Shown: positions 1 through 64,000 of the stretch, one piece after another | Layout: the number at the start of each line of letters is the position of its first letter | Numbering within the stretch: the first letter of the stretch is position 1 | The notes under the pieces: model-generated | Database searches by the model: none | Told to the model about the DNA's origin: nothing | What the model saw: only the letters and a program-made list of their open reading frames with translations | Source of the DNA: Leptolyngbya sp. Heron Island J | GTDB lineage: Bacteria; Cyanobacteriota; Cyanobacteriia; Phormidesmidales; Phormidesmidaceae | Assembly (NCBI RefSeq): GCF_000482245.1 | Contig: NZ_AWNH01000045.1 | Span: 1 to 64,000 of the forward strand | Reading direction: 5' to 3' | Length of the DNA stretch: 64,000 nucleotides | Position numbers and translations under genes: made by a program

Positions 1-870
1 GGAATTGACTTAGGACCTATGGTCCGTAAACAGTTTGCCGATGGTGAACTCTATGTGCAAATCCAGGAATCTATCCGTGGGTGTGATGTTTATCTGATTC
101 AACCCACCTGCCGACCGGTCAATGATCATCTCATGGAGTTACTGATCATGATCGATGCCTGCCGACGGGCTTCCGCGCGGCAGATTACAGCCGTGATTCC
201 TTACTATGGCTACGCTCGAGCGGACCGTAAAACCGCTGGGCGTGAATCGATTACGGCTAAATTGGTCGCTAATCTAATCACCAAAGCCGGGGCTAGCAGA
301 GTACTAGCGATGGATTTACATTCATCGCAGATTCAAGGGTATTTTGATATTCCCTGTGACCACATCTACGGGGCTCCCGTACTCGTTGATTATCTCGCCA
401 GTAAGCGGCTAAGCGACCTGGTTGTCGTCTCTCCCGATGTTGGTGGAGTCGCACGAGCACGCGCCATTGCTAAACGCCTCAATGATGCACCTTTGGCCAT
501 TATTGATAAACGTCGGCAGGCTCACAACGTTGCTGAGGTGATGAATCTGATTGGGGATGTCAACGGCAAAACCGCTGTATTAGTCGATGACATGATTGAT
601 ACAGGCGGTACCATTTCTGAAGGAGCTCGATTGCTCCGGGCACAAGGAGCCCGACAAGTATATGCCTGTGCCACCCATGCCGTATTCTCTCCACCCGCCG
701 TTGAACGGCTATCCAGCGGTGTCTTTGAAGAGGTGATTGTCACCAATACGATTCCTGTGCCATCAGAGCATCAGTTTGCCCAGCTCACCACCCTAACCAT
801 TGCCAATTTACTCGGCGAAACTATCTGGCGCATTCATGAAGAAAGCTCCGTCAGCAGCATGTTTCGATAA
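1..870 (+). CDS. prs: Ribose-phosphate pyrophosphokinase (PRPP synthetase), 5' end cut by the window
   Basis: Makes 5-phosphoribosyl-1-pyrophosphate from ribose 5-phosphate and ATP in the cytoplasm, feeding purine, pyrimidine, His and Trp synthesis. The frame is open from base 1 (Gly-Ile-Asp-Leu-Gly-Pro before the first ATG at 19), so that ATG is internal and the N-terminal part lies outside the window. Visible family motifs are FADGELYVQI near the start, the YYGYARADRK catalytic flexible-loop region, DLHSSQIQGYF, and the PRPP-binding loop VLVDDMIDTGGT. The visible 289 codons fit the roughly 310-330 residues of the family. A hairpin terminator follows directly. Confidence 0.97.
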   Translation, partial: GIDLGPMVRKQFADGELYVQIQESIRGCDVYLIQPTCRPVNDHLMELLIMIDACRRASARQITAVIPYYGYARADRKTAGRESITAKLVANLITKAGASRVLAMDLHSSQIQGYFDIPCDHIYGAPVLVDYLASKRLSDLVVVSPDVGGVARARAIAKRLNDAPLAIIDKRRQAHNVAEVMNLIGDVNGKTAVLVDDMIDTGGTISEGARLLRAQGARQVYACATHAVFSPPAVERLSSGVFEEVIVTNTIPVPSEHQFAQLTTLTIANLLGETIWRIHEESSVSSMFR

Positions 871-905
871 AGTGTAAAAATCGATATTGATAATAATTAG
901 TGTGT

Positions 906-938
906 AAGGGAGAGGTTTACTTAGACTTCTCCTTTTTT
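906..938 (+). terminator. Rho-independent terminator of prs
   Basis: A stem AAGGGAGAGG / CTTCTCCTTT (ten pairs including G-U pairs) with a short AT-rich loop ends in a run of six T, 36 bases after the prs stop codon. Confidence 0.75.
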
Positions 939-1050
939 GCTAATTACTTATATCTGTAAGTAGCTGATGAAGGCTGGCAATCTTTCTCTATCTCCGGAAA
1001 CTTTAGGATGACGTCGATGGACTGTGTAAGTAAGTTGCCGCTTAGAATCC

Positions 1051-1854
1051 ATGGTTAAAAGCACATCTATTATTCAATTGGTTAGTGCTCTGCTGGCTAT
1101 AGGTATCTTTAGTCCTAGCCTTGTTCAAACGCAATTAGAGCGTGCTACGTTCGCTGTGTCTGGGTCTATTGCCCAGATAGAGTCATTGAAGGCTGGGCTG
1201 CCTTCCCTTGACCAGCAACTGATTGAGGCCGTCCACAGTGGCGACATACAACAGGCAGAACGTGTACTCAAGCGGGGCGCTAGCGTAGATGCTGGCAATC
1301 GCTATGTGGGCTATCCGATAGCGATCGCAACTGAGCATGGCAATCGCGCTATGGTCCAGCTGCTAGTGGCCAATGGCGCAGACGTGGATGTGGTCAGTGC
1401 CGGGGGACAAACGCCTCTAGGCAGGGCCGTTGATATGGGTAATCTAGATCTGGTGCGCATCTTAATCAATGCGGATGCTTCGCCTGACCGTCGCACTAAC
1501 TATGGTGTGCCGCTGCTTTACCGTGCAACTGAGATGGGCAATCTCGAGATTGTGAGACTGTTGCTACGGGGTGGAGCCAATCCCAATGCCCAGGTTGCTG
1601 GTACCACGTCGCTCTATAAAGCTGTAGAAATGGGCAATGTAGCGATTACTCAGCTATTGCTGGAGAGCGATGCCAATCCTGACCAAGCAACACCCTTATA
1701 TCGGGCAGTAGAAGTTGGCAATGCCGATCTGGTCAGATTGTTGTTAAACCATGGGGCAAATCCCCAAATCAGTGAACGGGGAGTAAGTGTCCTAAGTTTG
1801 GCTCAATCCCAAGGAAACCGTGCGATCGCAACCATGTTACGACAGGCTATGTAG
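1051..1854 (+). CDS. Ankyrin-repeat protein, probably exported
   Basis: A 267-residue protein with a hydrophobic N-terminus (about residues 7-26) that looks like a signal peptide or anchor, followed from about residue 55 by six to seven ankyrin repeats of 31-33 residues. The repeats carry the usual G-(N/D)-x-x-(I/L)-(V/A)-x-x-L-L-x-x-G-A-(N/D) pattern, for example in GNLEIVRLLLRGGANPN. Ankyrin repeats bind protein partners; no enzymatic domain is present, so the partner and role cannot be read from sequence. Its 3' end overlaps the converging NUDIX gene by eight bases. Confidence 0.85.
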   Translation: MVKSTSIIQLVSALLAIGIFSPSLVQTQLERATFAVSGSIAQIESLKAGLPSLDQQLIEAVHSGDIQQAERVLKRGASVDAGNRYVGYPIAIATEHGNRAMVQLLVANGADVDVVSAGGQTPLGRAVDMGNLDLVRILINADASPDRRTNYGVPLLYRATEMGNLEIVRLLLRGGANPNAQVAGTTSLYKAVEMGNVAITQLLLESDANPDQATPLYRAVEVGNADLVRLLLNHGANPQISERGVSVLSLAQSQGNRAIATMLRQAM

Positions 1855-2302
1855 CGTTTTTATCCCATGAAGCATGCACATAGGGATGGCAGGTTTTAGG
1901 TACTAAATTAAGGCCCTCTGGCCTAATTTGCTCTATGGGTATCCAAATCGCGTTGTGTTTGTCCTTACCTTCCAGTAGGGTATAGACTTTGTTCACATCG
2001 TAGAATCCTTGATCCACAAAATCGCAGCGAAAAAGCTGGATCAGCTCATGCCCTGATTTGCCATGGCAGGTAAAGATATTTTCCAGACACGCTAAATACT
2101 CAACATTTGTAAGGTCTGCCTGGAGTTCTTCTTGAAATTCACGTTTTAGAGCATCAATGCTCGATTCACCAAAATCAATGCCACCTCCTGGAAAACGATA
2201 AAATACCTCTCCGCTAGCTGAGTCATTGCCTTGACTCACAAAAACATGCCCCTGGTGCTCAATCAAACCGAGGGCGATGGGTCGAATACGTTGTTTTCCC
2301 AT
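1847..2302 (-). CDS. NUDIX hydrolase
   Basis: A 151-residue NUDIX-fold pyrophosphohydrolase; such enzymes cleave nucleoside diphosphates linked to another group. The NUDIX box G-x5-E-x7-R-E-U-x-E-E is visible around residues 40-62 (GGIDFGE ... REFQEEL), so the metal-binding glutamates are present; the late Gly of the consensus is Gln here. Substrate cannot be predicted from the box alone. It is probably transcribed alone, since a hairpin separates it from ycf23 upstream. Confidence 0.88.
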   Translation of the reverse strand: MGKQRIRPIALGLIEHQGHVFVSQGNDSASGEVFYRFPGGGIDFGESSIDALKREFQEELQADLTNVEYLACLENIFTCHGKSGHELIQLFRCDFVDQGFYDVNKVYTLLEGKDKHNAIWIPIEQIRPEGLNLVPKTCHPYVHASWDKNAT

Positions 2303-2333
2303 AGTCTCTCCCTACTCATTAGGGTAAAACCCA

Positions 2334-2371
2334 AGACCAGAAAGATGATTATGGCTAACCTTTCTGGTCTC
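2334..2371 (-). terminator. Hairpin downstream of ycf23, probable terminator
   Basis: A perfect 11-bp inverted repeat AGACCAGAAAG / CTTTCTGGTCT with a 14-base loop sits just after the ycf23 stop. On the minus strand it is followed by TGGGTTTT, a short T tract, so it probably ends the adk-ycf23 transcript. Confidence 0.6.
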
Positions 2372-2381
2372 AAGCAGACAC

Positions 2382-3131
2382 TTATACGTTTGCAGTGAAA
2401 CGCGTCACCGTATGCAGCGCCTCTCGGAGGCTACGGACAGCCGCAACCATGGCAACTTCGTTGTTTAGTTTATTGACAGCAGACCCGACACCCACGCCAG
2501 CAGCACCCGCTGCGATCGCCATCGGCGCAGTCACATCCGAAATCCCTGATGCACAGAGAACAGGCATAGGCACAGCTCGCGAAATAGCATGGGCCGCCGC
2601 TAATGTCGGCGTCGCTTTTTCAATCAAACCAACAGTTCCAGGATGAGCAGGTTGGCTACTAACGCCTCCCTCAGTTTGAATGATGTCGGCCCCCGCTACG
2701 ACCAAGTTTTCGGCCAATTGCACTTGTTCATCCAGGGGTAAAGTATGGGGCACAGTGACCGATAGAGTGATGTGGGGTAAAAGCTCACGGGTTTGCTGCG
2801 TGAGGGTCAACACATCAGCAGCTGTAAACGTCAGCCCCTGGGCGTAGAACATATCAAAGTTCCCAATTTCGATCAGGTTGGCACCTGCCGCAACAGGAGC
2901 GAGAAACGCTTTGGGATCGATGGCTGAAACACATACAGGCAGACTAATTTGCTGACTGACCTGCCGAACCAGATCGGCATCTGCGGCAATATCAACAAAC
3001 GTGGCACCTCCTTGCTGAGCGGCTTTAGCCACGGCCAAAACATTAGCTGTATCAAAATTGGTCAAACCGCTAATAATCTTAAGTGCATGGCCTTGGGCAA
3101 ATGCAGTCTGGAGGTTGGGGTGGATAGTCAT
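2382..3131 (-). CDS. ycf23: Ycf23 / DUF561 family protein
   Basis: A 249-residue protein of the DUF561 (Ycf23) family, conserved in cyanobacteria and some algal plastids; its function is unproven. The sequence looks like a TIM barrel of the phosphate-binding type: alternating strands and helices, a Gly-rich segment AAGAAGVGVGSAVN near residues 207-220, and LKIISGLTNFD near the start. It follows adk by 81 bases on the same strand and probably forms an operon with it. The family call is by recognition of the sequence pattern. Confidence 0.82.
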   Translation of the reverse strand: MTIHPNLQTAFAQGHALKIISGLTNFDTANVLAVAKAAQQGGATFVDIAADADLVRQVSQQISLPVCVSAIDPKAFLAPVAAGANLIEIGNFDMFYAQGLTFTAADVLTLTQQTRELLPHITLSVTVPHTLPLDEQVQLAENLVVAGADIIQTEGGVSSQPAHPGTVGLIEKATPTLAAAHAISRAVPMPVLCASGISDVTAPMAIAAGAAGVGVGSAVNKLNNEVAMVAAVRSLREALHTVTRFTANV

Positions 3132-3212
3132 AGGTCTTTTTCAGACAAGATCGATTCAGGGCTATTGTGCCAGAGGTTGGGCCAGACAATGGTAAAGAAT
3201 CGATCTAATGAA

Positions 3213-3761
3213 CTAGCGAAGCCTGGCCAAGATATCCCGTTTGACATCGTCGGGTGGCTGATTGCCATCAATCCGCAAAAGTCGTTGCCGATACTCGTAA
3301 TATTCGAGCATAGGAATCGTGGTCTCAGCTAAAGTCTCAATGCGACGACGCAGAGCTTCAGGATTGTCATCGATCTCAGCTCGATACTCAGAACGTTCAA
3401 TCAGACTATGGGCAGGCACTTCTAGCCAAACAGCATAGTTAACTTGAGTATTGAAACTCTCTAAAAAAAAGTCGAGCTCTTCAGCTTGAAAAGCTGTACG
3501 GGGATATCCATCCAAAACCCAACCGTTGGTAGCATCCGGCTGCTGTAACCGCTCTTTAATAAAATTAATCATCAGGTTATCGGACACCAATTCCCCTTTG
3601 GCCAGAGATTCTGCAACTTCCTGACCGAGTTGTGTGTCAGCGGCGATTTCTGCCCGTAGCACATCCCCGGTCGAAATCCAGGGAATAGCAAAATGTTCGC
3701 CGAGTTTCTGAGATTGCGTCCCTTTACCCGATCCTGGTCCCCCCAAGATGATTAGTCGCAT
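3213..3761 (-). CDS. adk: Adenylate kinase
   Basis: Interconverts ATP + AMP and 2 ADP in the cytoplasm. The P-loop GGPGSGKGTQ lies at residues 7-16, the AMP-binding STGDVLR at about 31-37, and WVLDGYPRTAFQAE at about 81-94. At 182 residues it is the short-lid form: the Cys-containing LID insertion of long adenylate kinases is absent. ATG start. Followed by ycf23 in the same direction. Confidence 0.95.
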   Translation of the reverse strand: MRLIILGGPGSGKGTQSQKLGEHFAIPWISTGDVLRAEIAADTQLGQEVAESLAKGELVSDNLMINFIKERLQQPDATNGWVLDGYPRTAFQAEELDFFLESFNTQVNYAVWLEVPAHSLIERSEYRAEIDDNPEALRRRIETLAETTIPMLEYYEYRQRLLRIDGNQPPDDVKRDILARLR

Positions 3762-3910
3762 AGCTAATGTCCTTTCTCTTGCTCTGCGTCTACCGTAGTC
3801 CGTTTTCTAAAGAAAATTACGATTAGTTCAGATGATTTTTACCTGGATGATTGAAGCAAGCCTGGCTGACATAGTAGACTGGTAGACCGTGTAAACATAA
3901 ACACAAAATC

Positions 3911-4108
3911 ATGCCCAAGCTTAAGACTCGCCGGGCCGCTGCTAAGCGCTTTCGCCGTAGTGGAAGCGGTAAAATCATGCGTCGTAAGGCGTTTAAAAAC
4001 CATTTGCTGCAGCACAAGTCAACTTCTCGCAAGAGCCGTTTATCTAAGAAAGCGGTAGTCGTAGATGCTGACGTTCCCAACATCGAAGGAATGATGCCCT
4101 ATTTGTAG
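3911..4108 (+). CDS. rpmI: 50S ribosomal protein bL35
   Basis: A 65-residue, very basic protein beginning [14 protein letters not shown] and containing the bL35 signature [16 protein letters not shown]. It belongs to the large ribosomal subunit. It lies 63 bases before rplT, the usual pairing; infC, which often precedes the pair in other bacteria, is not here. The 130 bases between adk and rpmI must contain the promoter and any L20-responsive leader, but no leader structure was established. Confidence 0.97.
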
Positions 4109-4171
4109 AGGGTTTGACGTTCTTCCGAACGTCTGTACATGTTCAATAGTTTCTCAAATTAACGACCTAAT

Positions 4172-4525
4172 ATGGCACGTGTAAAACGCGGCAATGTAGC
4201 TCGCAAGCGCCGCAAGAAAATTCTCAAGCTTGCGAAGGGATATCGGGGAGCCCATTCTAAACTCTTCCGCACAGCTAACCAGCAGGTGATGAAGGCCCTG
4301 CGGTATGCTTATCGCGATCGTCGAAACAAAAAGCGTGATTTTCGTCGGTTGTGGATTACTCGTATTAATGCGGCGGCTCGTCTCAACGGCACTACCTACA
4401 GCCGTTTAATTGGCGATTTGAAGTCTGCAAATATTCAGATTAACCGTAAGATGCTGGCTCAAATGGCGGTTCTAGACCCCGACACCTTTACAAAGGTAGT
4501 TGAGCTAGCGGGCAAGAAAGGCTAA
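4172..4525 (+). CDS. rplT: 50S ribosomal protein bL20
   Basis: A 117-residue basic protein with the full bL20 pattern: [16 protein letters not shown] at the N-terminus, [18 protein letters not shown], and [14 protein letters not shown]. It binds 23S rRNA early in large-subunit assembly; in several bacteria it also represses its own operon. It is downstream of rpmI and only 9 bases upstream of the solute-binding protein gene, so read-through into that gene is likely. Confidence 0.97.
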
Positions 4526-4534
4526 TATCGCCGC

Positions 4535-5317
4535 ATGTGGCGACTTATTGGGCGGTATTTGCTGGGTATAAGTTTACTTTTGGGGGCGCAGGTGACTGTG
4601 CCCCCAATTGTTGCATCTGCTGAATTAGCTGAGATTGAGTCACGCGGTCGGTTGATCATTGCAGTTAAGGACAATCGGTTTCCGCTAGGATATCGCGATG
4701 TCACGGGCGAGCTAAATGGGTTTGAAATTGATATTGCCCGCCGTCTAGCTCTTGATTTGCTAGGTGATGAAACAGCATTAGAATTGCGACCAGTAAGTAA
4801 TTTGGATCGGATTAATGAAGTCGTTGATGGTGAAGTGGATATTGCGATCGCAGCCATCACCGTGACCGCCCAACGGCAGCGAATTGCTAGCTTTAGTGAG
4901 CCTTACTACTTAGACGGCACCGGGTTTATTACCACCTCGCCCCAAATCAATACCCTTGACGAACTTGCTCTGAGTCGTCTGGCTGTTCTGGCCGATTCCA
5001 GCACATTGGCCCATTTGCGCTATCGGCTCCCCAATGCAACGCTAGTGCCCGTATCGTCCTATCAGCAAGCCGTCACTGCATTAGACAGTGGTCGGGTAGA
5101 TGCGTTTGCTGGCGATGTATCGTTGTTGACGGGATGGCAGCAACAGGACAGTCATTATCGACTGCTAGATGCCATCATTTCAGTAGAACCAGTTGCGATC
5201 GCAATTCCCAAAGGCACTCAATACAACGATTTACGTAGAGCCATTAACGCGGCCATTCGGCAGTGGGATGACGAAGGTTGGTTACAAGATCGAGCTACCT
5301 ATTGGGGGTTACCGTAG
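4535..5317 (+). CDS. Amino-acid-type ABC transporter substrate-binding protein (SBP family 3)
   Basis: A 260-residue periplasmic binding protein. Residues 1-29 form a signal peptide ending near VASA. The mature part shows family 3 motifs: RGRLIIAVKDNRFPLGYRD, LNGFEIDIARRLA, DIAIAAITVTAQRQRIASFSEPYY and, later, VDAFAGDVSLL. Ligand and partner permease are unknown; no permease or ATPase gene is adjacent. It directly follows rplT, an arrangement possibly due only to shared transcription. Confidence 0.88.
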   Translation: MWRLIGRYLLGISLLLGAQVTVPPIVASAELAEIESRGRLIIAVKDNRFPLGYRDVTGELNGFEIDIARRLALDLLGDETALELRPVSNLDRINEVVDGEVDIAIAAITVTAQRQRIASFSEPYYLDGTGFITTSPQINTLDELALSRLAVLADSSTLAHLRYRLPNATLVPVSSYQQAVTALDSGRVDAFAGDVSLLTGWQQQDSHYRLLDAIISVEPVAIAIPKGTQYNDLRRAINAAIRQWDDEGWLQDRATYWGLP

Positions 5318-5368
5318 CTACCATGGGAGAATAAAGCTACCGTACGCACTAATCGATTGAGCGAGTTC

Positions 5369-5911
5369 ATGGAAAATAGCACCCTATTTTTGACATACCT
5401 GGGCATTCTTATCGCCCTACTGGGGCTTTCAGCCTTTTTTATCATTCGCCAGGTATTTAAGACTCGCCGTATTGAGAGCACCCTTGGTCGTTTACAAAAG
5501 AAGCTCACCAAAGAAAAAGGTACCGCTCAGGAATATTACGAGCTAGGCAGTCTACTGCTAGATAAAAAGCTCTTTTCCCAGTCGGCTTTATACCTGCAGC
5601 AGGCCCTAAAAGCGATGACAGACGAGGAAGAAACTGAAAACGCTCCGCTCATTTATAACGCGCTAGGGTATGCCTACTTTGCTCAAGGGCAATTTGACTT
5701 AGCCATTCGTCAGTACAAGGCAGCTTTAAAAATTGCCCCGGGCTATGTGACTGCCCTAAATAACTTAGGGCACAGCTATGAGAAAAAACAGCTAACCGTG
5801 CAAGCGCTCGAAAGCTACGATCAGGCCCTTAAGATTGAGCCAGATAATGCAACAGCCAAACGTCGAGCACAGTCCTTACGTAAGCGCGTTGCTATCCCCA
5901 TGAAGCAGTAG
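5369..5911 (+). CDS. ycf37: Ycf37-like TPR protein (photosystem I assembly/stability)
   Basis: A 180-residue protein with one N-terminal membrane span (about residues 7-27), a basic stretch RQVFKTRRIESTLGRLQKK, and then about three tetratricopeptide repeats. The segment KEKGTAQEYYELGSLLLDKK matches cyanobacterial Ycf37 as I know it. In Synechocystis, Ycf37 supports assembly or stability of trimeric photosystem I. I chose the ATG at 5369 rather than the in-frame TTG at 5357 because the protein family begins near MENS. A perfect hairpin lies 30 bases downstream. Confidence 0.85.
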   Translation: MENSTLFLTYLGILIALLGLSAFFIIRQVFKTRRIESTLGRLQKKLTKEKGTAQEYYELGSLLLDKKLFSQSALYLQQALKAMTDEEETENAPLIYNALGYAYFAQGQFDLAIRQYKAALKIAPGYVTALNNLGHSYEKKQLTVQALESYDQALKIEPDNATAKRRAQSLRKRVAIPMKQ

Positions 5912-5940
5912 GGCTTAAAGCGATTTACAGATCACAAGAT

Positions 5941-5977
5941 GAGGTCATATCGTTACACGTATCACCGATATGACCTC
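5941..5977. terminator. Perfect 12-bp inverted repeat between convergent ycf37 and PTPS genes
   Basis: GAGGTCATATCG and CGATATGACCTC form a perfect 12-bp stem with a 13-base loop. It lies between two converging genes and could terminate transcription in both directions, though neither side has a long T run. Confidence 0.5.
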
Positions 5978-6104
5978 AATTATTTAAGCGCAATCTAGAC
6001 TCAGCGAACTGTCTATGAGCGCTGAGATTATGACAATACTGGGTGGCTCAAAGCAGCATTAACCTCCCTTAAGATACGGTCGTCATGCAAATAACAAAGC
6101 TGCC

Positions 6105-6992
6105 CTAGACCGCAGCTAACTCAGGTGTTCCCACAGATTGTGTAGCGGCAGGCTCCATCACCTCCTCGCAATAAACTTCAGCCGAGTTATTAGGACTCTC
6201 AATCAGCTTCACTTTATGTAAGCTGGCACCAATCTCTTTAATCGGCTCACGCAGCAAATCACGGATATGTACCGCAATATTTTCAGCCGTGGGCACTACC
6301 TCAGCAAAGTAAGGAATATCTTTGTTCAAAAATGTGTGATCAAAGGGCTTTACAACATGAGTGTTGACCGCATTCTGGAACTCCACCAGGTCAGCAATCA
6401 TACCCGTACGAGGGTCCATTTCACCCTTGATAGTGACTTCTAGATGATAATTATGACCATGGCCATTGACACGAGCACAGAGGCCATAAGTTTCACTGTT
6501 TTGCTCCAGCGTCAGATGGGGCAAAGCCAAGCGGTGAGCAGCACTGAAATGGGTGGAGATGGTTAAATAAGCTTCCATGGCGTTTCCTTGATAGTCAGCC
6601 CAAAGGGTAGAGGTTTCAAATAGCTGAACGTTGGTAATGGGTAAGTGGGGCGCAAGCCGCTGCCAAATCACACGAGCAATGTTCTCTGTGGTCGACAGCC
6701 CTGCCTCAGGTCGATCAATCTGAAATTCGGGCCAGACGTCATTTAAGTAGGAAAAATCCAACTGGCTAGTAACTTCACGCTTAATCACTTTTTTGACATC
6801 AGACAAATTGAGCACCATGCCGTATTCGTCTAAATCTCCTTCCATAGAGACGAATAACTCATAGTTATGACCATGACCTGGAGCACGGGTACATAGTCCA
6901 AATTGGGCCTGATTTTCAGCGTCACTCAGCTCAGGCAGCCAGTATCGATGGCTGGCGGAAAACTGAGCCCGACGGTTAATGGTGCATTTCAT
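6105..6992 (-). CDS. Tandem-domain 6-pyruvoyl-tetrahydropterin synthase family protein
   Basis: Two PTPS/QueD-fold domains in one 295-residue chain (about residues 1-140 and 141-280). Each has the zinc-site histidines and the active Cys: H15, C34, H40, H42 and H153, C172, H178, H180. In both domains the motif is Cys-x5-His-Gly-His, the spacing described for PTPS-II enzymes of tetrahydrobiopterin-type synthesis, whereas QueD of queuosine synthesis has Cys-x3-His-Gly-His. This favours a pterin (for example cyanopterin or biopterin glycoside) role over queuosine. I chose the ATG at 6992 over an upstream TTG at 7004. A Glu in FETST is also conserved. Confidence 0.85.
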   Translation of the reverse strand: MKCTINRRAQFSASHRYWLPELSDAENQAQFGLCTRAPGHGHNYELFVSMEGDLDEYGMVLNLSDVKKVIKREVTSQLDFSYLNDVWPEFQIDRPEAGLSTTENIARVIWQRLAPHLPITNVQLFETSTLWADYQGNAMEAYLTISTHFSAAHRLALPHLTLEQNSETYGLCARVNGHGHNYHLEVTIKGEMDPRTGMIADLVEFQNAVNTHVVKPFDHTFLNKDIPYFAEVVPTAENIAVHIRDLLREPIKEIGASLHKVKLIESPNNSAEVYCEEVMEPAATQSVGTPELAAV

Positions 6993-7456
6993 AGCAATAC
7001 CCAAAACTGCAAATATTAATTTTTGCTAAGTTCTTTTCTCTAAGCATAGACCATTGGCAGAGAAATAATGGTCTCAAGCATAGCTAAATCTGCTGAGAAC
7101 AAGCCTGGCTAATAACAGGATAGCTTGGGTACAAACTCCGTAGGAGAAGCAGGAGCGCCACAAAAAAGTCATGAAGTTTTGACACAATTTTTAGAATCAA
7201 AAATACACAAAGCTGTAAAGCCTTGATAAGCCTGCTGTTCAGGATTTTCAATCAAAAATATCAGGAGTTGCTAATCTAAGCTGAAAACGGTAAAAATAGA
7301 TACAGAACATATCCTCGTTCATCTCCAAGAATTCGTCCCTTGGTCGACGATGAGACGGAAGTAGGGGGTCCTGTACAGCTATTGTCCCATAGGTTGTATT
7401 GGTCTGCCCGAAGGAACGCACTAATACCAGTGCTTATTCAGGAGGAGATCACTCTG
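6993..7456. other. Divergent intergenic region, no gene
   Basis: It separates the PTPS gene from the DUF4278 gene and must hold both promoters. A TTGACA hexamer is at 7179-7184 but the segment 17 bases downstream matches the -10 consensus poorly. No RNA gene or strong inverted repeat was seen. Confidence 0.4.
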
Positions 7457-7879
7457 ATGAAACTTACTTATCGTGGTGTTGAATATGACCACAACCCGCC
7501 TATGTTAGAGGTTTCTGAAAGCGATATTCTTTGCAAGTATCGTGGTCGCACTCATCACTATAACTATGTGCGCCACATGCCTTTCCCACAGCCTCAAGTG
7601 GCGTTAACCTATCGCGGTGCCACCTATCAAACTAATCGTCATGGTGAGCGTCAGACTGTTGCTCAGGCTGAACCAAAGTCAGTATTTTCAGCGTTTCAAC
7701 GTAAGCTCGCTGAGCTCACCCCATTAATGGATGAGCGTCGCCAATTACTGCGTGAAGCAGCTCGCAGTCATAGTGAAAGTATTCAACGTTCGTTGGAGCA
7801 TCGAATTGCAGTTGCTCGTGAGCAAGGAAATGCAAGTTTGTTGCAGCAATTAGAAGATGAACTGCGTCAGATGGCCTAG
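7457..7879 (+). CDS. DUF4278 domain protein
   Basis: A 140-residue protein starting MKLTYRGVEYDHNPP, the DUF4278 pattern, with a second LTYRGATYQTN copy at about residues 49-59. The C-terminal half is charged and helical, probably a coiled coil. DUF4278 is a cyanobacterial family without an assigned function. The start is fixed by a strong GGAGGAG ribosome-binding site at 7441-7447, ten bases before this ATG; the upstream in-frame GTG or TTG-type extension is therefore rejected. A strong terminator follows. Confidence 0.85.
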   Translation: MKLTYRGVEYDHNPPMLEVSESDILCKYRGRTHHYNYVRHMPFPQPQVALTYRGATYQTNRHGERQTVAQAEPKSVFSAFQRKLAELTPLMDERRQLLREAARSHSESIQRSLEHRIAVAREQGNASLLQQLEDELRQMA

Positions 7880-7928
7880 GGTGCCAGCTTTACGCCTGAT
7901 TTCTCTGATTCGTGGCTAGAATGATTTG

Positions 7929-7957
7929 AGGAGGAGCTGATAAAGTTCCTCCTTTTT
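7929..7957 (+). terminator. Rho-independent terminator of the DUF4278 gene
   Basis: AGGAGGAGCT and AGTTCCTCCT pair over ten positions (one G-U) around a five-base loop GATAA, followed by five T. Confidence 0.85.
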
Positions 7958-8031
7958 GTTTTTCCCCATGATGTTTCACAATAAGTTTGGTTTGATTATT
8001 CAGACCACAACTTATTTTTTCGAAGGGTGTT

Positions 8032-8475
8032 ATGGGGCTATTTGATAAGGTGTTTGACCCGTCGCCAGAGTCGCTACCCTTAAGTCCAGCAGAAGCGCTG
8101 GCAGCGATTTGTTTAGTTGCGATCGCAGCAGATGGCTATCTCTCCGATCAAGAAGGCCGAGAAATGGACATGCTTCTTAGTCGTATGCGTCTTTTCAAAA
8201 GTTACTCCATAGAGATGGTCAACCGAATGAAAGACGAACTACTACAGCAGCTGCAGCAGCATGGTCCTGGTCGTCTCGTAGAAGCTGCTAATGCTGTCCT
8301 TCCTGCTGAATTAAAACCAACAGCCTTTGCCCTAGCAACCGACTTGGTCTTAGCCGATGGTAGTGTTACGCCTCAAGAACAAGCTTTTTTGGATGATCTC
8401 TACCGTATTCTTGAAATTCCCAGCGATCGAGCTCTGGCCATTGTTGAAGTCATGACAATTAAAAATCGAGGTTAA
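8032..8475 (+). CDS. TerB-like (tellurite-resistance/Dj1A-fold) protein
   Basis: A 147-residue, mostly helical, acidic protein. Two related halves are visible: LSPAEALAAICLVAIAADGYLSDQEGREMDMLL at the N-terminus and FALATDLVLADGSVTPQEQAFLDDL near residues 105-129, each with the (A/L)-D-G-x-(L/V) loop typical of the TerB fold. Such proteins are common in cyanobacteria and probably bind metals or act as adaptors; tellurite resistance itself is not implied. Probably a single-gene unit bounded by the upstream terminator. Confidence 0.8.
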   Translation: MGLFDKVFDPSPESLPLSPAEALAAICLVAIAADGYLSDQEGREMDMLLSRMRLFKSYSIEMVNRMKDELLQQLQQHGPGRLVEAANAVLPAELKPTAFALATDLVLADGSVTPQEQAFLDDLYRILEIPSDRALAIVEVMTIKNRG

Positions 8476-8590
8476 TGTAACTTTGTGTCCACAGCCTTTG
8501 CTTCGTTCGGTAAAGCCTGGCCCTCATTCTCTGACAAATACGAGATAATAAACTTTGCATAGTTCCAACCGAATCCACCATTAACATTCT

Positions 8591-9766
8591 ATGACTGCCA
8601 CGATATCAGCCCCATCCAAGCAAATGGATGACTCCAAGCATGGCTTACCTGTAACCATCATTACTGGCTTTTTAGGTAGTGGCAAAACCACCTTGCTCAA
8701 CCATATCTTGACCAATCAAGACGGGCTTAAAACAGCGGTGCTAGTCAATGAGTTTGGGGAGGTCGGTATTGATAACGACCTGCTCGTCACAACAGGGGAC
8801 GACACCATGGTGGAACTCAATAACGGCTGCATTTGTTGCACCATCAATAATGACCTGTTGGAGGCGGTTTACAAGATACTCGAACGTAGAGACAAAATTG
8901 ATTATCTAGTCGTCGAGACCACTGGTCTAGCCGATCCCTTACCTGTAGCCCTGACATTTCTTGGCACTGAGCTACGGGATCTAACTCGATTGGACTCCAT
9001 TGTGACGCTGGTGGATGCAGAAAACTACAGTGTTGATTTGTTCAACAGCCAAGCAGCCTACAATCAAATCGCCTACGGCGATATTATCTTGCTCAACAAA
9101 ACAGACCTGGTAGATGAAGGCGATTTGGATTCGTTAGAGCTGAAAGTTCGGGACATTAAAGAAGGGGCTCGCATTTTACGGACCAATCAATCTCAGGTTC
9201 CCTTGCCACTGATTTTGAGTGTAGGTTTGTTTGAATCCGATAAGTATTTTGAGCCCAATGAAAATGAAAAGGAGGCTCACCACGGTCATGACCATGGACA
9301 TTCAGCCCACGACCATCATGATCACGAGCATGATCACGGACATTCAGCCCACGACCATCATGATCATTCCAACTGTGATCATGACCATGACCATAGCGAA
9401 CATGAGCACGAGCATGGCCATGACCACAGCCACTCTCATCTAGATGTAGATGGGTTTACATCGATCTCCATTGAGCGAGATCAACCTTTAGCCATCCGCA
9501 AATTTCAGTCTTTCTTGGACAATAAGCTGCCAGAAAATATCTTTCGAGCTAAGGGCATTTTGTGGTTTGACGAAAGTGAAAAGCGTCATATCTTCCATCT
9601 CAGCGGTAAGCGCTTCTCCCTGGAGGATGAAGAGTGGAATGGCCGAGTTCGCAAAACTCAGTTGGTGTTAATCGGCCAGAATCTTGATCATGATGTGTTA
9701 GAAGCTGAAATTGAAAAATGCTTTTGTCTAGAATCTAACAAGCGTGGCAGAGGGTTTGGGGACTAG
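8591..9766 (+). CDS. CobW/COG0523-family metal-chaperone GTPase with His-rich loop
   Basis: A 391-residue G3E GTPase. Walker [10 protein letters not shown] lies near residues 26-34, the metal-binding CxCC-type motif GCICC near 80-84, and the NKTD guanine-specificity motif near 175. Between the GTPase and the C-terminal CobW domain (about residues 295-385) lies a loop of about 55 residues that is nearly half His with Asp and Glu, a likely Zn/Ni/Co reservoir. COG0523 proteins deliver metals, often zinc; no clear Zur-type palindrome was found upstream. The last base of its TAG stop is the first base of the dtd GTG start, so the two are translationally coupled. Confidence 0.92.
9296..9366 (+). 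repeat. 42-bp direct repeat encoding the His-rich loop
   Basis: A 29-base block beginning GGACATTCAGCCCACGACCA occurs at 9296-9324 and again at 9338-9366, exactly 42 bases apart, inside the CobW-type gene. It encodes a 14-residue unit ending in HSAHDHHDH and suggests expansion of the metal-binding loop by tandem duplication. Confidence 0.85.
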
Positions 9767-10215
9767 TGCGCGTTGTTATTCAGCGGGTTACAACCTCCCA
9801 AGTAGTTATAGACAGCCAGGTGATGGGTCGTATTGGCCAAGGCCTGAATCTGTTGGTGGGGATCGCTGAAACCGATACAGAAGCAGAACTAGATTGGATG
9901 GTATAGAAGTGCCTATCCCTTAGGCTATTTCCGGCTGACGAGTCTGGTCGATTTGATTTATCAATTCAGGACATTCAGGGATCGTTATTGGTGATTAGCC
10001 AATTCACGCTCTATGGGGACTGCCGTAAGGGTCGACGTCCTTCATTTGTTCGAGCAGCTCCACCCGCCCAAGCCGTTAAGCTATATGAACAGTTTGTAGC
10101 GAAACTCCAACAGAGTGGGTTAAACGTAGAGACAGGGCAATTTGGTGCTCACATGCAAGTCACCATTGACAATGATGGCCCGGTAACTTTGGTGTTAGAA
10201 CGAGATGCCGGGTAG
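9766..10215 (+). pseudogene. dtd: D-aminoacyl-tRNA deacylase (Dtd) reading frame interrupted by an in-frame TAG
   Basis: Dtd hydrolyses D-amino acids from tRNA. A single frame of 149 sense codons, starting GTG at 9766, reads [18 protein letters not shown] through to the end and keeps both active-site motifs, SQFTLYGD and NDGPVT. It is broken only by a TAG at 9904-9906 (codon 47), where relatives usually have a basic or polar residue before KCL.LRLFP. No frameshift is present: both sides are in one frame. It may be a recent nonsense mutation, a sequencing error, or a read-through codon. The start overlaps the CobW-gene stop by one base. Confidence 0.85.
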
Positions 10216-10471
10216 TCTAAATTTGGTACTGACCGGCATGTTGCGATCGCACAGACATCAATTTGTCAGAGTGTATCGGGGGACCCAAGGGGGATCGTTA
10301 TTCTCTAGTCGAAAGAGTCACTACATAAGTAATACAGATAACGTGACACTTTATTTTCTTTTAATGCGATTGTGCAGGTTCCGGTGTCCCTTGATAAGGT
10401 AAAGAAACATTAAGCAGACTAGCAATCATCCATAGAGACGATGCCGGAGTACAACTATCCCAATTCCCTTT

Positions 10472-11245
10472 ATGCTGCACAGTATTAATCCAATGTCCTC
10501 GTTTCAAGCACCTTCTAGGCAGGTGTTGTTCTGTGATTTTGATGGTCCGATTGTGGATGTTTCAGAGCGCTACTATCGCACTTATCGGTTGGGTCTTTCG
10601 ACTCTGGAGGCAAGCCATCAGGAAAAGCACGGTGAAGTACTATCACTGCAAGTGCTGGCTAAAAATCAGTTTTGGGCTATGAAACGAAATCGTGTAGCCG
10701 ATACTGACATTGCGATTCGCTCCGGCGTACCGACGAGCCTAGTGGAAACATTTTTACAGCAGGTTCAGCGTATTGTGAACCATCCTCACCTACTGCAGTG
10801 GGATGCGTTACAACCCGGTGCTGACAGGGCCATCCATCAGCTCAGACAGATGGGCATACGACTAGTATTAGTTACACTGCGTCATCCGCGTCAGGTACAA
10901 GCGTTTTTACAATCCCATGATCTTAGTCAGTATGTTGATGAGATCTTTGGGGCATCGGATATGAATGCAGCTCATCTCAACCGGGCTGAGCAAAAGGTAA
11001 CGTTGTTGGAGCGCGCGATCGCAGCGCAGCGTGGTCAAGGCTATCAGACAGAGCCTACCTGCATGATTGGGGATACCGAGGCAGATATTATTGCTGGGCA
11101 GCGAGCTGGGATCACCACCGTAGCCTTAACCAGCGGCGTTCGTAGCCATGCTTATCTTGAACGCTATCAACCCACATCGATTGAATCGAATTTACTTAAG
11201 GCTGTGCAAAGCAGGCACATGACTCAAGTTTTGCAGGCAGCCTAA
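10472..11245 (+). CDS. HAD-superfamily hydrolase (phosphoglycolate-phosphatase-like)
   Basis: A 257-residue HAD hydrolase with an inserted helical cap (about residues 35-105). Motif I is DFDGPIVD (nucleophile Asp22, Asp24), motif II the Thr in LVLVTLRHP, motif III a Lys near EQKVTLL, and motif IV GDTEADI. The substrate is not predictable; small phosphate esters are typical. An alternative ATG at 10493 gives a 250-residue product; no ribosome-binding site decides between them. It converges with mreD. Confidence 0.85.
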   Translation: MLHSINPMSSFQAPSRQVLFCDFDGPIVDVSERYYRTYRLGLSTLEASHQEKHGEVLSLQVLAKNQFWAMKRNRVADTDIAIRSGVPTSLVETFLQQVQRIVNHPHLLQWDALQPGADRAIHQLRQMGIRLVLVTLRHPRQVQAFLQSHDLSQYVDEIFGASDMNAAHLNRAEQKVTLLERAIAAQRGQGYQTEPTCMIGDTEADIIAGQRAGITTVALTSGVRSHAYLERYQPTSIESNLLKAVQSRHMTQVLQAA

Positions 11246-11345
11246 AACCAGCAGTCATTTCATTCCTAGGGCAATATTTTAGAAAACCATTAATCTGGAC
11301 TGGCAGTTTAAAATTAAACGAAAAAAAGGAGCTGAGCACACCAAG

Positions 11346-11900
11346 TTATCTTTTCCACCAGCGGTGCAGTGGATAATACAGCGCTGGTGTCCAAAGACTA
11401 CTGAGGATAGCTGAACTGAGGGCAACGCGCTGATGGATACGCCAAATTTGCCAGAGACTCAGATAGGGTGAATCAGGCCAAAGCAAGTGGCGAGCACTCA
11501 TTTGCAGGGCTATGACGGTAGCAGCAACCACAGCCATACCAAAGACAATAAAGGCAATCAGAACAACATTTTCTTGAATGATGCGTTGACGCTGAAGACG
11601 GGCAGTCAACATGCCAATAATGGCCAGACTCAAGGCATGGGTAGGAAAGGGCCCTGTCAGACCATCTTGTAATAGACCTAAAACAATACCTGCGATCGCA
11701 CTATCAAAAATGGGGTGATGGATACTCCAAATCACAACCCATATCAGCAACCAGTTAGGGGAAACACCTAGGAGTTCAATTCCAGGGAACCGCATCGGTG
11801 ATAAAAGTAAGCAAAGCAATCCCGACCCCACCACAATTAAGACATTGAGGCACGTTTTTTGAAAATCGGAAAGGGTTTCCTTGCCTTTAGATGCAGTCAT
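11346..11900 (-). CDS. mreD: Rod shape-determining protein MreD
   Basis: A hydrophobic protein of 184 residues with about five predicted membrane spans and the MreD-type PNWLLIWVVIW and LGLLQDGLTGPFPTHALSL segments (the latter is the conserved G-x-x-x-D region). MreD is an inner-membrane part of the elongasome. It is third in a mreB-mreC-mreD operon; the gap after mreC is 16 bases. I chose the ATG at 11900 over a TTG at 11906. Confidence 0.9.
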   Translation of the reverse strand: MTASKGKETLSDFQKTCLNVLIVVGSGLLCLLLSPMRFPGIELLGVSPNWLLIWVVIWSIHHPIFDSAIAGIVLGLLQDGLTGPFPTHALSLAIIGMLTARLQRQRIIQENVVLIAFIVFGMAVVAATVIALQMSARHLLWPDSPYLSLWQIWRIHQRVALSSAILSSLWTPALYYPLHRWWKR

Positions 11901-11916
11901 CGTCAATTAGCCAAAA

Positions 11917-12708
11917 CTAGGGTAGCGACTCGCTATCTATAATTTCTGCTGGGGGAGCATTTACATCAGTTTTGGCTTCAAACGGATGAATCGTCACCCA
12001 CTCAAGGATACTGAGTGGAGCAGAAAGTTGGATAACCGCTTCAGGAGCAGGACTCTTCTTCAAATCCATACTCTCAATACGGCCAACGGGAATCCCCTGG
12101 GGAAATAAACGGCTGTAGGAAGATGTCACAATAACATCACCAGGCTTAACATCAGGCGTTGTTTCAAAAAACTGCATCACAACACGCCCATCCACATTGC
12201 CCCGTACCACACCTAGAGAACGGCTACGGCTAACTTTTACCCCCATTTGACTGGTCGGATCAGTGATTAGCAAAATCTGACTCGTATTGGGAGAAGCACT
12301 AATAACTCGACCAACCAAACCTCCTGGGCCGGTAGCCATATCTCCCTCGGTGATGCCATGTGAGCTGCCCTTATTGACGGTAATTTGCTGCCACCAATTA
12401 TCCGCACTGCGGCCAATCACAGCAGCTACTGCCACTTTGCCTTGACCATCAGCATAGTCAATATTCTCTCGCAGACTTTGGTTTTGATTTTCTAGCTCAA
12501 TAACCCGCTGCTGCAGCTCCAAAATATACGCATTTTCCAAACGTTCTGCCTGAGTTAGACCAGGTTGTAGCGGTGCCGTCAACACCTGATAAATCTCATA
12601 AATGACTGCTCCCTGACTCTGACGCATCGCCCAGGCTAAAACGATAACAAGGGTAGCAATACCTGCCCTTGTCGCGTATCTATCCCACCAGCGTCTCAGT
12701 GCAAACAT
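11917..12708 (-). CDS. mreC: Rod shape-determining protein MreC
   Basis: A 263-residue protein with a single N-terminal membrane span (about residues 12-26), a coiled coil at about 50-85 (LENAYILELQQRVIELENQ), and the periplasmic beta-rich MreC domain with NKGSSHGITEGDMA, GLVGRVI and ILLITDPTSQMGVKV. It links MreB to the peptidoglycan-synthesis machinery. The ATG at 12708 is preferred over a TTG three codons upstream. The gene is 38 bases after mreB. Confidence 0.93.
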   Translation of the reverse strand: MFALRRWWDRYATRAGIATLVIVLAWAMRQSQGAVIYEIYQVLTAPLQPGLTQAERLENAYILELQQRVIELENQNQSLRENIDYADGQGKVAVAAVIGRSADNWWQQITVNKGSSHGITEGDMATGPGGLVGRVISASPNTSQILLITDPTSQMGVKVSRSRSLGVVRGNVDGRVVMQFFETTPDVKPGDVIVTSSYSRLFPQGIPVGRIESMDLKKSPAPEAVIQLSAPLSILEWVTIHPFEAKTDVNAPPAEIIDSESLP

Positions 12709-12746
12709 AATTTGCAAACAGTAGTCATCAATCGCCTACGGAGCCT

Positions 12747-14135
<1,389 letters not shown>

Positions 14136-14501
14136 ATGAGTCTAAATGTGGTAAATCTGGTAGGCCGAGCCGGACGAGATCCTGAAGTACGTTACTTTGA
14201 GTCGGGTAATGTACTTTGCAAATTCACTATTGCCGTCAACCGACGCACTCGTAATAGTGATCAGCCGGATTGGTTTAATTTAGAGCTTTGGGGGCGTAAT
14301 GCTGAGGTCGCTGCTAACTATGTTAGAAAGGGTAGCTTAGTAGGTATAGTAGGTGCGCTTAAGCTTGATAGTTGGCAGGACCGAACAACCGGTGCGCAGC
14401 GCTCCAGCCCTGTAATTCGTGTTGAGCGACTCGATCTTCTAGGGTCCAAACGGGACAATGCAGCCCCTATGCAGGGAAATTACGATGATGAGCAGTTTTA
14501 G
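14136..14501 (+). CDS. ssb: Single-stranded DNA-binding protein
   Basis: A 121-residue OB-fold protein starting MSLNVVNLVGRAGRDPEVRY, with FTIAVNRRTR, WFNLELWGRNAEVAANYVRKGSLVGIVG and the strand VIRVERLDLLG. It coats single-stranded DNA in replication and repair. It has almost no disordered linker, and its acidic tip reads YDDEQF rather than the DDDIPF of E. coli; short cyanobacterial SSBs of this type are known. Confidence 0.93.
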   Translation: MSLNVVNLVGRAGRDPEVRYFESGNVLCKFTIAVNRRTRNSDQPDWFNLELWGRNAEVAANYVRKGSLVGIVGALKLDSWQDRTTGAQRSSPVIRVERLDLLGSKRDNAAPMQGNYDDEQF

Positions 14502-14565
14502 GTAACCCTTCATCCAAAGGAACCCCAAGAGCAAAGCTATAAGCGAGCAGTGCAGCTCAACAGCA

Positions 14566-14919
14566 TTAACTCGCTAACCGCTTGCTCCTGTCTCTTTCCT
14601 TATCACTGGCTTCCCCATCAACTTTAATATTCGCCTGAAAGCCGCACCAGGCAGATCCTGGCACCACTTCAATCTTGCCACGATTAGGGAAGTCCAATTC
14701 TTCCACAGAAGTTACACCGTTTGTGTAGAGGTACTCACGCAGAAGCTGATAGGCTTCATCCACACTTTTGACAGTGTAGTTAGCCGCATATAAATAGGGC
14801 TTTAAACGGTCGTGATTACGAGGCGCAGTTTCTCTAAAAGTTAGGCGAGTAGCCTTGTGGGAGTTATGTTGGCAGCTAATACGATACTTGATGGTGTGGC
14901 AAGCTGTGTTCGGGAACAT
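14566..14919 (-). CDS. Conserved-looking hypothetical protein
   Basis: I do not recognise this 117-residue protein. It is basic, with two Cys in the N-terminal part (residues 7 and 16), an alpha/beta-like centre (YAANYTVKSVDEAYQLLREYL), and a basic tail rich in Lys and Arg. It starts at an ATG and codon use resembles its neighbours, which supports a real gene. It converges with ssb, ending 64 bases beyond the ssb stop. No signal peptide or membrane span. Confidence 0.6.
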   Translation of the reverse strand: MFPNTACHTIKYRISCQHNSHKATRLTFRETAPRNHDRLKPYLYAANYTVKSVDEAYQLLREYLYTNGVTSVEELDFPNRGKIEVVPGSAWCGFQANIKVDGEASDKERDRSKRLAS

Positions 14920-15246
14920 TTCACTATGGAAAAACGGCGTTCTGTAAAGGCTGCCAAGACTGACAAACTAGTTAAACGAAATATAGGGGGTTTCGAGAAT
15001 ATTCTTCCTAGCACTCAATAAATGAGTACAAAACCAGTACCAATAAACGAACCCTAGTTCATATTGTCTAAAGTTGTCAAAAGTAACATTGAGTTGATGG
15101 TTACTTTTGATCACTTTTGCCGATGCACCGAGTGTTCATTATAACGTGCATTTAATTTGATATCTAGCCTTTTTGTTTGATTGGATCTCCTCACCTTAGT
15201 ATTGATTGTAATTAGATCACGACCATAGTTCTAGTATTTGGCGGTT
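14920..15246. other. Intergenic region, no gene recognised
   Basis: An AT-rich gap between two minus-strand genes. It contains a short duplicated theme (AAAAGTAACATTGAG ... GGTTACTTTTGATCACTTTTG) that could form a weak hairpin, but nothing that defines an RNA gene. Confidence 0.35.
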
Positions 15247-15783
15247 TTAGTGTTTATCCTTTCTGGATTTAAGACTGTGGGTCAAATGTAGGCCAACGTA
15301 ATAGCTAGCAATAGCGAGCACAATGCCAACGATAGTGCTGCCTGTGAGTAGAGCAATAGTGATGTCAAAGCCCAGGCTCATCCACTCTTGAGGAGAACGA
15401 CTAGCCAGGACTGTTTCAGTGGATTGTCCAAGAATGAGACGGCCAATTTTATAGTTGAAAGCATAAATAGGAACGTAGGTGAAAGGATTGCTAATCCATG
15501 TTCCTGCCGCGGCTACAAGCTTATTCCCACGGACAGCCGCTGCGATCGCAATACCAATAATTGTCTGTAACCCAAACAGGGGATAGCTACCGGCGAAAAC
15601 CCCTGCTGCTAGACCTCTCGCGATAGCTCTGGGATGGCCTCGGAGACGGATAAAACGAATATAGATATATCTAAACAGACGCTGAAGTTTTGCTCGTTTA
15701 CGACGTGTAGGAAAATGTGATCTTTTGTGAGATCGAGAGGGGCTGGATTGTTTGTAGTCAAAATGACCGTTGGGAGCCGCCAC
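15247..15783 (-). CDS. DUF2062 membrane protein
   Basis: A 178-residue protein with a very basic N-terminus (residues 14-45), then the DUF2062 pattern: GHPRAIARGLAAGVFAGSYPLFGLQT, a hydrophobic span, and AAGTWISNPFTYVPIYAFNYKIG. A second span lies near residues 140-165. DUF2062 proteins are small inner-membrane proteins of unknown function, sometimes fused to glycosyltransferases. GTG start. It is divergent from mnmE. Confidence 0.85.
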   Translation of the reverse strand: MAAPNGHFDYKQSSPSRSHKRSHFPTRRKRAKLQRLFRYIYIRFIRLRGHPRAIARGLAAGVFAGSYPLFGLQTIIGIAIAAAVRGNKLVAAAGTWISNPFTYVPIYAFNYKIGRLILGQSTETVLASRSPQEWMSLGFDITIALLTGSTIVGIVLAIASYYVGLHLTHSLKSRKDKH

Positions 15784-15950
15784 GGCTGGATTCCTTATAA
15801 GTGATTCTGTAATGAGGCAGGGCCGCCGTCTAATCGGCTACTAGCATCAATTATGACAACATAGGCAATTTTGGTCATTCCTGATGGGCCTGATGGGGAG
15901 GCGGCATAGGGTATCGTTACAACTTGAGACCGCACTCCAGGAGCAAATAC

Positions 15951-17330
15951 GTGATAGAGGCAGGAGCAAAAATTATCCAGGGGGAGACGATTGCTGCGAT
16001 CGCAACTGCGATTGTGCCTCAGCAGGGCAGTGTCGGCATTGTGCGGCTATCGGGCACCACCGCTATAACCATTGCTCAGGGATTATTCCAGACATCAGCC
16101 TCTTGGGAGAGCCATCGTATTCTCTATGGTTACATTACCCATCCTGATACCCAACAAACTATTGACGAAGTACTGCTGCTGCTAATGCAATCCCCTCGCT
16201 CCTACACCCGTGAAGACGTGGTGGAGTTTCACTGTCACGGTGGCATCATGGCAGTGCAACAGGTGCTGCAGCTATGTATTGCCCAGGGGGCACGCCTGGC
16301 AGAACCTGGGGAATTTACCCTAAGAGCATTTCTCAATGGTCGTTTAGATTTGACCCAGGCCGAGGGTATTGCTGATTTGGTCGGGGCCCAATCGCCTCAA
16401 GCTGCGCAAGCCGCCCTTGCGGGCATTCAAGGCAAACTCACTAAGGTAATTCGACACTGTCGTAGCCGTTGTTTAGATGTACTGGCTGAAGTGGAAGCTC
16501 GCATTGATTTTGCGGATGATCTGCCCCCGTTAGACGAAGGGAGTATACGCTTACAGCTAGAGGATATTCTGGCCGAAGTTGGGCAAATTTTGTCAACAGC
16601 ACATCAGGGCGAACTGCTGCGTACAGGACTCAAGGTGGCGATTGTTGGTCAGCCCAATGTGGGGAAATCCAGTTTACTCAATGCCTGGAGCCGTTGCGAT
16701 CGCGCCATTGTAACAGCCTTACCAGGAACTACTCGCGATGTCGTCGAATCTCAGCTAGTGGTGGGGGGAATTCCCGTTCAGGTACTGGATACGGCTGGGA
16801 TTCGAGATGCCACCGACCAAGTAGAGCAGCTTGGAATTGAACGGTCGCAGACAGCAGCTCAAAGTGCCGATTTGGTGTTGCTGACCCTGGATGGAACCCT
16901 AGGTTGGACTGGAGCCGAAGCCACTCTTTACAACGACATCCGACACAAGCCTCACATTCTAGTCGTCAACAAAGTGGACTTAGGTGCTCCAGTGAACCTG
17001 CCTCAGTTTGATGCACCCATGGTAGAAACAGCCGCAGCTCAGGGTCAGGGAATTGAGGATTTAGAGAACGCCATTCTCAAGATCGTGCAAGCAGGTGACG
17101 TCAGCGCTGCCAATTTGGACCTGGCTATTAATCAGCGTCAGGCTGCTGCCCTGACGCGTGCCCATAGCTCACTGCAACAGGTGGAAGCAACCATTGAGGC
17201 ACAGCTGCCGCTAGATTTTTGGACCATCGACCTTCGGGATACGATTCACGCTCTGGGGGAAGTCACAGGGGAAGAAATGACTGAGTCTATGTTGGATGAG
17301 ATTTTTAGTCGTTTTTGTATTGGCAAATAA
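15951..17330 (+). CDS. mnmE: tRNA modification GTPase MnmE
   Basis: Works with MnmG to put a (carboxymethyl)aminomethyl group on U34 of certain tRNAs, improving decoding. The 459-residue chain shows the N-terminal folate-binding domain ([24 protein letters not shown]), the helical domain, G1 [14 protein letters not shown]2/G3 LPGTTRDVV and DTAGIRD, G4 NKVD, and the C-terminal FCIGK with the catalytic Cys. I chose GTG at 15951 because an AGGAG at 15939-15943 stands seven bases before it; a TTG at 15924 is in frame but lacks such a site. Confidence 0.96.
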
Positions 17331-17379
17331 TGATTAGGGATGACTCATATTAAATCTGGGCGTTAGTGAGGCAGGAAAA

Positions 17380-17763
17380 GTGGGCAGTATTCACCCAATT
17401 AAAATTCAAGACGCGTTCATAACGCTTGCCCATGAAGATCTACAGACTCTGGTGGAGTTTTATCAAGGTCTATTGGGTCAACCCCCTCAGGTTTATATAC
17501 CTCAGCGCTATGGGGAATTTGGGCTGCCAGGGCTCAAGCTGGCGTTGTTTAAACCGAGCGATATTCAAGAATTTGCCGGGTCAGCAGCCAGTATGAGCAT
17601 GTGTGTAGAGGTGGAGGATTTGGAGGATGCGATCGCAACTCTGACACAGCTCGGCTACCCACCATCGGATAATATTATCCATACCAGCCACGGGCAAGAA
17701 ATCTACGCCTACGACCCTGCTGGCAACCGCCTGATTCTGCATCAGTCTCCTAAGGTCGTATGA
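17380..17763 (+). CDS. VOC-superfamily (glyoxalase/dioxygenase-fold) protein
   Basis: A 127-residue protein with paired beta-alpha-beta-beta-beta modules: DAFITLAHEDLQTLVEFYQGLLGQPP at the start and EIYAYDPAGNRLILHQ at the end. These are typical of the glyoxalase/bleomycin-resistance/dioxygenase fold. His and Glu residues suitable for a metal site are partly present, but the substrate cannot be named. GTG start with a GCAGGA-type site just upstream; it lies 49 bases after mnmE and may share its transcript. Confidence 0.78.
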   Translation: MGSIHPIKIQDAFITLAHEDLQTLVEFYQGLLGQPPQVYIPQRYGEFGLPGLKLALFKPSDIQEFAGSAASMSMCVEVEDLEDAIATLTQLGYPPSDNIIHTSHGQEIYAYDPAGNRLILHQSPKVV

Positions 17764-17850
17764 AAATCACCAAAGATACTGGTTGGTCCCTGACCATCCA
17801 ACTTTGAGGAGCTGTAGTTATGAGACACTCAACATCTAAAACATTTGCCG

Positions 17851-20142
17851 TTAATCCATCTGGCTAATGCGCTTAAGTTTGAGAACATCGGTCATTTTAC
17901 GCAGCTTTTTAACTGTTCGATCAAAATGAGCATGGTCTTTCACATCAATCCCCAGATCAATTTCAGCAATTTGATCCGGAAACGTAGTCACTGTGGCTCG
18001 GTGAACATTAATTTTAAGGTCTGATAGATGGCTCAAAATATCTTTTAGCACACCCACTCGATCGATCACTTCAAGCTTCAGCATGACCGGGTAGGTCTGA
18101 GGTCTGCCAGTTGTAGAGTCGGCTGAATTCCAACACACTGGTATCAAACGATCACCAGGCACAGAGGACACATTTGGACAGCCTTGACGGTGAATGGCAA
18201 TACCTCGCCCTGCTCTAGAAACAGCTCCAATAATCGGTTCACCCGGTAGAGGGTTACAACAACCTGCAATATGATGCAATAGCCCTTCAACACCCATGAT
18301 GGAACTATCAGAACCGCCTTTACCAGCGTCTCCACCCCAGCGAGTGCGTACAACCGCACCTTCGTTAATATTTTCTGCAAGGGTATCATCATCGATATCG
18401 GCTACGGGCTGTAGCTCTTTGGTAGCCTCCTGGAGCCGGTTCACCACCGCATTGAGGGTAATTTCGCCATATCCCAGAGCAGCTAACATATCCTCCACAC
18501 AAGGATAATTACTGCGTTGGGCGGCAGCTTGGGCTGGCACTGATTTAAGTAATGAGTCCAGTCCATCTCGTCCCATGACCTTCTCAAGCATGGCATGGCC
18601 GCGGGCCATATTTTCTTCATGATGAGATTGCTTATACCAGTGACGAATACGATTACGCGCACCCGCAGAAACCACAAAATTTAACCAGTCGAGACTAGGG
18701 CGACAATTTTTATTCGTCAGAATTTCAACAATATCACCGTTATTGAGTTGCGTATCCAGGGTAACGATGCGCTCATTAACCTTGGCACCAGCGCAGTGAT
18801 GCCCAACCTCAGTATGGATACGATAGGCAAAGTCAACCGGGGTAGCACCTTGACTGAGGGCAAAGACATCACCACGGGGACTAAAAACATAAACCTCTTC
18901 ATCAAAAAGGTTGTCTTTGACATCGCTGAGATACTCTTGGGCATCTTTTAGATCGCTCTGCCATTCCAGTAGCTGACGTAGCCAGGTAAACTTTTCATCT
19001 TCAGCATTGACCTTAGTATTACTATTGCCTGTCTCCTTATATTTCCAGTGGGCAGCAATGCCATACTCTGCAACACGATGCATTTCCATGGTGCGAATTT
19101 GCACTTCAATAGGCCGCCCTTGTTCACCGATCACAGCGGTGTGGAGTGACTGGTATCGGTTAGCCTTAGGCAAGCCAATGTAATCTTTAAATCGCCCAGG
19201 AATCGGTTTAAATCGGTCGTGGACGACCGCTAGAGCGCGATAGCACTCTACTTTAGTCCCCACAATGATACGTACGGCTGCAATATCGTAGATTTGATGG
19301 AAATCCTTCTGCTGACGTTGCATCTTACGGTAGATGCTGTAAAGATGCTTGGGTCGACTGCTAATGTCAAGACAGTTGATCCCATCGTCTGCGAGATGGA
19401 CTTTTAATAAATCTGCAACTTGTTCGAGTCGCGCCTCTCGATCCGTACGTTTTTCAGAAATCAAGCTTTTGATATCTTGGTAAGCCAGCTCGTCAAGATA
19501 CTTAAAGGAAAGGTCTTCTAGCTCCCACTTGATACGTCCTATGCCCAATCGATTGGCTAATGGAGCAAAAATCTCAATGGTTTCACGGGCCTTTTGCACC
19601 TGCTTTTCGCGCGGCATATGCTGTAGTGTTCGCATATTGTGGAGACGATCCGCCAGCTTGACGACAATCACCCGAATATCTTGGGCCATAGCCAAGAACA
19701 TGCGTCGAAAGTTCTCAGCCTGGCGTTCAGTTTTGCTATTGAACTGAAATTTTGAGAGCTTAGTGACTCCCTCAACCATTTGGCGAACTTCTGCCCCAAA
19801 GTGGGCTTCAATTTCATCGGCTGAAACATCCGTATCTTCAACAACATCATGTAAGAAACCGGCTGCGATCATAGCGCTGTCTCCTCCCAGACCGCGCAAG
19901 ATATTCGCTACAGCAACTGGATGCGCAATATATGGCTCACCAGAAGCCCGCATCTGTCCCTTATGTAATTGATAGGCAAACTCAAACGCTCGACAAACTA
20001 GCTGATTGTTATCTTTAGGCAGTTCAATTGAAAACTTACTGTCTCCATCCACCTCAATAGGTTGACTATGTTCCAGAATGCAGGACCTAAGCCAGGTGGG
20101 TAAAGTGCAGTCATTGGGGAGAACAGGAGCTGCTGAGGTCAT
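17851..20142 (-). CDS. spoT: Bifunctional (p)ppGpp synthetase/hydrolase (RelA/SpoT homologue)
   Basis: Controls the stringent-response alarmone. The 763-residue chain has all expected domains: HD hydrolase (HKGQMRASGEPYIAHPV and HDVVEDT near residues 60-110), synthetase (RPKHLYSIYRKM; FKDYIGLPKANRYQSLHT near 270-360), TGS domain (VYVFSPRGDVFALSQGATPVDFAYRIHT), a zinc-finger/helical part with HIAGCCNPLPGEPI, and a C-terminal ACT domain. The HD residues are intact, so hydrolysis is expected as well as synthesis. It is divergent from the PatD-like gene across a long spacer. Confidence 0.95.
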   Translation of the reverse strand: MTSAAPVLPNDCTLPTWLRSCILEHSQPIEVDGDSKFSIELPKDNNQLVCRAFEFAYQLHKGQMRASGEPYIAHPVAVANILRGLGGDSAMIAAGFLHDVVEDTDVSADEIEAHFGAEVRQMVEGVTKLSKFQFNSKTERQAENFRRMFLAMAQDIRVIVVKLADRLHNMRTLQHMPREKQVQKARETIEIFAPLANRLGIGRIKWELEDLSFKYLDELAYQDIKSLISEKRTDREARLEQVADLLKVHLADDGINCLDISSRPKHLYSIYRKMQRQQKDFHQIYDIAAVRIIVGTKVECYRALAVVHDRFKPIPGRFKDYIGLPKANRYQSLHTAVIGEQGRPIEVQIRTMEMHRVAEYGIAAHWKYKETGNSNTKVNAEDEKFTWLRQLLEWQSDLKDAQEYLSDVKDNLFDEEVYVFSPRGDVFALSQGATPVDFAYRIHTEVGHHCAGAKVNERIVTLDTQLNNGDIVEILTNKNCRPSLDWLNFVVSAGARNRIRHWYKQSHHEENMARGHAMLEKVMGRDGLDSLLKSVPAQAAAQRSNYPCVEDMLAALGYGEITLNAVVNRLQEATKELQPVADIDDDTLAENINEGAVVRTRWGGDAGKGGSDSSIMGVEGLLHHIAGCCNPLPGEPIIGAVSRAGRGIAIHRQGCPNVSSVPGDRLIPVCWNSADSTTGRPQTYPVMLKLEVIDRVGVLKDILSHLSDLKINVHRATVTTFPDQIAEIDLGIDVKDHAHFDRTVKKLRKMTDVLKLKRISQMD

Positions 20143-20631
20143 GGTAAGTAGAGGGGAGGATAAAGACTGGAAAGACCAAATTCTGCTCTGGATAGCTTGA
20201 ACAGCGCAACTACCGATGCTTGCTTATCGGTCGGTAATTAACACATCGGCCACAGAGACTCGGCATCTAGCGGTCACGCAAGATCCGCAATCATTTGTTC
20301 CATGTAAGAAACCATTCCTGTGGCGCAAAATATCAACCCTTCGGAACTGATTTTGCCCAGGATATTCGACCTCTTATTCGTAGGATAGATTAAGAGTATA
20401 AATTCTTACAACTATAGCTTGATGCTAAATCTGCCAATGGCTGCCAAAGATAATTCACCCTAGTGAGCTAGGTAAATTCATCTCAAATGCTTAGATTAGC
20501 CCCCATGTAATTTTGCTTGTTCTCTAGGTTAAGCGCCCAGCTGCAGAACGGTAAAACTCTTATATAAAAGCTATAGATATAAAAAATTGGGTTTGATTAG
20601 CTTTATTAAAATCTTACATTATCACTGAATC
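20143..20631. other. Divergent intergenic region upstream of spoT and patD-like gene
   Basis: 489 bases without a convincing ORF. The half nearest patD is AT-rich, with TATATAAAAGCTATAGATAT around 20560-20580 that could carry a -10 element. No tRNA or other RNA gene recognised. Confidence 0.4.
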
Positions 20632-20985
20632 ATGACATTCACTGCTACGGTCGATGCGCTGCATGCTTACACGCAGCAGTTAGCTCAATTCCAAGGGGAC
20701 TTGGGGCAGGCGGACATCCTGCAACAGGCTAAAGAGTTACAGCGATTTTTTAATCAAACACTCTGGCCTAATATTAACCAGTTAGAGCTCTCTCAAAATC
20801 AACCACAATGGCGTTCGGCAATCACTGAAATGCATCGCCACATGAGGCTTTTAGCTGTGGAAGTTAATTTTATTCAGTCAGCCCGTCAAAGTCGGACATA
20901 CCAGCAGCGTTTAGGCCAGATTAGCCATCGCTTGGAACAGCTGCAGGGGTTTACTCAAGTCTTAATCACCCTTTGTGCGCAATAA
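20632..20985 (+). CDS. PatD-like protein (heterocyst frequency control family)
   Basis: A 117-residue, entirely helical, soluble protein. The pattern HMRLLAVEVNFIQSARQSRTYQQRLGQISHRLEQL resembles the cyanobacterial PatD family (in Anabaena, PatD limits heterocyst frequency, reportedly through FtsZ). The family also occurs outside heterocyst formers, so this gene alone does not prove differentiation. The call is by pattern and is tentative. A 16-bp tandem duplication straddles its stop codon. Confidence 0.6.
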   Translation: MTFTATVDALHAYTQQLAQFQGDLGQADILQQAKELQRFFNQTLWPNINQLELSQNQPQWRSAITEMHRHMRLLAVEVNFIQSARQSRTYQQRLGQISHRLEQLQGFTQVLITLCAQ

Positions 20986-21002
20986 CCTTTGTGCGCAGTA
21001 AA
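20971..21002 (+). repeat. 16-bp tandem duplication across the patD-like stop codon
   Basis: CTTTGTGCGCAATAAC at 20971 is followed at once by CTTTGTGCGCAGTAAA at 20987. The first copy encodes the last residues and stop; the second lies in the 3' untranslated region. Confidence 0.7.
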
Positions 21003-21160
21003 TATAATCAGCTGAAAAATTCTGGGCAGCCTAGTGTATCCCTGGGGCTAGGTGATTTTAGATGAATGCTTGAGTTTTCCTGTACTACCCCCTACAGTGC
21101 TGAGGGTGGGTATGGTAAGTATTCTCATCCGGTGTTTGTGTACTTTATTGACGGAGAGCG

Positions 21161-21730
21161 ATGTTCTGTCCGAAACATCCACAGGAAGCGCTGCTAGCAG
21201 GTCAGTTGGTAGATGATCTAAAAGCCTATAGTTGTCCAACGTGTCATGGCTCCTGGATTCGATCCGAAGATTATCAAGTGTGGCAACAGCCTCAGGCAGA
21301 TCCGTCTTTTGAAGTAAACAGCTTAACGGTGCCCATCAACCGTGATATTAGTTATCAGCCCTCTCGCTACGATAGTCGAGCTGGACTCTGTCCTAGCTGT
21401 GGGTTTTATCTGGTCCGCAGGCGCATCACACTCAAACAGGTGACATTCTTTATTGAACGCTGCCCTGGCTGTAAAGGGATTTGGTGTGATGACGGAGAAT
21501 GGGAAATGCTAGATAAATTGGGGTTGAGTACCTGTGTTCCGGTGTTATTTACAGATGAGTGGCAGAGTCATGCTCGTATTGCTGAAGCTGACTACCGTGA
21601 ACGAGTGGCAACTGCGGAAAAATTAGGGCCAGAGATCGCCGAGAAACTGTTTGAGCTGGCAAAACTGCTTGAGGAGCATCCGAGTGGTGATTTTGGGGTG
21701 GCGTATTTGATGAGGCGTTTTGAGAAGTAA
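21161..21730 (+). CDS. TFIIB-type zinc-ribbon protein
   Basis: A 189-residue protein with two zinc ribbons. The first pairs FCPKHP (residue 3) with SCPTCHGSWI (about 25-33); the second pairs LCPSCGFYLV (about 86-95) with RCPGCKGIWCDDGEWEML (about 109-126). The CP.C.G.W.. pattern is that of the zf-TFIIB family (PF13453). The C-terminal part is helical and charged. Function is unknown; a nucleic-acid or protein-binding role is usual for such ribbons. A hairpin separates it from the next gene. Confidence 0.8.
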   Translation: MFCPKHPQEALLAGQLVDDLKAYSCPTCHGSWIRSEDYQVWQQPQADPSFEVNSLTVPINRDISYQPSRYDSRAGLCPSCGFYLVRRRITLKQVTFFIERCPGCKGIWCDDGEWEMLDKLGLSTCVPVLFTDEWQSHARIAEADYRERVATAEKLGPEIAEKLFELAKLLEEHPSGDFGVAYLMRRFEK

Positions 21731-21742
21731 GGGGACGTAAAG

Positions 21743-21771
21743 CTAACCCATCTCATTATTTAATGGGTTAG
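21743..21771 (+). terminator. Hairpin between the zinc-ribbon gene and the ABC ATPase gene
   Basis: CTAACCCAT and ATGGGTTAG pair perfectly over nine bases with an 11-base loop. A T-rich tract (CTTCCTTTTTTC) begins about ten bases later, just before the next ATG, so it could be a terminator or an attenuator. Confidence 0.5.
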
Positions 21772-21790
21772 ACGTTGTCTTCCTTTTTTC

Positions 21791-23425
21791 ATGACTTCTC
21801 CCCTGTTACAGCTCGATAGCTTTTGTGTTGCCTATCCGCGGCAAGAAAGCTGGGCCGTTGAGAATGTGTCACTGGCTCTAAAGTCTGGAGAAATTCTAGG
21901 GTTGGTTGGGGAGTCGGGCTGTGGCAAATCGACCTTAGGTCGGGCAGCGCTGCGATTACTACCTGGAGGCAGCCGCACTCAAGGCAAGTCACTGTTTGAG
22001 GGTCGGGATGTATTTGGATTTTCGAATCAGGAGATTCGCCGGTTCCGGGGGGAGGCGGTATCGTTGGTGTTTCAAGATCCAATGACACGGTTAGACCCGT
22101 TGATGACGATCGGGGATCACTGTGTGGAAACTCTACGTGCCCATTTTTCAGATCTATCGAAACAGGCGGCTAAGGAAGTTGCGATCGCAACCCTCGAATC
22201 CGTCAGCATTCCTGCCAACCGTTGGGAGCAGTATCCCCATGAATTTAGCGGCGGCATGCGGCAGCGGGTAGCCATTGCCCTGGCATTACTACTCAACCCC
22301 AAGCTGATTGTGGCCGATGAACCCACCACCAGTTTGGATGTAACCGTCTCAGCTCAAATTTTGGATCTGCTTACCGGGCTCTGTCGCGAGCGCGGCATGG
22401 CCCTAATTTTGATTTCCCACGATCTGGCCCTGGTGGGGGAATATTGCGATCGCATTGCTGTGATGTACCAGGGTAAATTAGTTGAACTGGGGCCAACGGA
22501 GCAAGTCCTGTACCATCCCCAGGCAGATTACACCCAGTCATTACTACGGGCAGCCCATCAGCTCCAAAATTATGAAGCCACCCCTGAAACAGTCGCAAAC
22601 AACGCTGCCGATCCACTGCTCAAGGTGCAGAACCTGGTCAAGCATTACACTCTAGAACCAGGGCTGCTCTCCAAGCTATTTAACCGCACCCCCCCGGCAA
22701 CCATTAAGGCGGTGGATGACATCTCTGTGGATTTATACCCAGGTGAAGTTTTAGGCCTGGTTGGGGAATCCGGCTGTGGTAAAAGTACCTTTTCGCGAAC
22801 ACTGATGCAGATTATTCCACCAACATCCGGTCGGGTGGAGTTTATGGGGCAAAACCTGGTAGGCATGTCACGGGCGCAACTACAGACGCAGCGTCGTAAC
22901 TTTCAGATGATCTTTCAAGATCCCCACGCCTGCCTCAATCCAATGATGACCATCGGTCGCGGAATTGCTGATCCATTGATCATCCATGGTTTGGCCAGTG
23001 CGACAGAGGCTAAGCAGCAGGTCCATGCCATGTTAAAGCGGGTGGGCCTGACACCGACGGATGCCTATTACCATCGCTACCCAGGTGATTTGTCAGGGGG
23101 GCAGCAGCAACGGGTAGCCATCGCCCGCGCCCTGATTACGCAACCAAAACTGGTGATCTGCGATGAACCTGTCAGCATGTTGGATGCCAGCGTTCAAGCT
23201 CAGGTACTGGAATTGATGCTAGAGCTCAAAACTGAACTTGATCTAACCTATTTATTTATCACCCATGATTTGTGGGTAGCCCGCTATCTTTGCGATCGCA
23301 TTGCCGTCATGAATGCGGGCAAAATTGTCGAGTTAGGGCCAACAGAGAAGCTATTTACCTCACCACAGCACCCGTACACTAAAACACTACTAGCAGCAGC
23401 GCCCCTACTAGCCAAGCAGGCTTAG
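21791..23425 (+). CDS. Double ATP-binding protein of an oligopeptide-type ABC transporter
   Basis: A 544-residue fusion of two Opp/Dpp-type nucleotide-binding domains (about residues 1-260 and 275-540), the layout of YejF/GsiA. Both have Walker [10 protein letters not shown], a Q-loop FQDP, signature motifs (FSGGMRQR and LSGGQQQR), and Walker B (LIVADEP, LVICDEP). The C-terminal oligopeptide extension ([20 protein letters not shown]) is present. It would energise peptide or related import with permeases and a binding protein encoded elsewhere; none is adjacent. Confidence 0.93.
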
Positions 23426-23546
23426 ATGTAGCAGATAAAGGGGTTGGACAAGTGAGAGCCCGAAAACGTCAACACTTCAAGCGTCCTCCGTCTTCAAACT
23501 TCTACCCTTCACCACACCCACAGTTTAACTTCAGCCAAGCACAACT

Positions 23547-23586
23547 TTAAAAACAAAGGAGGGCCGACCCTAACAAGTCAACCCTC
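23547..23586 (-). terminator. Terminator of petE
   Basis: On the minus strand GAGGGTTGAC pairs with GTCGGCCCTC (G-U pairs included) and is followed by CTTTGTTTTT. It lies 36 bases beyond the petE stop. Confidence 0.6.
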
Positions 23587-23622
23587 TCTCACGTTTAGAT
23601 AGCCCTACGGCCAATCAAACAC

Positions 23623-24027
23623 TTACTCAACGATAATTTTACCGACCATGCCAGCACCACGGTGGGGAGCACAGAAGTAGCTATACTCGCCAGGCTCAGA
23701 AAATGTAGATGAATAGGACTCACCAGGAGAAAACGTCAGCTGCTCCTGGGATAGCTGATCAGCAACTTCTTTGCCGCCAGGCACCTGAGCTGCATCAAAG
23801 ATCACGTTGTGGGGGGCCATTTTGTTGTTAACCCAAGTAACCGTATCGCCAGCCTTGATGGTCAGAGTTGCTGGTTCAAACGCAAGCAGACCCGCATCGG
23901 ACCCCATTTTTACTTGGTACTCAGTAGCATAGGCAGGAGCCGCATTGAAAACAGTGCCTGCGAAAACCAAAGCAGCTGTCACTAGCAGCGCACCCACGGC
24001 TCGCAAAACGCGATTAATAAAGGTCAT
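23623..24027 (-). CDS. petE: Plastocyanin
   Basis: Lumenal blue copper protein that carries electrons from cytochrome b6f to photosystem I. The 134-residue precursor has a signal peptide cut after AYA (residue 34). All four copper ligands are visible: His73 (APHN), Cys119, His122 and Met127 in [11 protein letters not shown]. It is head to head with petJ, the copper-independent substitute; in many cyanobacteria copper selects which is made. An inverted repeat lies 31 bases upstream of the start. Confidence 0.97.
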
Positions 24028-24057
24028 AGTGATTCTCTCAAGGTTGAATTTGGAGGC

Positions 24058-24075
24058 AGTTAAGCACGCTTAACT
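24058..24075. promoter_or_regulatory. Inverted repeat upstream of petE, candidate operator
   Basis: AGTTAAG-CACG-CTTAACT: perfect seven-base arms around four bases, 31-48 bases before the petE ATG. Position and symmetry suit a repressor site or a 5' UTR hairpin. Regulator unknown. Confidence 0.45.
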
Positions 24076-24438
24076 ACGAATACCTAGTTATTTTAGAATG
24101 CCGGATGTCTCCGTAGGCAGATAAACAAAAAATAAAGCCTGGGTTCTACATAGCTATCCCGACACCCCAACAATTAGATGACTTGCATGGAGTGATCACC
24201 GTCGATAACAGCTCCTCTTCTCCAGAAAATCATCAGGATAATAACCCTGGTATATATAGGTTTCGGCAAAAGTTTAACTATTTGGCAAATATTACGCACC
24301 ACGGTCACAGGCTAAATGTAGAGGACCAAGGTGGATGGCCCTTCCACTTTACAGTTGTTAATGTTTGACCTGCCGTCATTTGACGCGGCCTAAAAAAACT
24401 GGAGAGGATAATTTTTGGTCAAACTTTCAAGCTTTTGG

Positions 24439-24458
24439 CTGAAATGGTTTGATTTCAG
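24439..24458. promoter_or_regulatory. Inverted repeat upstream of petJ, candidate operator
   Basis: CTGAAAT-GGTTTG-ATTTCAG: perfect seven-base arms around six bases, ending 29 bases before the petJ ATG. A GAGAGGAG ribosome-binding site follows at about 24474-24481. Confidence 0.45.
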
Positions 24459-24487
24459 ACTGTGACTTTTTTTGAGAGGAGTATCCG

Positions 24488-24820
24488 ATGAAGTCTATTT
24501 TGGCTACAGTGACGGCATTTGTAGCGAGCGCTCTTTTCCTAGTAGCTTCTCCTGCTATGGCAGCTGATGCTGGCGCTGGTGCTCAGGTGTTTTCTGCCAA
24601 CTGTGCTGCTTGCCACATTGGTGGTGGCAATGCAGTTAACCCCGCTAAAACTTTGAAAAAAGATGACTTAGTTGCCTACGGCAAAGACACCTCTGAGGCA
24701 ATCGTCTATCAGGTCAATAATGGTAATGGTGGGATGCCTGGTTTTGGTGGTCGTTTGACCCCTGAGCAAATTGAAAATGTTGCAGCTTACGTACTGTCGC
24801 AAGCTGATAAAGGCTGGTAA
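24488..24820 (+). CDS. petJ: Cytochrome c6 (cytochrome c553)
   Basis: Lumenal c-type cytochrome that can replace plastocyanin between cytochrome b6f and photosystem I. The 110-residue precursor has a signal peptide ending PAMA (residue 25). Haem attachment CAACH is at residues 39-43 and the likely axial Met is Met83 in GGMPGFGG. It has a good ribosome-binding site and a long terminator hairpin. Its position beside petE suggests coordinated opposite regulation. Confidence 0.96.
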   Translation: MKSILATVTAFVASALFLVASPAMAADAGAGAQVFSANCAACHIGGGNAVNPAKTLKKDDLVAYGKDTSEAIVYQVNNGNGGMPGFGGRLTPEQIENVAAYVLSQADKGW

Positions 24821-24901
24821 TTTTAGATTGTACTTAAACCAGCTACCGGTGAGCTAGCTTTGGATTTTACCTGAGCTACGCTTACTTTTTAATCTTTAAA
24901 G

Positions 24902-24941
24902 CCTGTTTTCAGGGGTATTCCCCCTCTGGAAGCAGGTTTTT
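24902..24941 (+). terminator. Rho-independent terminator of petJ
   Basis: CCTGTTTTCAGGGG pairs with CCCTCTGGAAGCAGG over about 13 positions (some G-U), followed by five T, 80 bases after the petJ stop. Confidence 0.8.
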
Positions 24942-25143
24942 GTATTAGGTAACGTAGTTTTGAAGGTTAAAGAAAATCTCAAGAACTCTGAGTAGGATGT
25001 CACACCTGTGTAAAAAATAATACTTGGTCGATGGGATGCTGCTCGTATGCGTGACCGATGTTGGAGACACTTTGAGGCTATATGATGCTTGTTTGGCCAG
25101 TTGAAATCATTCGTTTCCCTGCGATCTCAGGTCGTTCAGCCCA

Positions 25144-26709
25144 GTGGCTTCCCTGGTAGCGCGGCTGGCATCATTCGCCAGTCGTTCAGTCGCTGTAGCC
25201 TATGCCCTGGGGCTGGCAGGTTGCCAAGTAGCTGCCCAGTTACCAGCAACCTCGGGTGGACGACAGGTAGCGAGTTCCCGTTCAGTGATTGTTCAACTAT
25301 TTGAATGGCGCTGGTCAGATGTTGCCCAGGAATGTGAGACCTGGCTAGGGCCTTATGGTTATGGTGCCGTACAGATTTCGCCACCCCACGAGCATCGAGT
25401 CATTGCGCAAGAGACAATGCCATTTCCCTGGTATCAGCGCTATGAACCGGTGAGCTATAGGCTATCAAGCCGCAGCGGCAATCGGGCAGCGCTTGCTAAT
25501 ATGGTGAGTCGCTGCCATAGCGCTGGGGTAGACGTGTATGCCGATGTGGTCATCAATTCTCTGGCTCTAGCGAATGACAGCACTGCCCAAATGGTGGACT
25601 ATAGCAGCCGCTGGGAGGGTTCTCAAGGTGTTGATGACGATACCCTCGACATCAGCAGTGATTTAACTGATCCCTATGCTACCGAGGTCTATGACAATGC
25701 TGAAGCAGCTACTAGAGCAATACACACCAGCCAGTTAGATTATCCCCAGGATCTGGATACGGGAAGTGAGCAGGTGCAAGCTGCGATCACAGCTGCCATG
25801 AATGAGCTACTATCCCTGGGTGTGGCAGGATTTCGTATTGATGCAGCCCACCGTATTCCACCACAGCATTTAGCTAAAATTTTGCGCCGTTTGCATCCGC
25901 TCAATAGCAAGTTTCATCCCGAAGGCGGTCGACCTTTTATCTATCAAGCCGTCAGTGGCACTGACGCAGCCCAACCTAGTGATTATTTTAGCAATGGAGC
26001 AGTGACCGAATTTCGCTATGGTCGTAATCTCGGTGAGCAAATACTCTACGGCGAGTTAAAAAATCTGGTGCTCTTTGGCGAAGCCTGGGGACTCATCCCC
26101 AGTCATAAAGCAATCGTGTTTACGGATAACCACATCACTCAGCGGAGTCGCGATCGTAATATCGTCACGTTCTATGCACCGGCAGACAACGGAGCCAGCT
26201 ACCGCCTAGCCAACATCTTTATGCTAGCCTGGCCCTATGGCACCCCCAAAATCATGTCCAGCTATGATTGGCCACGAGAGCAGGGTAATTGGGTCGGCCC
26301 ACCAGCCGATGCACAGGGGCAAACCTTACCGGTGAACTGCGGTGACGGCTGGGTGTGTGAACATCGCTGGTCTGATATCGCCAATATGGTGGAATTTCGC
26401 AATGTCACCCAAGGCAACCCTAGCGTCATTCATTGGTGGGATAACGGCAATAACCAAATCGCATTTGCCCGAGGCAATCGCGGCTTTGTTGTGATCAATA
26501 ACGACAATAGCGTCCTGAGTGAAACATTAATGACGGGTCTGCCAGCTGGCAGCTACTGCAACATCTTATCCAAACCGACCTCGGTTGATTCGGTCGGAGA
26601 TACCCTAGCAAGCTGCGATACAGTCATCGTCGTCGATACCGAAGGCAACGCCACATTTGCAATAGCACCACAGCAAGCAGTCGCACTGCATATCAAAGCC
26701 CGTCTCTAG
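25144..26709 (+). CDS. Alpha-amylase-like (GH13) lipoprotein lacking key catalytic residues
   Basis: A 521-residue protein like animal/actinomycete alpha-amylases: SPPHEH, PWYQRYEPVSY, GFRIDAAHR (region II, nucleophile Asp233 kept), GEAWGLIPSHKAIVFTDNH, and the C-terminal FRNVTQGNP...WWDNGNNQIAFARGNRGF. However, the region I His is Ser139 (DVVINSL), the region III acid/base Glu is Ala269 (FIYQAV), and the region IV Asp after the conserved His is Ile331 (DNHIT). It is therefore probably not a normal hydrolase and may bind glucan or serve another role. The N-terminus carries a lipobox LAGC (Cys27). The only usable start in the open frame is GTG at 25144; a stop precedes it at 25102. Confidence 0.88.
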   Translation: MASLVARLASFASRSVAVAYALGLAGCQVAAQLPATSGGRQVASSRSVIVQLFEWRWSDVAQECETWLGPYGYGAVQISPPHEHRVIAQETMPFPWYQRYEPVSYRLSSRSGNRAALANMVSRCHSAGVDVYADVVINSLALANDSTAQMVDYSSRWEGSQGVDDDTLDISSDLTDPYATEVYDNAEAATRAIHTSQLDYPQDLDTGSEQVQAAITAAMNELLSLGVAGFRIDAAHRIPPQHLAKILRRLHPLNSKFHPEGGRPFIYQAVSGTDAAQPSDYFSNGAVTEFRYGRNLGEQILYGELKNLVLFGEAWGLIPSHKAIVFTDNHITQRSRDRNIVTFYAPADNGASYRLANIFMLAWPYGTPKIMSSYDWPREQGNWVGPPADAQGQTLPVNCGDGWVCEHRWSDIANMVEFRNVTQGNPSVIHWWDNGNNQIAFARGNRGFVVINNDNSVLSETLMTGLPAGSYCNILSKPTSVDSVGDTLASCDTVIVVDTEGNATFAIAPQQAVALHIKARL

Positions 26710-26754
26710 CCTGGGTTGGTTCACAGCTATGTTGTGACTCCGTATAAATAAGCG

Positions 26755-26787
26755 TTGAAAACCCGACCGACTATGTACGGTTTTCAA
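26755..26787 (+). terminator. Inverted repeat after the amylase-like gene
   Basis: TTGAAAACC and GGTTTTCAA form a perfect nine-base stem with a 15-base loop, followed by ATCAATTTG. Possible weak terminator between this gene and ftsH. Confidence 0.45.
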
Positions 26788-26854
26788 TCAATTTGTTTCT
26801 CTAGTTGCGTTGATACGCTAAAGCTAAGGACGTATCTGTAAGGAATCTCAACTC

Positions 26855-28705
26855 ATGCCCGTTAATAAAGATCCGCGCCCACCGCGCTCTCGACAAATTA
26901 GCAACCTACTGTTTTTGTTAGGAGCCATTTTGTTGACAGCAAATATCTTTCTACCGATTCAGCGCACACCGCGTACTCCTTACAGCATGTTTCTTCATCA
27001 GGTGCAGGAGCATGAGGTTATCCAAGCATCGGTCGGCCAAAATGAAATTCGCTATCAGGTCAAAAATGAGCTAGGAGAGCCTGGTGCGGTTTATTCCACC
27101 ACACCGATTTTTGACCTAAAGTTACCCGATTTGCTCGAAGCTAATGGTGTGGAGTTCGCAGCAATGCCACCCCCTCAAAATCAATGGATTGGTAGTTTGT
27201 TGAGTTGGGTGATTCCACCGTTAATCTTTATTGCTGTATGGCGCTTTTTCTTAGCCAGAGGCGGTGGTCCCCAAGGAGCCCTCTCCATTGGTAAAAGCAA
27301 GGCTAAGGTATATGTAGAAGATGAAGCGACCAAAATCACCTTTGAAGATGTTGCAGGGGTAGAAGAGGCCAAAACCGAGCTAGTAGAAATTGTTGACTTC
27401 CTCAAAACCCCCAAGCGGTTTACTGAAATTGGGGCCAAAATCCCTAAAGGTGTCTTGTTAGTCGGCCCTCCAGGAACGGGGAAGACATTGCTAGCCAAGG
27501 CAGTAGCAGGCGAAGCGGGAGTTCCCTTCTTTAGTATTTCGGGGTCTGAGTTTATTGAGCTGTTTGTGGGTGTGGGTTCTTCACGAGTACGAGATTTGTT
27601 TGAGCAGGCTAAAAAGCAGGCTCCCTGTATTGTCTTTATCGATGAGCTTGACGCCATTGGTAAGTCTCGGGCGTCCGGTGGTTTTTATGGTGGTAACGAT
27701 GAGCGTGAGCAGACTCTCAACCAGTTACTAACAGAAATGGATGGGTTTAGTGCAGGTGACAATACTATTATTGTTTTAGCCGCAACAAACCGTCCTGAGA
27801 CCTTAGACCAAGCGTTGTTGCGTCCGGGGCGATTTGATCGTCAGGTGCTAGTAGATCGTCCAGACTTGAAGGGCCGCGAAGCAATTCTCACAATTCATGC
27901 CCAAGAGGTAAAGCTGGGAGATGATGTTAATTTGAATGCGATCGCAACTCGAACTCCTGGATTTGCCGGTGCCGACCTAGCAAATCTAGTCAACGAAGCG
28001 GCACTGCTGGCCGCTCGCAACAATCGTCAAGCCGTCATCCAGGCCGACTTTGCCGAAGCCATTGAGCGCGTAGTCGCCGGCCTAGAGAAAAAGAGCCGCG
28101 TTCTCAACGAGAAAGAGAAGAAAATTGTCGCTTACCACGAGGTAGGCCATGCCATGGTAGGTGCCCTAATGGAAGATAGTGGCCAGGTCGAGAAAATCTC
28201 TATCGTGCCACGCGGCATGGCAGCCTTAGGCTATACGCTCCAGCTCCCAACTGAAGATCGATTTCTTCGAAGTGCCGAAGAACTAAAAGGTCAAATTGCC
28301 ACACTGTTGGGCGGGCGATCTGCCGAAGAAGTTGTCTTTGGTTCAATTACGACCGGTGCCGCCAATGACCTACAGCGGGCTACAGAAGTAGCAGAGCAAA
28401 TGGTCACCACCTACGGTATGAGCGAAGTACTAGGCCCCTTAGCTTATGACAAGGGGCAGCAAACCTCATTTTTAGACAGCGGCATGCCCAATGCACGTCG
28501 TAATATGAGTGAAGCCACAGCTAGAGAAATTGATGCTGAAGTCAAAGGTTTGGTAGAAGCAGCCCATGAGCAAGCATTAAATATTCTGCGAAACAATCGA
28601 GAACTGTTAGAAAGCATTTCACAACAGTTACTCAAAGAGGAAGTTATTGAAGGAGATGAACTCCGATCCATGCTTGCACAAGTCAAGCCACTGGTTACGG
28701 CCTAA
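26855..28705 (+). CDS. ftsH: ATP-dependent zinc metalloprotease FtsH
   Basis: Membrane AAA+ protease for quality control, in cyanobacteria including photosystem II repair and stress signalling. The 616-residue chain has two membrane spans (about 19-36 and 112-132), Walker A GPPGTGKT, Walker [12 protein letters not shown], the pore FVG motif (LFVGVG), the second region of homology ([22 protein letters not shown]), and the zinc site HEVGH near residue 430. Cyanobacteria have several FtsH paralogues; which one this is cannot be settled here. A very strong terminator follows. Confidence 0.96.
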
Positions 28706-28763
28706 CTTCTTGTTGATCTTCGTTCTCTCTGCTTGGCATGAGATTTAGAAACTTTTATTCTTT

Positions 28764-28791
28764 GCCCCAGGGAGTTCCCTGGGGCTTTTTT
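28764..28791 (+). terminator. Rho-independent terminator of ftsH
   Basis: GCCCCAGGGA and TCCCTGGGGC form a perfect ten-base GC-rich stem with a two-base spacer, followed by six T. Confidence 0.92.
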
Positions 28792-28823
28792 GTTATCGCA
28801 GTTGAGAGAATTGTTAGGGTAAC

Positions 28824-30971
28824 TTAGAAATCCTGAAACTTTGATACCTCAGGTATCTTCCTCATTTCTCCGCCCTCATTCTTCCGACCTGCACATAATG
28901 GCTGTGGCTCACCAATCCCATACCCTTGCCCATAATTAATATTTAACTTGCGGAGTCTGGCCAAAATCATATCGTCCTCAACAAACTCCGCAATTGTTTT
29001 CATGCCCATCATAGTAGCGACCTGATTAACCATGTCCACAATGGTTTGAATATAAGGTTCTTTATCGATATTGCGAATCAAATCTCCATCAATCTTCAGA
29101 TAGTCAACCGGCAGACTTCGCAGATATCCAAAAGAAGAAACACCGCTACCAAAGTCGTCTAGAGCAAAGCTAACTCCCAGGTTTTTCAAAGTGGTAATGA
29201 ATTTTAGAGCCTGGTCAAGCTGAGAGATCGTAGTTGTTTCAGTGATTTCAAAACATAGCATTTCTGCTGGCATCGAAGATTGTTGCAACAGTTCTATCAC
29301 AAATGCAGTGAACTGTTCATCACTCAAGCTACTACCCGAGAGATTAATTGCCACCATAGTTGTTGCCTGAGGATAATAGTGATAGTAATTTGTCAGCACT
29401 GTTTTAACCACCCAGCGGTCAATCAGCCCGACCATATCATAGCGCTCAGCCATAGGTATAAAAAGATTGGGGTGCACAACCTTACCCTGTTCATCAGTTA
29501 ACCGTAATAAGATCTCAACGTGGTGATACTCCTCATCAAAAAGCGAGATAATTGGCTGCGCCATTAAGTGGAATCGATTTTCTTCAATGGCCTGAGGAAT
29601 ATTAGCAATCTGAACTAACTCAAGATGCCGCCGATCAAGCTCTGTATCGTCATAATCAGCAAGATAAACCCGACCCCGCCCTAAATCCTTAGCCTTATAA
29701 CAAGCCAAATCGGCTCGACTGAGTAATTCAACAACATTATAAGCATCACCTAAGATCGGCACTAGCCCAATGCTCACACCTACCTGGAACTGACGCCCTT
29801 GCCATGTGAACTGGTAGTCTTTTATTTTGTCCACCAAAGCCTGAGAAATTATTTTTCCCTGCTCTAAGGAACATCCTTCCAACAATAATCCAAACTCATC
29901 TCCCCCCAGCCGACCTAAACTATCAGAGCTACGAATATTCTGTTGTAACAACCGAGCCAGTTCTGCCAACAGCTGATCACCCACTAAATGACCCGCTGTA
30001 TCGTTCACAACTTTAAACTGATCCAAGTCCAAGTAGCCCAACACCGACTGAATCCTCTGTTCTCTGGCACGTTTGATCGCCTGTCGTAGACGTGTATCAA
30101 ACTCATTCCGGTTAATTAGTCCTGTGAGTGGATCGTAAGTAGCTTGGTAAGCAATGGTTTGCGTGAGGTTATACTCTTCTGTTATTTCTCTCTGTACACC
30201 CCGATAGCCCTGAAATTCATTATGCTTATCAAATAACGGACGGGCATTGAGCTTAAAGATGCGCAAAGCTTTATTCGATGTATGTAAGCGCAGGGTTAAA
30301 TTTTCAAGCGGCTGGTGTTGATGTAAGTGCTCATCAAATCGCTCCCAGTCTGCCTCTAGATTAGGAATAGGAGCCAGGGCTTGACGGAGAGTTTTATCGG
30401 TTAGGTCTTCGTCTTGAAGATAATGGAAATTACCAGATAAATAGGAAATCCTCAAGTCTTTATCTAGCTCCCAAAACAGATCGGAGCCCAGATGCGCTAA
30501 ATCACGATAACGCTCTTCATTTTCTCGCAGGAGCCTTGCCTGGTAAGTACGGCAACGATAAACAATCATGAGCAACACGCAAACCCATAGACTGGTTAAG
30601 AATAAACTAATTGTCAACCATATAATCATTGGGCTGTGTCGTGACTCTTGCCTAGGTAGCTGAACCAAAGAGGAGGTGTTTGTTACTTCCAACACCTGAG
30701 AAGCAATTTGTGCATTTGTAGTTTGCAATGATGCAGTAATCTTTAACTGCAAGTAACAAGGCTTAGGTGAGACTGTATGATACCAACCGTGGACTCCGAG
30801 CGAATTGCTGTATGTGGATAACAACAACCAAAGATTAAGAGCAGTCGCACCAGCCAGAGGAGTCTTGAAAAGGTGCCATAAAATGACAGAAAGATTAATC
30901 ACAGGTTCAAACAAATAATGGCTAATGCTGGCGAGAAACTGGCGCTCCTTGAGAGCCTGACCAGTACTCAA
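28824..30971 (-). CDS. PAS-GGDEF-EAL cyclic-di-GMP enzyme, membrane-bound
   Basis: A 715-residue signalling protein. A poorly conserved N-terminal part, possibly with a first hydrophobic segment (about 22-52), leads to a clear membrane span at 115-138, a PAS-like region (about 150-270), GGDEF (RLGGDEF, residues 356-360) and EAL. The inhibitory I-site RSSD is at 347-350, five residues before GGDEF. In the EAL domain the signature is EIL, but the Glu, the Asn in INLSGS, the ITETT Glu, DDFGSG, the Lys in YLKIDG and the late Glu remain, so phosphodiesterase activity is possible. The only available start is a TTG at 30971, which makes the extreme N-terminus uncertain. Confidence 0.9.
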   Translation of the reverse strand: MSTGQALKERQFLASISHYLFEPVINLSVILWHLFKTPLAGATALNLWLLLSTYSNSLGVHGWYHTVSPKPCYLQLKITASLQTTNAQIASQVLEVTNTSSLVQLPRQESRHSPMIIWLTISLFLTSLWVCVLLMIVYRCRTYQARLLRENEERYRDLAHLGSDLFWELDKDLRISYLSGNFHYLQDEDLTDKTLRQALAPIPNLEADWERFDEHLHQHQPLENLTLRLHTSNKALRIFKLNARPLFDKHNEFQGYRGVQREITEEYNLTQTIAYQATYDPLTGLINRNEFDTRLRQAIKRAREQRIQSVLGYLDLDQFKVVNDTAGHLVGDQLLAELARLLQQNIRSSDSLGRLGGDEFGLLLEGCSLEQGKIISQALVDKIKDYQFTWQGRQFQVGVSIGLVPILGDAYNVVELLSRADLACYKAKDLGRGRVYLADYDDTELDRRHLELVQIANIPQAIEENRFHLMAQPIISLFDEEYHHVEILLRLTDEQGKVVHPNLFIPMAERYDMVGLIDRWVVKTVLTNYYHYYPQATTMVAINLSGSSLSDEQFTAFVIELLQQSSMPAEMLCFEITETTTISQLDQALKFITTLKNLGVSFALDDFGSGVSSFGYLRSLPVDYLKIDGDLIRNIDKEPYIQTIVDMVNQVATMMGMKTIAEFVEDDMILARLRKLNINYGQGYGIGEPQPLCAGRKNEGGEMRKIPEVSKFQDF

Positions 30972-31173
30972 AAATTTGAGCTATAATCTCATATCAGCTA
31001 TCATCCGCAGTAAACTGTACTCAAAATAGTACAACTTGGTTGATGTCTCCCATAACCATGGTTCGTATTTAAAGTGAATGGGCTTTTCAATAGCCCATCC
31101 AAACTATTGGACTCCTCGATCAAAACTATAGTAGCTGCATTACACAGACCAGTTGTATGCTGCAAAGATGTAT

Positions 31174-32889
31174 TTAATTTTCACGAATAGTGGCCGCTTG
31201 AGCGAGCAGTGACTCAGCAAATGCAATCCCTTCTTGATGGGAGCGACCACCTGCCAGCTGGGCAAGTTCTTCTCGGCGAGCCGTAGCATCAAGATCCGTA
31301 ACCCTCACAACTGTACGCTCGCTCGCCTTCTTTTTACCGTCAGTAACAACTTGTTTATCCACATGAAAGTGGGCATCCGCCATGGCTGCAACTAAGGGTT
31401 GGTGGGTGACACAAAGAACCTGACGATGCTGACTGAGCTGATAGAGCTTTTCTGCAATAGTTTGCGCTACACGTCCTGAGACGCCTACATCAATTTCGTC
31501 GAAAATTAGGGTACCAATGGGATCCACCTTCGTAAAACAGGCCTTGAAAGCGAGAAGAAATCGACTCATTTCTCCTCCAGAAGCAGTTTCAGTCAGGGGC
31601 TTTAAGGGCTCGCCTGGATTAGGACTAAAGAGAAATTCAACTTCGTCGGCACCATGGGACTGGGGGGTAGTCGCCCGTAGCTCAGCTTTAAACTTGACCC
31701 GTTCCATAGCCAAGGGCTTAAGTTCTTCAACCAGCTGCGATTCCAAACGTTTAGCTGCTTTTTTTCGAAGTTTTGTAAGCTTGAGACATTCAGCATTGAG
31801 TGTGGCTTGGCCCTGCTCGTGGGTAGATTCTAGGACCTCAATAGACTGACCATCACCATTAAGGGCATCTAGAGCCACCTGTATTTCTTGATAATACTCA
31901 ATGAGTTCAGGTAAATCACGGCCATATTTCCGGCATAGCTGTTTGAGGTAGCTCATGCGAGCCTCAACATCGGCTAAGCGCACTGGATCGGTTTCCAGAT
32001 TTTCACCATAGGTATTGATCTGCCGACCCGCTTCTTCCACCTGAGCCAAAGCATCACTCACTAGATCAAGCATGGGCGTCACTTGCTCGTCAAAGCGCTG
32101 CATCGAACTGAGTAGCTGTTCTACACGTCCCAATAAGTCAGAACAGCTATCAAAGCTACCATCACTTTCGTAGAGAATTTGATAAGCGTCATAACTCTGC
32201 TTCTGCAATTCCACACTGTGACTGAGGCGCTGGTGCTCCTGCTTTAAGTGATCTAGCTCATCAGGATCTTCTAAGTTGGCACTGCTCAGGTCCTGGGCAT
32301 GATACTCAAACAGATCTAGCTGTTGCTGCCGTTGCTGTTCAGCACGACGTCGGCGATCGAGAGCTTGTTTAGCATTAATGGCAGCGGTATAGGCCTGAGC
32401 TACTACCTGACGTTGTTGCAACTGCTGGCTACCGGCAAATCCATCGAGCCAATCCCGCTGCGCATCCAAGGAACCGAGCTGCACAGTTTGGCCTTGGGCG
32501 GTAATTTCTACTAGAAGACGACGCAACTCTTCTAATTGATTTTTTTTGACAACAACATCATTTAACCAGCTACGACTGCGAACACTGCCTCTTCCTGTGG
32601 TTAGTTCTCGACTACAGCGGACACCATCGCCATTGAGTGGAATATCGTTAGCTGTTAACCACTCGGCAACGGGAGCAGGAGCTTGAAATATAGCTTCAAT
32701 TAGGGCTTTTCTTTCGCCTGTGCGTACTAGACGACCACTGGCTTTTCCGCCTAATACTGTATCAATAGCATCAAGAATAATAGATTTACCAGCTCCTGTT
32801 TCGCCAGTCAGAACATTGAGGCCAGGCTTTAGCGATAGTTCTAGCTGATCGATCAGGGTGAAATTATCGATTTTTAAGGAGGTTAGCAT
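31174..32889 (-). CDS. recN: DNA repair protein RecN
   Basis: SMC-like ATPase that acts in double-strand-break repair. The 571-residue chain starts MLTSLKIDNFTLIDQLEL, with Walker A GETGAGKS near residue 30, two coiled-coil arms around residues 160-380, the ABC signature TASGGEMSRFLLA, and Walker B LIFDEIDVGVSG near 480. I chose the ATG at 32889: an AGGAGG stands eight bases upstream of it, whereas an ATG two codons earlier is too close and a TTG at 32910 lies upstream of the site. Confidence 0.95.
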   Translation of the reverse strand: MLTSLKIDNFTLIDQLELSLKPGLNVLTGETGAGKSIILDAIDTVLGGKASGRLVRTGERKALIEAIFQAPAPVAEWLTANDIPLNGDGVRCSRELTTGRGSVRSRSWLNDVVVKKNQLEELRRLLVEITAQGQTVQLGSLDAQRDWLDGFAGSQQLQQRQVVAQAYTAAINAKQALDRRRRAEQQRQQQLDLFEYHAQDLSSANLEDPDELDHLKQEHQRLSHSVELQKQSYDAYQILYESDGSFDSCSDLLGRVEQLLSSMQRFDEQVTPMLDLVSDALAQVEEAGRQINTYGENLETDPVRLADVEARMSYLKQLCRKYGRDLPELIEYYQEIQVALDALNGDGQSIEVLESTHEQGQATLNAECLKLTKLRKKAAKRLESQLVEELKPLAMERVKFKAELRATTPQSHGADEVEFLFSPNPGEPLKPLTETASGGEMSRFLLAFKACFTKVDPIGTLIFDEIDVGVSGRVAQTIAEKLYQLSQHRQVLCVTHQPLVAAMADAHFHVDKQVVTDGKKKASERTVVRVTDLDATARREELAQLAGGRSHQEGIAFAESLLAQAATIREN

Positions 32890-33362
32890 GGCCATTGCCT
32901 CCTGAGCCAATTGAATTGTGGATAGGTGTGACGACTAGAGCAGATCACAGTTGAGGATAGCCAAATAACGGAATTGCTCGGCGGCCGAGCTTATCAATTT
33001 TACTGCGGATTTTTTACTGTGAAAATTAAGTGGAATATCCAGCTAGCGCTTCTCTGAAGCAATTTTTATGGAATTTTGTATAGGCTTAGTCAATGGGAGG
33101 ATCAGCAAAATGGATGTGGTATGGACAGGCATCTGACGGATTATGGCCAAGGACTTCGGTTTCTGCGACTGTCATTCTTCCACAGCGCAACCTATCCTGG
33201 CATTAGCGCTGGCATTAACAATAGTTGATGAGGATCAGGGAGAGTCACTTGTTACAATAGTTAACAATAGATATGCTTGATGCTAGATTGAGGCGTCAAT
33301 GCTGGTCCAGTCATACTGCGACCGTACTTATTTAGAAGCCTTATTACAAAAGGATAGAGTCT
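32890..33362. other. Divergent intergenic region between recN and the UbiB-like gene
   Basis: No ORF or RNA gene recognised. It contains TTACAATAGTTAACAATAG near 33250, a short direct repeat of AACAATAG type also found about 30 bases earlier. No SOS (LexA) box could be assigned with confidence. Confidence 0.35.
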
Positions 33363-35288
33363 ATGCATGCTGCACCAACGTTCTCTAGCTTAGATGACCG
33401 TTCAGGGTCGCCAGTACAGTCTGTCGATCAGTTGCTGACTTATGACCCAGCTGCGATCGCACATTACTATCGCTCACGCCCTCTACAGATTTTTCTACGC
33501 CTAGTCGAACTGGTGTGGACCTTCCTTGGATTTAGTTTAGATCTGCTGTGGGATCGACAGACAGGACGCCAAGCCTCCAATGAGGTTAAGCGAGCCATCC
33601 AGTTGCGCGAAGTACTGACTAAGCTAGGCCCTGCGTACATCAAAATTGGTCAAGCTTTATCAACACGCCCCGATTTGGTGCCTCCCGCTTTTATGGGAGA
33701 GTTAGTCAAGCTGCAGGACCAAATCCCTCCATTCTCCAACGAAATCGCTTTTCGGCTGATTAAAGAAGACCTGGGGCAAATACCTCAGGATATCTACGCA
33801 GAAATTTCGCCCAACCCTGTAGCAGCTGCTTCCCTAGGACAGGTCTATAAAGGAAAACTTAAAACTGGCGCAGAGGTCGCCATCAAAGTTCAGCGGCCCG
33901 GACTTACTGCACAAATTACCCGTGATATTTATCTACTGAGACGATTAGCCCAATGGGCCTGTAACAACCTCAGCGTAGTGCGCAGCGATTTAGTCAGCAT
34001 CATGGATGAATTTGGTGCTCGCATTTTTGAAGAGATGGACTATACCCACGAAGGGGAAAATGCCCAACGATTTGAGTCTCTCTACGGCTATCTGCCTAAT
34101 ATTATTGTGCCGAAAATTTATACAGAGCTGACCGCTCGCCGGGTACTTACCATGGAGTGGATCAATGGCACTAAGCTCACCGAACCGGAAATACTCGAAG
34201 CCAAAGGCCTAAAAGCAACTGAGATTGTTGAAATTGGTGTGCAATGTTCCCTTAGACAGCTTTTGGAACATGGCTTCTTTCATGCCGATCCTCACCCCGG
34301 CAACCTGCTAGTAACCGACGATGGTCAGCTAGCCTATCTAGATTTTGGCATGATGTGCAGCGTAGAAAGCTATCAGCGCTACGGTCTAATCGAAGCGATT
34401 GTCCATATGGTCAATCGTGATTTTGAAGGGCTTGCCAATGATTATGTCAAGCTAGAATTTCTTACCCCAGAAACGGATCTCAGCCCCATTATTCCAGCGC
34501 TGGCTACTGTATTTAACAATGCTTTAGGCGCTTCAGTAGCAGAGCTAAACCTTAAAAGCATTACGGATGAATTTTCCGCCCTAATGTATGAATATCCGTT
34601 CCGGGTACCGGCTTACTATGCACTGATTATTCGTTCTCTAGTAACTTTAGATGGCATTGCTATCAGCGTTGATCCGGACTTTAAGGTACTGAGCAAAGCT
34701 TATCCCTATGTCGCTAAGCGGCTGCTCACCGATCCTGCACCTGAGTTACGCCAGTCTCTGCAGGAGCTATTGTTCAAAGATGGTGATTTCCGCTGGAATC
34801 GTCTAGAGAATCTACTGCGCAATGCACGGTCCAGTCAAGACTATGACCTGGAAAAGGTTTTACAGCAGACAATTGATTACCTGTTCTCAGAACGGGGCAA
34901 CCATATTCGTGATCACATTGCGGACGAATTGGCCAAAAGTCTGGATCAATTCGGCCACAGCTTAGTTCAACGGCTGCAAGCAGCTGTCAGCAATGAAGAA
35001 TCAGCCAATGCATCCGTTGCCCCAGGTCAATCTGGTAAAGAATGGGAGCACATCAGTCGTATTGTGAGCCTTTTGGGAGAAACCAAAGGCATGAGTGGCG
35101 GCACCGTTGTCAGACTGGTACCCCAAGTGCTCAGCAAACCAGAAACTCGTCAAATGGGACAGCGGGTCGCTCGCAACCTGGCTCAGCGTGCAGCAGCTAG
35201 ATTGCTTCGCACCCTGTTTCTCCACAACACCAGCACCCCCCAAGTGGCGGTGAATACGCCGCTACTGTCTGCACAAAAGTCAGCCTAA
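33363..35288 (+). CDS. ABC1/AarF/UbiB-family atypical kinase
   Basis: A 641-residue UbiB-type protein. The family marker KLGPAYIKIGQALSTRPDLVPP (the KxGQ region) is near residue 88, the Ala-rich loop AAASLGQVYKG near 155, the ATP-binding VAIKVQRPG, the catalytic-loop HADPHPGNLLV near 305, and LDFGM near 320. Members support prenylquinone synthesis or turnover (ubiquinone in proteobacteria; plastoquinone or tocopherol-related in photosynthetic lineages). Cyanobacteria carry several paralogues. Hydrophobic segment near residues 45-65. Confidence 0.92.
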   Translation: MHAAPTFSSLDDRSGSPVQSVDQLLTYDPAAIAHYYRSRPLQIFLRLVELVWTFLGFSLDLLWDRQTGRQASNEVKRAIQLREVLTKLGPAYIKIGQALSTRPDLVPPAFMGELVKLQDQIPPFSNEIAFRLIKEDLGQIPQDIYAEISPNPVAAASLGQVYKGKLKTGAEVAIKVQRPGLTAQITRDIYLLRRLAQWACNNLSVVRSDLVSIMDEFGARIFEEMDYTHEGENAQRFESLYGYLPNIIVPKIYTELTARRVLTMEWINGTKLTEPEILEAKGLKATEIVEIGVQCSLRQLLEHGFFHADPHPGNLLVTDDGQLAYLDFGMMCSVESYQRYGLIEAIVHMVNRDFEGLANDYVKLEFLTPETDLSPIIPALATVFNNALGASVAELNLKSITDEFSALMYEYPFRVPAYYALIIRSLVTLDGIAISVDPDFKVLSKAYPYVAKRLLTDPAPELRQSLQELLFKDGDFRWNRLENLLRNARSSQDYDLEKVLQQTIDYLFSERGNHIRDHIADELAKSLDQFGHSLVQRLQAAVSNEESANASVAPGQSGKEWEHISRIVSLLGETKGMSGGTVVRLVPQVLSKPETRQMGQRVARNLAQRAAARLLRTLFLHNTSTPQVAVNTPLLSAQKSA

Positions 35289-35370
35289 AATCTGACAACT
35301 GCAACCGTTAGAGAAATAAAAAATATTGGGAGCTGATTTAGGGCGTAAGCATCAGCTCCATGGGTTCTAA

Positions 35371-35817
35371 CTAGGGTGACTGTGTCTCGTTCTGCCGCTC
35401 CAGTTCTTCTTGCTCTAGCCTCAGCTTTTTTTCTAACGCTTGAATTTCATCACGTCGGGCCGCGGTTTCCAAGGCCCGACGTCTAATTTCTTGACTCTGC
35501 AGAGTGAGAGACTGACGCCACTGCTCAGCCCGTTCTACTTCCTGATGAAAGAACTGGGGAGTGACCCCCTGTGTCAAAAACTGAGAAACTAAATCTAACA
35601 CCCAATCTGTTGCTTCTTGGATTTCAACCACCTGATTAGACGCATCAAGTTCAACCAAGACCAAGGTGCCTTCGTTAAAATTTACCGGTAGCGTAGATAA
35701 AATTTCTTGATCCCCGATCGATAGTTCCCAAAGATAGTCTTCGAGCTGACGCGCTAGAAACTGTAAAACAAGCGCGCCCTCAGACGTTGTGTGGCAAACC
35801 TTGGCCAAGTGCTGCAT
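35371..35817 (-). CDS. Conserved cyanobacterial-type hypothetical protein with C-terminal coiled coil
   Basis: A 148-residue soluble protein. The N-terminal two thirds look alpha/beta (ALVLQFLARQLEDYLWELSIGDQEIL; EGTLVLVELDASNQVVEI); the last 45 residues are a charged coiled coil rich in Arg, Glu and Gln. I do not recognise a named family or function. It converges with the UbiB-like gene. Confidence 0.65.
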   Translation of the reverse strand: MQHLAKVCHTTSEGALVLQFLARQLEDYLWELSIGDQEILSTLPVNFNEGTLVLVELDASNQVVEIQEATDWVLDLVSQFLTQGVTPQFFHQEVERAEQWRQSLTLQSQEIRRRALETAARRDEIQALEKKLRLEQEELERQNETQSP

Positions 35818-36270
35818 GGTTGGATAAGCAAACGGCTAAAACCTAGTATACCCTTACCCCCTACGCCCTTTATCTGCTCTGTCGGGGAGGTTCGTCAAGA
35901 TTTCGCACGTACCCCGTATAAAGGAACACAATCTTGATATTACTGGCTTCACAAAACAGACAATATGTCTAGCTGAGAATTTTCGTCAAATTGAACTTTG
36001 TCAATGACTAGGACTGTTTTAGTTAAATATGATTTAAATTCCATCAAAAAAGTCTTTGCGTTCCGGATACTTTTTGCTAGGCCCAACGTCTGGGTAAATA
36101 GAGTGCACTACTTCAGGTACTTCTTCCTAGAAGTAAGTGGTCTGTTTGGCCAAATACCTCCTCATGTCGCTAATGGATGTAGGAAGTATTCTAAACAGGC
36201 ATGCGAGTAGACGCCCCAAGGCAATTGCCTTTAGGGACTACGATACTGGTAGATTAGGGTTCCAAACGTT
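35818..36270. other. Divergent intergenic region, no sigma gene found
   Basis: Several short plus-strand ORFs are present but none has recognisable features. No sigma-factor gene lies here although the next gene resembles an anti-sigma factor. Confidence 0.4.
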
Positions 36271-36834
36271 ATGTCTTTCCATAATGCACAGCCGCATAAA
36301 AGTAGCTCGTCCGATAGTCATAAGACTTTAGCTGGTTGGTCACCACCTCTTGAGCTCACCTGTGAAGAGTCGGCATCGGTTGCAGCCTCTGATCAAGGAT
36401 TATCGGCCTCTTCAGGTTATGACGAAGAGGTTCGGTTTGAGCTTTTAAGCGCTTATATCGATGATGAGGTGTCCTCTGAGGAACGGCAACTGGTTGCCCA
36501 GTGGCTGATGTATGACCCAAATATGCAGCAGATGTATCAGCGTCTGCTCAGACTACGCCAGGCTATTCGCACAGCGCCTGTGCCAGAGCAACCACCGTTA
36601 CAGGTACCTGGCCCATCCCATCAATCTTGGGCAACGTTGTCGACAAGGACACTGCATCGGGCTTTGGTATGTGCCCTTGCGATCGCGCTTCTTGGCGGCT
36701 TTACTCAATTCAGTACTACCACCGGACGTCAGCAGCTCAAAGAAGCTTGGCAATTCATCAAATCTTTACCCCAGGGAACCTTGATAGAACTCGCGTCCAC
36801 CACGAATGCTCCATCGGTAGGCTCCATTAAGTGA
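36271..36834 (+). CDS. Anti-sigma-factor-like membrane protein
   Basis: A 187-residue protein whose residues 54-100 (FELLSAYIDDEVSSEERQ, then VAQWLMYDPNMQQMYQRLLRLRQAIR) match the N-terminal sigma-binding domain of RsiW/RseA-like anti-sigma factors, without the zinc-binding HxxxCxxC motif. One membrane span is at about 129-146, with a short tail outside. In Synechocystis a protein of this type is encoded beside sigG; here no sigma gene is adjacent. Divergently and convergently placed neighbours suggest a single-gene unit. Confidence 0.75.
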   Translation: MSFHNAQPHKSSSSDSHKTLAGWSPPLELTCEESASVAASDQGLSASSGYDEEVRFELLSAYIDDEVSSEERQLVAQWLMYDPNMQQMYQRLLRLRQAIRTAPVPEQPPLQVPGPSHQSWATLSTRTLHRALVCALAIALLGGFTQFSTTTGRQQLKEAWQFIKSLPQGTLIELASTTNAPSVGSIK

Positions 36835-36895
36835 GCACTACCATCCAAGAAGCATCGCTCAACAAACAAGTTGATCTGATTAGATAGTCTGGATT

Positions 36896-38125
36896 TTACT
36901 GTTCTAACTCCCGGCAAATACCAAAAACTGAAGTAAATCCATGTAAAAACGTTGTGTTCCCAACCGGCCCAATTTCACCACTGCAAAAGAACCCACCCAA
37001 AGGTATGGGCCCTAGCTGCTGATTAAACTGCTGAGTGTCACAGCTAGGTAAATCAAATAAATTAGTACCCCGGCCATTACAGGCAAACAACAGCGCCCCA
37101 GCGGGAGAAACACGAGTTTGATTATCTAGGCGGTAGGTTTCCAGTAGCGTTTTCAGTTCGTCCTTAGCCGTATGAGCATCTCGCAAATGAAATTGGATGC
37201 GTTGGCCTGGGCGAATCCGGTCAGCAATAGCAATTGCTCCCACTTTTGGATCAACCCCTACCAAATTACGAATCAAAAAATCGCCCTGGCCCAACGCCTG
37301 CTTAAAACTACTTTGGGCTAAACCAATAAATAATGACTCCTGGGCCAGCTGACGATCCGTTTCATCCAAATCCTGGAACAGCTCTTGTAATGCTTCAAGG
37401 GGGGTTTGAGCATCTGCTTCGTCTTGGGAAGCCTGAGCAGCGACTTTAGTAACCACATTACGATCCCCTTCGACCACACGAAACGTTGGACCAATAGGTC
37501 GACAACCTTGAGCCACAATGGCATCAATCACAATGTTGCCAGAAAGGGCCACCCCAACTACACCTTGGCGATATAGTTGCTGCCCACAAAATAAACCGCA
37601 GCTCCGACTAATACTCTCAATACCGGCAAGGCCACCAACCTTGATTGACTCTGGGTAGGCAAAGTCTAACCCTTGTAATAGATCATTCATACCGGAAGCA
37701 AACGGGTCCGCCATCAGCAAAAAATGAGGTTTGTCTGCTGGAGAGACCCCAATGATTTCAGTCCATTCACTCGGGGGACTGTCTAGATCCGGCAACTCTT
37801 CAATGGATAAATGGAACCCCTGTATATTGACATCGGGTAAACAGGCAACCGTCAGGCTGATCCCTGCAGTTTCTTCAACCTCAAGCAAATGACCTGCACC
37901 GGTTCTACCAATGACACCACTACCACTGCAACCAATAATATGCGCTCCACCAAGCGGTCCTTTTAACAAAGGTAAGACTCGGGAATACTCGCTGGCGAAA
38001 GCTGATGAAATAAAGATAATTGCTAAATTAGGTGCCGCCTCTAGCTGAGTTAATACCCGTTCAACTACCTCTCTCAGGGCTAACTCTAGTGAAGGATGGG
38101 TAGAGACAGCATTAGCCCATTTCAT
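36896..38125 (-). CDS. FIST-domain sensor protein
   Basis: A 409-residue soluble protein with FIST_N (about residues 15-215: AIIFISSAFASEYSRVLPLLKG, HIIGCSGSGVIG, VGGLAGIES) and FIST_C (about 230-390, ending ALLFACNGRGTNLF and GFFCSGEIGPVG). FIST domains sense small molecules, perhaps amino acids, and are usually linked to signalling outputs; this one is free-standing, as in many cyanobacteria. I chose the ATG at 38125 (MKWANAVSTHPSLE) over a TTG at 38155 because family members begin near this point. Confidence 0.87.
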   Translation of the reverse strand: MKWANAVSTHPSLELALREVVERVLTQLEAAPNLAIIFISSAFASEYSRVLPLLKGPLGGAHIIGCSGSGVIGRTGAGHLLEVEETAGISLTVACLPDVNIQGFHLSIEELPDLDSPPSEWTEIIGVSPADKPHFLLMADPFASGMNDLLQGLDFAYPESIKVGGLAGIESISRSCGLFCGQQLYRQGVVGVALSGNIVIDAIVAQGCRPIGPTFRVVEGDRNVVTKVAAQASQDEADAQTPLEALQELFQDLDETDRQLAQESLFIGLAQSSFKQALGQGDFLIRNLVGVDPKVGAIAIADRIRPGQRIQFHLRDAHTAKDELKTLLETYRLDNQTRVSPAGALLFACNGRGTNLFDLPSCDTQQFNQQLGPIPLGGFFCSGEIGPVGNTTFLHGFTSVFGICRELEQ

Positions 38126-38552
38126 GGCGTTTAGTGGCGATGATGGCAAACTCAATACTCTAAAAAATAAAGATAGTAACAGTCTAGCTCCAGGGATACA
38201 GGCTTAAGACCTAATAGCAGGGGCCCCTGTGTAAACCCAACATCATAATCCCAGGGTTAAGACAGCATACCTAAGGTATCGGTGGCTCCCACAAGTAGGT
38301 CTTTCCCAATAAATCTGGGTATTTGATGCAGGGCTTTAAGCATACCTTGGGCATGCATCAGTTCTATTAATTACAAAATGCTTCTTTAGATACAACTAGT
38401 TTGAAAAAACCGAGGCTACCATAGAAAAGTAGACCACCTCTAACGCTATGCTACTTTTGGTGGGGACCTCCAAGCAGGCCACGAAAAGTCAGCTATAAGC
38501 ACACTTTCAAGTTCAATACTTCGTTGAAAGTAAAGGTAAATAACTTAAAGCT
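38126..38552. promoter_or_regulatory. Divergent region upstream of cp12 with a spaced inverted repeat
   Basis: AAAAGTAG at 38425-38432 and CTACTTTT at 38451-38458 form a perfect eight-base inverted repeat spaced by 18 bases, about 95 bases before the cp12 start. It could be a regulator site; no regulator is implied by sequence. No gene is seen in the rest. Confidence 0.4.
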
Positions 38553-38777
38553 ATGAGCGATATCCAAGAAAAAATTTCTGAAGAGATCAAAGCAGCCCGC
38601 GATGTCTGCAGCACTGATGGCGGTAACTCCGAAACCTGTGCAGCTGCGTGGGATGCAGTGGAAGAACTTCAGGCTGAAGCTTCACACCAGCGTGAGGCCT
38701 CTAAGCCCAAAACCAATTTTGAAACATACTGCGATGAAAATCCCGACGCAGATGAATGCCGTATCTATGAAGACTAA
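38553..38777 (+). CDS. cp12: CP12, redox regulator of the Calvin cycle
   Basis: A 74-residue intrinsically disordered protein that bridges GAPDH and phosphoribulokinase in the dark or under oxidation. Two cysteine pairs expected to form disulfides are present: Cys19/Cys29 and Cys60/Cys69. The core AAAWDAVEELQAEASHQ and the C-terminal CDENPDADECRIYED, which inserts in the GAPDH active site, are intact, so binding of both enzymes is expected. Confidence 0.97.
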   Translation: MSDIQEKISEEIKAARDVCSTDGGNSETCAAAWDAVEELQAEASHQREASKPKTNFETYCDENPDADECRIYED

Positions 38778-38850
38778 GCGCCATCTAGCCTGGTCCAACC
38801 AAGCTGATTGATGGCCCTAGCACTGAAGATGTAATTGTCTCAGATATATT

Positions 38851-38885
38851 GAGGCCGAGTTTTCTTACACTAAGGACTCGGCCTT
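38851..38885 (+). terminator. Hairpin after cp12
   Basis: GAGGCCGAGT and ACTCGGCCTT pair over nine to ten positions with a 15-base loop. A second, overlapping hairpin CTAAGG-ACTCGG-CCTTAG is possible and would exclude the first. The T run is poor. Confidence 0.5.
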
Positions 38886-38979
38886 AGTTATAGGCGGTTT
38901 CAGGCCTGGATAATGGCACGCTCACTTGCTGTGTTTGGGCTCTACGATGTTAATCTAGAGGGCGTTTTGATAACGCTTC

Positions 38980-39585
38980 ATGATGTTTATGCCGAGTTCT
39001 GCACTACTACAGTCACTAGTTTGGACAGACTATCGGCTGGCTGTAGTCTTCACAGTGCTGTTGCCGCTGGTCCTTTTGGTGTGGGCACTGGTAGCCCAAG
39101 CAGAGGTAATACAGCAGCTGCTAGTGATTTATTGGAAGGTTTCCAGTCTCCTAGCGATCACTGTATATCTGATGATTGCTGGTCTGCCCTTTAGTTTTTT
39201 AACGGCTGCCATGGCACGGGTCATGATGCCCATATCACTGTGGTTTTGGGCTGATCTTAATGAGGAAATTCGGGAACAGCCATTTTCCTGGCTTAAGCTT
39301 ATATTTACAGCCTGGCGTTGGGCATTAACGTTTTATTGTGGTGCAGGAGTACTGTTTCAACTGCCATTTCTGCGCTGTGGGTTTGCCCGGACAGCCTTTG
39401 CCAGTGATAGCTGTCAGGTTTGGTTAGAGGCCCCAAAATTGTTTAGACAGTCCTTTCATGCTGGTTTTACACCTGGGTTTCTCGGATTTTGGGCAATTTT
39501 AGCCTTAATTATCTATATACTCACCCTGAGCTACTTCATCTTTTTCAAACTAGGGCGTCAAGGACGGTCAGCCTTAAATCAGTAG
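38980..39585 (+). CDS. DUF3177 membrane protein
   Basis: A 201-residue hydrophobic protein with about four membrane spans (roughly 18-40, 48-78, 108-126, 168-190) and the segment WTDYRLAVVFTVLLPLVLL. It matches the cyanobacterial DUF3177 pattern as I recall it; function unknown. Starts at 38980, 38983 and 38989 are all possible ATGs. The next small gene begins three bases after its stop, so they are one operon. Confidence 0.75.
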   Translation: MMFMPSSALLQSLVWTDYRLAVVFTVLLPLVLLVWALVAQAEVIQQLLVIYWKVSSLLAITVYLMIAGLPFSFLTAAMARVMMPISLWFWADLNEEIREQPFSWLKLIFTAWRWALTFYCGAGVLFQLPFLRCGFARTAFASDSCQVWLEAPKLFRQSFHAGFTPGFLGFWAILALIIYILTLSYFIFFKLGRQGRSALNQ

Positions 39586-39588
39586 GTT

Positions 39589-39882
39589 ATGACAATTTCA
39601 ATTGAAAAGCAGCTTGAACAGTACACGCTTCAGCATCCACAAGAGGTTTTGCTAGTAGCTGCTGAGGTGAATGGAGAATTAGATGAAGTCTTAATATTTA
39701 GAGGATTCTCTAGTTCTTTGATGCGACCAACATCTTCAGATCCTGATGTGCCTGTGTTACCTGATAGTGCAGTAATTACTGGCATCGATCGTTTACTAGG
39801 TCCTTACCAGCCAGAGCAGCCTAATTACATTGAACGACAGCTAAGCTGGGCAGAGTTTTCACAACGGTTAACTCCTAACTAG
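39589..39882 (+). CDS. Small conserved hypothetical protein
   Basis: A 97-residue acidic protein with a strand-rich centre (EVLLVAAEVNGELDEVLIFRGFSS) and the tail IERQLSWAEFSQRL. It looks like a family shared by cyanobacteria and plastid-bearing plants, but I cannot name it with confidence. It is coupled to the DUF3177 gene with a 3-base gap. Confidence 0.7.
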   Translation: MTISIEKQLEQYTLQHPQEVLLVAAEVNGELDEVLIFRGFSSSLMRPTSSDPDVPVLPDSAVITGIDRLLGPYQPEQPNYIERQLSWAEFSQRLTPN

Positions 39883-40018
39883 TTCTCCAGTCTACACGCG
39901 TTACGTTCAAGACCTGTCACAATGGATACCAGCTACGATACCCTAGAGCATTCTTGCAAATGGTCTCCTCTGCAGGTTTGACATATTGATAGCTCTAAAG
40001 CGCGATTTTTCCTCTGTT

Positions 40019-41086
40019 ATGCATCAAACGCAAGATTTACATGTGGTTGAAACTCGACCACTGATCAGTCCCGCTCTGCTTCATGCGGAACTGCCTTTAA
40101 CCCAATCGGCGGCAGCCCTGGTGGCTGGAACTCGAGATCGCATCCGCAACATTCTCTACAACGAGGATCGTCGTCTGCTGGTAATCGTCGGCCCCTGCTC
40201 TGTGCATGATGTTGAAGCAGCCCACGATTACGGTCGGCGACTTGTGAAACTACGACATGCCCTAGCCGACCAACTAGAAATTGTCATGCGGGTCTACTTT
40301 GAAAAACCCCGCACCAATATTGGCTGGAAAGGTCTGATCAACGATCCTCACCTCGATGGCAGCTATGACATTAACCAGGGGCTGCGGTTAGCGCGTCAGC
40401 TCTTAATTGATTTAGCTGAAATGGGTTTACCAGCCGCCACAGAACTTTTGGACCCAATCACTCCTCAATATATTGCTGACGTCATTTCCTGGACAGCCAT
40501 CGGAGCCAGAACCACTGAAAGTCAAACCCATCGAGAAATGGCATCCGGTCTATCGATGCCCATTGGTTTCAAGAACAATACTGATGGCAGTTTACAGGCA
40601 GCCACCAATGCCATGATGGCCGCAAGCCGTGCCCATCATTTTCTGGGAATCAACCACAGTGGATTGGCCAGCATTGTTGCAACGACTGGTAATCCAGACG
40701 GACATTTAGTGCTGCGTGGCGGGAAAAATGGTCCTAACTACAATCTGCAAAACGTTGAACAAGCTGTAGAGCAGCTGGCTCAAGCCGGTCTCAATCCTCG
40801 TTTGATGGTGGACTGTAGTCATGCAAATGCCAATAAACAGCATCAGCAACAGGCTGTAGTACTCACCAACATAGCGGAACAGCTAAAGACAGGTTCTCGC
40901 CATATTCTCGGGATAATGATTGAAAGTCACATCAAAGCTGGTCGACAGTCAATTCCCGAGAACTTAGATGAGCTTGTTTATGGTCAGAGCATTACCGATG
41001 CCTGTGTTGATTTTGAAACTACCCAAGGCATGCTAGAACAGCTGGCAGCCGCAGTAGAACCTCATTTGTCAACCGCATCTCTTTAG
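40019..41086 (+). CDS. 3-deoxy-7-phosphoheptulonate (DAHP) synthase, AroF/G/H type
   Basis: First step of the shikimate pathway: phosphoenolpyruvate + erythrose 4-phosphate to DAHP. The 355-residue chain shows LVIVGPCSVHD, VMRVYFEKPRTNIGWKGLINDP, IGARTTESQTHREMASGLSMPIGFKNNTDG and MVDCSHANANK, which hold the PEP and metal ligands of the type I-alpha enzymes. Feedback by Phe or Tyr is usual in this class; the specific effector is not read. I chose the ATG at 40019 (MHQTQDLHVV) over a TTG at 39986. Its stop overlaps the converging barrel gene by four bases. Confidence 0.95.
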   Translation: MHQTQDLHVVETRPLISPALLHAELPLTQSAAALVAGTRDRIRNILYNEDRRLLVIVGPCSVHDVEAAHDYGRRLVKLRHALADQLEIVMRVYFEKPRTNIGWKGLINDPHLDGSYDINQGLRLARQLLIDLAEMGLPAATELLDPITPQYIADVISWTAIGARTTESQTHREMASGLSMPIGFKNNTDGSLQAATNAMMAASRAHHFLGINHSGLASIVATTGNPDGHLVLRGGKNGPNYNLQNVEQAVEQLAQAGLNPRLMVDCSHANANKQHQQQAVVLTNIAEQLKTGSRHILGIMIESHIKAGRQSIPENLDELVYGQSITDACVDFETTQGMLEQLAAAVEPHLSTASL

Positions 41087-42363
41087 AAAAGTGGCAGGGT
41101 GATATTAATGCTGACTCCATAAATCGTGTCGTCAAAATTAACGTTTGAGCGAGACGAACGACCAAATCGAAATCCGGTAAAAAGACTAACACGGGTAGTG
41201 CTAGACAGATCGTGGCTGAACTGGGCAAGCACTTGATGGTACGTGTCATGGCGAGCTGTTTCAGTGTAATCGTCTAGAAACAGCTGGTAAAGAAGGCTAA
41301 CGCGGGTTTGAGGATCAAATCCATAATTCAAAGAACCTGTGGCAATCTGGCTAAACCGGCTAAACTCTTCTGGATCGCTGTAGCTTAAACGTGCCTGATA
41401 GTAGGTATCTAGCCAAGTGCGGTTGTTTAGAATGTCACGACGGCTCAGTAGCAGTTCAATGTAGTCAGCCGTAAAAAAGGAGTCGCTACCAGGTGTACTG
41501 AGGTTCTGGTAGCGCCAGTTAATTTGACCGTAGCTACGCTGACCCAAGCGCTGACGAATACCGGCCTGGAACTGTAGTTCGTTGTAATCAACTACAGATA
41601 AATCTTCGTATCGAGCCAAATTAGCTTCAGCGCTCAGAACTAAATTGGTGGTGTCAGAAATACGAGGAAAGGCAAAAATGCCAATACCTGTTTGGTAAAT
41701 ACGATCGTCAATGGGATCAGGGGTACGAAACAGGTTGTTCCCCCCATAAATATTGCCGCGTCCAGTTAAAAAGACGGTGGTTTGACGGGTTGGCTCCGGC
41801 TCTACCTCCAGAGGCACATCTTCTGTCGGGCGAATACGTAATACGCCGAGTTCGCTATCAATACCGATGGGTTGCGATCTCAATCGCAAAATCCCTAGCT
41901 CATCATCGATTACATCACTATCGTCACTATCGTCATCAGTTTGCTGCTCATGCTCCGACTCTAGCGGCTCATTATCATCAGCCTCCTCACTAAGGCTGCC
42001 ATCGCCATGATTATCAGCCAACACCTGTAAAGATTCATCAAGATATCGCGACCAATACCGACAGAGTACAGACGATGACGCTAGTAGAGGTGATGCACAG
42101 TCCCACTGCGTAGAAGACTCTGCATCCTCCTTACCTAAGGAATCTGAGTGAGCAGATGCAGGTATTAACTGGGCTGAAATATCGAGCTGATGTGAAGTCT
42201 TGGCACCTTTTACCAAAGCCATCGCATTGGAGCGGTCAGCAACATCTGCGACCCCAATCACTTCATTCTGAGCATTAACGCCGTAGCCCAGCAATCCCCA
42301 GCTGCCCAAACACAGGGCCAAAACTCGGATACCTGCCAATTGCCTAGACAACAGCCCCATCAT
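41083..42363 (-). CDS. Outer-membrane beta-barrel protein with acidic periplasmic linker
   Basis: A 426-residue exported protein. A signal peptide covers residues 1-31 (cut near VNAQ). Residues 125-155 are highly acidic. Two copies of the motif E-L-G-(I/V)-L-R-(L/I)-R lie at 155-162 and 171-178. From about 195 to the end, alternating strands with aromatic girdle residues (YGQINWRYQNLS, WLDTYYQARLSY, VSLFTGFRFG) end in a C-terminal Phe, as in outer-membrane barrels of about 14-16 strands. No specific family is named. It lies back to back with a FecR-domain gene. Confidence 0.75.
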   Translation of the reverse strand: MMGLLSRQLAGIRVLALCLGSWGLLGYGVNAQNEVIGVADVADRSNAMALVKGAKTSHQLDISAQLIPASAHSDSLGKEDAESSTQWDCASPLLASSSVLCRYWSRYLDESLQVLADNHGDGSLSEEADDNEPLESEHEQQTDDDSDDSDVIDDELGILRLRSQPIGIDSELGVLRIRPTEDVPLEVEPEPTRQTTVFLTGRGNIYGGNNLFRTPDPIDDRIYQTGIGIFAFPRISDTTNLVLSAEANLARYEDLSVVDYNELQFQAGIRQRLGQRSYGQINWRYQNLSTPGSDSFFTADYIELLLSRRDILNNRTWLDTYYQARLSYSDPEEFSRFSQIATGSLNYGFDPQTRVSLLYQLFLDDYTETARHDTYHQVLAQFSHDLSSTTRVSLFTGFRFGRSSRSNVNFDDTIYGVSINITLPLF

Positions 42364-42665
42364 TTATGTTCCATAGCAAGTATTAGCCCGCTTATCCATC
42401 TGCCATCATCCAGCACACGAGACAGTGCTAACCAACTGTTGTGCCCCAAAAAACACGCATTTGTCACTATAGTTCATAGGAACCACTCGATTAGTGGTTT
42501 GGGTCTAACGACTGCAGCTTAAGTACTGAAACATATTGCCCAGACGTAAGAAAATACTGAATGTTCAGGAAAAAGACTAAGTAAATTACAAGATTTGAGG
42601 CTTTCTTTAAAGAAAGGGTAAATAGAACTATGGCCATCACCCCAGAAAGTTAGGTACTATTACTA
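42364..42665. promoter_or_regulatory. Divergent control region between the barrel and FecR genes
   Basis: 302 bases holding the promoters of both genes and a perfect palindrome at 42601-42616. Otherwise no gene. Confidence 0.45.
42601..42616. promoter_or_regulatory. Perfect 16-bp palindrome, candidate operator
   Basis: CTTTCTTTAAAGAAAG reads the same on both strands with no spacer. It ends 49 bases before the FecR-gene ATG, a place suited to a dimeric regulator. Confidence 0.45.
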
Positions 42666-44294
42666 ATGGAGCAGAGTAAAAGTACCTGCTCGGTGCATTG
42701 CCCAGTACTTCTGCCCATTAGCCCCTGCCTTACTATGTGCAAAGTTTCTGCTCGCTGGTATTCCCTTCTACTGGGTGCTGCATTTGTATTTGGCGTTCCC
42801 AGTGTGGCTTTTGCTCAAACGTCACTTACTTGGGCTAGAGTCGAGCGCTTGCGTAATCGGGTTCATCTTATCCCCAGCAATCGTTCAGCACGATTAGCCA
42901 GAGTTGAAGACGTGCTGAACGTCGGTGATGCCCTACGTACAGCTTTATCATCACGGGCTGAACTTCGCTTTAATGATGGCTCCTTAGCACGGGTCGGCGA
43001 ACAAGCTACTTTTCGCTTCACTCCTGACACTCGCAATTTTCAACTTTCCAACGGGACTGTCTTACTATTGATTCCCCCCGGTCGTGGCCGTACCACCATA
43101 CAGACACCCAACGCCGTTACAGGAATTCAAGGCTCTGCATTGTTCGTTCGAGTTCGTTGCCTGGCTGACCTGACTGCTGAAGGTTATTGCTCATCGCCGG
43201 TGACCCTAGTTGGTGCTCTGACGAATAATCCAGCTGGGCCAATGATTGCTTACAACGAGAGCGGTTCACAGCAACACTCCATCTATGCTGGACAAATGAT
43301 TGTCATTGAAGGGGACACCATTACCCAGCGACACGAGTTTGATCTGAGAACGTTTTATCAAACCAGCGGCTTAGTTGAAGGTTTACAGCTAGACAGCCCA
43401 ACCCCACCTGAAACCTTATCTGAAGACCTTCAGGGCGTCTGGCAGGAAATTCAAGATGCCCTTGAGCTTCAAGGCGACTTTGATCAAGGCGACTCAGCGG
43501 AAACAGTGGTAGTAAATCCAGGTTTTGTTGCCCCAGGAATTGTTAGTGCTGCTGATGTAGATGGGTTGAACGAGTTTATCTTTTCAGAGTTCCCTAATTT
43601 TGACGCATCACCGGCAGCGATGTTCCACAACCAGAATACCGAAGAACAAGTTGCCACATCCCAACCGGTGCAGACATATCCAACCTCGGCTGAAATAGTA
43701 GGTAGTAGTAGTACTGAAGACGGCTCAGTGGTCCCCGTAACCAGCTCTAGAGTTAGAAATGCCCTGAGCACAGATTCGCCTGTAGGGCAGCCTGCTCAAC
43801 CATCTGCTGTTGAACAGCCTCCAGTTGTCACCGTGGAACCCAGACCTGTAGTACCTGAAGTGCCATCAGAACCTGTGGTTGATCCAACTCCAGTGGTTAC
43901 TAATCCAGTTGACCCTATTGCTAATCCAGTTGACCCCATCACTAAACCAGGAGGGGAATTGGCTCCTACTGTTCCACCTGAACCTGTAGCGCCACCTACG
44001 GTTACACCAAATCCAACTGTTCCCGAAACACCCAACATACCTAACGAGACACCGAATCCTGGAGCAGGCCCCACACCAATTGCGGCTGATCAAGACGTTG
44101 TACCTACAACACCCCCACCCATTGCTCAACCCAACCCAGATATTACACCCAATGAGCCGCCACCCAATGTAGTTCCTGAAGCGGATCAGGTGCCAGACCG
44201 TGAAATTCCTCCAGATGGTTCATTTGATTGGGCTCAGCAGCAACCACCAGACGGAGCGAATAATCCCGAAGCTGTATTTCCTGGATTAAATTAG
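42666..44294 (+). CDS. FecR-domain exported protein with Pro-rich tail
   Basis: A 542-residue protein. The signal peptide ends AFA-Q near residue 50; an internal ATG at 42735 would give a more normal signal-peptide length. The FecR domain spans about 53-190 (VLNVGDALRTALSSRAELRF, TTIQTPNAVTGIQGSALFVRV). The C-terminal 180 residues are rich in Pro, Thr, Val and Glu with repeated NPVDPI units (about 414-426), a spacer able to cross the periplasm or wall. FecR domains sense or bind envelope ligands. Its neighbours on either side, a barrel protein and a CHASE2 kinase, support an envelope-signalling role. Confidence 0.85.
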   Translation: MEQSKSTCSVHCPVLLPISPCLTMCKVSARWYSLLLGAAFVFGVPSVAFAQTSLTWARVERLRNRVHLIPSNRSARLARVEDVLNVGDALRTALSSRAELRFNDGSLARVGEQATFRFTPDTRNFQLSNGTVLLLIPPGRGRTTIQTPNAVTGIQGSALFVRVRCLADLTAEGYCSSPVTLVGALTNNPAGPMIAYNESGSQQHSIYAGQMIVIEGDTITQRHEFDLRTFYQTSGLVEGLQLDSPTPPETLSEDLQGVWQEIQDALELQGDFDQGDSAETVVVNPGFVAPGIVSAADVDGLNEFIFSEFPNFDASPAAMFHNQNTEEQVATSQPVQTYPTSAEIVGSSSTEDGSVVPVTSSRVRNALSTDSPVGQPAQPSAVEQPPVVTVEPRPVVPEVPSEPVVDPTPVVTNPVDPIANPVDPITKPGGELAPTVPPEPVAPPTVTPNPTVPETPNIPNETPNPGAGPTPIAADQDVVPTTPPPIAQPNPDITPNEPPPNVVPEADQVPDREIPPDGSFDWAQQQPPDGANNPEAVFPGLN

Positions 44295-44391
44295 CTTAGC
44301 AACAGCCATCACTCAGTTCAGACTTCTAGCAAACACTTAGCCCAGAACTGCTTGCTCACCTGAAAGGAGCTGTGGAGCTAACCTTTGCAGA

Positions 44392-46803
44392 TTAGGATTC
44401 GTTCTCTTTATTATCCAGGGCCGTGGTAGCATCTGGTGGTTTATAATTCTTATCCCAATCCGTCGGCAATATCACTGTCGACACTTTAGCGTCTGTATTA
44501 TTCACTGGTTCTATTGCAGGCAACTCTTTATCGGGAGACTCTTCTGACAACCCCTCTATTTTTAACTGCCGCAGATCTTTAAGCACGGCTTTTGCAGTTG
44601 AGTAGCGCTGGTTAAAATCATAGCGCACCATTTTCTCAATGACTTTAGCCAAACCGGGCTCCAAGTTAGGTATTTTATCAGTCCACAGTATCTCGCCGTG
44701 AGAGTTTCGTTGAAGAGTGTGGGGAGGCAACCCAGTAAGCGCTTCGATAGCAGTAATTCCAAGGGCATATAGATCGCTACTAAAGTTAGGTAGCCCCGCA
44801 GATTGTTCACTGGGCATGTACCCCTGGGTACCAATGCCAACGGTCGAAGTAATGCGGGCATTGGTATCTGTTAATTGATTGGAAATTTGCTTTACGGCAC
44901 CAAAGTCGATTAGCACATAGCGACTATCACTATGGCGAGCAATAATGTTGGATGGCTTGATATCTCGGTGAATCACACCTTGCTCGTGGACGGCTTGAAT
45001 TACCGGTAAAAGATCGAGTAAAAATTGTGCGGCGGCCCGTTGTGACATTGGCTGCTGCGGGTCCAGCACGTCCTTAAGTAATGTTCCTTCAATCATCTCT
45101 TGCACCAGATAGAAGGAATAGTTAACTTCAAAATACGCTAGTAGACGTGGAATTTGATCATGCTCACCTAACCGCTCCAAAGTGGCTGCTTCTGATGCGA
45201 ATAAACGCTGGGCTAGCTGATGTGCTCGAGGATTATCACTGACAATTTTTAATTGTTTAACGACACAGATAGGACAGCCGGGCCGCTGCATATCCTGGGC
45301 CAGATAAGTATCGCCAAATCCCCCTGCGCCTAAAATTTTAGTAATTCGATAGCGATCGCTCAGGAGAGTGCCGATCATTTTACTCTCATGGGTTGTGAGC
45401 AAATCTTTAAAGTCATCCTGTTGACTAATAATCTCTTGCACAATGGGAGATGTCACATAGCGTGCCAGTGTACTGCGTAATGTCTTTTTATGCAGTTGTT
45501 CACTAAAGAACCCAATCACAAAGTCTGCCGTTGCAAAACCTAATACACCTACAACAGGTATTGCGATAGGAATAATCAGCCCCCCTGTCGTAAAAATAAC
45601 AAAACTAACTACCCCCCAGGCAATACCTGCAACTGCGGCAACTATTAGACGACGAAAGGGGGTTTGAGAGGAGATTTTACTGATAACAGCTGCCATCCCT
45701 CCTAGCCAAACAGTGACGATCAGAGCACTTAACCAGGGTTTTTGAGCAACAGAATAAAGTGCTAGATCATCGCGAAGTGTTGCAACAGTATTCGCTAAGA
45801 TTTCCACCCCGGCCATGGGAGTTGGGTATAATAAACTTTTAGAAAATGGAGCTGCATGAAAGTCTTGATGCAGTGAGGCAGTAGAACCAACTAGAACAAT
45901 CTTATTCTCAAAAAACCGACCATTATCCAGCTGAGTTTTCCAAAGCTCATCATCCAAAATGTACCAAAAAGGGACATGCTGAAAAGTTTTGGCAGGTCCA
46001 TGGAAGAATATGTGATCGCCGCTATTTCTGTAGTCCGTAATTTCGGCAGCTTCAAGGGTTGCTTCAGGAAAACTCAACACATCAGGTTCGGCACTGTCGT
46101 TTACGGTAAGTTCTTCCCCTAAGAGATTGGCTTCCAGGACTTCAAGGGTCTTCAAAAATTCCCGACTAATACGATGAATTTTGCCATTGGGCTCAATGGG
46201 AAAGTTAATGGCTCCGACTTGAACTGGTAGCTCACGAAATTCAGGTAAGGGGAGTGTCGGCTGCAATAACGAACCTTGCCTCAAATCAATATCGCCATAC
46301 TGTGCAGCCAAAACCACTTGTGAGCCTTGTTTGGCTAGGACTTCAGCAAAGATTCTGTCATCCTCTGGACCATAGCTACTGGGTTGGGCAAAAACGATGT
46401 CTAGTGCGATCGCATCTGCTCCCGCATCCACAAGCTTTTGCACAGCGAAGGCATAGGTCGAGCGTGGCCATGGCCATGAACTAATGGCGGCCAATTCGGG
46501 GTATGACTCAGGCTGATCTAAATAATGTTGCCCTTGGGATAGAGATTCTTCATCAATGGCCAAGATAACGATATCTTCGGGTGCTGGCATCACTCCTCGA
46601 ATTTCCCACATTAGAGCCTGACCTTGATGCTCCAATGAACGGACGATATTCAAATTGCAACCTGTGACTAACGCAGTTGAACCAATCAGTACAATATTTA
46701 GACAAGCTCGCCATCGTCGCGCAAGATGTATCTTCGGCATAAATCTACGCAGACGATCTTGGGATGTCAGCGTAGCCGTGATGTCTGCTCCATCTTGTTT
46801 CAT
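44392..46803 (-). CDS. CHASE2-domain transmembrane Ser/Thr protein kinase
   Basis: An 803-residue receptor kinase. An N-terminal membrane segment (about 33-49), a periplasmic CHASE2 sensor (about 50-350, ending NKIVLVGSTASLHQDFHAAPF), three membrane spans (about 356-435), then a cytoplasmic kinase (about 485-745). Kinase residues are intact: GAGGFGDTY P-loop, Lys516 in VVKQLK, HRDIKPSN (612-619), DFGAVKQ (633-639). This cyanobacterial kinase type (SpkA/C-like) phosphorylates Ser/Thr; substrates unknown. It converges with the FecR gene. CHASE2 with FecR neighbours is a recurrent bacterial arrangement in my recollection. Confidence 0.93.
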   Translation of the reverse strand: MKQDGADITATLTSQDRLRRFMPKIHLARRWRACLNIVLIGSTALVTGCNLNIVRSLEHQGQALMWEIRGVMPAPEDIVILAIDEESLSQGQHYLDQPESYPELAAISSWPWPRSTYAFAVQKLVDAGADAIALDIVFAQPSSYGPEDDRIFAEVLAKQGSQVVLAAQYGDIDLRQGSLLQPTLPLPEFRELPVQVGAINFPIEPNGKIHRISREFLKTLEVLEANLLGEELTVNDSAEPDVLSFPEATLEAAEITDYRNSGDHIFFHGPAKTFQHVPFWYILDDELWKTQLDNGRFFENKIVLVGSTASLHQDFHAAPFSKSLLYPTPMAGVEILANTVATLRDDLALYSVAQKPWLSALIVTVWLGGMAAVISKISSQTPFRRLIVAAVAGIAWGVVSFVIFTTGGLIIPIAIPVVGVLGFATADFVIGFFSEQLHKKTLRSTLARYVTSPIVQEIISQQDDFKDLLTTHESKMIGTLLSDRYRITKILGAGGFGDTYLAQDMQRPGCPICVVKQLKIVSDNPRAHQLAQRLFASEAATLERLGEHDQIPRLLAYFEVNYSFYLVQEMIEGTLLKDVLDPQQPMSQRAAAQFLLDLLPVIQAVHEQGVIHRDIKPSNIIARHSDSRYVLIDFGAVKQISNQLTDTNARITSTVGIGTQGYMPSEQSAGLPNFSSDLYALGITAIEALTGLPPHTLQRNSHGEILWTDKIPNLEPGLAKVIEKMVRYDFNQRYSTAKAVLKDLRQLKIEGLSEESPDKELPAIEPVNNTDAKVSTVILPTDWDKNYKPPDATTALDNKENES

Positions 46804-47712
46804 CCGTATAAAAGCAAATATCTAGATACTGTACAAATCAACACAAAAGATGATGCACCCTGTATAAAAATAAAACTTGATTCTGCCCTCAGCAGCCACT
46901 TAATCTGAATATTTTCAGTATTTATAAAATGCAGTGTATAAAATTACATAAACTGTGGGATAGTAATACGGTCTTAGCTCAGAAATCTAACACTATGATA
47001 GCTTGAAGCCTTTATAAGCAGTCTATATCTGTGGTTCCTGGAAGCCGTCGATAGGCTATCTGAAACACCCTACAGGTAGGTGTCAGTTCTATTTTAAGTG
47101 GGCTATGGATTTAATAGGCTTGAGCGCAGCTAGAGGAAGGTAAAGAGGCATCCACACGATAGTCAGATCTGCCTTATAGTAGTAACCTGCCCTTTCTGCA
47201 CAGAGGTTGTAAATGTAAGTTTCAATATGTTCGATACATGACCAGTCTAGGTTACGAAGCTTTCTTAGATAGTCATTGTGGTTCGCCGAATCAGTTGTCC
47301 GTACAACAAAGCGCGTTTATGTGCTGAAATTGAGCATTCTAAATGAAAAGGTATGGATACAAAGCTCTATGAATTTTTATGAGTGTTCTACATATACGAG
47401 GCAGGTGATGAACGTCTAGTCGACTAATCAATTTAAGTTGAAACAGTCAAGCCCATCTAAATTTTGATTTTTGATTATTTATATATCGTCACCCACAAAC
47501 CCTACATGAGTTGGTTTTAGTTATCTATCATGAATTAGTGGCCTGTATATTTTCTTACATCGTTGGTTACGTACAGGCGATTGATGACGAAATCAAAGCT
47601 TGTAGTTGCTCTTCTTATATTAGCTTCTGGACTATTTCTAAGTAGCTATTCCGATTGTTTGATCCTCGGCTACAGCTATTGAGTTTCCAGTTATTGTTAT
47701 TGTTTTACTTCT
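46804..47712. other. Long divergent intergenic region
   Basis: 909 bases, AT-rich, without a sizeable ORF. A small hairpin ACACCCTAC-AG-GTAGGTGT (one bulge) lies at 47065-47083, and TATCTAGATA at about 46820 is a short palindrome. A 32-codon ORF at 47584 is listed separately. The length leaves room for a small RNA, but no known family was recognised. Confidence 0.4.
47584..47682 (+). CDS. Possible 32-residue hydrophobic peptide
   Basis: ATG at 47584 opens MTKSKLVVALLILASGLFLS..., a short basic start, a hydrophobic stretch of about 14 residues and one Cys, ending LILGYSY. It resembles a signal peptide or mini membrane protein. There is no strong ribosome-binding site, and it stops 30 bases before the NYN gene. 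Coding is unproven. Confidence 0.25.
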   Translation: MTKSKLVVALLILASGLFLSSYSDCLILGYSY

Positions 47713-48231
47713 ATGCATACGCAACCGCTAAGCCGACTTTCTATATTTGTAGACGGGAATAATATGTTTTACGCCCAGCAAAAAAACGGCTGGTTTTTTG
47801 ACCCTAAGCGTGTTCTTGAATACTTTACAAACGAAACAGTCCCCTCGACTTTAATCAACGCTTTTTGGTATACGGGACTCAAAGATCCGCAGGATCAGCG
47901 TGGTTTTCGTGATGCCCTGATTAGCCTCGGGTATACGGTACGTACAAAAATTTTGAAAGAGTATTACGACGACAACTCTGGACGCTATTCGCAAAAAGCG
48001 AACCTAGATATTGAAATCGTTGTTGATATGTTTAATACAGCCGCACAATATGATCGAGTCGTCCTCTTCAGTGGTGATGGAGATTTTGAACGGGCTATCG
48101 AATTGCTGCGGTCTAAAAATACGCACATTACCGTAGTATCTACGGAAGGTATGATTGCGCGAGAATTACGAAATGCTACGGATCGCTATATCGATCTAAA
48201 TTCAGTTAGAAATTATATAGAAAAGGATTAA
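47713..48231 (+). CDS. NYN-domain (LabA/DUF88-like) protein
   Basis: A 172-residue PIN-like NYN domain. The acidic metal-binding residues of the fold are visible: FVDGNNMFYAQQ near residue 12, DIEIVVDMF near 97, and FSGDGDFERAIELL near 115. NYN domains are predicted ribonucleases; the cyanobacterial relatives LabA/LalA affect circadian output in Synechococcus. Whether this member is LabA or a paralogue is not decided. Confidence 0.87.
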   Translation: MHTQPLSRLSIFVDGNNMFYAQQKNGWFFDPKRVLEYFTNETVPSTLINAFWYTGLKDPQDQRGFRDALISLGYTVRTKILKEYYDDNSGRYSQKANLDIEIVVDMFNTAAQYDRVVLFSGDGDFERAIELLRSKNTHITVVSTEGMIARELRNATDRYIDLNSVRNYIEKD

Positions 48232-48275
48232 CACCTTAATTTTAACACTTTAACTTTAAAGCACAACGCTGGCCA

Positions 48276-49262
48276 TCAGAGTTGTTCACGACCGTGTGGA
48301 GCCTTCAGGGCTACAAGGTCTGGCCCTACAGGGATAATTCCTCCTGGATTTAGTGGAAACAGATTACCAAAGTAATCCCGTTTGATGGCCTCAACGTCAC
48401 AGGTGGCTGCAATATTGGATAGCTGATAAATGTCCCGCACATAGCCACTAAGATGCTCATAGTCAGCAATACGACGACGGTTACACTTAAATAAACCGTA
48501 ATAAGCTACATCAAAACGAATCAAGGTCGTGAATAAACGAACATCGGCCAGCGTCAATCGATTGCCACAAAGGTAGCGCTGGCTCGCCAATGTATCATCG
48601 ATTACATCTAATGTCTCAAACACTTCATTGCAGGCTGCTTCATAGGCCACCTGGGTTTGAGCAAATCCACACCGGTAAACACCGTTATTGACGGTGGCAT
48701 AAATGCGTTCATTCCAGACATTGATGTCACCTTGCAACTTAGCAGGGTACAGGTCTAGCTCAGGTTGAGTTGCCCAATCGTTAAATGCGTTATTTAGGAT
48801 TTCGATAATTTCTGCACTCTCGTTGTTGATAATTGTGTTTGTCTGGCTGTCCCAAAGAACGGGAACCGTAGCTCGCCCCTGGTATCCTGGCTGGGCTTTA
48901 GCGTAAAACTGAGGCATGGTACGACAATTCAAGGACTCTATTGCAGAGGGATGATCAAATACCCAGCATCCTTCATCCCCTGAGGGGGAAACAACAGTGA
49001 TCGGGATAATCGTGTCTAATCCTTTAAGAGCCCGAACAATCAGGGTACGATGAGCCCATGGGCAACCCATGCCGACGATCAAACGATAGCGTTGAGCCGT
49101 AGCTGGAAACTTCTCGGAGGGGATGCGATCGCAAAATCCACTGTTCGGTCGCTGATACGCCCCTGTCCGATCACTCGGTGCCATCTGAGACATCATCATG
49201 CGCCAAAGGGTAGTCCAAATAGTCTTGGCAGTGCGGATGAGTAGAGTGGGAGGAAGAGCCAT
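48276..49262 (-). CDS. Glutathionyl-hydroquinone reductase-type glutathione S-transferase
   Basis: A 328-residue Xi-class GST. The N-terminal thioredoxin-fold domain holds GMGCPWAHRT with the catalytic Cys67, the CPWA signature of YqjG/ECM4-type enzymes that reduce glutathionyl-hydroquinones to hydroquinones. The C-terminal helical domain contains RLTLADVRLFTTLIRFD, typical of the class. In a phototroph it may help recycle oxidised quinones. Cytoplasmic; ATG start. Confidence 0.9.
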   Translation of the reverse strand: MALPPTLLIRTAKTIWTTLWRMMMSQMAPSDRTGAYQRPNSGFCDRIPSEKFPATAQRYRLIVGMGCPWAHRTLIVRALKGLDTIIPITVVSPSGDEGCWVFDHPSAIESLNCRTMPQFYAKAQPGYQGRATVPVLWDSQTNTIINNESAEIIEILNNAFNDWATQPELDLYPAKLQGDINVWNERIYATVNNGVYRCGFAQTQVAYEAACNEVFETLDVIDDTLASQRYLCGNRLTLADVRLFTTLIRFDVAYYGLFKCNRRRIADYEHLSGYVRDIYQLSNIAATCDVEAIKRDYFGNLFPLNPGGIIPVGPDLVALKAPHGREQL

Positions 49263-49322
49263 GGAATTATGGACGATGGAGAGGATGGGTGAGCAATACC
49301 CACCATAGTTATATCTTGAGGC

Positions 49323-50075
49323 CTAACTACGCCGTTTCGACCAAGCCCGCAGAATCGGGATATTGGCAATTTGGTCCGGTTGAATACTATCCCAATCTAA
49401 CCCTTGAGGTTTGGGATGGTTATTGTCAGTAGCCAAACAACGTGTGGGGGTGACAATCAAATCCAACCCCCAGTCGTGGGGCTGCATCGGTAGTAATGCT
49501 GTATCAACGACCTGTAAATCATGGACAGTGGTCACAATGGGGGTATCTTCTGCAATCAGGTCACACTCTCGTAGCATAGCTAGTTCCAAATCAGCAAAAC
49601 CGGCCCCTTTACCGGTACGACCACCATTTAGAGTCACAGCTACACACCCCACCACCACTAGCTCAATGGCCTGCATTTCGGCATACGTCATCAAGCGTCC
49701 ATGGCTCATAGCACCGCCCATAGAAGCGGCCTCTTTTAGGGCCACACCTTTTTGTTCAAGGGCCGTCGCTGTTAATTCCACAAAACACTTTTTGCGAAAC
49801 AGTCGAGGAACGGCCATATATAGGGTTTTGCCATCTACTAAAGCCTTCAACCGCACAGCTGTATGGGGTGAGTCAGGGTTGCACTTGATCACCTGAGCCC
49901 GTTGCCAAAGGCTAGTTTCCGCAAGTCGAGCGGCAGCCACCTCAGCCCCCAGAAAGTTAGGAATGTGACCAACTGGATCACGCCGGGTCGCCTTGTGGGC
50001 CTTCAGGGTAGACCAAATCCTCTGGCGGAGGGCATCTTTGCCAGTATGGCGACCGGACCAGGTTGAGTTGGACAT
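49323..50075 (-). CDS. 5-formyltetrahydrofolate cyclo-ligase family protein
   Basis: A 250-residue protein of the 5-FTHF cyclo-ligase fold, which converts 5-formyl-THF to 5,10-methenyl-THF with ATP. The usual signature is seen as GGRTGKGAGFADLELAML (about residues 153-170), with YMAVPRLF earlier. It is longer than the bacterial enzyme of about 190 residues and resembles the MTHFS-domain-containing type, so a different substrate is possible. I chose the ATG at 50075 (MSNSTWSGRH); an ATG at 50174 would add a 33-residue tract of no clear character. Confidence 0.82.
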   Translation of the reverse strand: MSNSTWSGRHTGKDALRQRIWSTLKAHKATRRDPVGHIPNFLGAEVAAARLAETSLWQRAQVIKCNPDSPHTAVRLKALVDGKTLYMAVPRLFRKKCFVELTATALEQKGVALKEAASMGGAMSHGRLMTYAEMQAIELVVVGCVAVTLNGGRTGKGAGFADLELAMLRECDLIAEDTPIVTTVHDLQVVDTALLPMQPHDWGLDLIVTPTRCLATDNNHPKPQGLDWDSIQPDQIANIPILRAWSKRRS

Positions 50076-50256
50076 GGAAATTACGTTTGCAGGATAGGCA
50101 CAGACGGGAGTTGAGTTTAACACTTTTGTCTCCGCATCAATTTTGGCTGATCTCAAACCCATAGCCAACTGCAACCACTTGCTGAATGTTTTCTAAACCT
50201 TTGGGCTGAGTCATGCCACTGGAATCTAAGGTGAATACATCTACTGGGAATTTCCG

Positions 50257-52209
50257 ATGGCAAAGCAAACAAAGAAGAAAAAGAAGCAGGCTGGATTCAG
50301 CCGTGGGTTTGGCAACCAATCGTTGACCACTGAACTGGCCCATGCGAAGGCTCTGATCCGTCGGGAACAGTGGACAGATGCACATTCTCTCCTCACGCGC
50401 TTAAAAAGCTCTCATCCCAAGGACTTGGATGTGTTAACGCATTTGTTGGAAGTGTATGACGAGATGGGCCAGCTACATCGGCATCAGGCCACCTGTGAAG
50501 AGTTTTTAGCGATAAAGCCTAACGATGCACGGGTTAATTTCTTGTTGGGTTATGCCTACATGCTGAATTACTATCCGTTGCTAGGAGTACAACAATATCG
50601 CTATGCAATTGAGCGCTGGCCAGATTATGAGAGCAGCGCTGAGGCCAAAGAACATCTGGCAATGATTGAGCCTAATTTACCTGTAGTATTGGAGGAATTG
50701 GGACTGAGCTATCCAGATGATTGGGATTTAGGGATTCTCCATGAGCAAACTCGAGCCTACACAACCACTGGCCAAGCTCAAAAAGCAATTGATACAGCCC
50801 AGTCTCTGATTCAACAGCGTCCTGATTTTGTGCATGCTTACAACAGTTTGGCTTGGGCATATGTAGCCAACAATCAGTATGAGACTGCGATCGCAACCTT
50901 CCAAACAGCTCTAGAGCAACACCCAGAGAGTATTTCTCTACGGGCTGATCTGATCCAGTGCTTCTGTTTTCGCGGCAACTTTGCTGCAGCTGAACCCCAT
51001 AAAGCTCCATTGCTAGCAAACTCTAGCCTTGACCCTGATGAAATGACTCGTCAAGCCAAAGCACTGGCCTATCTGGATGATATGGCCGGAATTTTGAACC
51101 TGTTGGCTAGCGTGCCGCCAGTACCCGAAAAAAATAACCAACCGGTAGTATCAGGACTTTTTCACCATTTAGTGGCTGTCGCTCTAGTACGGCAGGGAGA
51201 CCTAGCAACCGCCAGAAAACACTGGCAGTTAGCCCTAGAGCTATCCCCAGATATGGCCATAGCCAAAGAAAATCTGGATGATTTTGATATGACACCCACC
51301 TTTAAAGAAGGCCCATGGCCATTTGAACTCAATAGCTGGGTAGCAACTAGTGTGTATCAAGATCTACGTCAGGTAGCGTTTGCCCTGACTCCCGATCGCA
51401 CCCCCCAGCCAGCTTTAGTAACAGCGGTGAATACGCTCCTGGAGACTCATCCGTTCATTAGTCAACTCGTACCAGTATGGCTGAAGCGAGGTAGTCCTAG
51501 AGCCCGTATGCTTGCCATAGCGATCGCCAAAAGCCACCCCAATGCTGAGCATCTAGCAGCACTCAACACATTTGCTGGCAGTACCCACGGCAGTGAGTCA
51601 CAGCGCTATCACATAGCATCTTACCTGGACCGTCACCAGCAACTAACGATCACACAGCTATGGCTAAATGGCAAATGGCAGGAGAGACTACCCCTGGCAA
51701 ACTATGAAATTGTGCCAGAACCAGCTGCCGTACAATCATCGGACACACAGGCGCTATTAGATAAGGCTTTAAAGAAGATTGCTCTGGAATCACCTAAGGC
51801 AGCAGAAACGGCAGAAGCATATTTGCAGCAAGCTTTAGCAATAGAGCCTCACAATCCCATATTGCTGAATAACTTAGCGTTAGCCTATACCCACCAAGAA
51901 CGATTGACTGAGTCACGTCAGTTAACCCAGCAAATTATTGACGAGTATCCCGAGGATGTAGATAGTCGGATTGCATTGACTCAGCTCTACTTACAAGAAG
52001 AGAATTTAGATGCCGCCGAAACCGTTCTCAATCAGCTACTGCAGCAATCTAGTTTTACCGAAGACAGCCTAGTAAGTCTCATGTTAACTCGCAGTCGTCT
52101 ACTGATGCTACAAGGACAAGAAGACATGGCTCGCCTCTGGTTTCAAGAAGTTTTACCAATGGTGAAAGAGCATCCATTGCTACGACAACTAGGCTTTGGA
52201 CAGCGCTAA
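50257..52209 (+). CDS. Large TPR-repeat protein
   Basis: A 650-residue soluble protein. It starts with a Lys-rich segment (MAKQTKKKKKQAGFSRGFG) and then carries clusters of tetratricopeptide repeats: about residues 25-120, 160-240, 295-340 and 505-640, for example FVHAYNSLAWAYVANNQYE and PILLNNLALAYTHQERLTES. TPR arrays bind proteins; no enzymatic domain is seen. ATG start, divergent from the folate cyclo-ligase gene. Confidence 0.85.
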   Translation: MAKQTKKKKKQAGFSRGFGNQSLTTELAHAKALIRREQWTDAHSLLTRLKSSHPKDLDVLTHLLEVYDEMGQLHRHQATCEEFLAIKPNDARVNFLLGYAYMLNYYPLLGVQQYRYAIERWPDYESSAEAKEHLAMIEPNLPVVLEELGLSYPDDWDLGILHEQTRAYTTTGQAQKAIDTAQSLIQQRPDFVHAYNSLAWAYVANNQYETAIATFQTALEQHPESISLRADLIQCFCFRGNFAAAEPHKAPLLANSSLDPDEMTRQAKALAYLDDMAGILNLLASVPPVPEKNNQPVVSGLFHHLVAVALVRQGDLATARKHWQLALELSPDMAIAKENLDDFDMTPTFKEGPWPFELNSWVATSVYQDLRQVAFALTPDRTPQPALVTAVNTLLETHPFISQLVPVWLKRGSPRARMLAIAIAKSHPNAEHLAALNTFAGSTHGSESQRYHIASYLDRHQQLTITQLWLNGKWQERLPLANYEIVPEPAAVQSSDTQALLDKALKKIALESPKAAETAEAYLQQALAIEPHNPILLNNLALAYTHQERLTESRQLTQQIIDEYPEDVDSRIALTQLYLQEENLDAAETVLNQLLQQSSFTEDSLVSLMLTRSRLLMLQGQEDMARLWFQEVLPMVKEHPLLRQLGFGQR

Positions 52210-52319
52210 ACAGCTATCGCGAAAACCAGAAGCATGAGGACGGACGAGTGAGAAAAACACTTTAACTACCGAAGTCTCAGGGCTTTGTCCTAACCAACCT
52301 TCCCTTGATGTACAAAGAA

Positions 52320-52340
52320 GCCCCCGCTAGTAGCGAGGGC
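52320..52340 (-). terminator. Hairpin downstream of the small membrane-protein gene
   Basis: On the minus strand GCCCTCGCT-ACT-AGCGGGGGC forms a stem with one mismatch, followed by TTCTTTG. Probable weak terminator for the minus-strand gene ending at 52458. Confidence 0.45.
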
Positions 52341-52457
52341 AAGAGTACAACTTTGCGCTTACCTGAGTTCTATAAAAGCAGTCAAAGCCTATTCAGAAGA
52401 AAACCGAGGGCACACATTGACGGGTTTTCCCTTGGTCTTGGAGTGACGTTCATTCCC

Positions 52458-52688
52458 TTAGTTACCAATCAAGGTACTGGAATAAGCATCACCGCTAAAT
52501 GTTGACACACGCGCATTGTGGTCGGTATCGCGGCCAGTCACAACCTTAGCAATAGTATCGAAGCCGTCTGAGCTGAGGTTGCGCTCATGAACAGGCTTGG
52601 ATTGCTCACCGAGAAAATAAGCCTGGGTGCCAATAATGGCGGCACCAACCCAACCAACAATAATGACAGCTAACAAAATACCAAACAT
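52458..52688 (-). CDS. Small single-span membrane protein, conserved-looking
   Basis: A 76-residue protein with one N-terminal membrane span (about residues 2-22) and a hydrophilic tail containing GEQSKPVHERNLSSDGF. The size and layout recall small thylakoid proteins, but I cannot assign it to a named photosystem subunit. The ATG at 52688 is chosen because GGAGAG stands nine bases upstream; an upstream in-frame ATG at 52796 would add 36 unrelated basic residues. A palindrome lies 34 bases upstream. Confidence 0.7.
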   Translation of the reverse strand: MFGILLAVIIVGWVGAAIIGTQAYFLGEQSKPVHERNLSSDGFDTIAKVVTGRDTDHNARVSTFSGDAYSSTLIGN

Positions 52689-53147
52689 AGATTTAGCTCT
52701 CCGAAATGCAAAGCAAGCATTTATTTGTAAACAAATATAACGCAATTTACGTTTCGAGACTTGTCGTCTTGACAAAAATGAATTTATGCATTCCATAAAT
52801 ACAATCTATGAGTAGCACAACATTGCCCTCAGCATCTTGCATAACGGGTAGATGCAAAGTTAGCAAGAACATCAAAGTGCTTATTTGAATTTCCGATTTT
52901 TCTAGATCGCCATAGTAAAACTGGGCTCCCAAAGCGATCCCAGTCATCGTAATATTGCTTAACGGTGAGTTCTCTGTCTTAGAGCACTCTAAAACTTAGC
53001 AATGATGAATTTTGCATTGTTACATCATTGCCCGTGCTGAAACAGGTTGCAAATCTATGAATAATTGACCCTGTATTGGCTATATCCCTATTTGTAAGCC
53101 ACCTTGCGGGATAGCAAGATGCCTCTTTTTGGACACTGCTAGACATA
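52689..53147. other. Divergent intergenic region
   Basis: Contains a palindromic site near 52722 and short minus-strand ORFs without recognisable features. It must hold promoters for the small membrane protein and for the GHL10 gene. Confidence 0.4.
52722..52737. promoter_or_regulatory. Palindromic site TATTTGT-AA-ACAAATA
   Basis: Seven-base perfect arms around AA, 34 bases before the start of the small membrane-protein gene. Candidate operator or start-proximal regulatory site. Confidence 0.4.
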
Positions 53148-54347
53148 ATGAACTCACATACTTGGCGCTGGAATCCGCTATTGATTCTGCTATTTGGGCT
53201 ATCCTTACTAGCCTCCATTACCCTGAACTCGTTTACGCCAGCAGCAGCTTTGGTCCGACCTACAGCTGCTCAAGAAATTCGTGGGGTATGGCTAACCACA
53301 AATGATACGGATATTTTGATAGATCGTCCTAAGCTCCACGGGGCTATTGATGAGTTAGCTGAGCTCAATTTCAACACTCTATATCCAGTAGTTTGGAATG
53401 GTGGCTATACTTTTTTCGATAGTGGGATTGCACAGCGAGAAGGTATCCAGCACTTTGTACGGCGCGGTATACAGGGTTATGACATTTTGGCAGAACTATC
53501 AGCTGAAGCCCATGCCAAAGGAATGTCAGTAATCCCCTGGTTTGAGTTTGGGTTCATGGCACCGGCCACCTCTGAATTAGCCACAATCCATAGTGACTGG
53601 CTAACTCAAAAACGCAACGGTAACCCTATAGATATGAGTCGAGAGGGGGGTGATATGGTTTGGCTTAATCCGTTTAAGCCAGAAGTACAAAGGTTTATCA
53701 CCAACTTGCTGCTGGAGCTGATCAGCCGCTACGATGTCGACGGAATTCAGTTTGACGATCATTTTATTTTGCCAGTGGAGTTTGGCTACGACAGCTACAC
53801 CCGCACTTTGTATAAAGCAGAAACTGGTAGAGATGCCCCCAGCGACCCTCATAATCCCCATTGGGTAAAGTGGCGAGCCGATAAGCTAACGGCATTTGTC
53901 AAAGCGCTCAATGCTAACCTTAAAGCTCGACAACGCAACCTTATATTTTCGGTAGCGCCTAATCCTTACAACTTTGCTTATAAAGGACAGCTCCAGGACT
54001 GGCTAGCCTGGGTGCGTCAGGGCTGGGTGGATGAGCTAATCGTACAAATTTATCGCAATGACCTGGGGGTTTTTCGTCGGTATCTCTACTCGCCATCCAT
54101 GCGTGAAGCTCAACGGACTATTCCAACAGCCGCCGGCATTCTGACTGGACTGCGTAATTCCCCTGTTCCCATTAGCCTCATCGAAGCCAAAGCTAACTCT
54201 GCTCGCTCCGCTGGGATGGGAATGGCTTTCTTCTTTTATGAGAGCCTCTGGGAAGATACGCTTGAACCTGCAGATACTCGTCAGGCTAGTTTCCGCAATC
54301 TGTTTGCAACACCTATGCAGCGAGGGTTCCGGGCAGAGGCTTCATAG
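53148..54347 (+). CDS. GHL10 / DUF187 glycoside-hydrolase-like exported protein
   Basis: A 399-residue protein with a signal peptide or anchor (residues 1-36) and then a TIM-barrel-like GHL10 domain: EIRGVWLTTNDTDIL, FNTLYPVVWNGGYTFF, GMSVIPWFEFGFMAP, DVDGIQFDDHFILP and GMGMAFFFYESLW. Acidic residues in IQFDDHF are the likely active site. Family members are envelope proteins thought to act on polysaccharide or peptidoglycan; activity is not proven for cyanobacterial ones. Confidence 0.87.
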   Translation: MNSHTWRWNPLLILLFGLSLLASITLNSFTPAAALVRPTAAQEIRGVWLTTNDTDILIDRPKLHGAIDELAELNFNTLYPVVWNGGYTFFDSGIAQREGIQHFVRRGIQGYDILAELSAEAHAKGMSVIPWFEFGFMAPATSELATIHSDWLTQKRNGNPIDMSREGGDMVWLNPFKPEVQRFITNLLLELISRYDVDGIQFDDHFILPVEFGYDSYTRTLYKAETGRDAPSDPHNPHWVKWRADKLTAFVKALNANLKARQRNLIFSVAPNPYNFAYKGQLQDWLAWVRQGWVDELIVQIYRNDLGVFRRYLYSPSMREAQRTIPTAAGILTGLRNSPVPISLIEAKANSARSAGMGMAFFFYESLWEDTLEPADTRQASFRNLFATPMQRGFRAEAS

Positions 54348-54431
54348 TGACAGGGGAGACTTGATCCCCCTTGCCCCTGCCAAGCAAGTTATCCTAATAA
54401 GCTATAACCCACACTTATTAGCGATAGCTCA

Positions 54432-55628
54432 ATGGCAGTATCAAATCAGCGTGTTGTGATTTTGGGAGGCGGTTTTGGCGGTCTTTATACCGCCTTAGCT
54501 CTGAGTAAATTGCCATGGGATAAGGTAACGAAGCCAGAAATTACCCTGGTCGACCAGCGCGATCGCTTTTTGTTTGCACCGTTGCTATATGAACTTGTGA
54601 GCGATGAGCTACAAACCTGGGAAATTGCGCCACCCTATGCAGAGTTGCTGGCCGGAACCGGCATTAAGTTTCATCAAAGTGGCGTAGCCGGGATTGATGC
54701 AGCGGCTAATTCCGTATGTCTAAAGGACGATACTGTACTCCCCTATGACTATCTGGTGCTAGCCCTTGGCGGTGAGACGCCCATGGATATGGCACCGGGG
54801 GTCAAGGAGCATGCGATCGCCTTCCGTACCCTCAACGACGCTTACGCCTTAAAAGAACGTCTGCGAGAAATTGAAAACTCAGATGCGGACAAAATTCGAG
54901 TAGCCGTTGTAGGTGGTGGCTACAGTGGTGTGGAGCTAGTATGCAAGCTAGCAGAACGGCTTGGGGAGCGCGGTCGGCTCCGAATTATCGAACGAGGTAC
55001 CGCCATTTTGCAAAATTCCCCCGCCTTTAATCAAAAGGCCGCTCAGGATGCGCTCACAGAAAAGGGAATTTGGATCGACTACGAAACCACGGTGACTGAA
55101 GTGGGTGTGGATACGATTTCGCTTGAATATAAGGATCAGACAGATGTACTACCTGTGGAGTTGGTGCTATGGACCGTGGGCAATCGTGTCAATTCATTAG
55201 TCGCCAGCTTGCCATTTGAAAAAAACGAACGACAACAGCTTAAAATTCAGCCAACTCTACAGTTACTGAATCAAGATCATATCTTTGCCATTGGAGACCT
55301 GGCCGACGGCAAAGATGCGGACGGCAATATGGTCCCAACCACGGCCCAGGCTGCTTTGCAGCAGGCCGACTATACAGCTTGGAATATTTGGGGCGCGCTA
55401 ACAGGACGGCCCCCGCTACCGTTTAGATATCAGCATTTAGGGGAAATGATGACCTTGGGTAGCGACAGTGCTACCCTGGCGGGCCTGGGGCTCAAACTGG
55501 ATGGCACAGCAGCTCACATTGCGCGTCGCTTAACATATCTGTACCGCATGCCAACCTTTGAGCATCAGCTACGTGTGGGGCTAAATTGGATTAGTCAACC
55601 TTTGCGAGAACTGCTGTCAGTGTCATAA
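54432..55628 (+). CDS. ndbB: Type II NAD(P)H dehydrogenase, NdbB-like (demethylphylloquinone reductase)
   Basis: A 398-residue flavoprotein. Two dinucleotide folds are visible: VVILGGGFGGLYTA (residues 8-21, FAD) and VAVVGGGYSGVEL (about 157-169, NAD(P)H), plus DQRDRFLFAPLLYELVSDELQTWEIAPPY and IFAIGDLADG near 288. The pattern fits Synechocystis NdbB, which reduces demethylphylloquinone before the last methylation of phylloquinone synthesis. No C-terminal membrane helix is obvious; association may be peripheral. Confidence 0.87.
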   Translation: MAVSNQRVVILGGGFGGLYTALALSKLPWDKVTKPEITLVDQRDRFLFAPLLYELVSDELQTWEIAPPYAELLAGTGIKFHQSGVAGIDAAANSVCLKDDTVLPYDYLVLALGGETPMDMAPGVKEHAIAFRTLNDAYALKERLREIENSDADKIRVAVVGGGYSGVELVCKLAERLGERGRLRIIERGTAILQNSPAFNQKAAQDALTEKGIWIDYETTVTEVGVDTISLEYKDQTDVLPVELVLWTVGNRVNSLVASLPFEKNERQQLKIQPTLQLLNQDHIFAIGDLADGKDADGNMVPTTAQAALQQADYTAWNIWGALTGRPPLPFRYQHLGEMMTLGSDSATLAGLGLKLDGTAAHIARRLTYLYRMPTFEHQLRVGLNWISQPLRELLSVS

Positions 55629-55673
55629 TCCAAACTTGATTGAAATCTACCCACAACGTCCATTGTCACCCTT

Positions 55674-56351
55674 ATGGCAACGCCTAAAGTCATCTTTCTC
55701 GACGCCGTTGGCACCCTGTTTGGAGTCAAGGGTAGTGTCGGTGAAGTGTATCAAACCCTATCGCAGCAGGCAGGAGTCAATGCCTCTGCACAGGATCTAG
55801 ACAAAGCGTTTTATCGTAGCTTTGCGGCAGCCGATGCGATGGCCTTCCCGGATATACCTCCTGTTGAAATTCCCCACTGTGAGTATCTGTGGTGGTTAGC
55901 GATCGCAAAAGACACCTTTCAGCGAGCAGGCATATTACAAGAATTTTCTGACTTCGAAAGTTTTTTTGAAGGCGTCTACCAGCACTTTGCCACATCTGCC
56001 CCTTGGGTAGTCTATCAAGACACCCTCAGTTCACTAAAACGCTGGCAGCATATGGACATTTCCCTTGGGATCATTTCCAACTTTGACTCACGCATTTACG
56101 CGGTGCTAGATGCACTGGACCTGCGGCAATATTTTCAGACAATAACCATTTCCACCGAGGCAGGGGCTGCCAAGCCTGATCCGTTCATTTTCAAAACTGC
56201 CCTACAAAAACATAGTTGCAGTGCTCAGGAAGCATGGCACGTCGGAGATAGTCGAAAAGATGATTTAAAAGGGGCACAAGCAGCCGGATTACGGGGTATC
56301 TGGCTCAAACGAACCAATCAGACCAAAATCCAGTCTCCTCTCCTCCCCTAG
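55674..56351 (+). CDS. HAD-superfamily hydrolase, HDHD3/dehalogenase-like
   Basis: A 225-residue HAD protein. Motif I is LDAVGTLF (Asp10 nucleophile); the second acidic position of DxD is Val, as in HDHD3 and haloacid dehalogenases. Motif II is IISNFDSR, motif III the Lys in AAKPDPFIF, and motif IV GDSRKDDLKGAQAAG. A helical cap fills residues 20-95. Substrate unknown. It starts 45 bases after ndbB and probably shares its transcript. Confidence 0.85.
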   Translation: MATPKVIFLDAVGTLFGVKGSVGEVYQTLSQQAGVNASAQDLDKAFYRSFAAADAMAFPDIPPVEIPHCEYLWWLAIAKDTFQRAGILQEFSDFESFFEGVYQHFATSAPWVVYQDTLSSLKRWQHMDISLGIISNFDSRIYAVLDALDLRQYFQTITISTEAGAAKPDPFIFKTALQKHSCSAQEAWHVGDSRKDDLKGAQAAGLRGIWLKRTNQTKIQSPLLP

Positions 56352-56693
56352 CATGCATCAAAAGGCCTGCTGCCTGGTAAGCTCAAGTACCAGCATTTTC
56401 TATCAGGCAATTAACTCCAACCGTTGCAAATCGTTAGAGAAATTGAAAGACAACCACCCAATGGGCATTTTGACACCAAGGTTAGAATCAGCCAGCATGA
56501 TCAGCTGGCCAAAGAGCAATAAATCCATCTGATAGCTAATCTAAACTAGAGATAGAGATGAGGTTTGAGCTTGAAGTTAAGAGATATAAAATCTCCGCCG
56601 AATGCAGGACTTAAGCCTCATCACTCACTCACCCACCAGCTACGCTTGTCATCATTACCCTCTACTGTTTTTAACTGTTTCTAGTCGTCAACT
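56352..56693. other. Intergenic region upstream of lepB1
   Basis: 342 bases with no ORF of interest. AT-rich near the lepB start; a promoter is expected but not assigned. Confidence 0.4.
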
Positions 56694-57242
56694 GTGTCTC
56701 AAAAACAGCAAAATCCCTGGATTGAAGGTCTGCAAACCATTGGCCTCAGTATTGCACTTGCCCTAGGTATTCGGCAGTTTGTGGCAGAAGCTCGCTACAT
56801 CCCATCTGAGTCAATGAAGCCTACCCTGCTTATCAATGATCGGCTGGTCATTGAAAAAATTAGTTATCGGTTTCAAGAACCCCAGCGCGGCGACATTGTG
56901 GTTTTCTGGCCACCGTCAGAGATTGTGCCAGATGGACAGAGGCGAGATGCATTTATCAAACGTATTGTCGGTCTACCAGGGGATACGGTAGAGGTAACAG
57001 ACGGTACCGTTTTAGTAAATGGTGATGCCTTAGATGAAAGCTACATTCAATCCCCACCGACTTATGAACAAGACCCACTAACTATTCCAACGGGCAGCTA
57101 TTTTGTCCTTGGCGATAACCGTAATGCCAGTTACGACAGTCATGCCTGGGATATTTCTCAACCTTTTGTACCCGAAGATCAGATTATTGGTAAGGCCGTT
57201 GTGCGGTTTTGGCCTCCCAAGCGTCTTGGTGGTTTAGATTAA
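56694..57242 (+). CDS. lepB: Signal peptidase I (first of a tandem pair)
   Basis: Membrane serine protease that removes signal peptides on the outer face of the membrane. A 182-residue chain: one N-terminal span (about 12-28), catalytic Ser40 in YIPSESMKPTL, catalytic Lys89 in FIKRIVGLPGD, and boxes GDNRNASYDSHAWD and IIGKAVVRFWPP. GTG start. The second lepB follows 59 bases later. Confidence 0.94.
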   Translation: MSQKQQNPWIEGLQTIGLSIALALGIRQFVAEARYIPSESMKPTLLINDRLVIEKISYRFQEPQRGDIVVFWPPSEIVPDGQRRDAFIKRIVGLPGDTVEVTDGTVLVNGDALDESYIQSPPTYEQDPLTIPTGSYFVLGDNRNASYDSHAWDISQPFVPEDQIIGKAVVRFWPPKRLGGLD

Positions 57243-57301
57243 ATTGATTATGATTTCCTCAGATGTACTAGGGTGCCCCTACTCGCCTGGGGCCAGTTGC
57301 T

Positions 57302-57859
57302 GTGGTTAATCAAAAAAATCAAGGCGCAAATATTTGGGTTGAGAGTCTGCAAACGATCGGCCTCAGTGTGGTTTTAGCCCTTGGAATTCGACAGTTTGTG
57401 GCTGAAGCTCGCTATATTCCTACCGGATCTATGGAGCCTACATTACAGGTCAACGATCGATTGGTAGTCGAAAAGTTAAGTTACTATTTCAATTCGCCAG
57501 AACGGGGAGATATTGTTGTTTTTTGGCCACCAGCAGAACTAACCCCTGAAGGCCAACCACGCAATGCGTTTATCAAACGGATCGTCGGATTACCTGGAGA
57601 TACGGTGGAAGTTTCTGACGGTCAGGTATTTATCAACGATGAACCCATAGAGGAAAGTTATATTAAAGCTCCGCCTAACTATGAATGGGGGCCTGAAACT
57701 GTCCCCACCGAAAGTTATCTCGTTTTTGGCGATAACCGTAATAACAGCGTTGATAGCCATGCCTGGCGTGAGCCGTTTTTGCCTGAGGATCAGATTATTG
57801 GCAAAGCTGTTGTCCGGTTTTGGCCTCCCAGTCGAGTAGGGTTACTCAACCGAGACTAG
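57302..57859 (+). CDS. lepB: Signal peptidase I (second of a tandem pair)
   Basis: A 185-residue paralogue of the preceding gene, alike over its whole length. Catalytic Ser43 in YIPTGSMEPTL and Lys92 in FIKRIVGLPGD are intact. The residues around the active Ser differ (TGSME against SESMK), which could shift substrate choice. GTG start. The pair probably arose by tandem duplication; thylakoid and plasma membranes may use different enzymes, but this is inference. Confidence 0.94.
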   Translation: MVNQKNQGANIWVESLQTIGLSVVLALGIRQFVAEARYIPTGSMEPTLQVNDRLVVEKLSYYFNSPERGDIVVFWPPAELTPEGQPRNAFIKRIVGLPGDTVEVSDGQVFINDEPIEESYIKAPPNYEWGPETVPTESYLVFGDNRNNSVDSHAWREPFLPEDQIIGKAVVRFWPPSRVGLLNRD

Positions 57860-57865
57860 CGATTG

Positions 57866-57891
57866 AAGCTGAGCCAGGCCAGTCTCAGCTT
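57866..57891 (+). terminator. Inverted repeat after the lepB pair
   Basis: AAGCTGAG and CTCAGCTT form a perfect eight-base stem with a ten-base loop, six bases after the stop. The T run is weak, so termination is uncertain. Confidence 0.4.
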
Positions 57892-58018
57892 GCTGAGTCA
57901 TTTTGAGCGGTATTGCTGATCCTCAGGATGGCTTTAGATATGAGAGACTTTTAATTTAAATAGCAACGGTTCTAGACCGGTTCATCTTCTAAATCAGCCA
58001 TCGCTTTTGAGTTTTCAG

Positions 58019-59284
58019 TTAACTGTCTGGCTGCAGCTGTGAAACCCAAATTTGTTTCGCTTTCCCATAAACGGTTTGATGGGCATACGGAGTGTTGATG
58101 GCATCACAGTTCAGCGTGTCGGCAGTAACAGTCCAGGCATGGTTGGGGTCAAATAGGACCAGATTAGCGGGACTATTAATCTGACAAGTAGCGGGCTCGA
58201 TGGTCAGACATCGAGCCGGGTTTAAGCTGAGGTAGCGCCACAGTTGCAGAGCGCTCCAACGCTGGGTTGTGACAAACGTCTGCCAGAGAACGGGTAGAGC
58301 TAGCTGCAGACCCATGGCTCCTGGTGGGGCAATCCCAAAAGGAACAGCTTTTTCCTCGTAGGTATGGACACAGTGATCAACTGCGATCGCATCCAAGGTG
58401 CCATCTTCTATACCATCAATTAGTGCTGCTCGATCCTCAGGCGTACCCAGCGGGGGATCTAGTCGTAAACTTGGGGCATAGCTATCTAGCTCAGTCGTAC
58501 TAAACAACAGATGTAGCCAGGTCACACTAGCCGTAATCGGTAACCCACGGTTCTTAGCGGCACGGATTAGCTCAACGCTGCGTGCCGTAGAAATTCGCAT
58601 TAAATGTACCGGACGATGGGTGGTGGCCTCCTCCTCTATTAATGCTGTCAGGGGTATCGTTTCAGCCGTAGCTGGCAGCGGCGATAGCCCCAGGCGAATA
58701 GCGTCGGCTCCATCGCGACAGGTACCAGTTTGGTTGCGATCACACGCCCACAGCGCTACCGGTAAAGATAACGCCTGGGTGTAATCCAGCAAACGCTGCA
58801 CCATCAATCCATTGAGCAGAGGCTGGCCATCACAAAATCCTGCAACCCCAGCTGCACTCAGCTCCATTAAATCCGTCAGCTGTTTGCCATCAGTTGCATA
58901 GGTAATAGCCCCCCATGGCAAAATTTGAGGCTGATTTGGCCTGCGATGCGCCAGACGCTGCACCACCTGGGCCAGGCTATCCACAGCAGGTGTTGTATTG
59001 GGCAACAGGCCAACTCGTGTAAAGCCCCCCTGAGCAGCAGCAGCTAGTAGTTGATCTAAAGTCTCGCGCGACTCATGCCCTGGTTCACCTGTCTGACTAT
59101 ACAAATCAACCAGCCCTGGCCCCAGCACACACCCCTGACCATTCACTTCCGTAATCTCATCATCAGCCACATCCAGAGAGTCACCCATGGCTTCGATGGT
59201 GCCATTACGTATCAGCACATCTCCTATCTGGTCCCGCTGAGTCAGTGGGTCCAGTATACGGACTTGTCGTATCCAGCTATTCAT
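58019..59284 (-). CDS. Dihydroorotase-like protein (PyrC' type, metal motif missing)
   Basis: A 421-residue amidohydrolase-fold protein resembling type I dihydroorotase: beta-strand entry LGPGLVDLY, GFTRVGLLPNTTPAVDS, and VDHCVHTYEEKAVPFGIAPPGAMGLQLALP. The first metal-binding motif, normally His-x-His after the entry strand, is Tyr62-Ser-Gln64 here. That loss is known in PyrC' proteins, which are inactive partners of aspartate transcarbamoylase in some bacteria. Catalysis of carbamoyl-aspartate to dihydroorotate is therefore doubtful. It is 28 bases after the phosphatase gene. Confidence 0.85.
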   Translation of the reverse strand: MNSWIRQVRILDPLTQRDQIGDVLIRNGTIEAMGDSLDVADDEITEVNGQGCVLGPGLVDLYSQTGEPGHESRETLDQLLAAAAQGGFTRVGLLPNTTPAVDSLAQVVQRLAHRRPNQPQILPWGAITYATDGKQLTDLMELSAAGVAGFCDGQPLLNGLMVQRLLDYTQALSLPVALWACDRNQTGTCRDGADAIRLGLSPLPATAETIPLTALIEEEATTHRPVHLMRISTARSVELIRAAKNRGLPITASVTWLHLLFSTTELDSYAPSLRLDPPLGTPEDRAALIDGIEDGTLDAIAVDHCVHTYEEKAVPFGIAPPGAMGLQLALPVLWQTFVTTQRWSALQLWRYLSLNPARCLTIEPATCQINSPANLVLFDPNHAWTVTADTLNCDAINTPYAHQTVYGKAKQIWVSQLQPDS

Positions 59285-59312
59285 ATTCCCTTAGGGCATC
59301 CCAATCGTTTCC

Positions 59313-60662
59313 TTACAGTGCACCTGCTGCCGTTGTATCAAACAGACTGCCGGATAGATGCGCGGTAATATTAGCAGCGCTCAGCATCGGCTCACTGCCA
59401 GTACCGTCTGGATAATCAATTACACTAACGGCCCCATTCCCCTGCTTAAAGCGCCAAAATGCATCTGGTCCCAACCCTGTGACATGGCACAAAATTGCTT
59501 TATTGATAGCATCATGGGCCACTACAAGCACCGTCTGAGGCATCTCATGTTGGTTATACTGCGCAACAATTTCGTCCCAAGCTTTAACCGCTCGCATCCA
59601 AACATCCTGCAGATTTTCACCATCAGGCATCTGAACCGTCTCAGGTTTTGTCTGCCAATCCTCTAACATACCTGGAAAACCGGCTTCAATTTCATGCTCA
59701 AACTTGCCTTCCCACTGACCATGACTGATTTCCCACAGTCCATCAGTCACCTCTAGAGAAACATCAGCATGAGGCTGCAAAATAATTTCAGCAGTTTCTT
59801 TAGGACGCATCATAGAACTGGAAACCGAACCATCAATAGGGATCTCCTTAAGAAACTCCCTTGCTTGAGTGGCTTGAGCGCGCCCGTTGTCATTTAAAGG
59901 AATATCAATTTGTCCCTGAAAGCGTGACTCTCGATTCCATTCAGTTTCCCCATGGCGTACAAGCAATAGCCTTGGCCCTTTAAATCCACGACGTAGAGCA
60001 GGCAATGAAGCTCCCGTATGACTCGTAATATTCATTGACTCCAGCTGAGCAGGCTCTCCCCAAGCCCCTGGGAAATTGAGCACGCTGATACCACAGTTTG
60101 CCTGATACAAACGGTTCAGCGCTTGGGGACCCAAACCAATAGCAGTACCGACTAAAGCGCGATTAATCGCACTATGAGCGACAACCAAGACAGTTTGTCC
60201 CCGATGCTGATTCAGTAATTCTTGCCAGAATTGAGCTGCCTGTTGCCATATAGTCCGCACTGGATAGAAATCCTGAGTTTCTCCATCCGCTTGCAGCAAC
60301 GCCATTTTAAATTCATTAGGCTGATATCGCCAGGCTCGATATTCTTCAGGGTACTGAGCTTCAATATCAGCAAATGACATTGCCTCCCAGAGAGGAAGAC
60401 TTATTTCCTTTAGTAGGTCGGTTGGTTGAGGCGTATGCCCTTGTTCCAGCGTTTCTGTAATCAACGCAGCTGTTCGCGCAGCCCGCTTCAAGGGGCTGCA
60501 ATAGACAGTATCAATATCAATCCCCTGCAAAAACTTCCCTACCTGGCTTGCCTGGGCCTCACCTGTTGCCGTCAGTAGTGACTCATCATGGTGCCCTTGA
60601 ACAATACGCTTGACATTAAATGTACTTTCACCATGCCGAACCACAATCACACGGGTTTTCAA
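59313..60662 (-). CDS. Double-domain histidine phosphatase (phosphoglycerate-mutase-like)
   Basis: A 449-residue protein with two histidine-phosphatase domains, about 1-215 and 225-445. Each opens with the catalytic RHG motif (VIVVRHGESTFN and LLLVRHGETEWN) and has a second His in VLVVAHSAINRAL and VLVVAHDAINKAI. Such cyanobacterial proteins may be phosphoserine or sugar phosphatases rather than mutases. The TTG at 60662 is chosen because AGAGGA stands seven to eight bases upstream; a TTG at 60680 would place that site inside the gene. Confidence 0.88.
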   Translation of the reverse strand: MKTRVIVVRHGESTFNVKRIVQGHHDESLLTATGEAQASQVGKFLQGIDIDTVYCSPLKRAARTAALITETLEQGHTPQPTDLLKEISLPLWEAMSFADIEAQYPEEYRAWRYQPNEFKMALLQADGETQDFYPVRTIWQQAAQFWQELLNQHRGQTVLVVAHSAINRALVGTAIGLGPQALNRLYQANCGISVLNFPGAWGEPAQLESMNITSHTGASLPALRRGFKGPRLLLVRHGETEWNRESRFQGQIDIPLNDNGRAQATQAREFLKEIPIDGSVSSSMMRPKETAEIILQPHADVSLEVTDGLWEISHGQWEGKFEHEIEAGFPGMLEDWQTKPETVQMPDGENLQDVWMRAVKAWDEIVAQYNQHEMPQTVLVVAHDAINKAILCHVTGLGPDAFWRFKQGNGAVSVIDYPDGTGSEPMLSAANITAHLSGSLFDTTAAGAL

Positions 60663-61075
60663 GGGTCTATCCTCTCTCAACTGTACTGTACTAGATCAAT
60701 CAAACAGTGTGATTGTACGTGATATCCACCAGCCAATGGGGAGATTTCTCAAACTGAATCATTGAGCGTTACTATGACAATTTGCGCAAACTAATCCGAT
60801 TATTAGCCGATGTTTTGTTATTTTTTGAAGCGGTTATAGGTAGTAGAAAAGAAATCTTTTAACAAGCTTAAAAATATTGACTTTCTCAGCTTAATATCTA
60901 GTCGTTAGAATTACGACAAGTCGTCCAAACGTTTCTTGAGACCTCAATCACAGAGAGTCTCCGCGTCCTAAATTATAATTTCAAAAATCAGGCATCTAAA
61001 ATCCATAGTTTCACCCTGACAGTATTCGTTCACTCTGATGAACAATTAAACATATACCTCTATAAAGACAGCAAT
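60663..61075. other. Divergent intergenic region
   Basis: 413 bases, AT-rich, without an ORF or RNA gene recognised; promoters of the phosphatase/PyrC-like unit and of the small ORF/comF unit must lie here. Confidence 0.4.
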
Positions 61076-61237
61076 ATGAGTTCTAAAAACAACCCTTTAG
61101 GATTAGAAAATAACGAGCATGCTAAAAAGAGCGGGAAAGGTCAGTCTTCTGGCACAACAGAGTCTGCACGAGGCAACACTATTTCTCTGGTCTATCCTGA
61201 TGGCCGGGTAACTAATGTCGAGGTTCGTCAGAAATAG
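61076..61237 (+). CDS. Small 53-residue protein upstream of comF
   Basis: ATG at 61076 opens a 53-codon frame. The first 34 residues are polar (Ser, Asn, Lys, Gly); the end ISLVYPDGRVTNVEVRQK looks like a folded beta hairpin. Codon use matches neighbouring genes and it lies 50 bases before comF on the same strand. I do not know the family; the composition argues for a real small protein. Confidence 0.5.
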   Translation: MSSKNNPLGLENNEHAKKSGKGQSSGTTESARGNTISLVYPDGRVTNVEVRQK

Positions 61238-61287
61238 CCCTAGGCTCAGAGCTTAGTAAGGTAACTTCAGCAAGGCTCATAGACGGC

Positions 61288-62079
61288 ATGTCATTATCCA
61301 GACTACTAAATCGGTTGACTCAGGTCTTCCTGGCGAGTCCATGTCCACTTTGTCAGCGCTCTGCCTCATCTCTGCCACTGTGCAATAGCTGCTATCAACA
61401 GATGCTTATATGTCAGTGGTCTGACTCTAAACAAATTCACTCAATTCAACGTTTATCCAGCCAATTAACACTACCTGACACCGCTGTCGTACCAGTTTTC
61501 TCGTGGGGAAAATACCAGGGGGTCCTCAAACACGTCCTCGCATCATTAAAATACGAGCATCAAGCCGAGCTAGGCTTTTGGCTAGGTTGTCAATTAGGCC
61601 AATGCTGGCAGTTGAGTCTTAGTAAAGCGATTCCTCAGAGTATCTATCGGCAACGCCCCATAGTGATCCCCATTCCACTACACATTCAGAAACTTAAGCA
61701 AAGAGGGTATAATCAAGCCGCTTTGATCGCAAAGGGATTTTGTCGAGTAACAGGACTGCCTTTAATAGAGGATGGTCTAATTCGCATTAAAGCCACTGAC
61801 GCGATGTATAGACTGGGAGTAAAAGCCAGGCAAGCAAATGTGACAGGTACATTTCAGCTAGGTCAAAATCTACCGCAACAGGGGAGACCGCTCCTATTGA
61901 TTGATGACATTTACACGACAGGAAGCACCGCCAAGGCTGCAGCTGTTCCTCTAATGCAAGCAGGCTACACCATCATGGGTATTGCTAGCATTGCTCAAGC
62001 GGGTCTATCATCCCTACCGATCGCCTCAGCAGAATCCGACCCTGATCGTCAAATACTAGACTTGCATCCAAGCCTGTAA
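61288..62079 (+). CDS. ComF-family phosphoribosyltransferase-like protein
   Basis: A 263-residue ComF protein. The N-terminus has the zinc ribbon (CPLCQRS...LCNSC, residues 19-35), followed by a type I phosphoribosyltransferase fold with RPIVIPIPLH, KQRGYNQAALIAKGF and the PRPP loop LLIDDIYTTGSTAKAAA. In naturally competent bacteria ComF helps DNA uptake; many cyanobacteria need it for transformation. Its last 95 bases overlap the converging gene at 61985. Confidence 0.9.
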   Translation: MSLSRLLNRLTQVFLASPCPLCQRSASSLPLCNSCYQQMLICQWSDSKQIHSIQRLSSQLTLPDTAVVPVFSWGKYQGVLKHVLASLKYEHQAELGFWLGCQLGQCWQLSLSKAIPQSIYRQRPIVIPIPLHIQKLKQRGYNQAALIAKGFCRVTGLPLIEDGLIRIKATDAMYRLGVKARQANVTGTFQLGQNLPQQGRPLLLIDDIYTTGSTAKAAAVPLMQAGYTIMGIASIAQAGLSSLPIASAESDPDRQILDLHPSL

Positions 62080-62476
62080 TTTGCTCAAACTGTCCCGGCG
62101 TTAATGTTACGTTTATGGAGTCAGGATTTATAGGATTAGGATCAGCAACTCGTACCTCTATAGAGGTACCCCCTAACGTAGATGTTGGGGCAGACTTGCA
62201 TGTACTGGATAACTGGGAAGATGGCCAAAGCTCAGGCTGCCAGGCACGTAGCCGTTCCTGCACACCCTGAATAAATGGCATACCTCTTTGCATAGGTACC
62301 TCTGACCAACCTTTAACAATGCTTTCTACCAAGGCAATCTCGACTAGAGATTGAGGGTAGATTTCCAGCAACTTAGTCAAATTATCTGCAAACGCATCGA
62401 CATCACTACCATCTAGCCGATAGCTCTCAACAATATGCTTAACTCGCTGGCGGGTGATACGTTCTTGGATATCCAT
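61985..62476 (-). CDS. Conserved cyanobacterial-type hypothetical protein overlapping comF
   Basis: A 163-residue protein starting MDIQERITRQRVKHIVESY, with a helical first half (ADNLTKLLEIYPQSLVEIALVESIVKGW) that looks like a recurrent cyanobacterial protein; the second half is beta-rich (GTSIEVRVADPNP, SLVFDDQGRILLR). Function unknown. The ATG at 62476 is preferred over a 30-residue upstream extension. Its 3' end runs 95 bases into comF on the opposite strand. Confidence 0.7.
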   Translation of the reverse strand: MDIQERITRQRVKHIVESYRLDGSDVDAFADNLTKLLEIYPQSLVEIALVESIVKGWSEVPMQRGMPFIQGVQERLRAWQPELWPSSQLSSTCKSAPTSTLGGTSIEVRVADPNPINPDSINVTLTPGQFEQITGLDASLVFDDQGRILLRRSVGMIDPLEQC

Positions 62477-63058
62477 TATGCCTGGAGCTTTAAAGGTAGC
62501 AATGTGTGCAATCTGGCATGACAGGTAGAGGTGAGCAAGGGCTATCGAAAGCAGAAATTTCCTCAATACTGGTAACGGTATTTTTTTGAGGAAAGCTCCT
62601 CAAGCATGAAGGGCAGCCGCAATAATAGTCTTATTTATACTAGTCAATAAAAATTAAACCATTCAAAAAGTCTAACAATCTAGCATATCGCTCTATTTAA
62701 TAATAGGTATAAAATACCTTACCCTGTCAATATTTAAGAGATACGATATCTATTCTTTCTTCGATTTTATAGTTTCTTTGGTTAACGCTCATCAGAGGAA
62801 TTCAGCTTTTTCAGCTCTTTGTTCTTTCGAGAGAATGGTTGGGATTACTGGTTTGAGCATGATACAACGCCAGAAATACTTAACGAGGCTAGCGGCGATT
62901 TTTTAAGCTTATTCCTCTATTCTTACTGTTCGAGCACCAACCTCGAAAAGGCAAGAATGACTCTGAATCTATCGACTACTCCTCTTTAGAGGATAAAGCA
63001 GTCTTGAGAAGATTTTCGTTATCGCTTCTGAGAGTTCGGGAAACTTAAGGGAGCATTA

Positions 63059-63211
63059 ATGGTTATTCGCCCATTAGTGAGACAGTTGGGCTCGACGATA
63101 TTGTCTGCCCAAGAGGTTGCCTGGAACGTATTAAATATACTGGTTGGCTCCCTAAAGCCGCTGAGTTTAAGGGACTTTGAGATGGGGGTTCCCACCTACT
63201 TTGCAGAATAG
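63059..63211 (+). CDS. Possible 50-residue small protein
   Basis: ATG at 63059 is preceded by AAGGGAG at a normal spacing. The product (MVIRPLVRQLGSTILSAQEV...) has a helical, partly hydrophobic centre. No family recognised. The next small ORF starts 14 bases after its stop. Confidence 0.3.
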   Translation: MVIRPLVRQLGSTILSAQEVAWNVLNILVGSLKPLSLRDFEMGVPTYFAE

Positions 63212-63224
63212 GAGAGCATATCCA

Positions 63225-63422
63225 ATGCTAAATACTACCTTTAAAGCACCCTCTAATATTTTAAATCTGCGTGTAGCGTTCCGTTGGAAAAGGTTATCTG
63301 TAAACGCTGTATTGAGAATGGTGATGGAGCGTATAAATGTCCTTAGCACTAGAGCGTTTGTCAACGTTTGGCAGCCAAAATTTGTGGTGGATATTGGGCA
63401 TTTCCGTAGTTTTTGCCAATAA
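63225..63422 (+). CDS. Possible 65-residue small basic protein
   Basis: ATG at 63225, with AGGAGA about ten bases upstream overlapping the stop of the previous ORF. The product is basic (FRWKRLSVNAVLRMVMERIN) with no recognised domain. Its stop lies 25 bases before the PatA-like start. Confidence 0.25.
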   Translation: MLNTTFKAPSNILNLRVAFRWKRLSVNAVLRMVMERINVLSTRAFVNVWQPKFVVDIGHFRSFCQ

Positions 63423-63446
63423 AACCAGAGCTGGGCATTCAAAAAT

Positions 63447-64000
63447 ATGACTGAGTCTGTACTTAATGTGCTGCCGTTAGAACATGAGTTTTCAGTGGCT
63501 ACACTGACTAAAAACATCAAGGCGATTATTCAGACCCAGACTAATGGTTATATTCACTTAAAAACGATTACTGGGGAGCAGTGGTGGCTTGATTTTCGAG
63601 TTGGGCGGCTGCTATGGGCTGGTGGTGGGCAACATCGGTTTCGACGGTGGCAACGTTTGCTGCGGACACATTGTCCAGACTTACCGCCAGATGAGGTGCG
63701 GCTAAGGGAATCGGAAGTATTTGACCATTGGGAATATGTAGCGCTTTCAGTGCTAGTACGGAGACAACAGATGACGCGTGAGATTGCGATCGCTATCATC
63801 CAAGCCACCCTAACAGAAGTACTCTTTGATATTTGTCAGGCAGTCAGCAATATCACTCAGATCGCACACTCTATGGATCATCAGGCCCGATTAAGTGAAC
63901 CAATGGCAATTTTGAGTAGTACAGCGCTGTTTTATCGAGTGAGGACAGAATTACAATCGTGGCAGAACGCAGAACTCAATGAAGCTTCGCCCAATCTAGC
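63447..64000 (+). CDS. PatA/PixG-type response regulator, 3' end cut by the window
   Basis: The frame is open from ATG 63447 to the right edge (184 full codons). The visible part is the N-terminal PatA-type (DUF4388-like) domain: GYIHLKTITGEQWWLDFRVGRLLWAGGGQHRFRRWQRLL and WEYVALSVLVRRQQMTREIAIAIIQATLTEVLFDICQA. In full-length relatives a CheY-like receiver follows at the C-terminus. Such genes head chemotaxis-like operons for pilus motility (PixG, TaxP1), and PatA controls heterocyst pattern in Anabaena. Which applies cannot be seen here. Confidence 0.85.
   Translation, partial: MTESVLNVLPLEHEFSVATLTKNIKAIIQTQTNGYIHLKTITGEQWWLDFRVGRLLWAGGGQHRFRRWQRLLRTHCPDLPPDEVRLRESEVFDHWEYVALSVLVRRQQMTREIAIAIIQATLTEVLFDICQAVSNITQIAHSMDHQARLSEPMAILSSTALFYRVRTELQSWQNAELNEASPNL

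Follow-up and report, generated by a model that had tools for sequence, protein, structure and literature searches.

The window analysed here, a stretch of 64,000 nucleotides from the 8.06 Mb genome of the cyanobacterium Leptolyngbya sp. Heron Island J, carries a gene for a predicted lipoprotein of the α-amylase fold (25144..26709) between the genes for cytochrome c6 (petJ, 24488..24820) and an FtsH protease (26855..28705). Both neighbours were named by sequence recognition, their synteny is conserved in the genus, and all features described below lie, like these, on the plus strand. The frame is open from a GTG at 25144 to a stop codon ending at 26709 and encodes 521 residues, which bears out the intact frame described in an earlier note on this DNA. 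The N-terminal signal peptide (25144..25224) ends in the lipobox LAGC, by which the protein is predicted to be a bacterial lipoprotein anchored at Cys27, the membrane tethering which that note had proposed. All eight genus members have a lipobox followed by Cys-Gln and start with a GTG at much the same position; active family members mostly have a plain hydrophobic N-terminus, with a lipobox-like motif in a few.

Over its full length the product is about 40–48% identical to animal and bacterial chloride-type GH13 α-amylases, and its best match among solved structures is human salivary amylase (E 6.6e-114, over the mature length). Pfam matched the catalytic domain weakly (29.9 bits) and the C-terminal all-β domain (PF02806, 26437..26694) at E 8.7e-16, and the scores against NCBIfam equivalogs were far below cut-off. 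Similar to the chloride-dependent animal-like amylases (GH13_24, GH13_15 and GH13_32; human salivary and pancreatic, Tenebrio and Pseudoalteromonas haloplanktis enzymes), the protein has a (β/α)8 barrel, the C-terminal β domain and the cysteines of C28-C86, C378-C384 and C450-C462, numbered here and below as in the human amylase, to which the window residues were aligned. The chloride-ligand residues R195, N298 and R/K337 are present as R231, N329 and K369, as far as a residue alignment can tell; in two relatives, L006 and L008, R195 is a His. Full-length homology, barrel and C-terminal domain thus place the protein in this fold family. Unlike the chloride-dependent amylases, however, it carries the predicted lipoprotein anchor and is without E233, D300, H101, K200, H201, the glycine-rich loop and a proper domain B.

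Alignment to the human enzyme confirmed the three substitutions claimed in the earlier note: His101 of region I is Ser139 (25558..25560), the acid/base Glu233 of region III is Ala269 (25948..25950) and the transition-state Asp300 of region IV is Ile331 (26134..26136). The nucleophile Asp197 is kept as Asp233 (25840..25842) in the GFRID motif of region II, which the note had also named, and this Asp is the one residue left of the triad D197/E233/D300. Other acidic residues might have stood in at the catalytic columns; we looked for them in the alignment and none was found. With the triad and region I altered and no replacement acid visible, the catalytic machinery is, judged by sequence, absent. 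Several further losses had gone unnoticed, namely K200 to H236, H201 to R237, L165 to P201, Q63 to E101, Y151 to N185, H305 to R336 and I235 to S271, together with the C141-C160 disulfide; among the calcium ligands N100 and D167 remain and H201 is gone. The glycine-rich mobile loop (human 304–309) is shortened to Ser-Arg-Asp (26146..26154), and across the genus G304 is Ser, G306 is Asp and positions 308–309 are deleted in 8/8.

We found the gene in all eight species-level Leptothoe/Adonisia genomes, comparing one genome per species, each time as an intact lipoprotein ORF. The copies of the seven other species, among them Adonisia turfae CCMR0081, Leptolyngbya sp. PCC 7375, Leptolyngbya cf. ectocarpi LEGE 11479 and Leptothoe kymatousa TAU-MAC 1615, always form a single open frame, at about 62–72% protein identity, and no genus genome contains a second close copy. 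Orthologues with normal residues, which the earlier note had named as a sign that this copy is decaying, were not what we saw: the genus orthologues share the loss of D300, which is replaced in 8/8 (Ile in three, Lys in three, Ser in two). H101 is replaced in four members (Ser, Asn, Asn or Gln), E233 in three (Ala, Ala or Asp; the window species, L007 and L009) and D197 in two (Glu in L009, Gly in L006). Outside the genus, H101, D197, K200, E233, H299 and D300 were invariant in the tabulated homologues, 58 from other cyanobacteria, of the same family and of other families, and 14 from other bacteria. Since all 71 homologues compared from outside the genus keep the triad and every one of the eight species within it has lost D300, this pattern is not due to chance, and its recurrence across eight independent genomes makes an assembly error at the key codons unlikely.

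The retention of E233 in five and of D197 in six of the eight members makes residual activity possible in those species. That the window protein is still an enzyme, with another residue substituting or with a changed reaction, might be argued from its own Asp233 and from the relatives which have both D197 and E233, but we hold it to be highly improbable: there is no acidic residue at its E233 and D300 positions, the latter is Ile, Lys or Ser throughout the genus, L006 and L009 are without even the nucleophile, domain B is gone, and a conserved new chemistry should fix its residues, whereas these drift.

Codon models, whose ω values are approximate because dS is high, gave 0.154 for the genus as a whole and 0.143 for the terminal branch leading to the window species, as compared with 0.095 in active family relatives and 0.04–0.08 in the flanking genes. 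The pseudo-amylase gene thus evolves faster than its neighbours and its active relatives, and constraint on it is somewhat relaxed. On the same terminal branch, where by tip states A269 and S139 arose, neutrality was rejected (2ΔlnL 75.7). A slowly decaying gene without function would account for an ω above that of the neighbours and for catalytic residues drifting differently in each species; nevertheless we can give this explanation hardly any credence, as the ORFs are intact in 8/8 at this degree of protein divergence, neutrality is strongly rejected on the window branch and the barrel is conserved as in active enzymes. The gene is also retained intact in Le. kymatousa TAU-MAC 1615 (L037), a genome-reduced sponge associate (PMC8225149). 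Decay of one lone copy is ruled out by the genus-wide pattern and the branch test, and the earlier judgement that the gene is not simply decayed was right. Essential residues are lost and the gene is under purifying selection across species; it is indeed a genuine, genus-wide GH13 pseudoenzyme, predicted to be inactive.

Purifying selection falls mainly on the barrel. Identity in the barrel segments is 77% in the genus vs 77% in active family members and 77 vs 72%, while it is 58 vs 67% in the C-terminal domain and, on average, only 35 vs 74% in domain B, where ω is 0.193 in the genus and 0.093 in the active relatives. The 71 active homologues share 97 positions with essentially no variation, and at 24 of these at least one genus member departs from them. 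The departures are concentrated in the active site, where they affect 14 of 17 active-site or subsite positions, as against 10 of the remaining 80 (Fisher p = 3.3e-8); which positions counted as active-site was decided from what is known of the human enzyme, and coded into the script, ahead of the counting. We also considered, and rejected, a conserved patch newly formed near the cleft, as clustering of the sites uniquely fixed in the genus was not significant (permutation p = 0.16), and no new binding surface is therefore pinpointed.

Domain B is one wall of the amylase substrate cleft. Its equivalent in the window protein (residues 138–204; 25555..25755) is degenerate, with the disulfide and substrate residues lost, and deletions of about 30 aa were found in this domain in L008 and L009. 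In an AlphaFold2 model of the window protein the barrel was mostly confident and the C-terminal domain confident, while domain B had a pLDDT of about 33–45; an active homologue folded as control from the same 45 sequences scored 92.3 overall, with about 90 in domain B. From the collapsed sequence, and from a model so much less confident here than the control, the protein no longer has a domain B that provides a calcium site and a wall for the substrate. The earlier statement that the protein keeps the GH13 scaffold is right for the barrel and the C-terminal domain but does not extend to domain B. The model matched Tenebrio, Drosophila, P. haloplanktis and mammalian amylases with Z of about 40–42; a fold shared with chloride amylases is expected and says nothing on function.

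These observations bear on the glucan-binding pseudoenzyme of the earlier note, a lectin-like protein in which the remnant cleft (W58, Tyr59, Y62, Q63) would hold an α-glucan uncut and tether the polymer at the surface. W58 and Y62 are invariant in 8/8, position 59 is an aromatic Tyr and Q63 is present in 7/8 each, N298 is kept in 8/8 and H299 in 7/8, and the predicted lipid anchor suits retention at the surface. On the other hand, domain B is collapsed or deleted and the mobile loop shortened, K200, L165, I235 and H305 are lost in every genus member, W58 and Y62 lie in a motif that may be structural, and the window protein itself has Glu in place of Q63, so that we regard this explanation as doubtful. 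The collapse of domain B, plus-subsite residues and mobile loop argues against the old cleft being simply retained as a glucan site; as the sole binding site it is unlikely, although the surviving W58, Tyr59 and Y62 would allow glucan binding.

About ten other GH13 genes are present in the genome of the window species. The product of one of them, on contig C57, is exported and, as read from its sequence, carries D, E and D in regions II–IV; it has relatives in 7/8 genus genomes and is a distant relative of the window protein (32% identity over 215 aa). With such an exported, triad-bearing GH13 protein present, extracellular α-glucan catalysis can be the task of another protein. Its co-occurrence would also fit an inactive decoy, which would sequester protein inhibitors of amylases, or other ligands of the cleft, and so shield an active secreted amylase. 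A precedent comes from beetles, in which non-catalytic GH28 homologues take part in one digestive pathway together with their active counterparts and can be of importance to it (PMC6549527). In a decoy, however, the surface of the cleft should be preserved, domain B included, and it is precisely domain B that has collapsed; the exported amylase, moreover, is only distantly related to the window protein. We therefore consider a decoy very unlikely.

In the tree, the genus sequences formed one clade with 100% support on a long stem (about 0.6), owing to which attraction artefacts are possible. Grouping with cyanobacteria in general was not rejected (AU p = 0.25–0.28), and a vertical origin from the active amylase of their own family, tried as a grouping with those amylases, was rejected only weakly (AU p = 0.028). 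Each lineage that has lost E233 (the window species, L007 and L009) has as its partner in the tree a relative in which this residue is still present. By parsimony on tip states, D300, the transition-state stabiliser, was most likely lost once, on the Leptothoe/Adonisia stem, and later separate changes would have affected E233 in three sub-lineages, D197 in two and H101 in three. Meanwhile domain B and the mobile loop would have been remodelled or deleted.

A gene that is under selection and lacks the cutting machinery must have a role other than starch cutting. We think that this selectively maintained, genus-wide pseudoenzyme is probably an envelope lipoprotein with a non-catalytic role in binding or scaffolding. 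The protein would be exported and lipid-anchored at Cys27, as its signal peptide strongly predicts. It would sit on the envelope, on its periplasmic or its outer face, and would hold a partner protein or an envelope polysaccharide by means of the barrel and the C-terminal domain, not of the old cleft; other GH13 enzymes, for example the exported homologue on contig C57, would be responsible for catalysis. More specifically, and more tentatively, a chloride-type amylase may have turned into a lipid-anchored non-catalytic subunit which organises another envelope protein or glycan enzyme, in a genus-specific manner akin to CD98hc or ISA2. CD98hc/SLC3A2 and rBAT-type heavy chains are membrane-anchored GH13-type barrels, noted to lack catalytic residues (PMC8063059), and each is the partner of another protein, to which we liken the role proposed here; they differ in being α-glucosidase-like animal proteins with a TM helix and an amino-acid transporter as partner, and are not close homologues. 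Plant isoamylase 2 (ISA2; PMC12510319) is likewise a GH13 protein kept for a non-catalytic role, but it belongs to subfamily GH13_11, is the plastidial partner of ISA1 and has no close relationship to the window protein. The sand fly proteins LlAamyB4/B6 (PMC8063059) are animal-type amylases predicted from sequence to be inactive, without nucleophile and acid/base; these, however, are paralogues in one insect with no conserved lineage shown, and are not lipoproteins.

In the literature searched, no paper was found that treats this gene or chloride-type pseudo-amylases from bacteria, and the genus genome paper makes no mention of an amylase. The glycosidase pseudoenzymes known to us come from plants and animals. 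The present one offers a clean bacterial case: the gene is present once in each of eight species, its synteny is fixed, and its losses form a legible pattern in which the stabiliser appears to have gone first, then the acid/base and the nucleophile, with domain B released, so that a shift from enzyme to binding protein becomes directly testable. An automatic label 'alpha-amylase' in Leptothoe/Adonisia genomes would be incorrect. These are marine, often host-associated cyanobacteria, and the subunit role, if true, would be specific to the genus.

In five genus loci read with wide context the gene lies between petJ (cytochrome c6, beside plastocyanin) and ftsH, a placement absent from sister genera. 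The intergenic region after petJ (24821..25143) contains blocks conserved in an alignment of six genus members, and these suggest that the pseudo-amylase gene probably has its own promoter; promoter and terminator scans gave nothing above chance. A nearly invariant block of this region (~24901–24942), whose ends are complementary (GCCTGTTTT...AAGCAGGTTTTTG) in the six genus members, is terminator-like and went unreported by the pattern scan. In one relative (L143:10913–11023) the petJ beside the pseudo-amylase gene is internally deleted, with roughly 18 codons left at its start and 21 at its end, and in another, a draft genome (L142:6293–8130), the downstream ftsH is in two frames, possibly through an assembly error.
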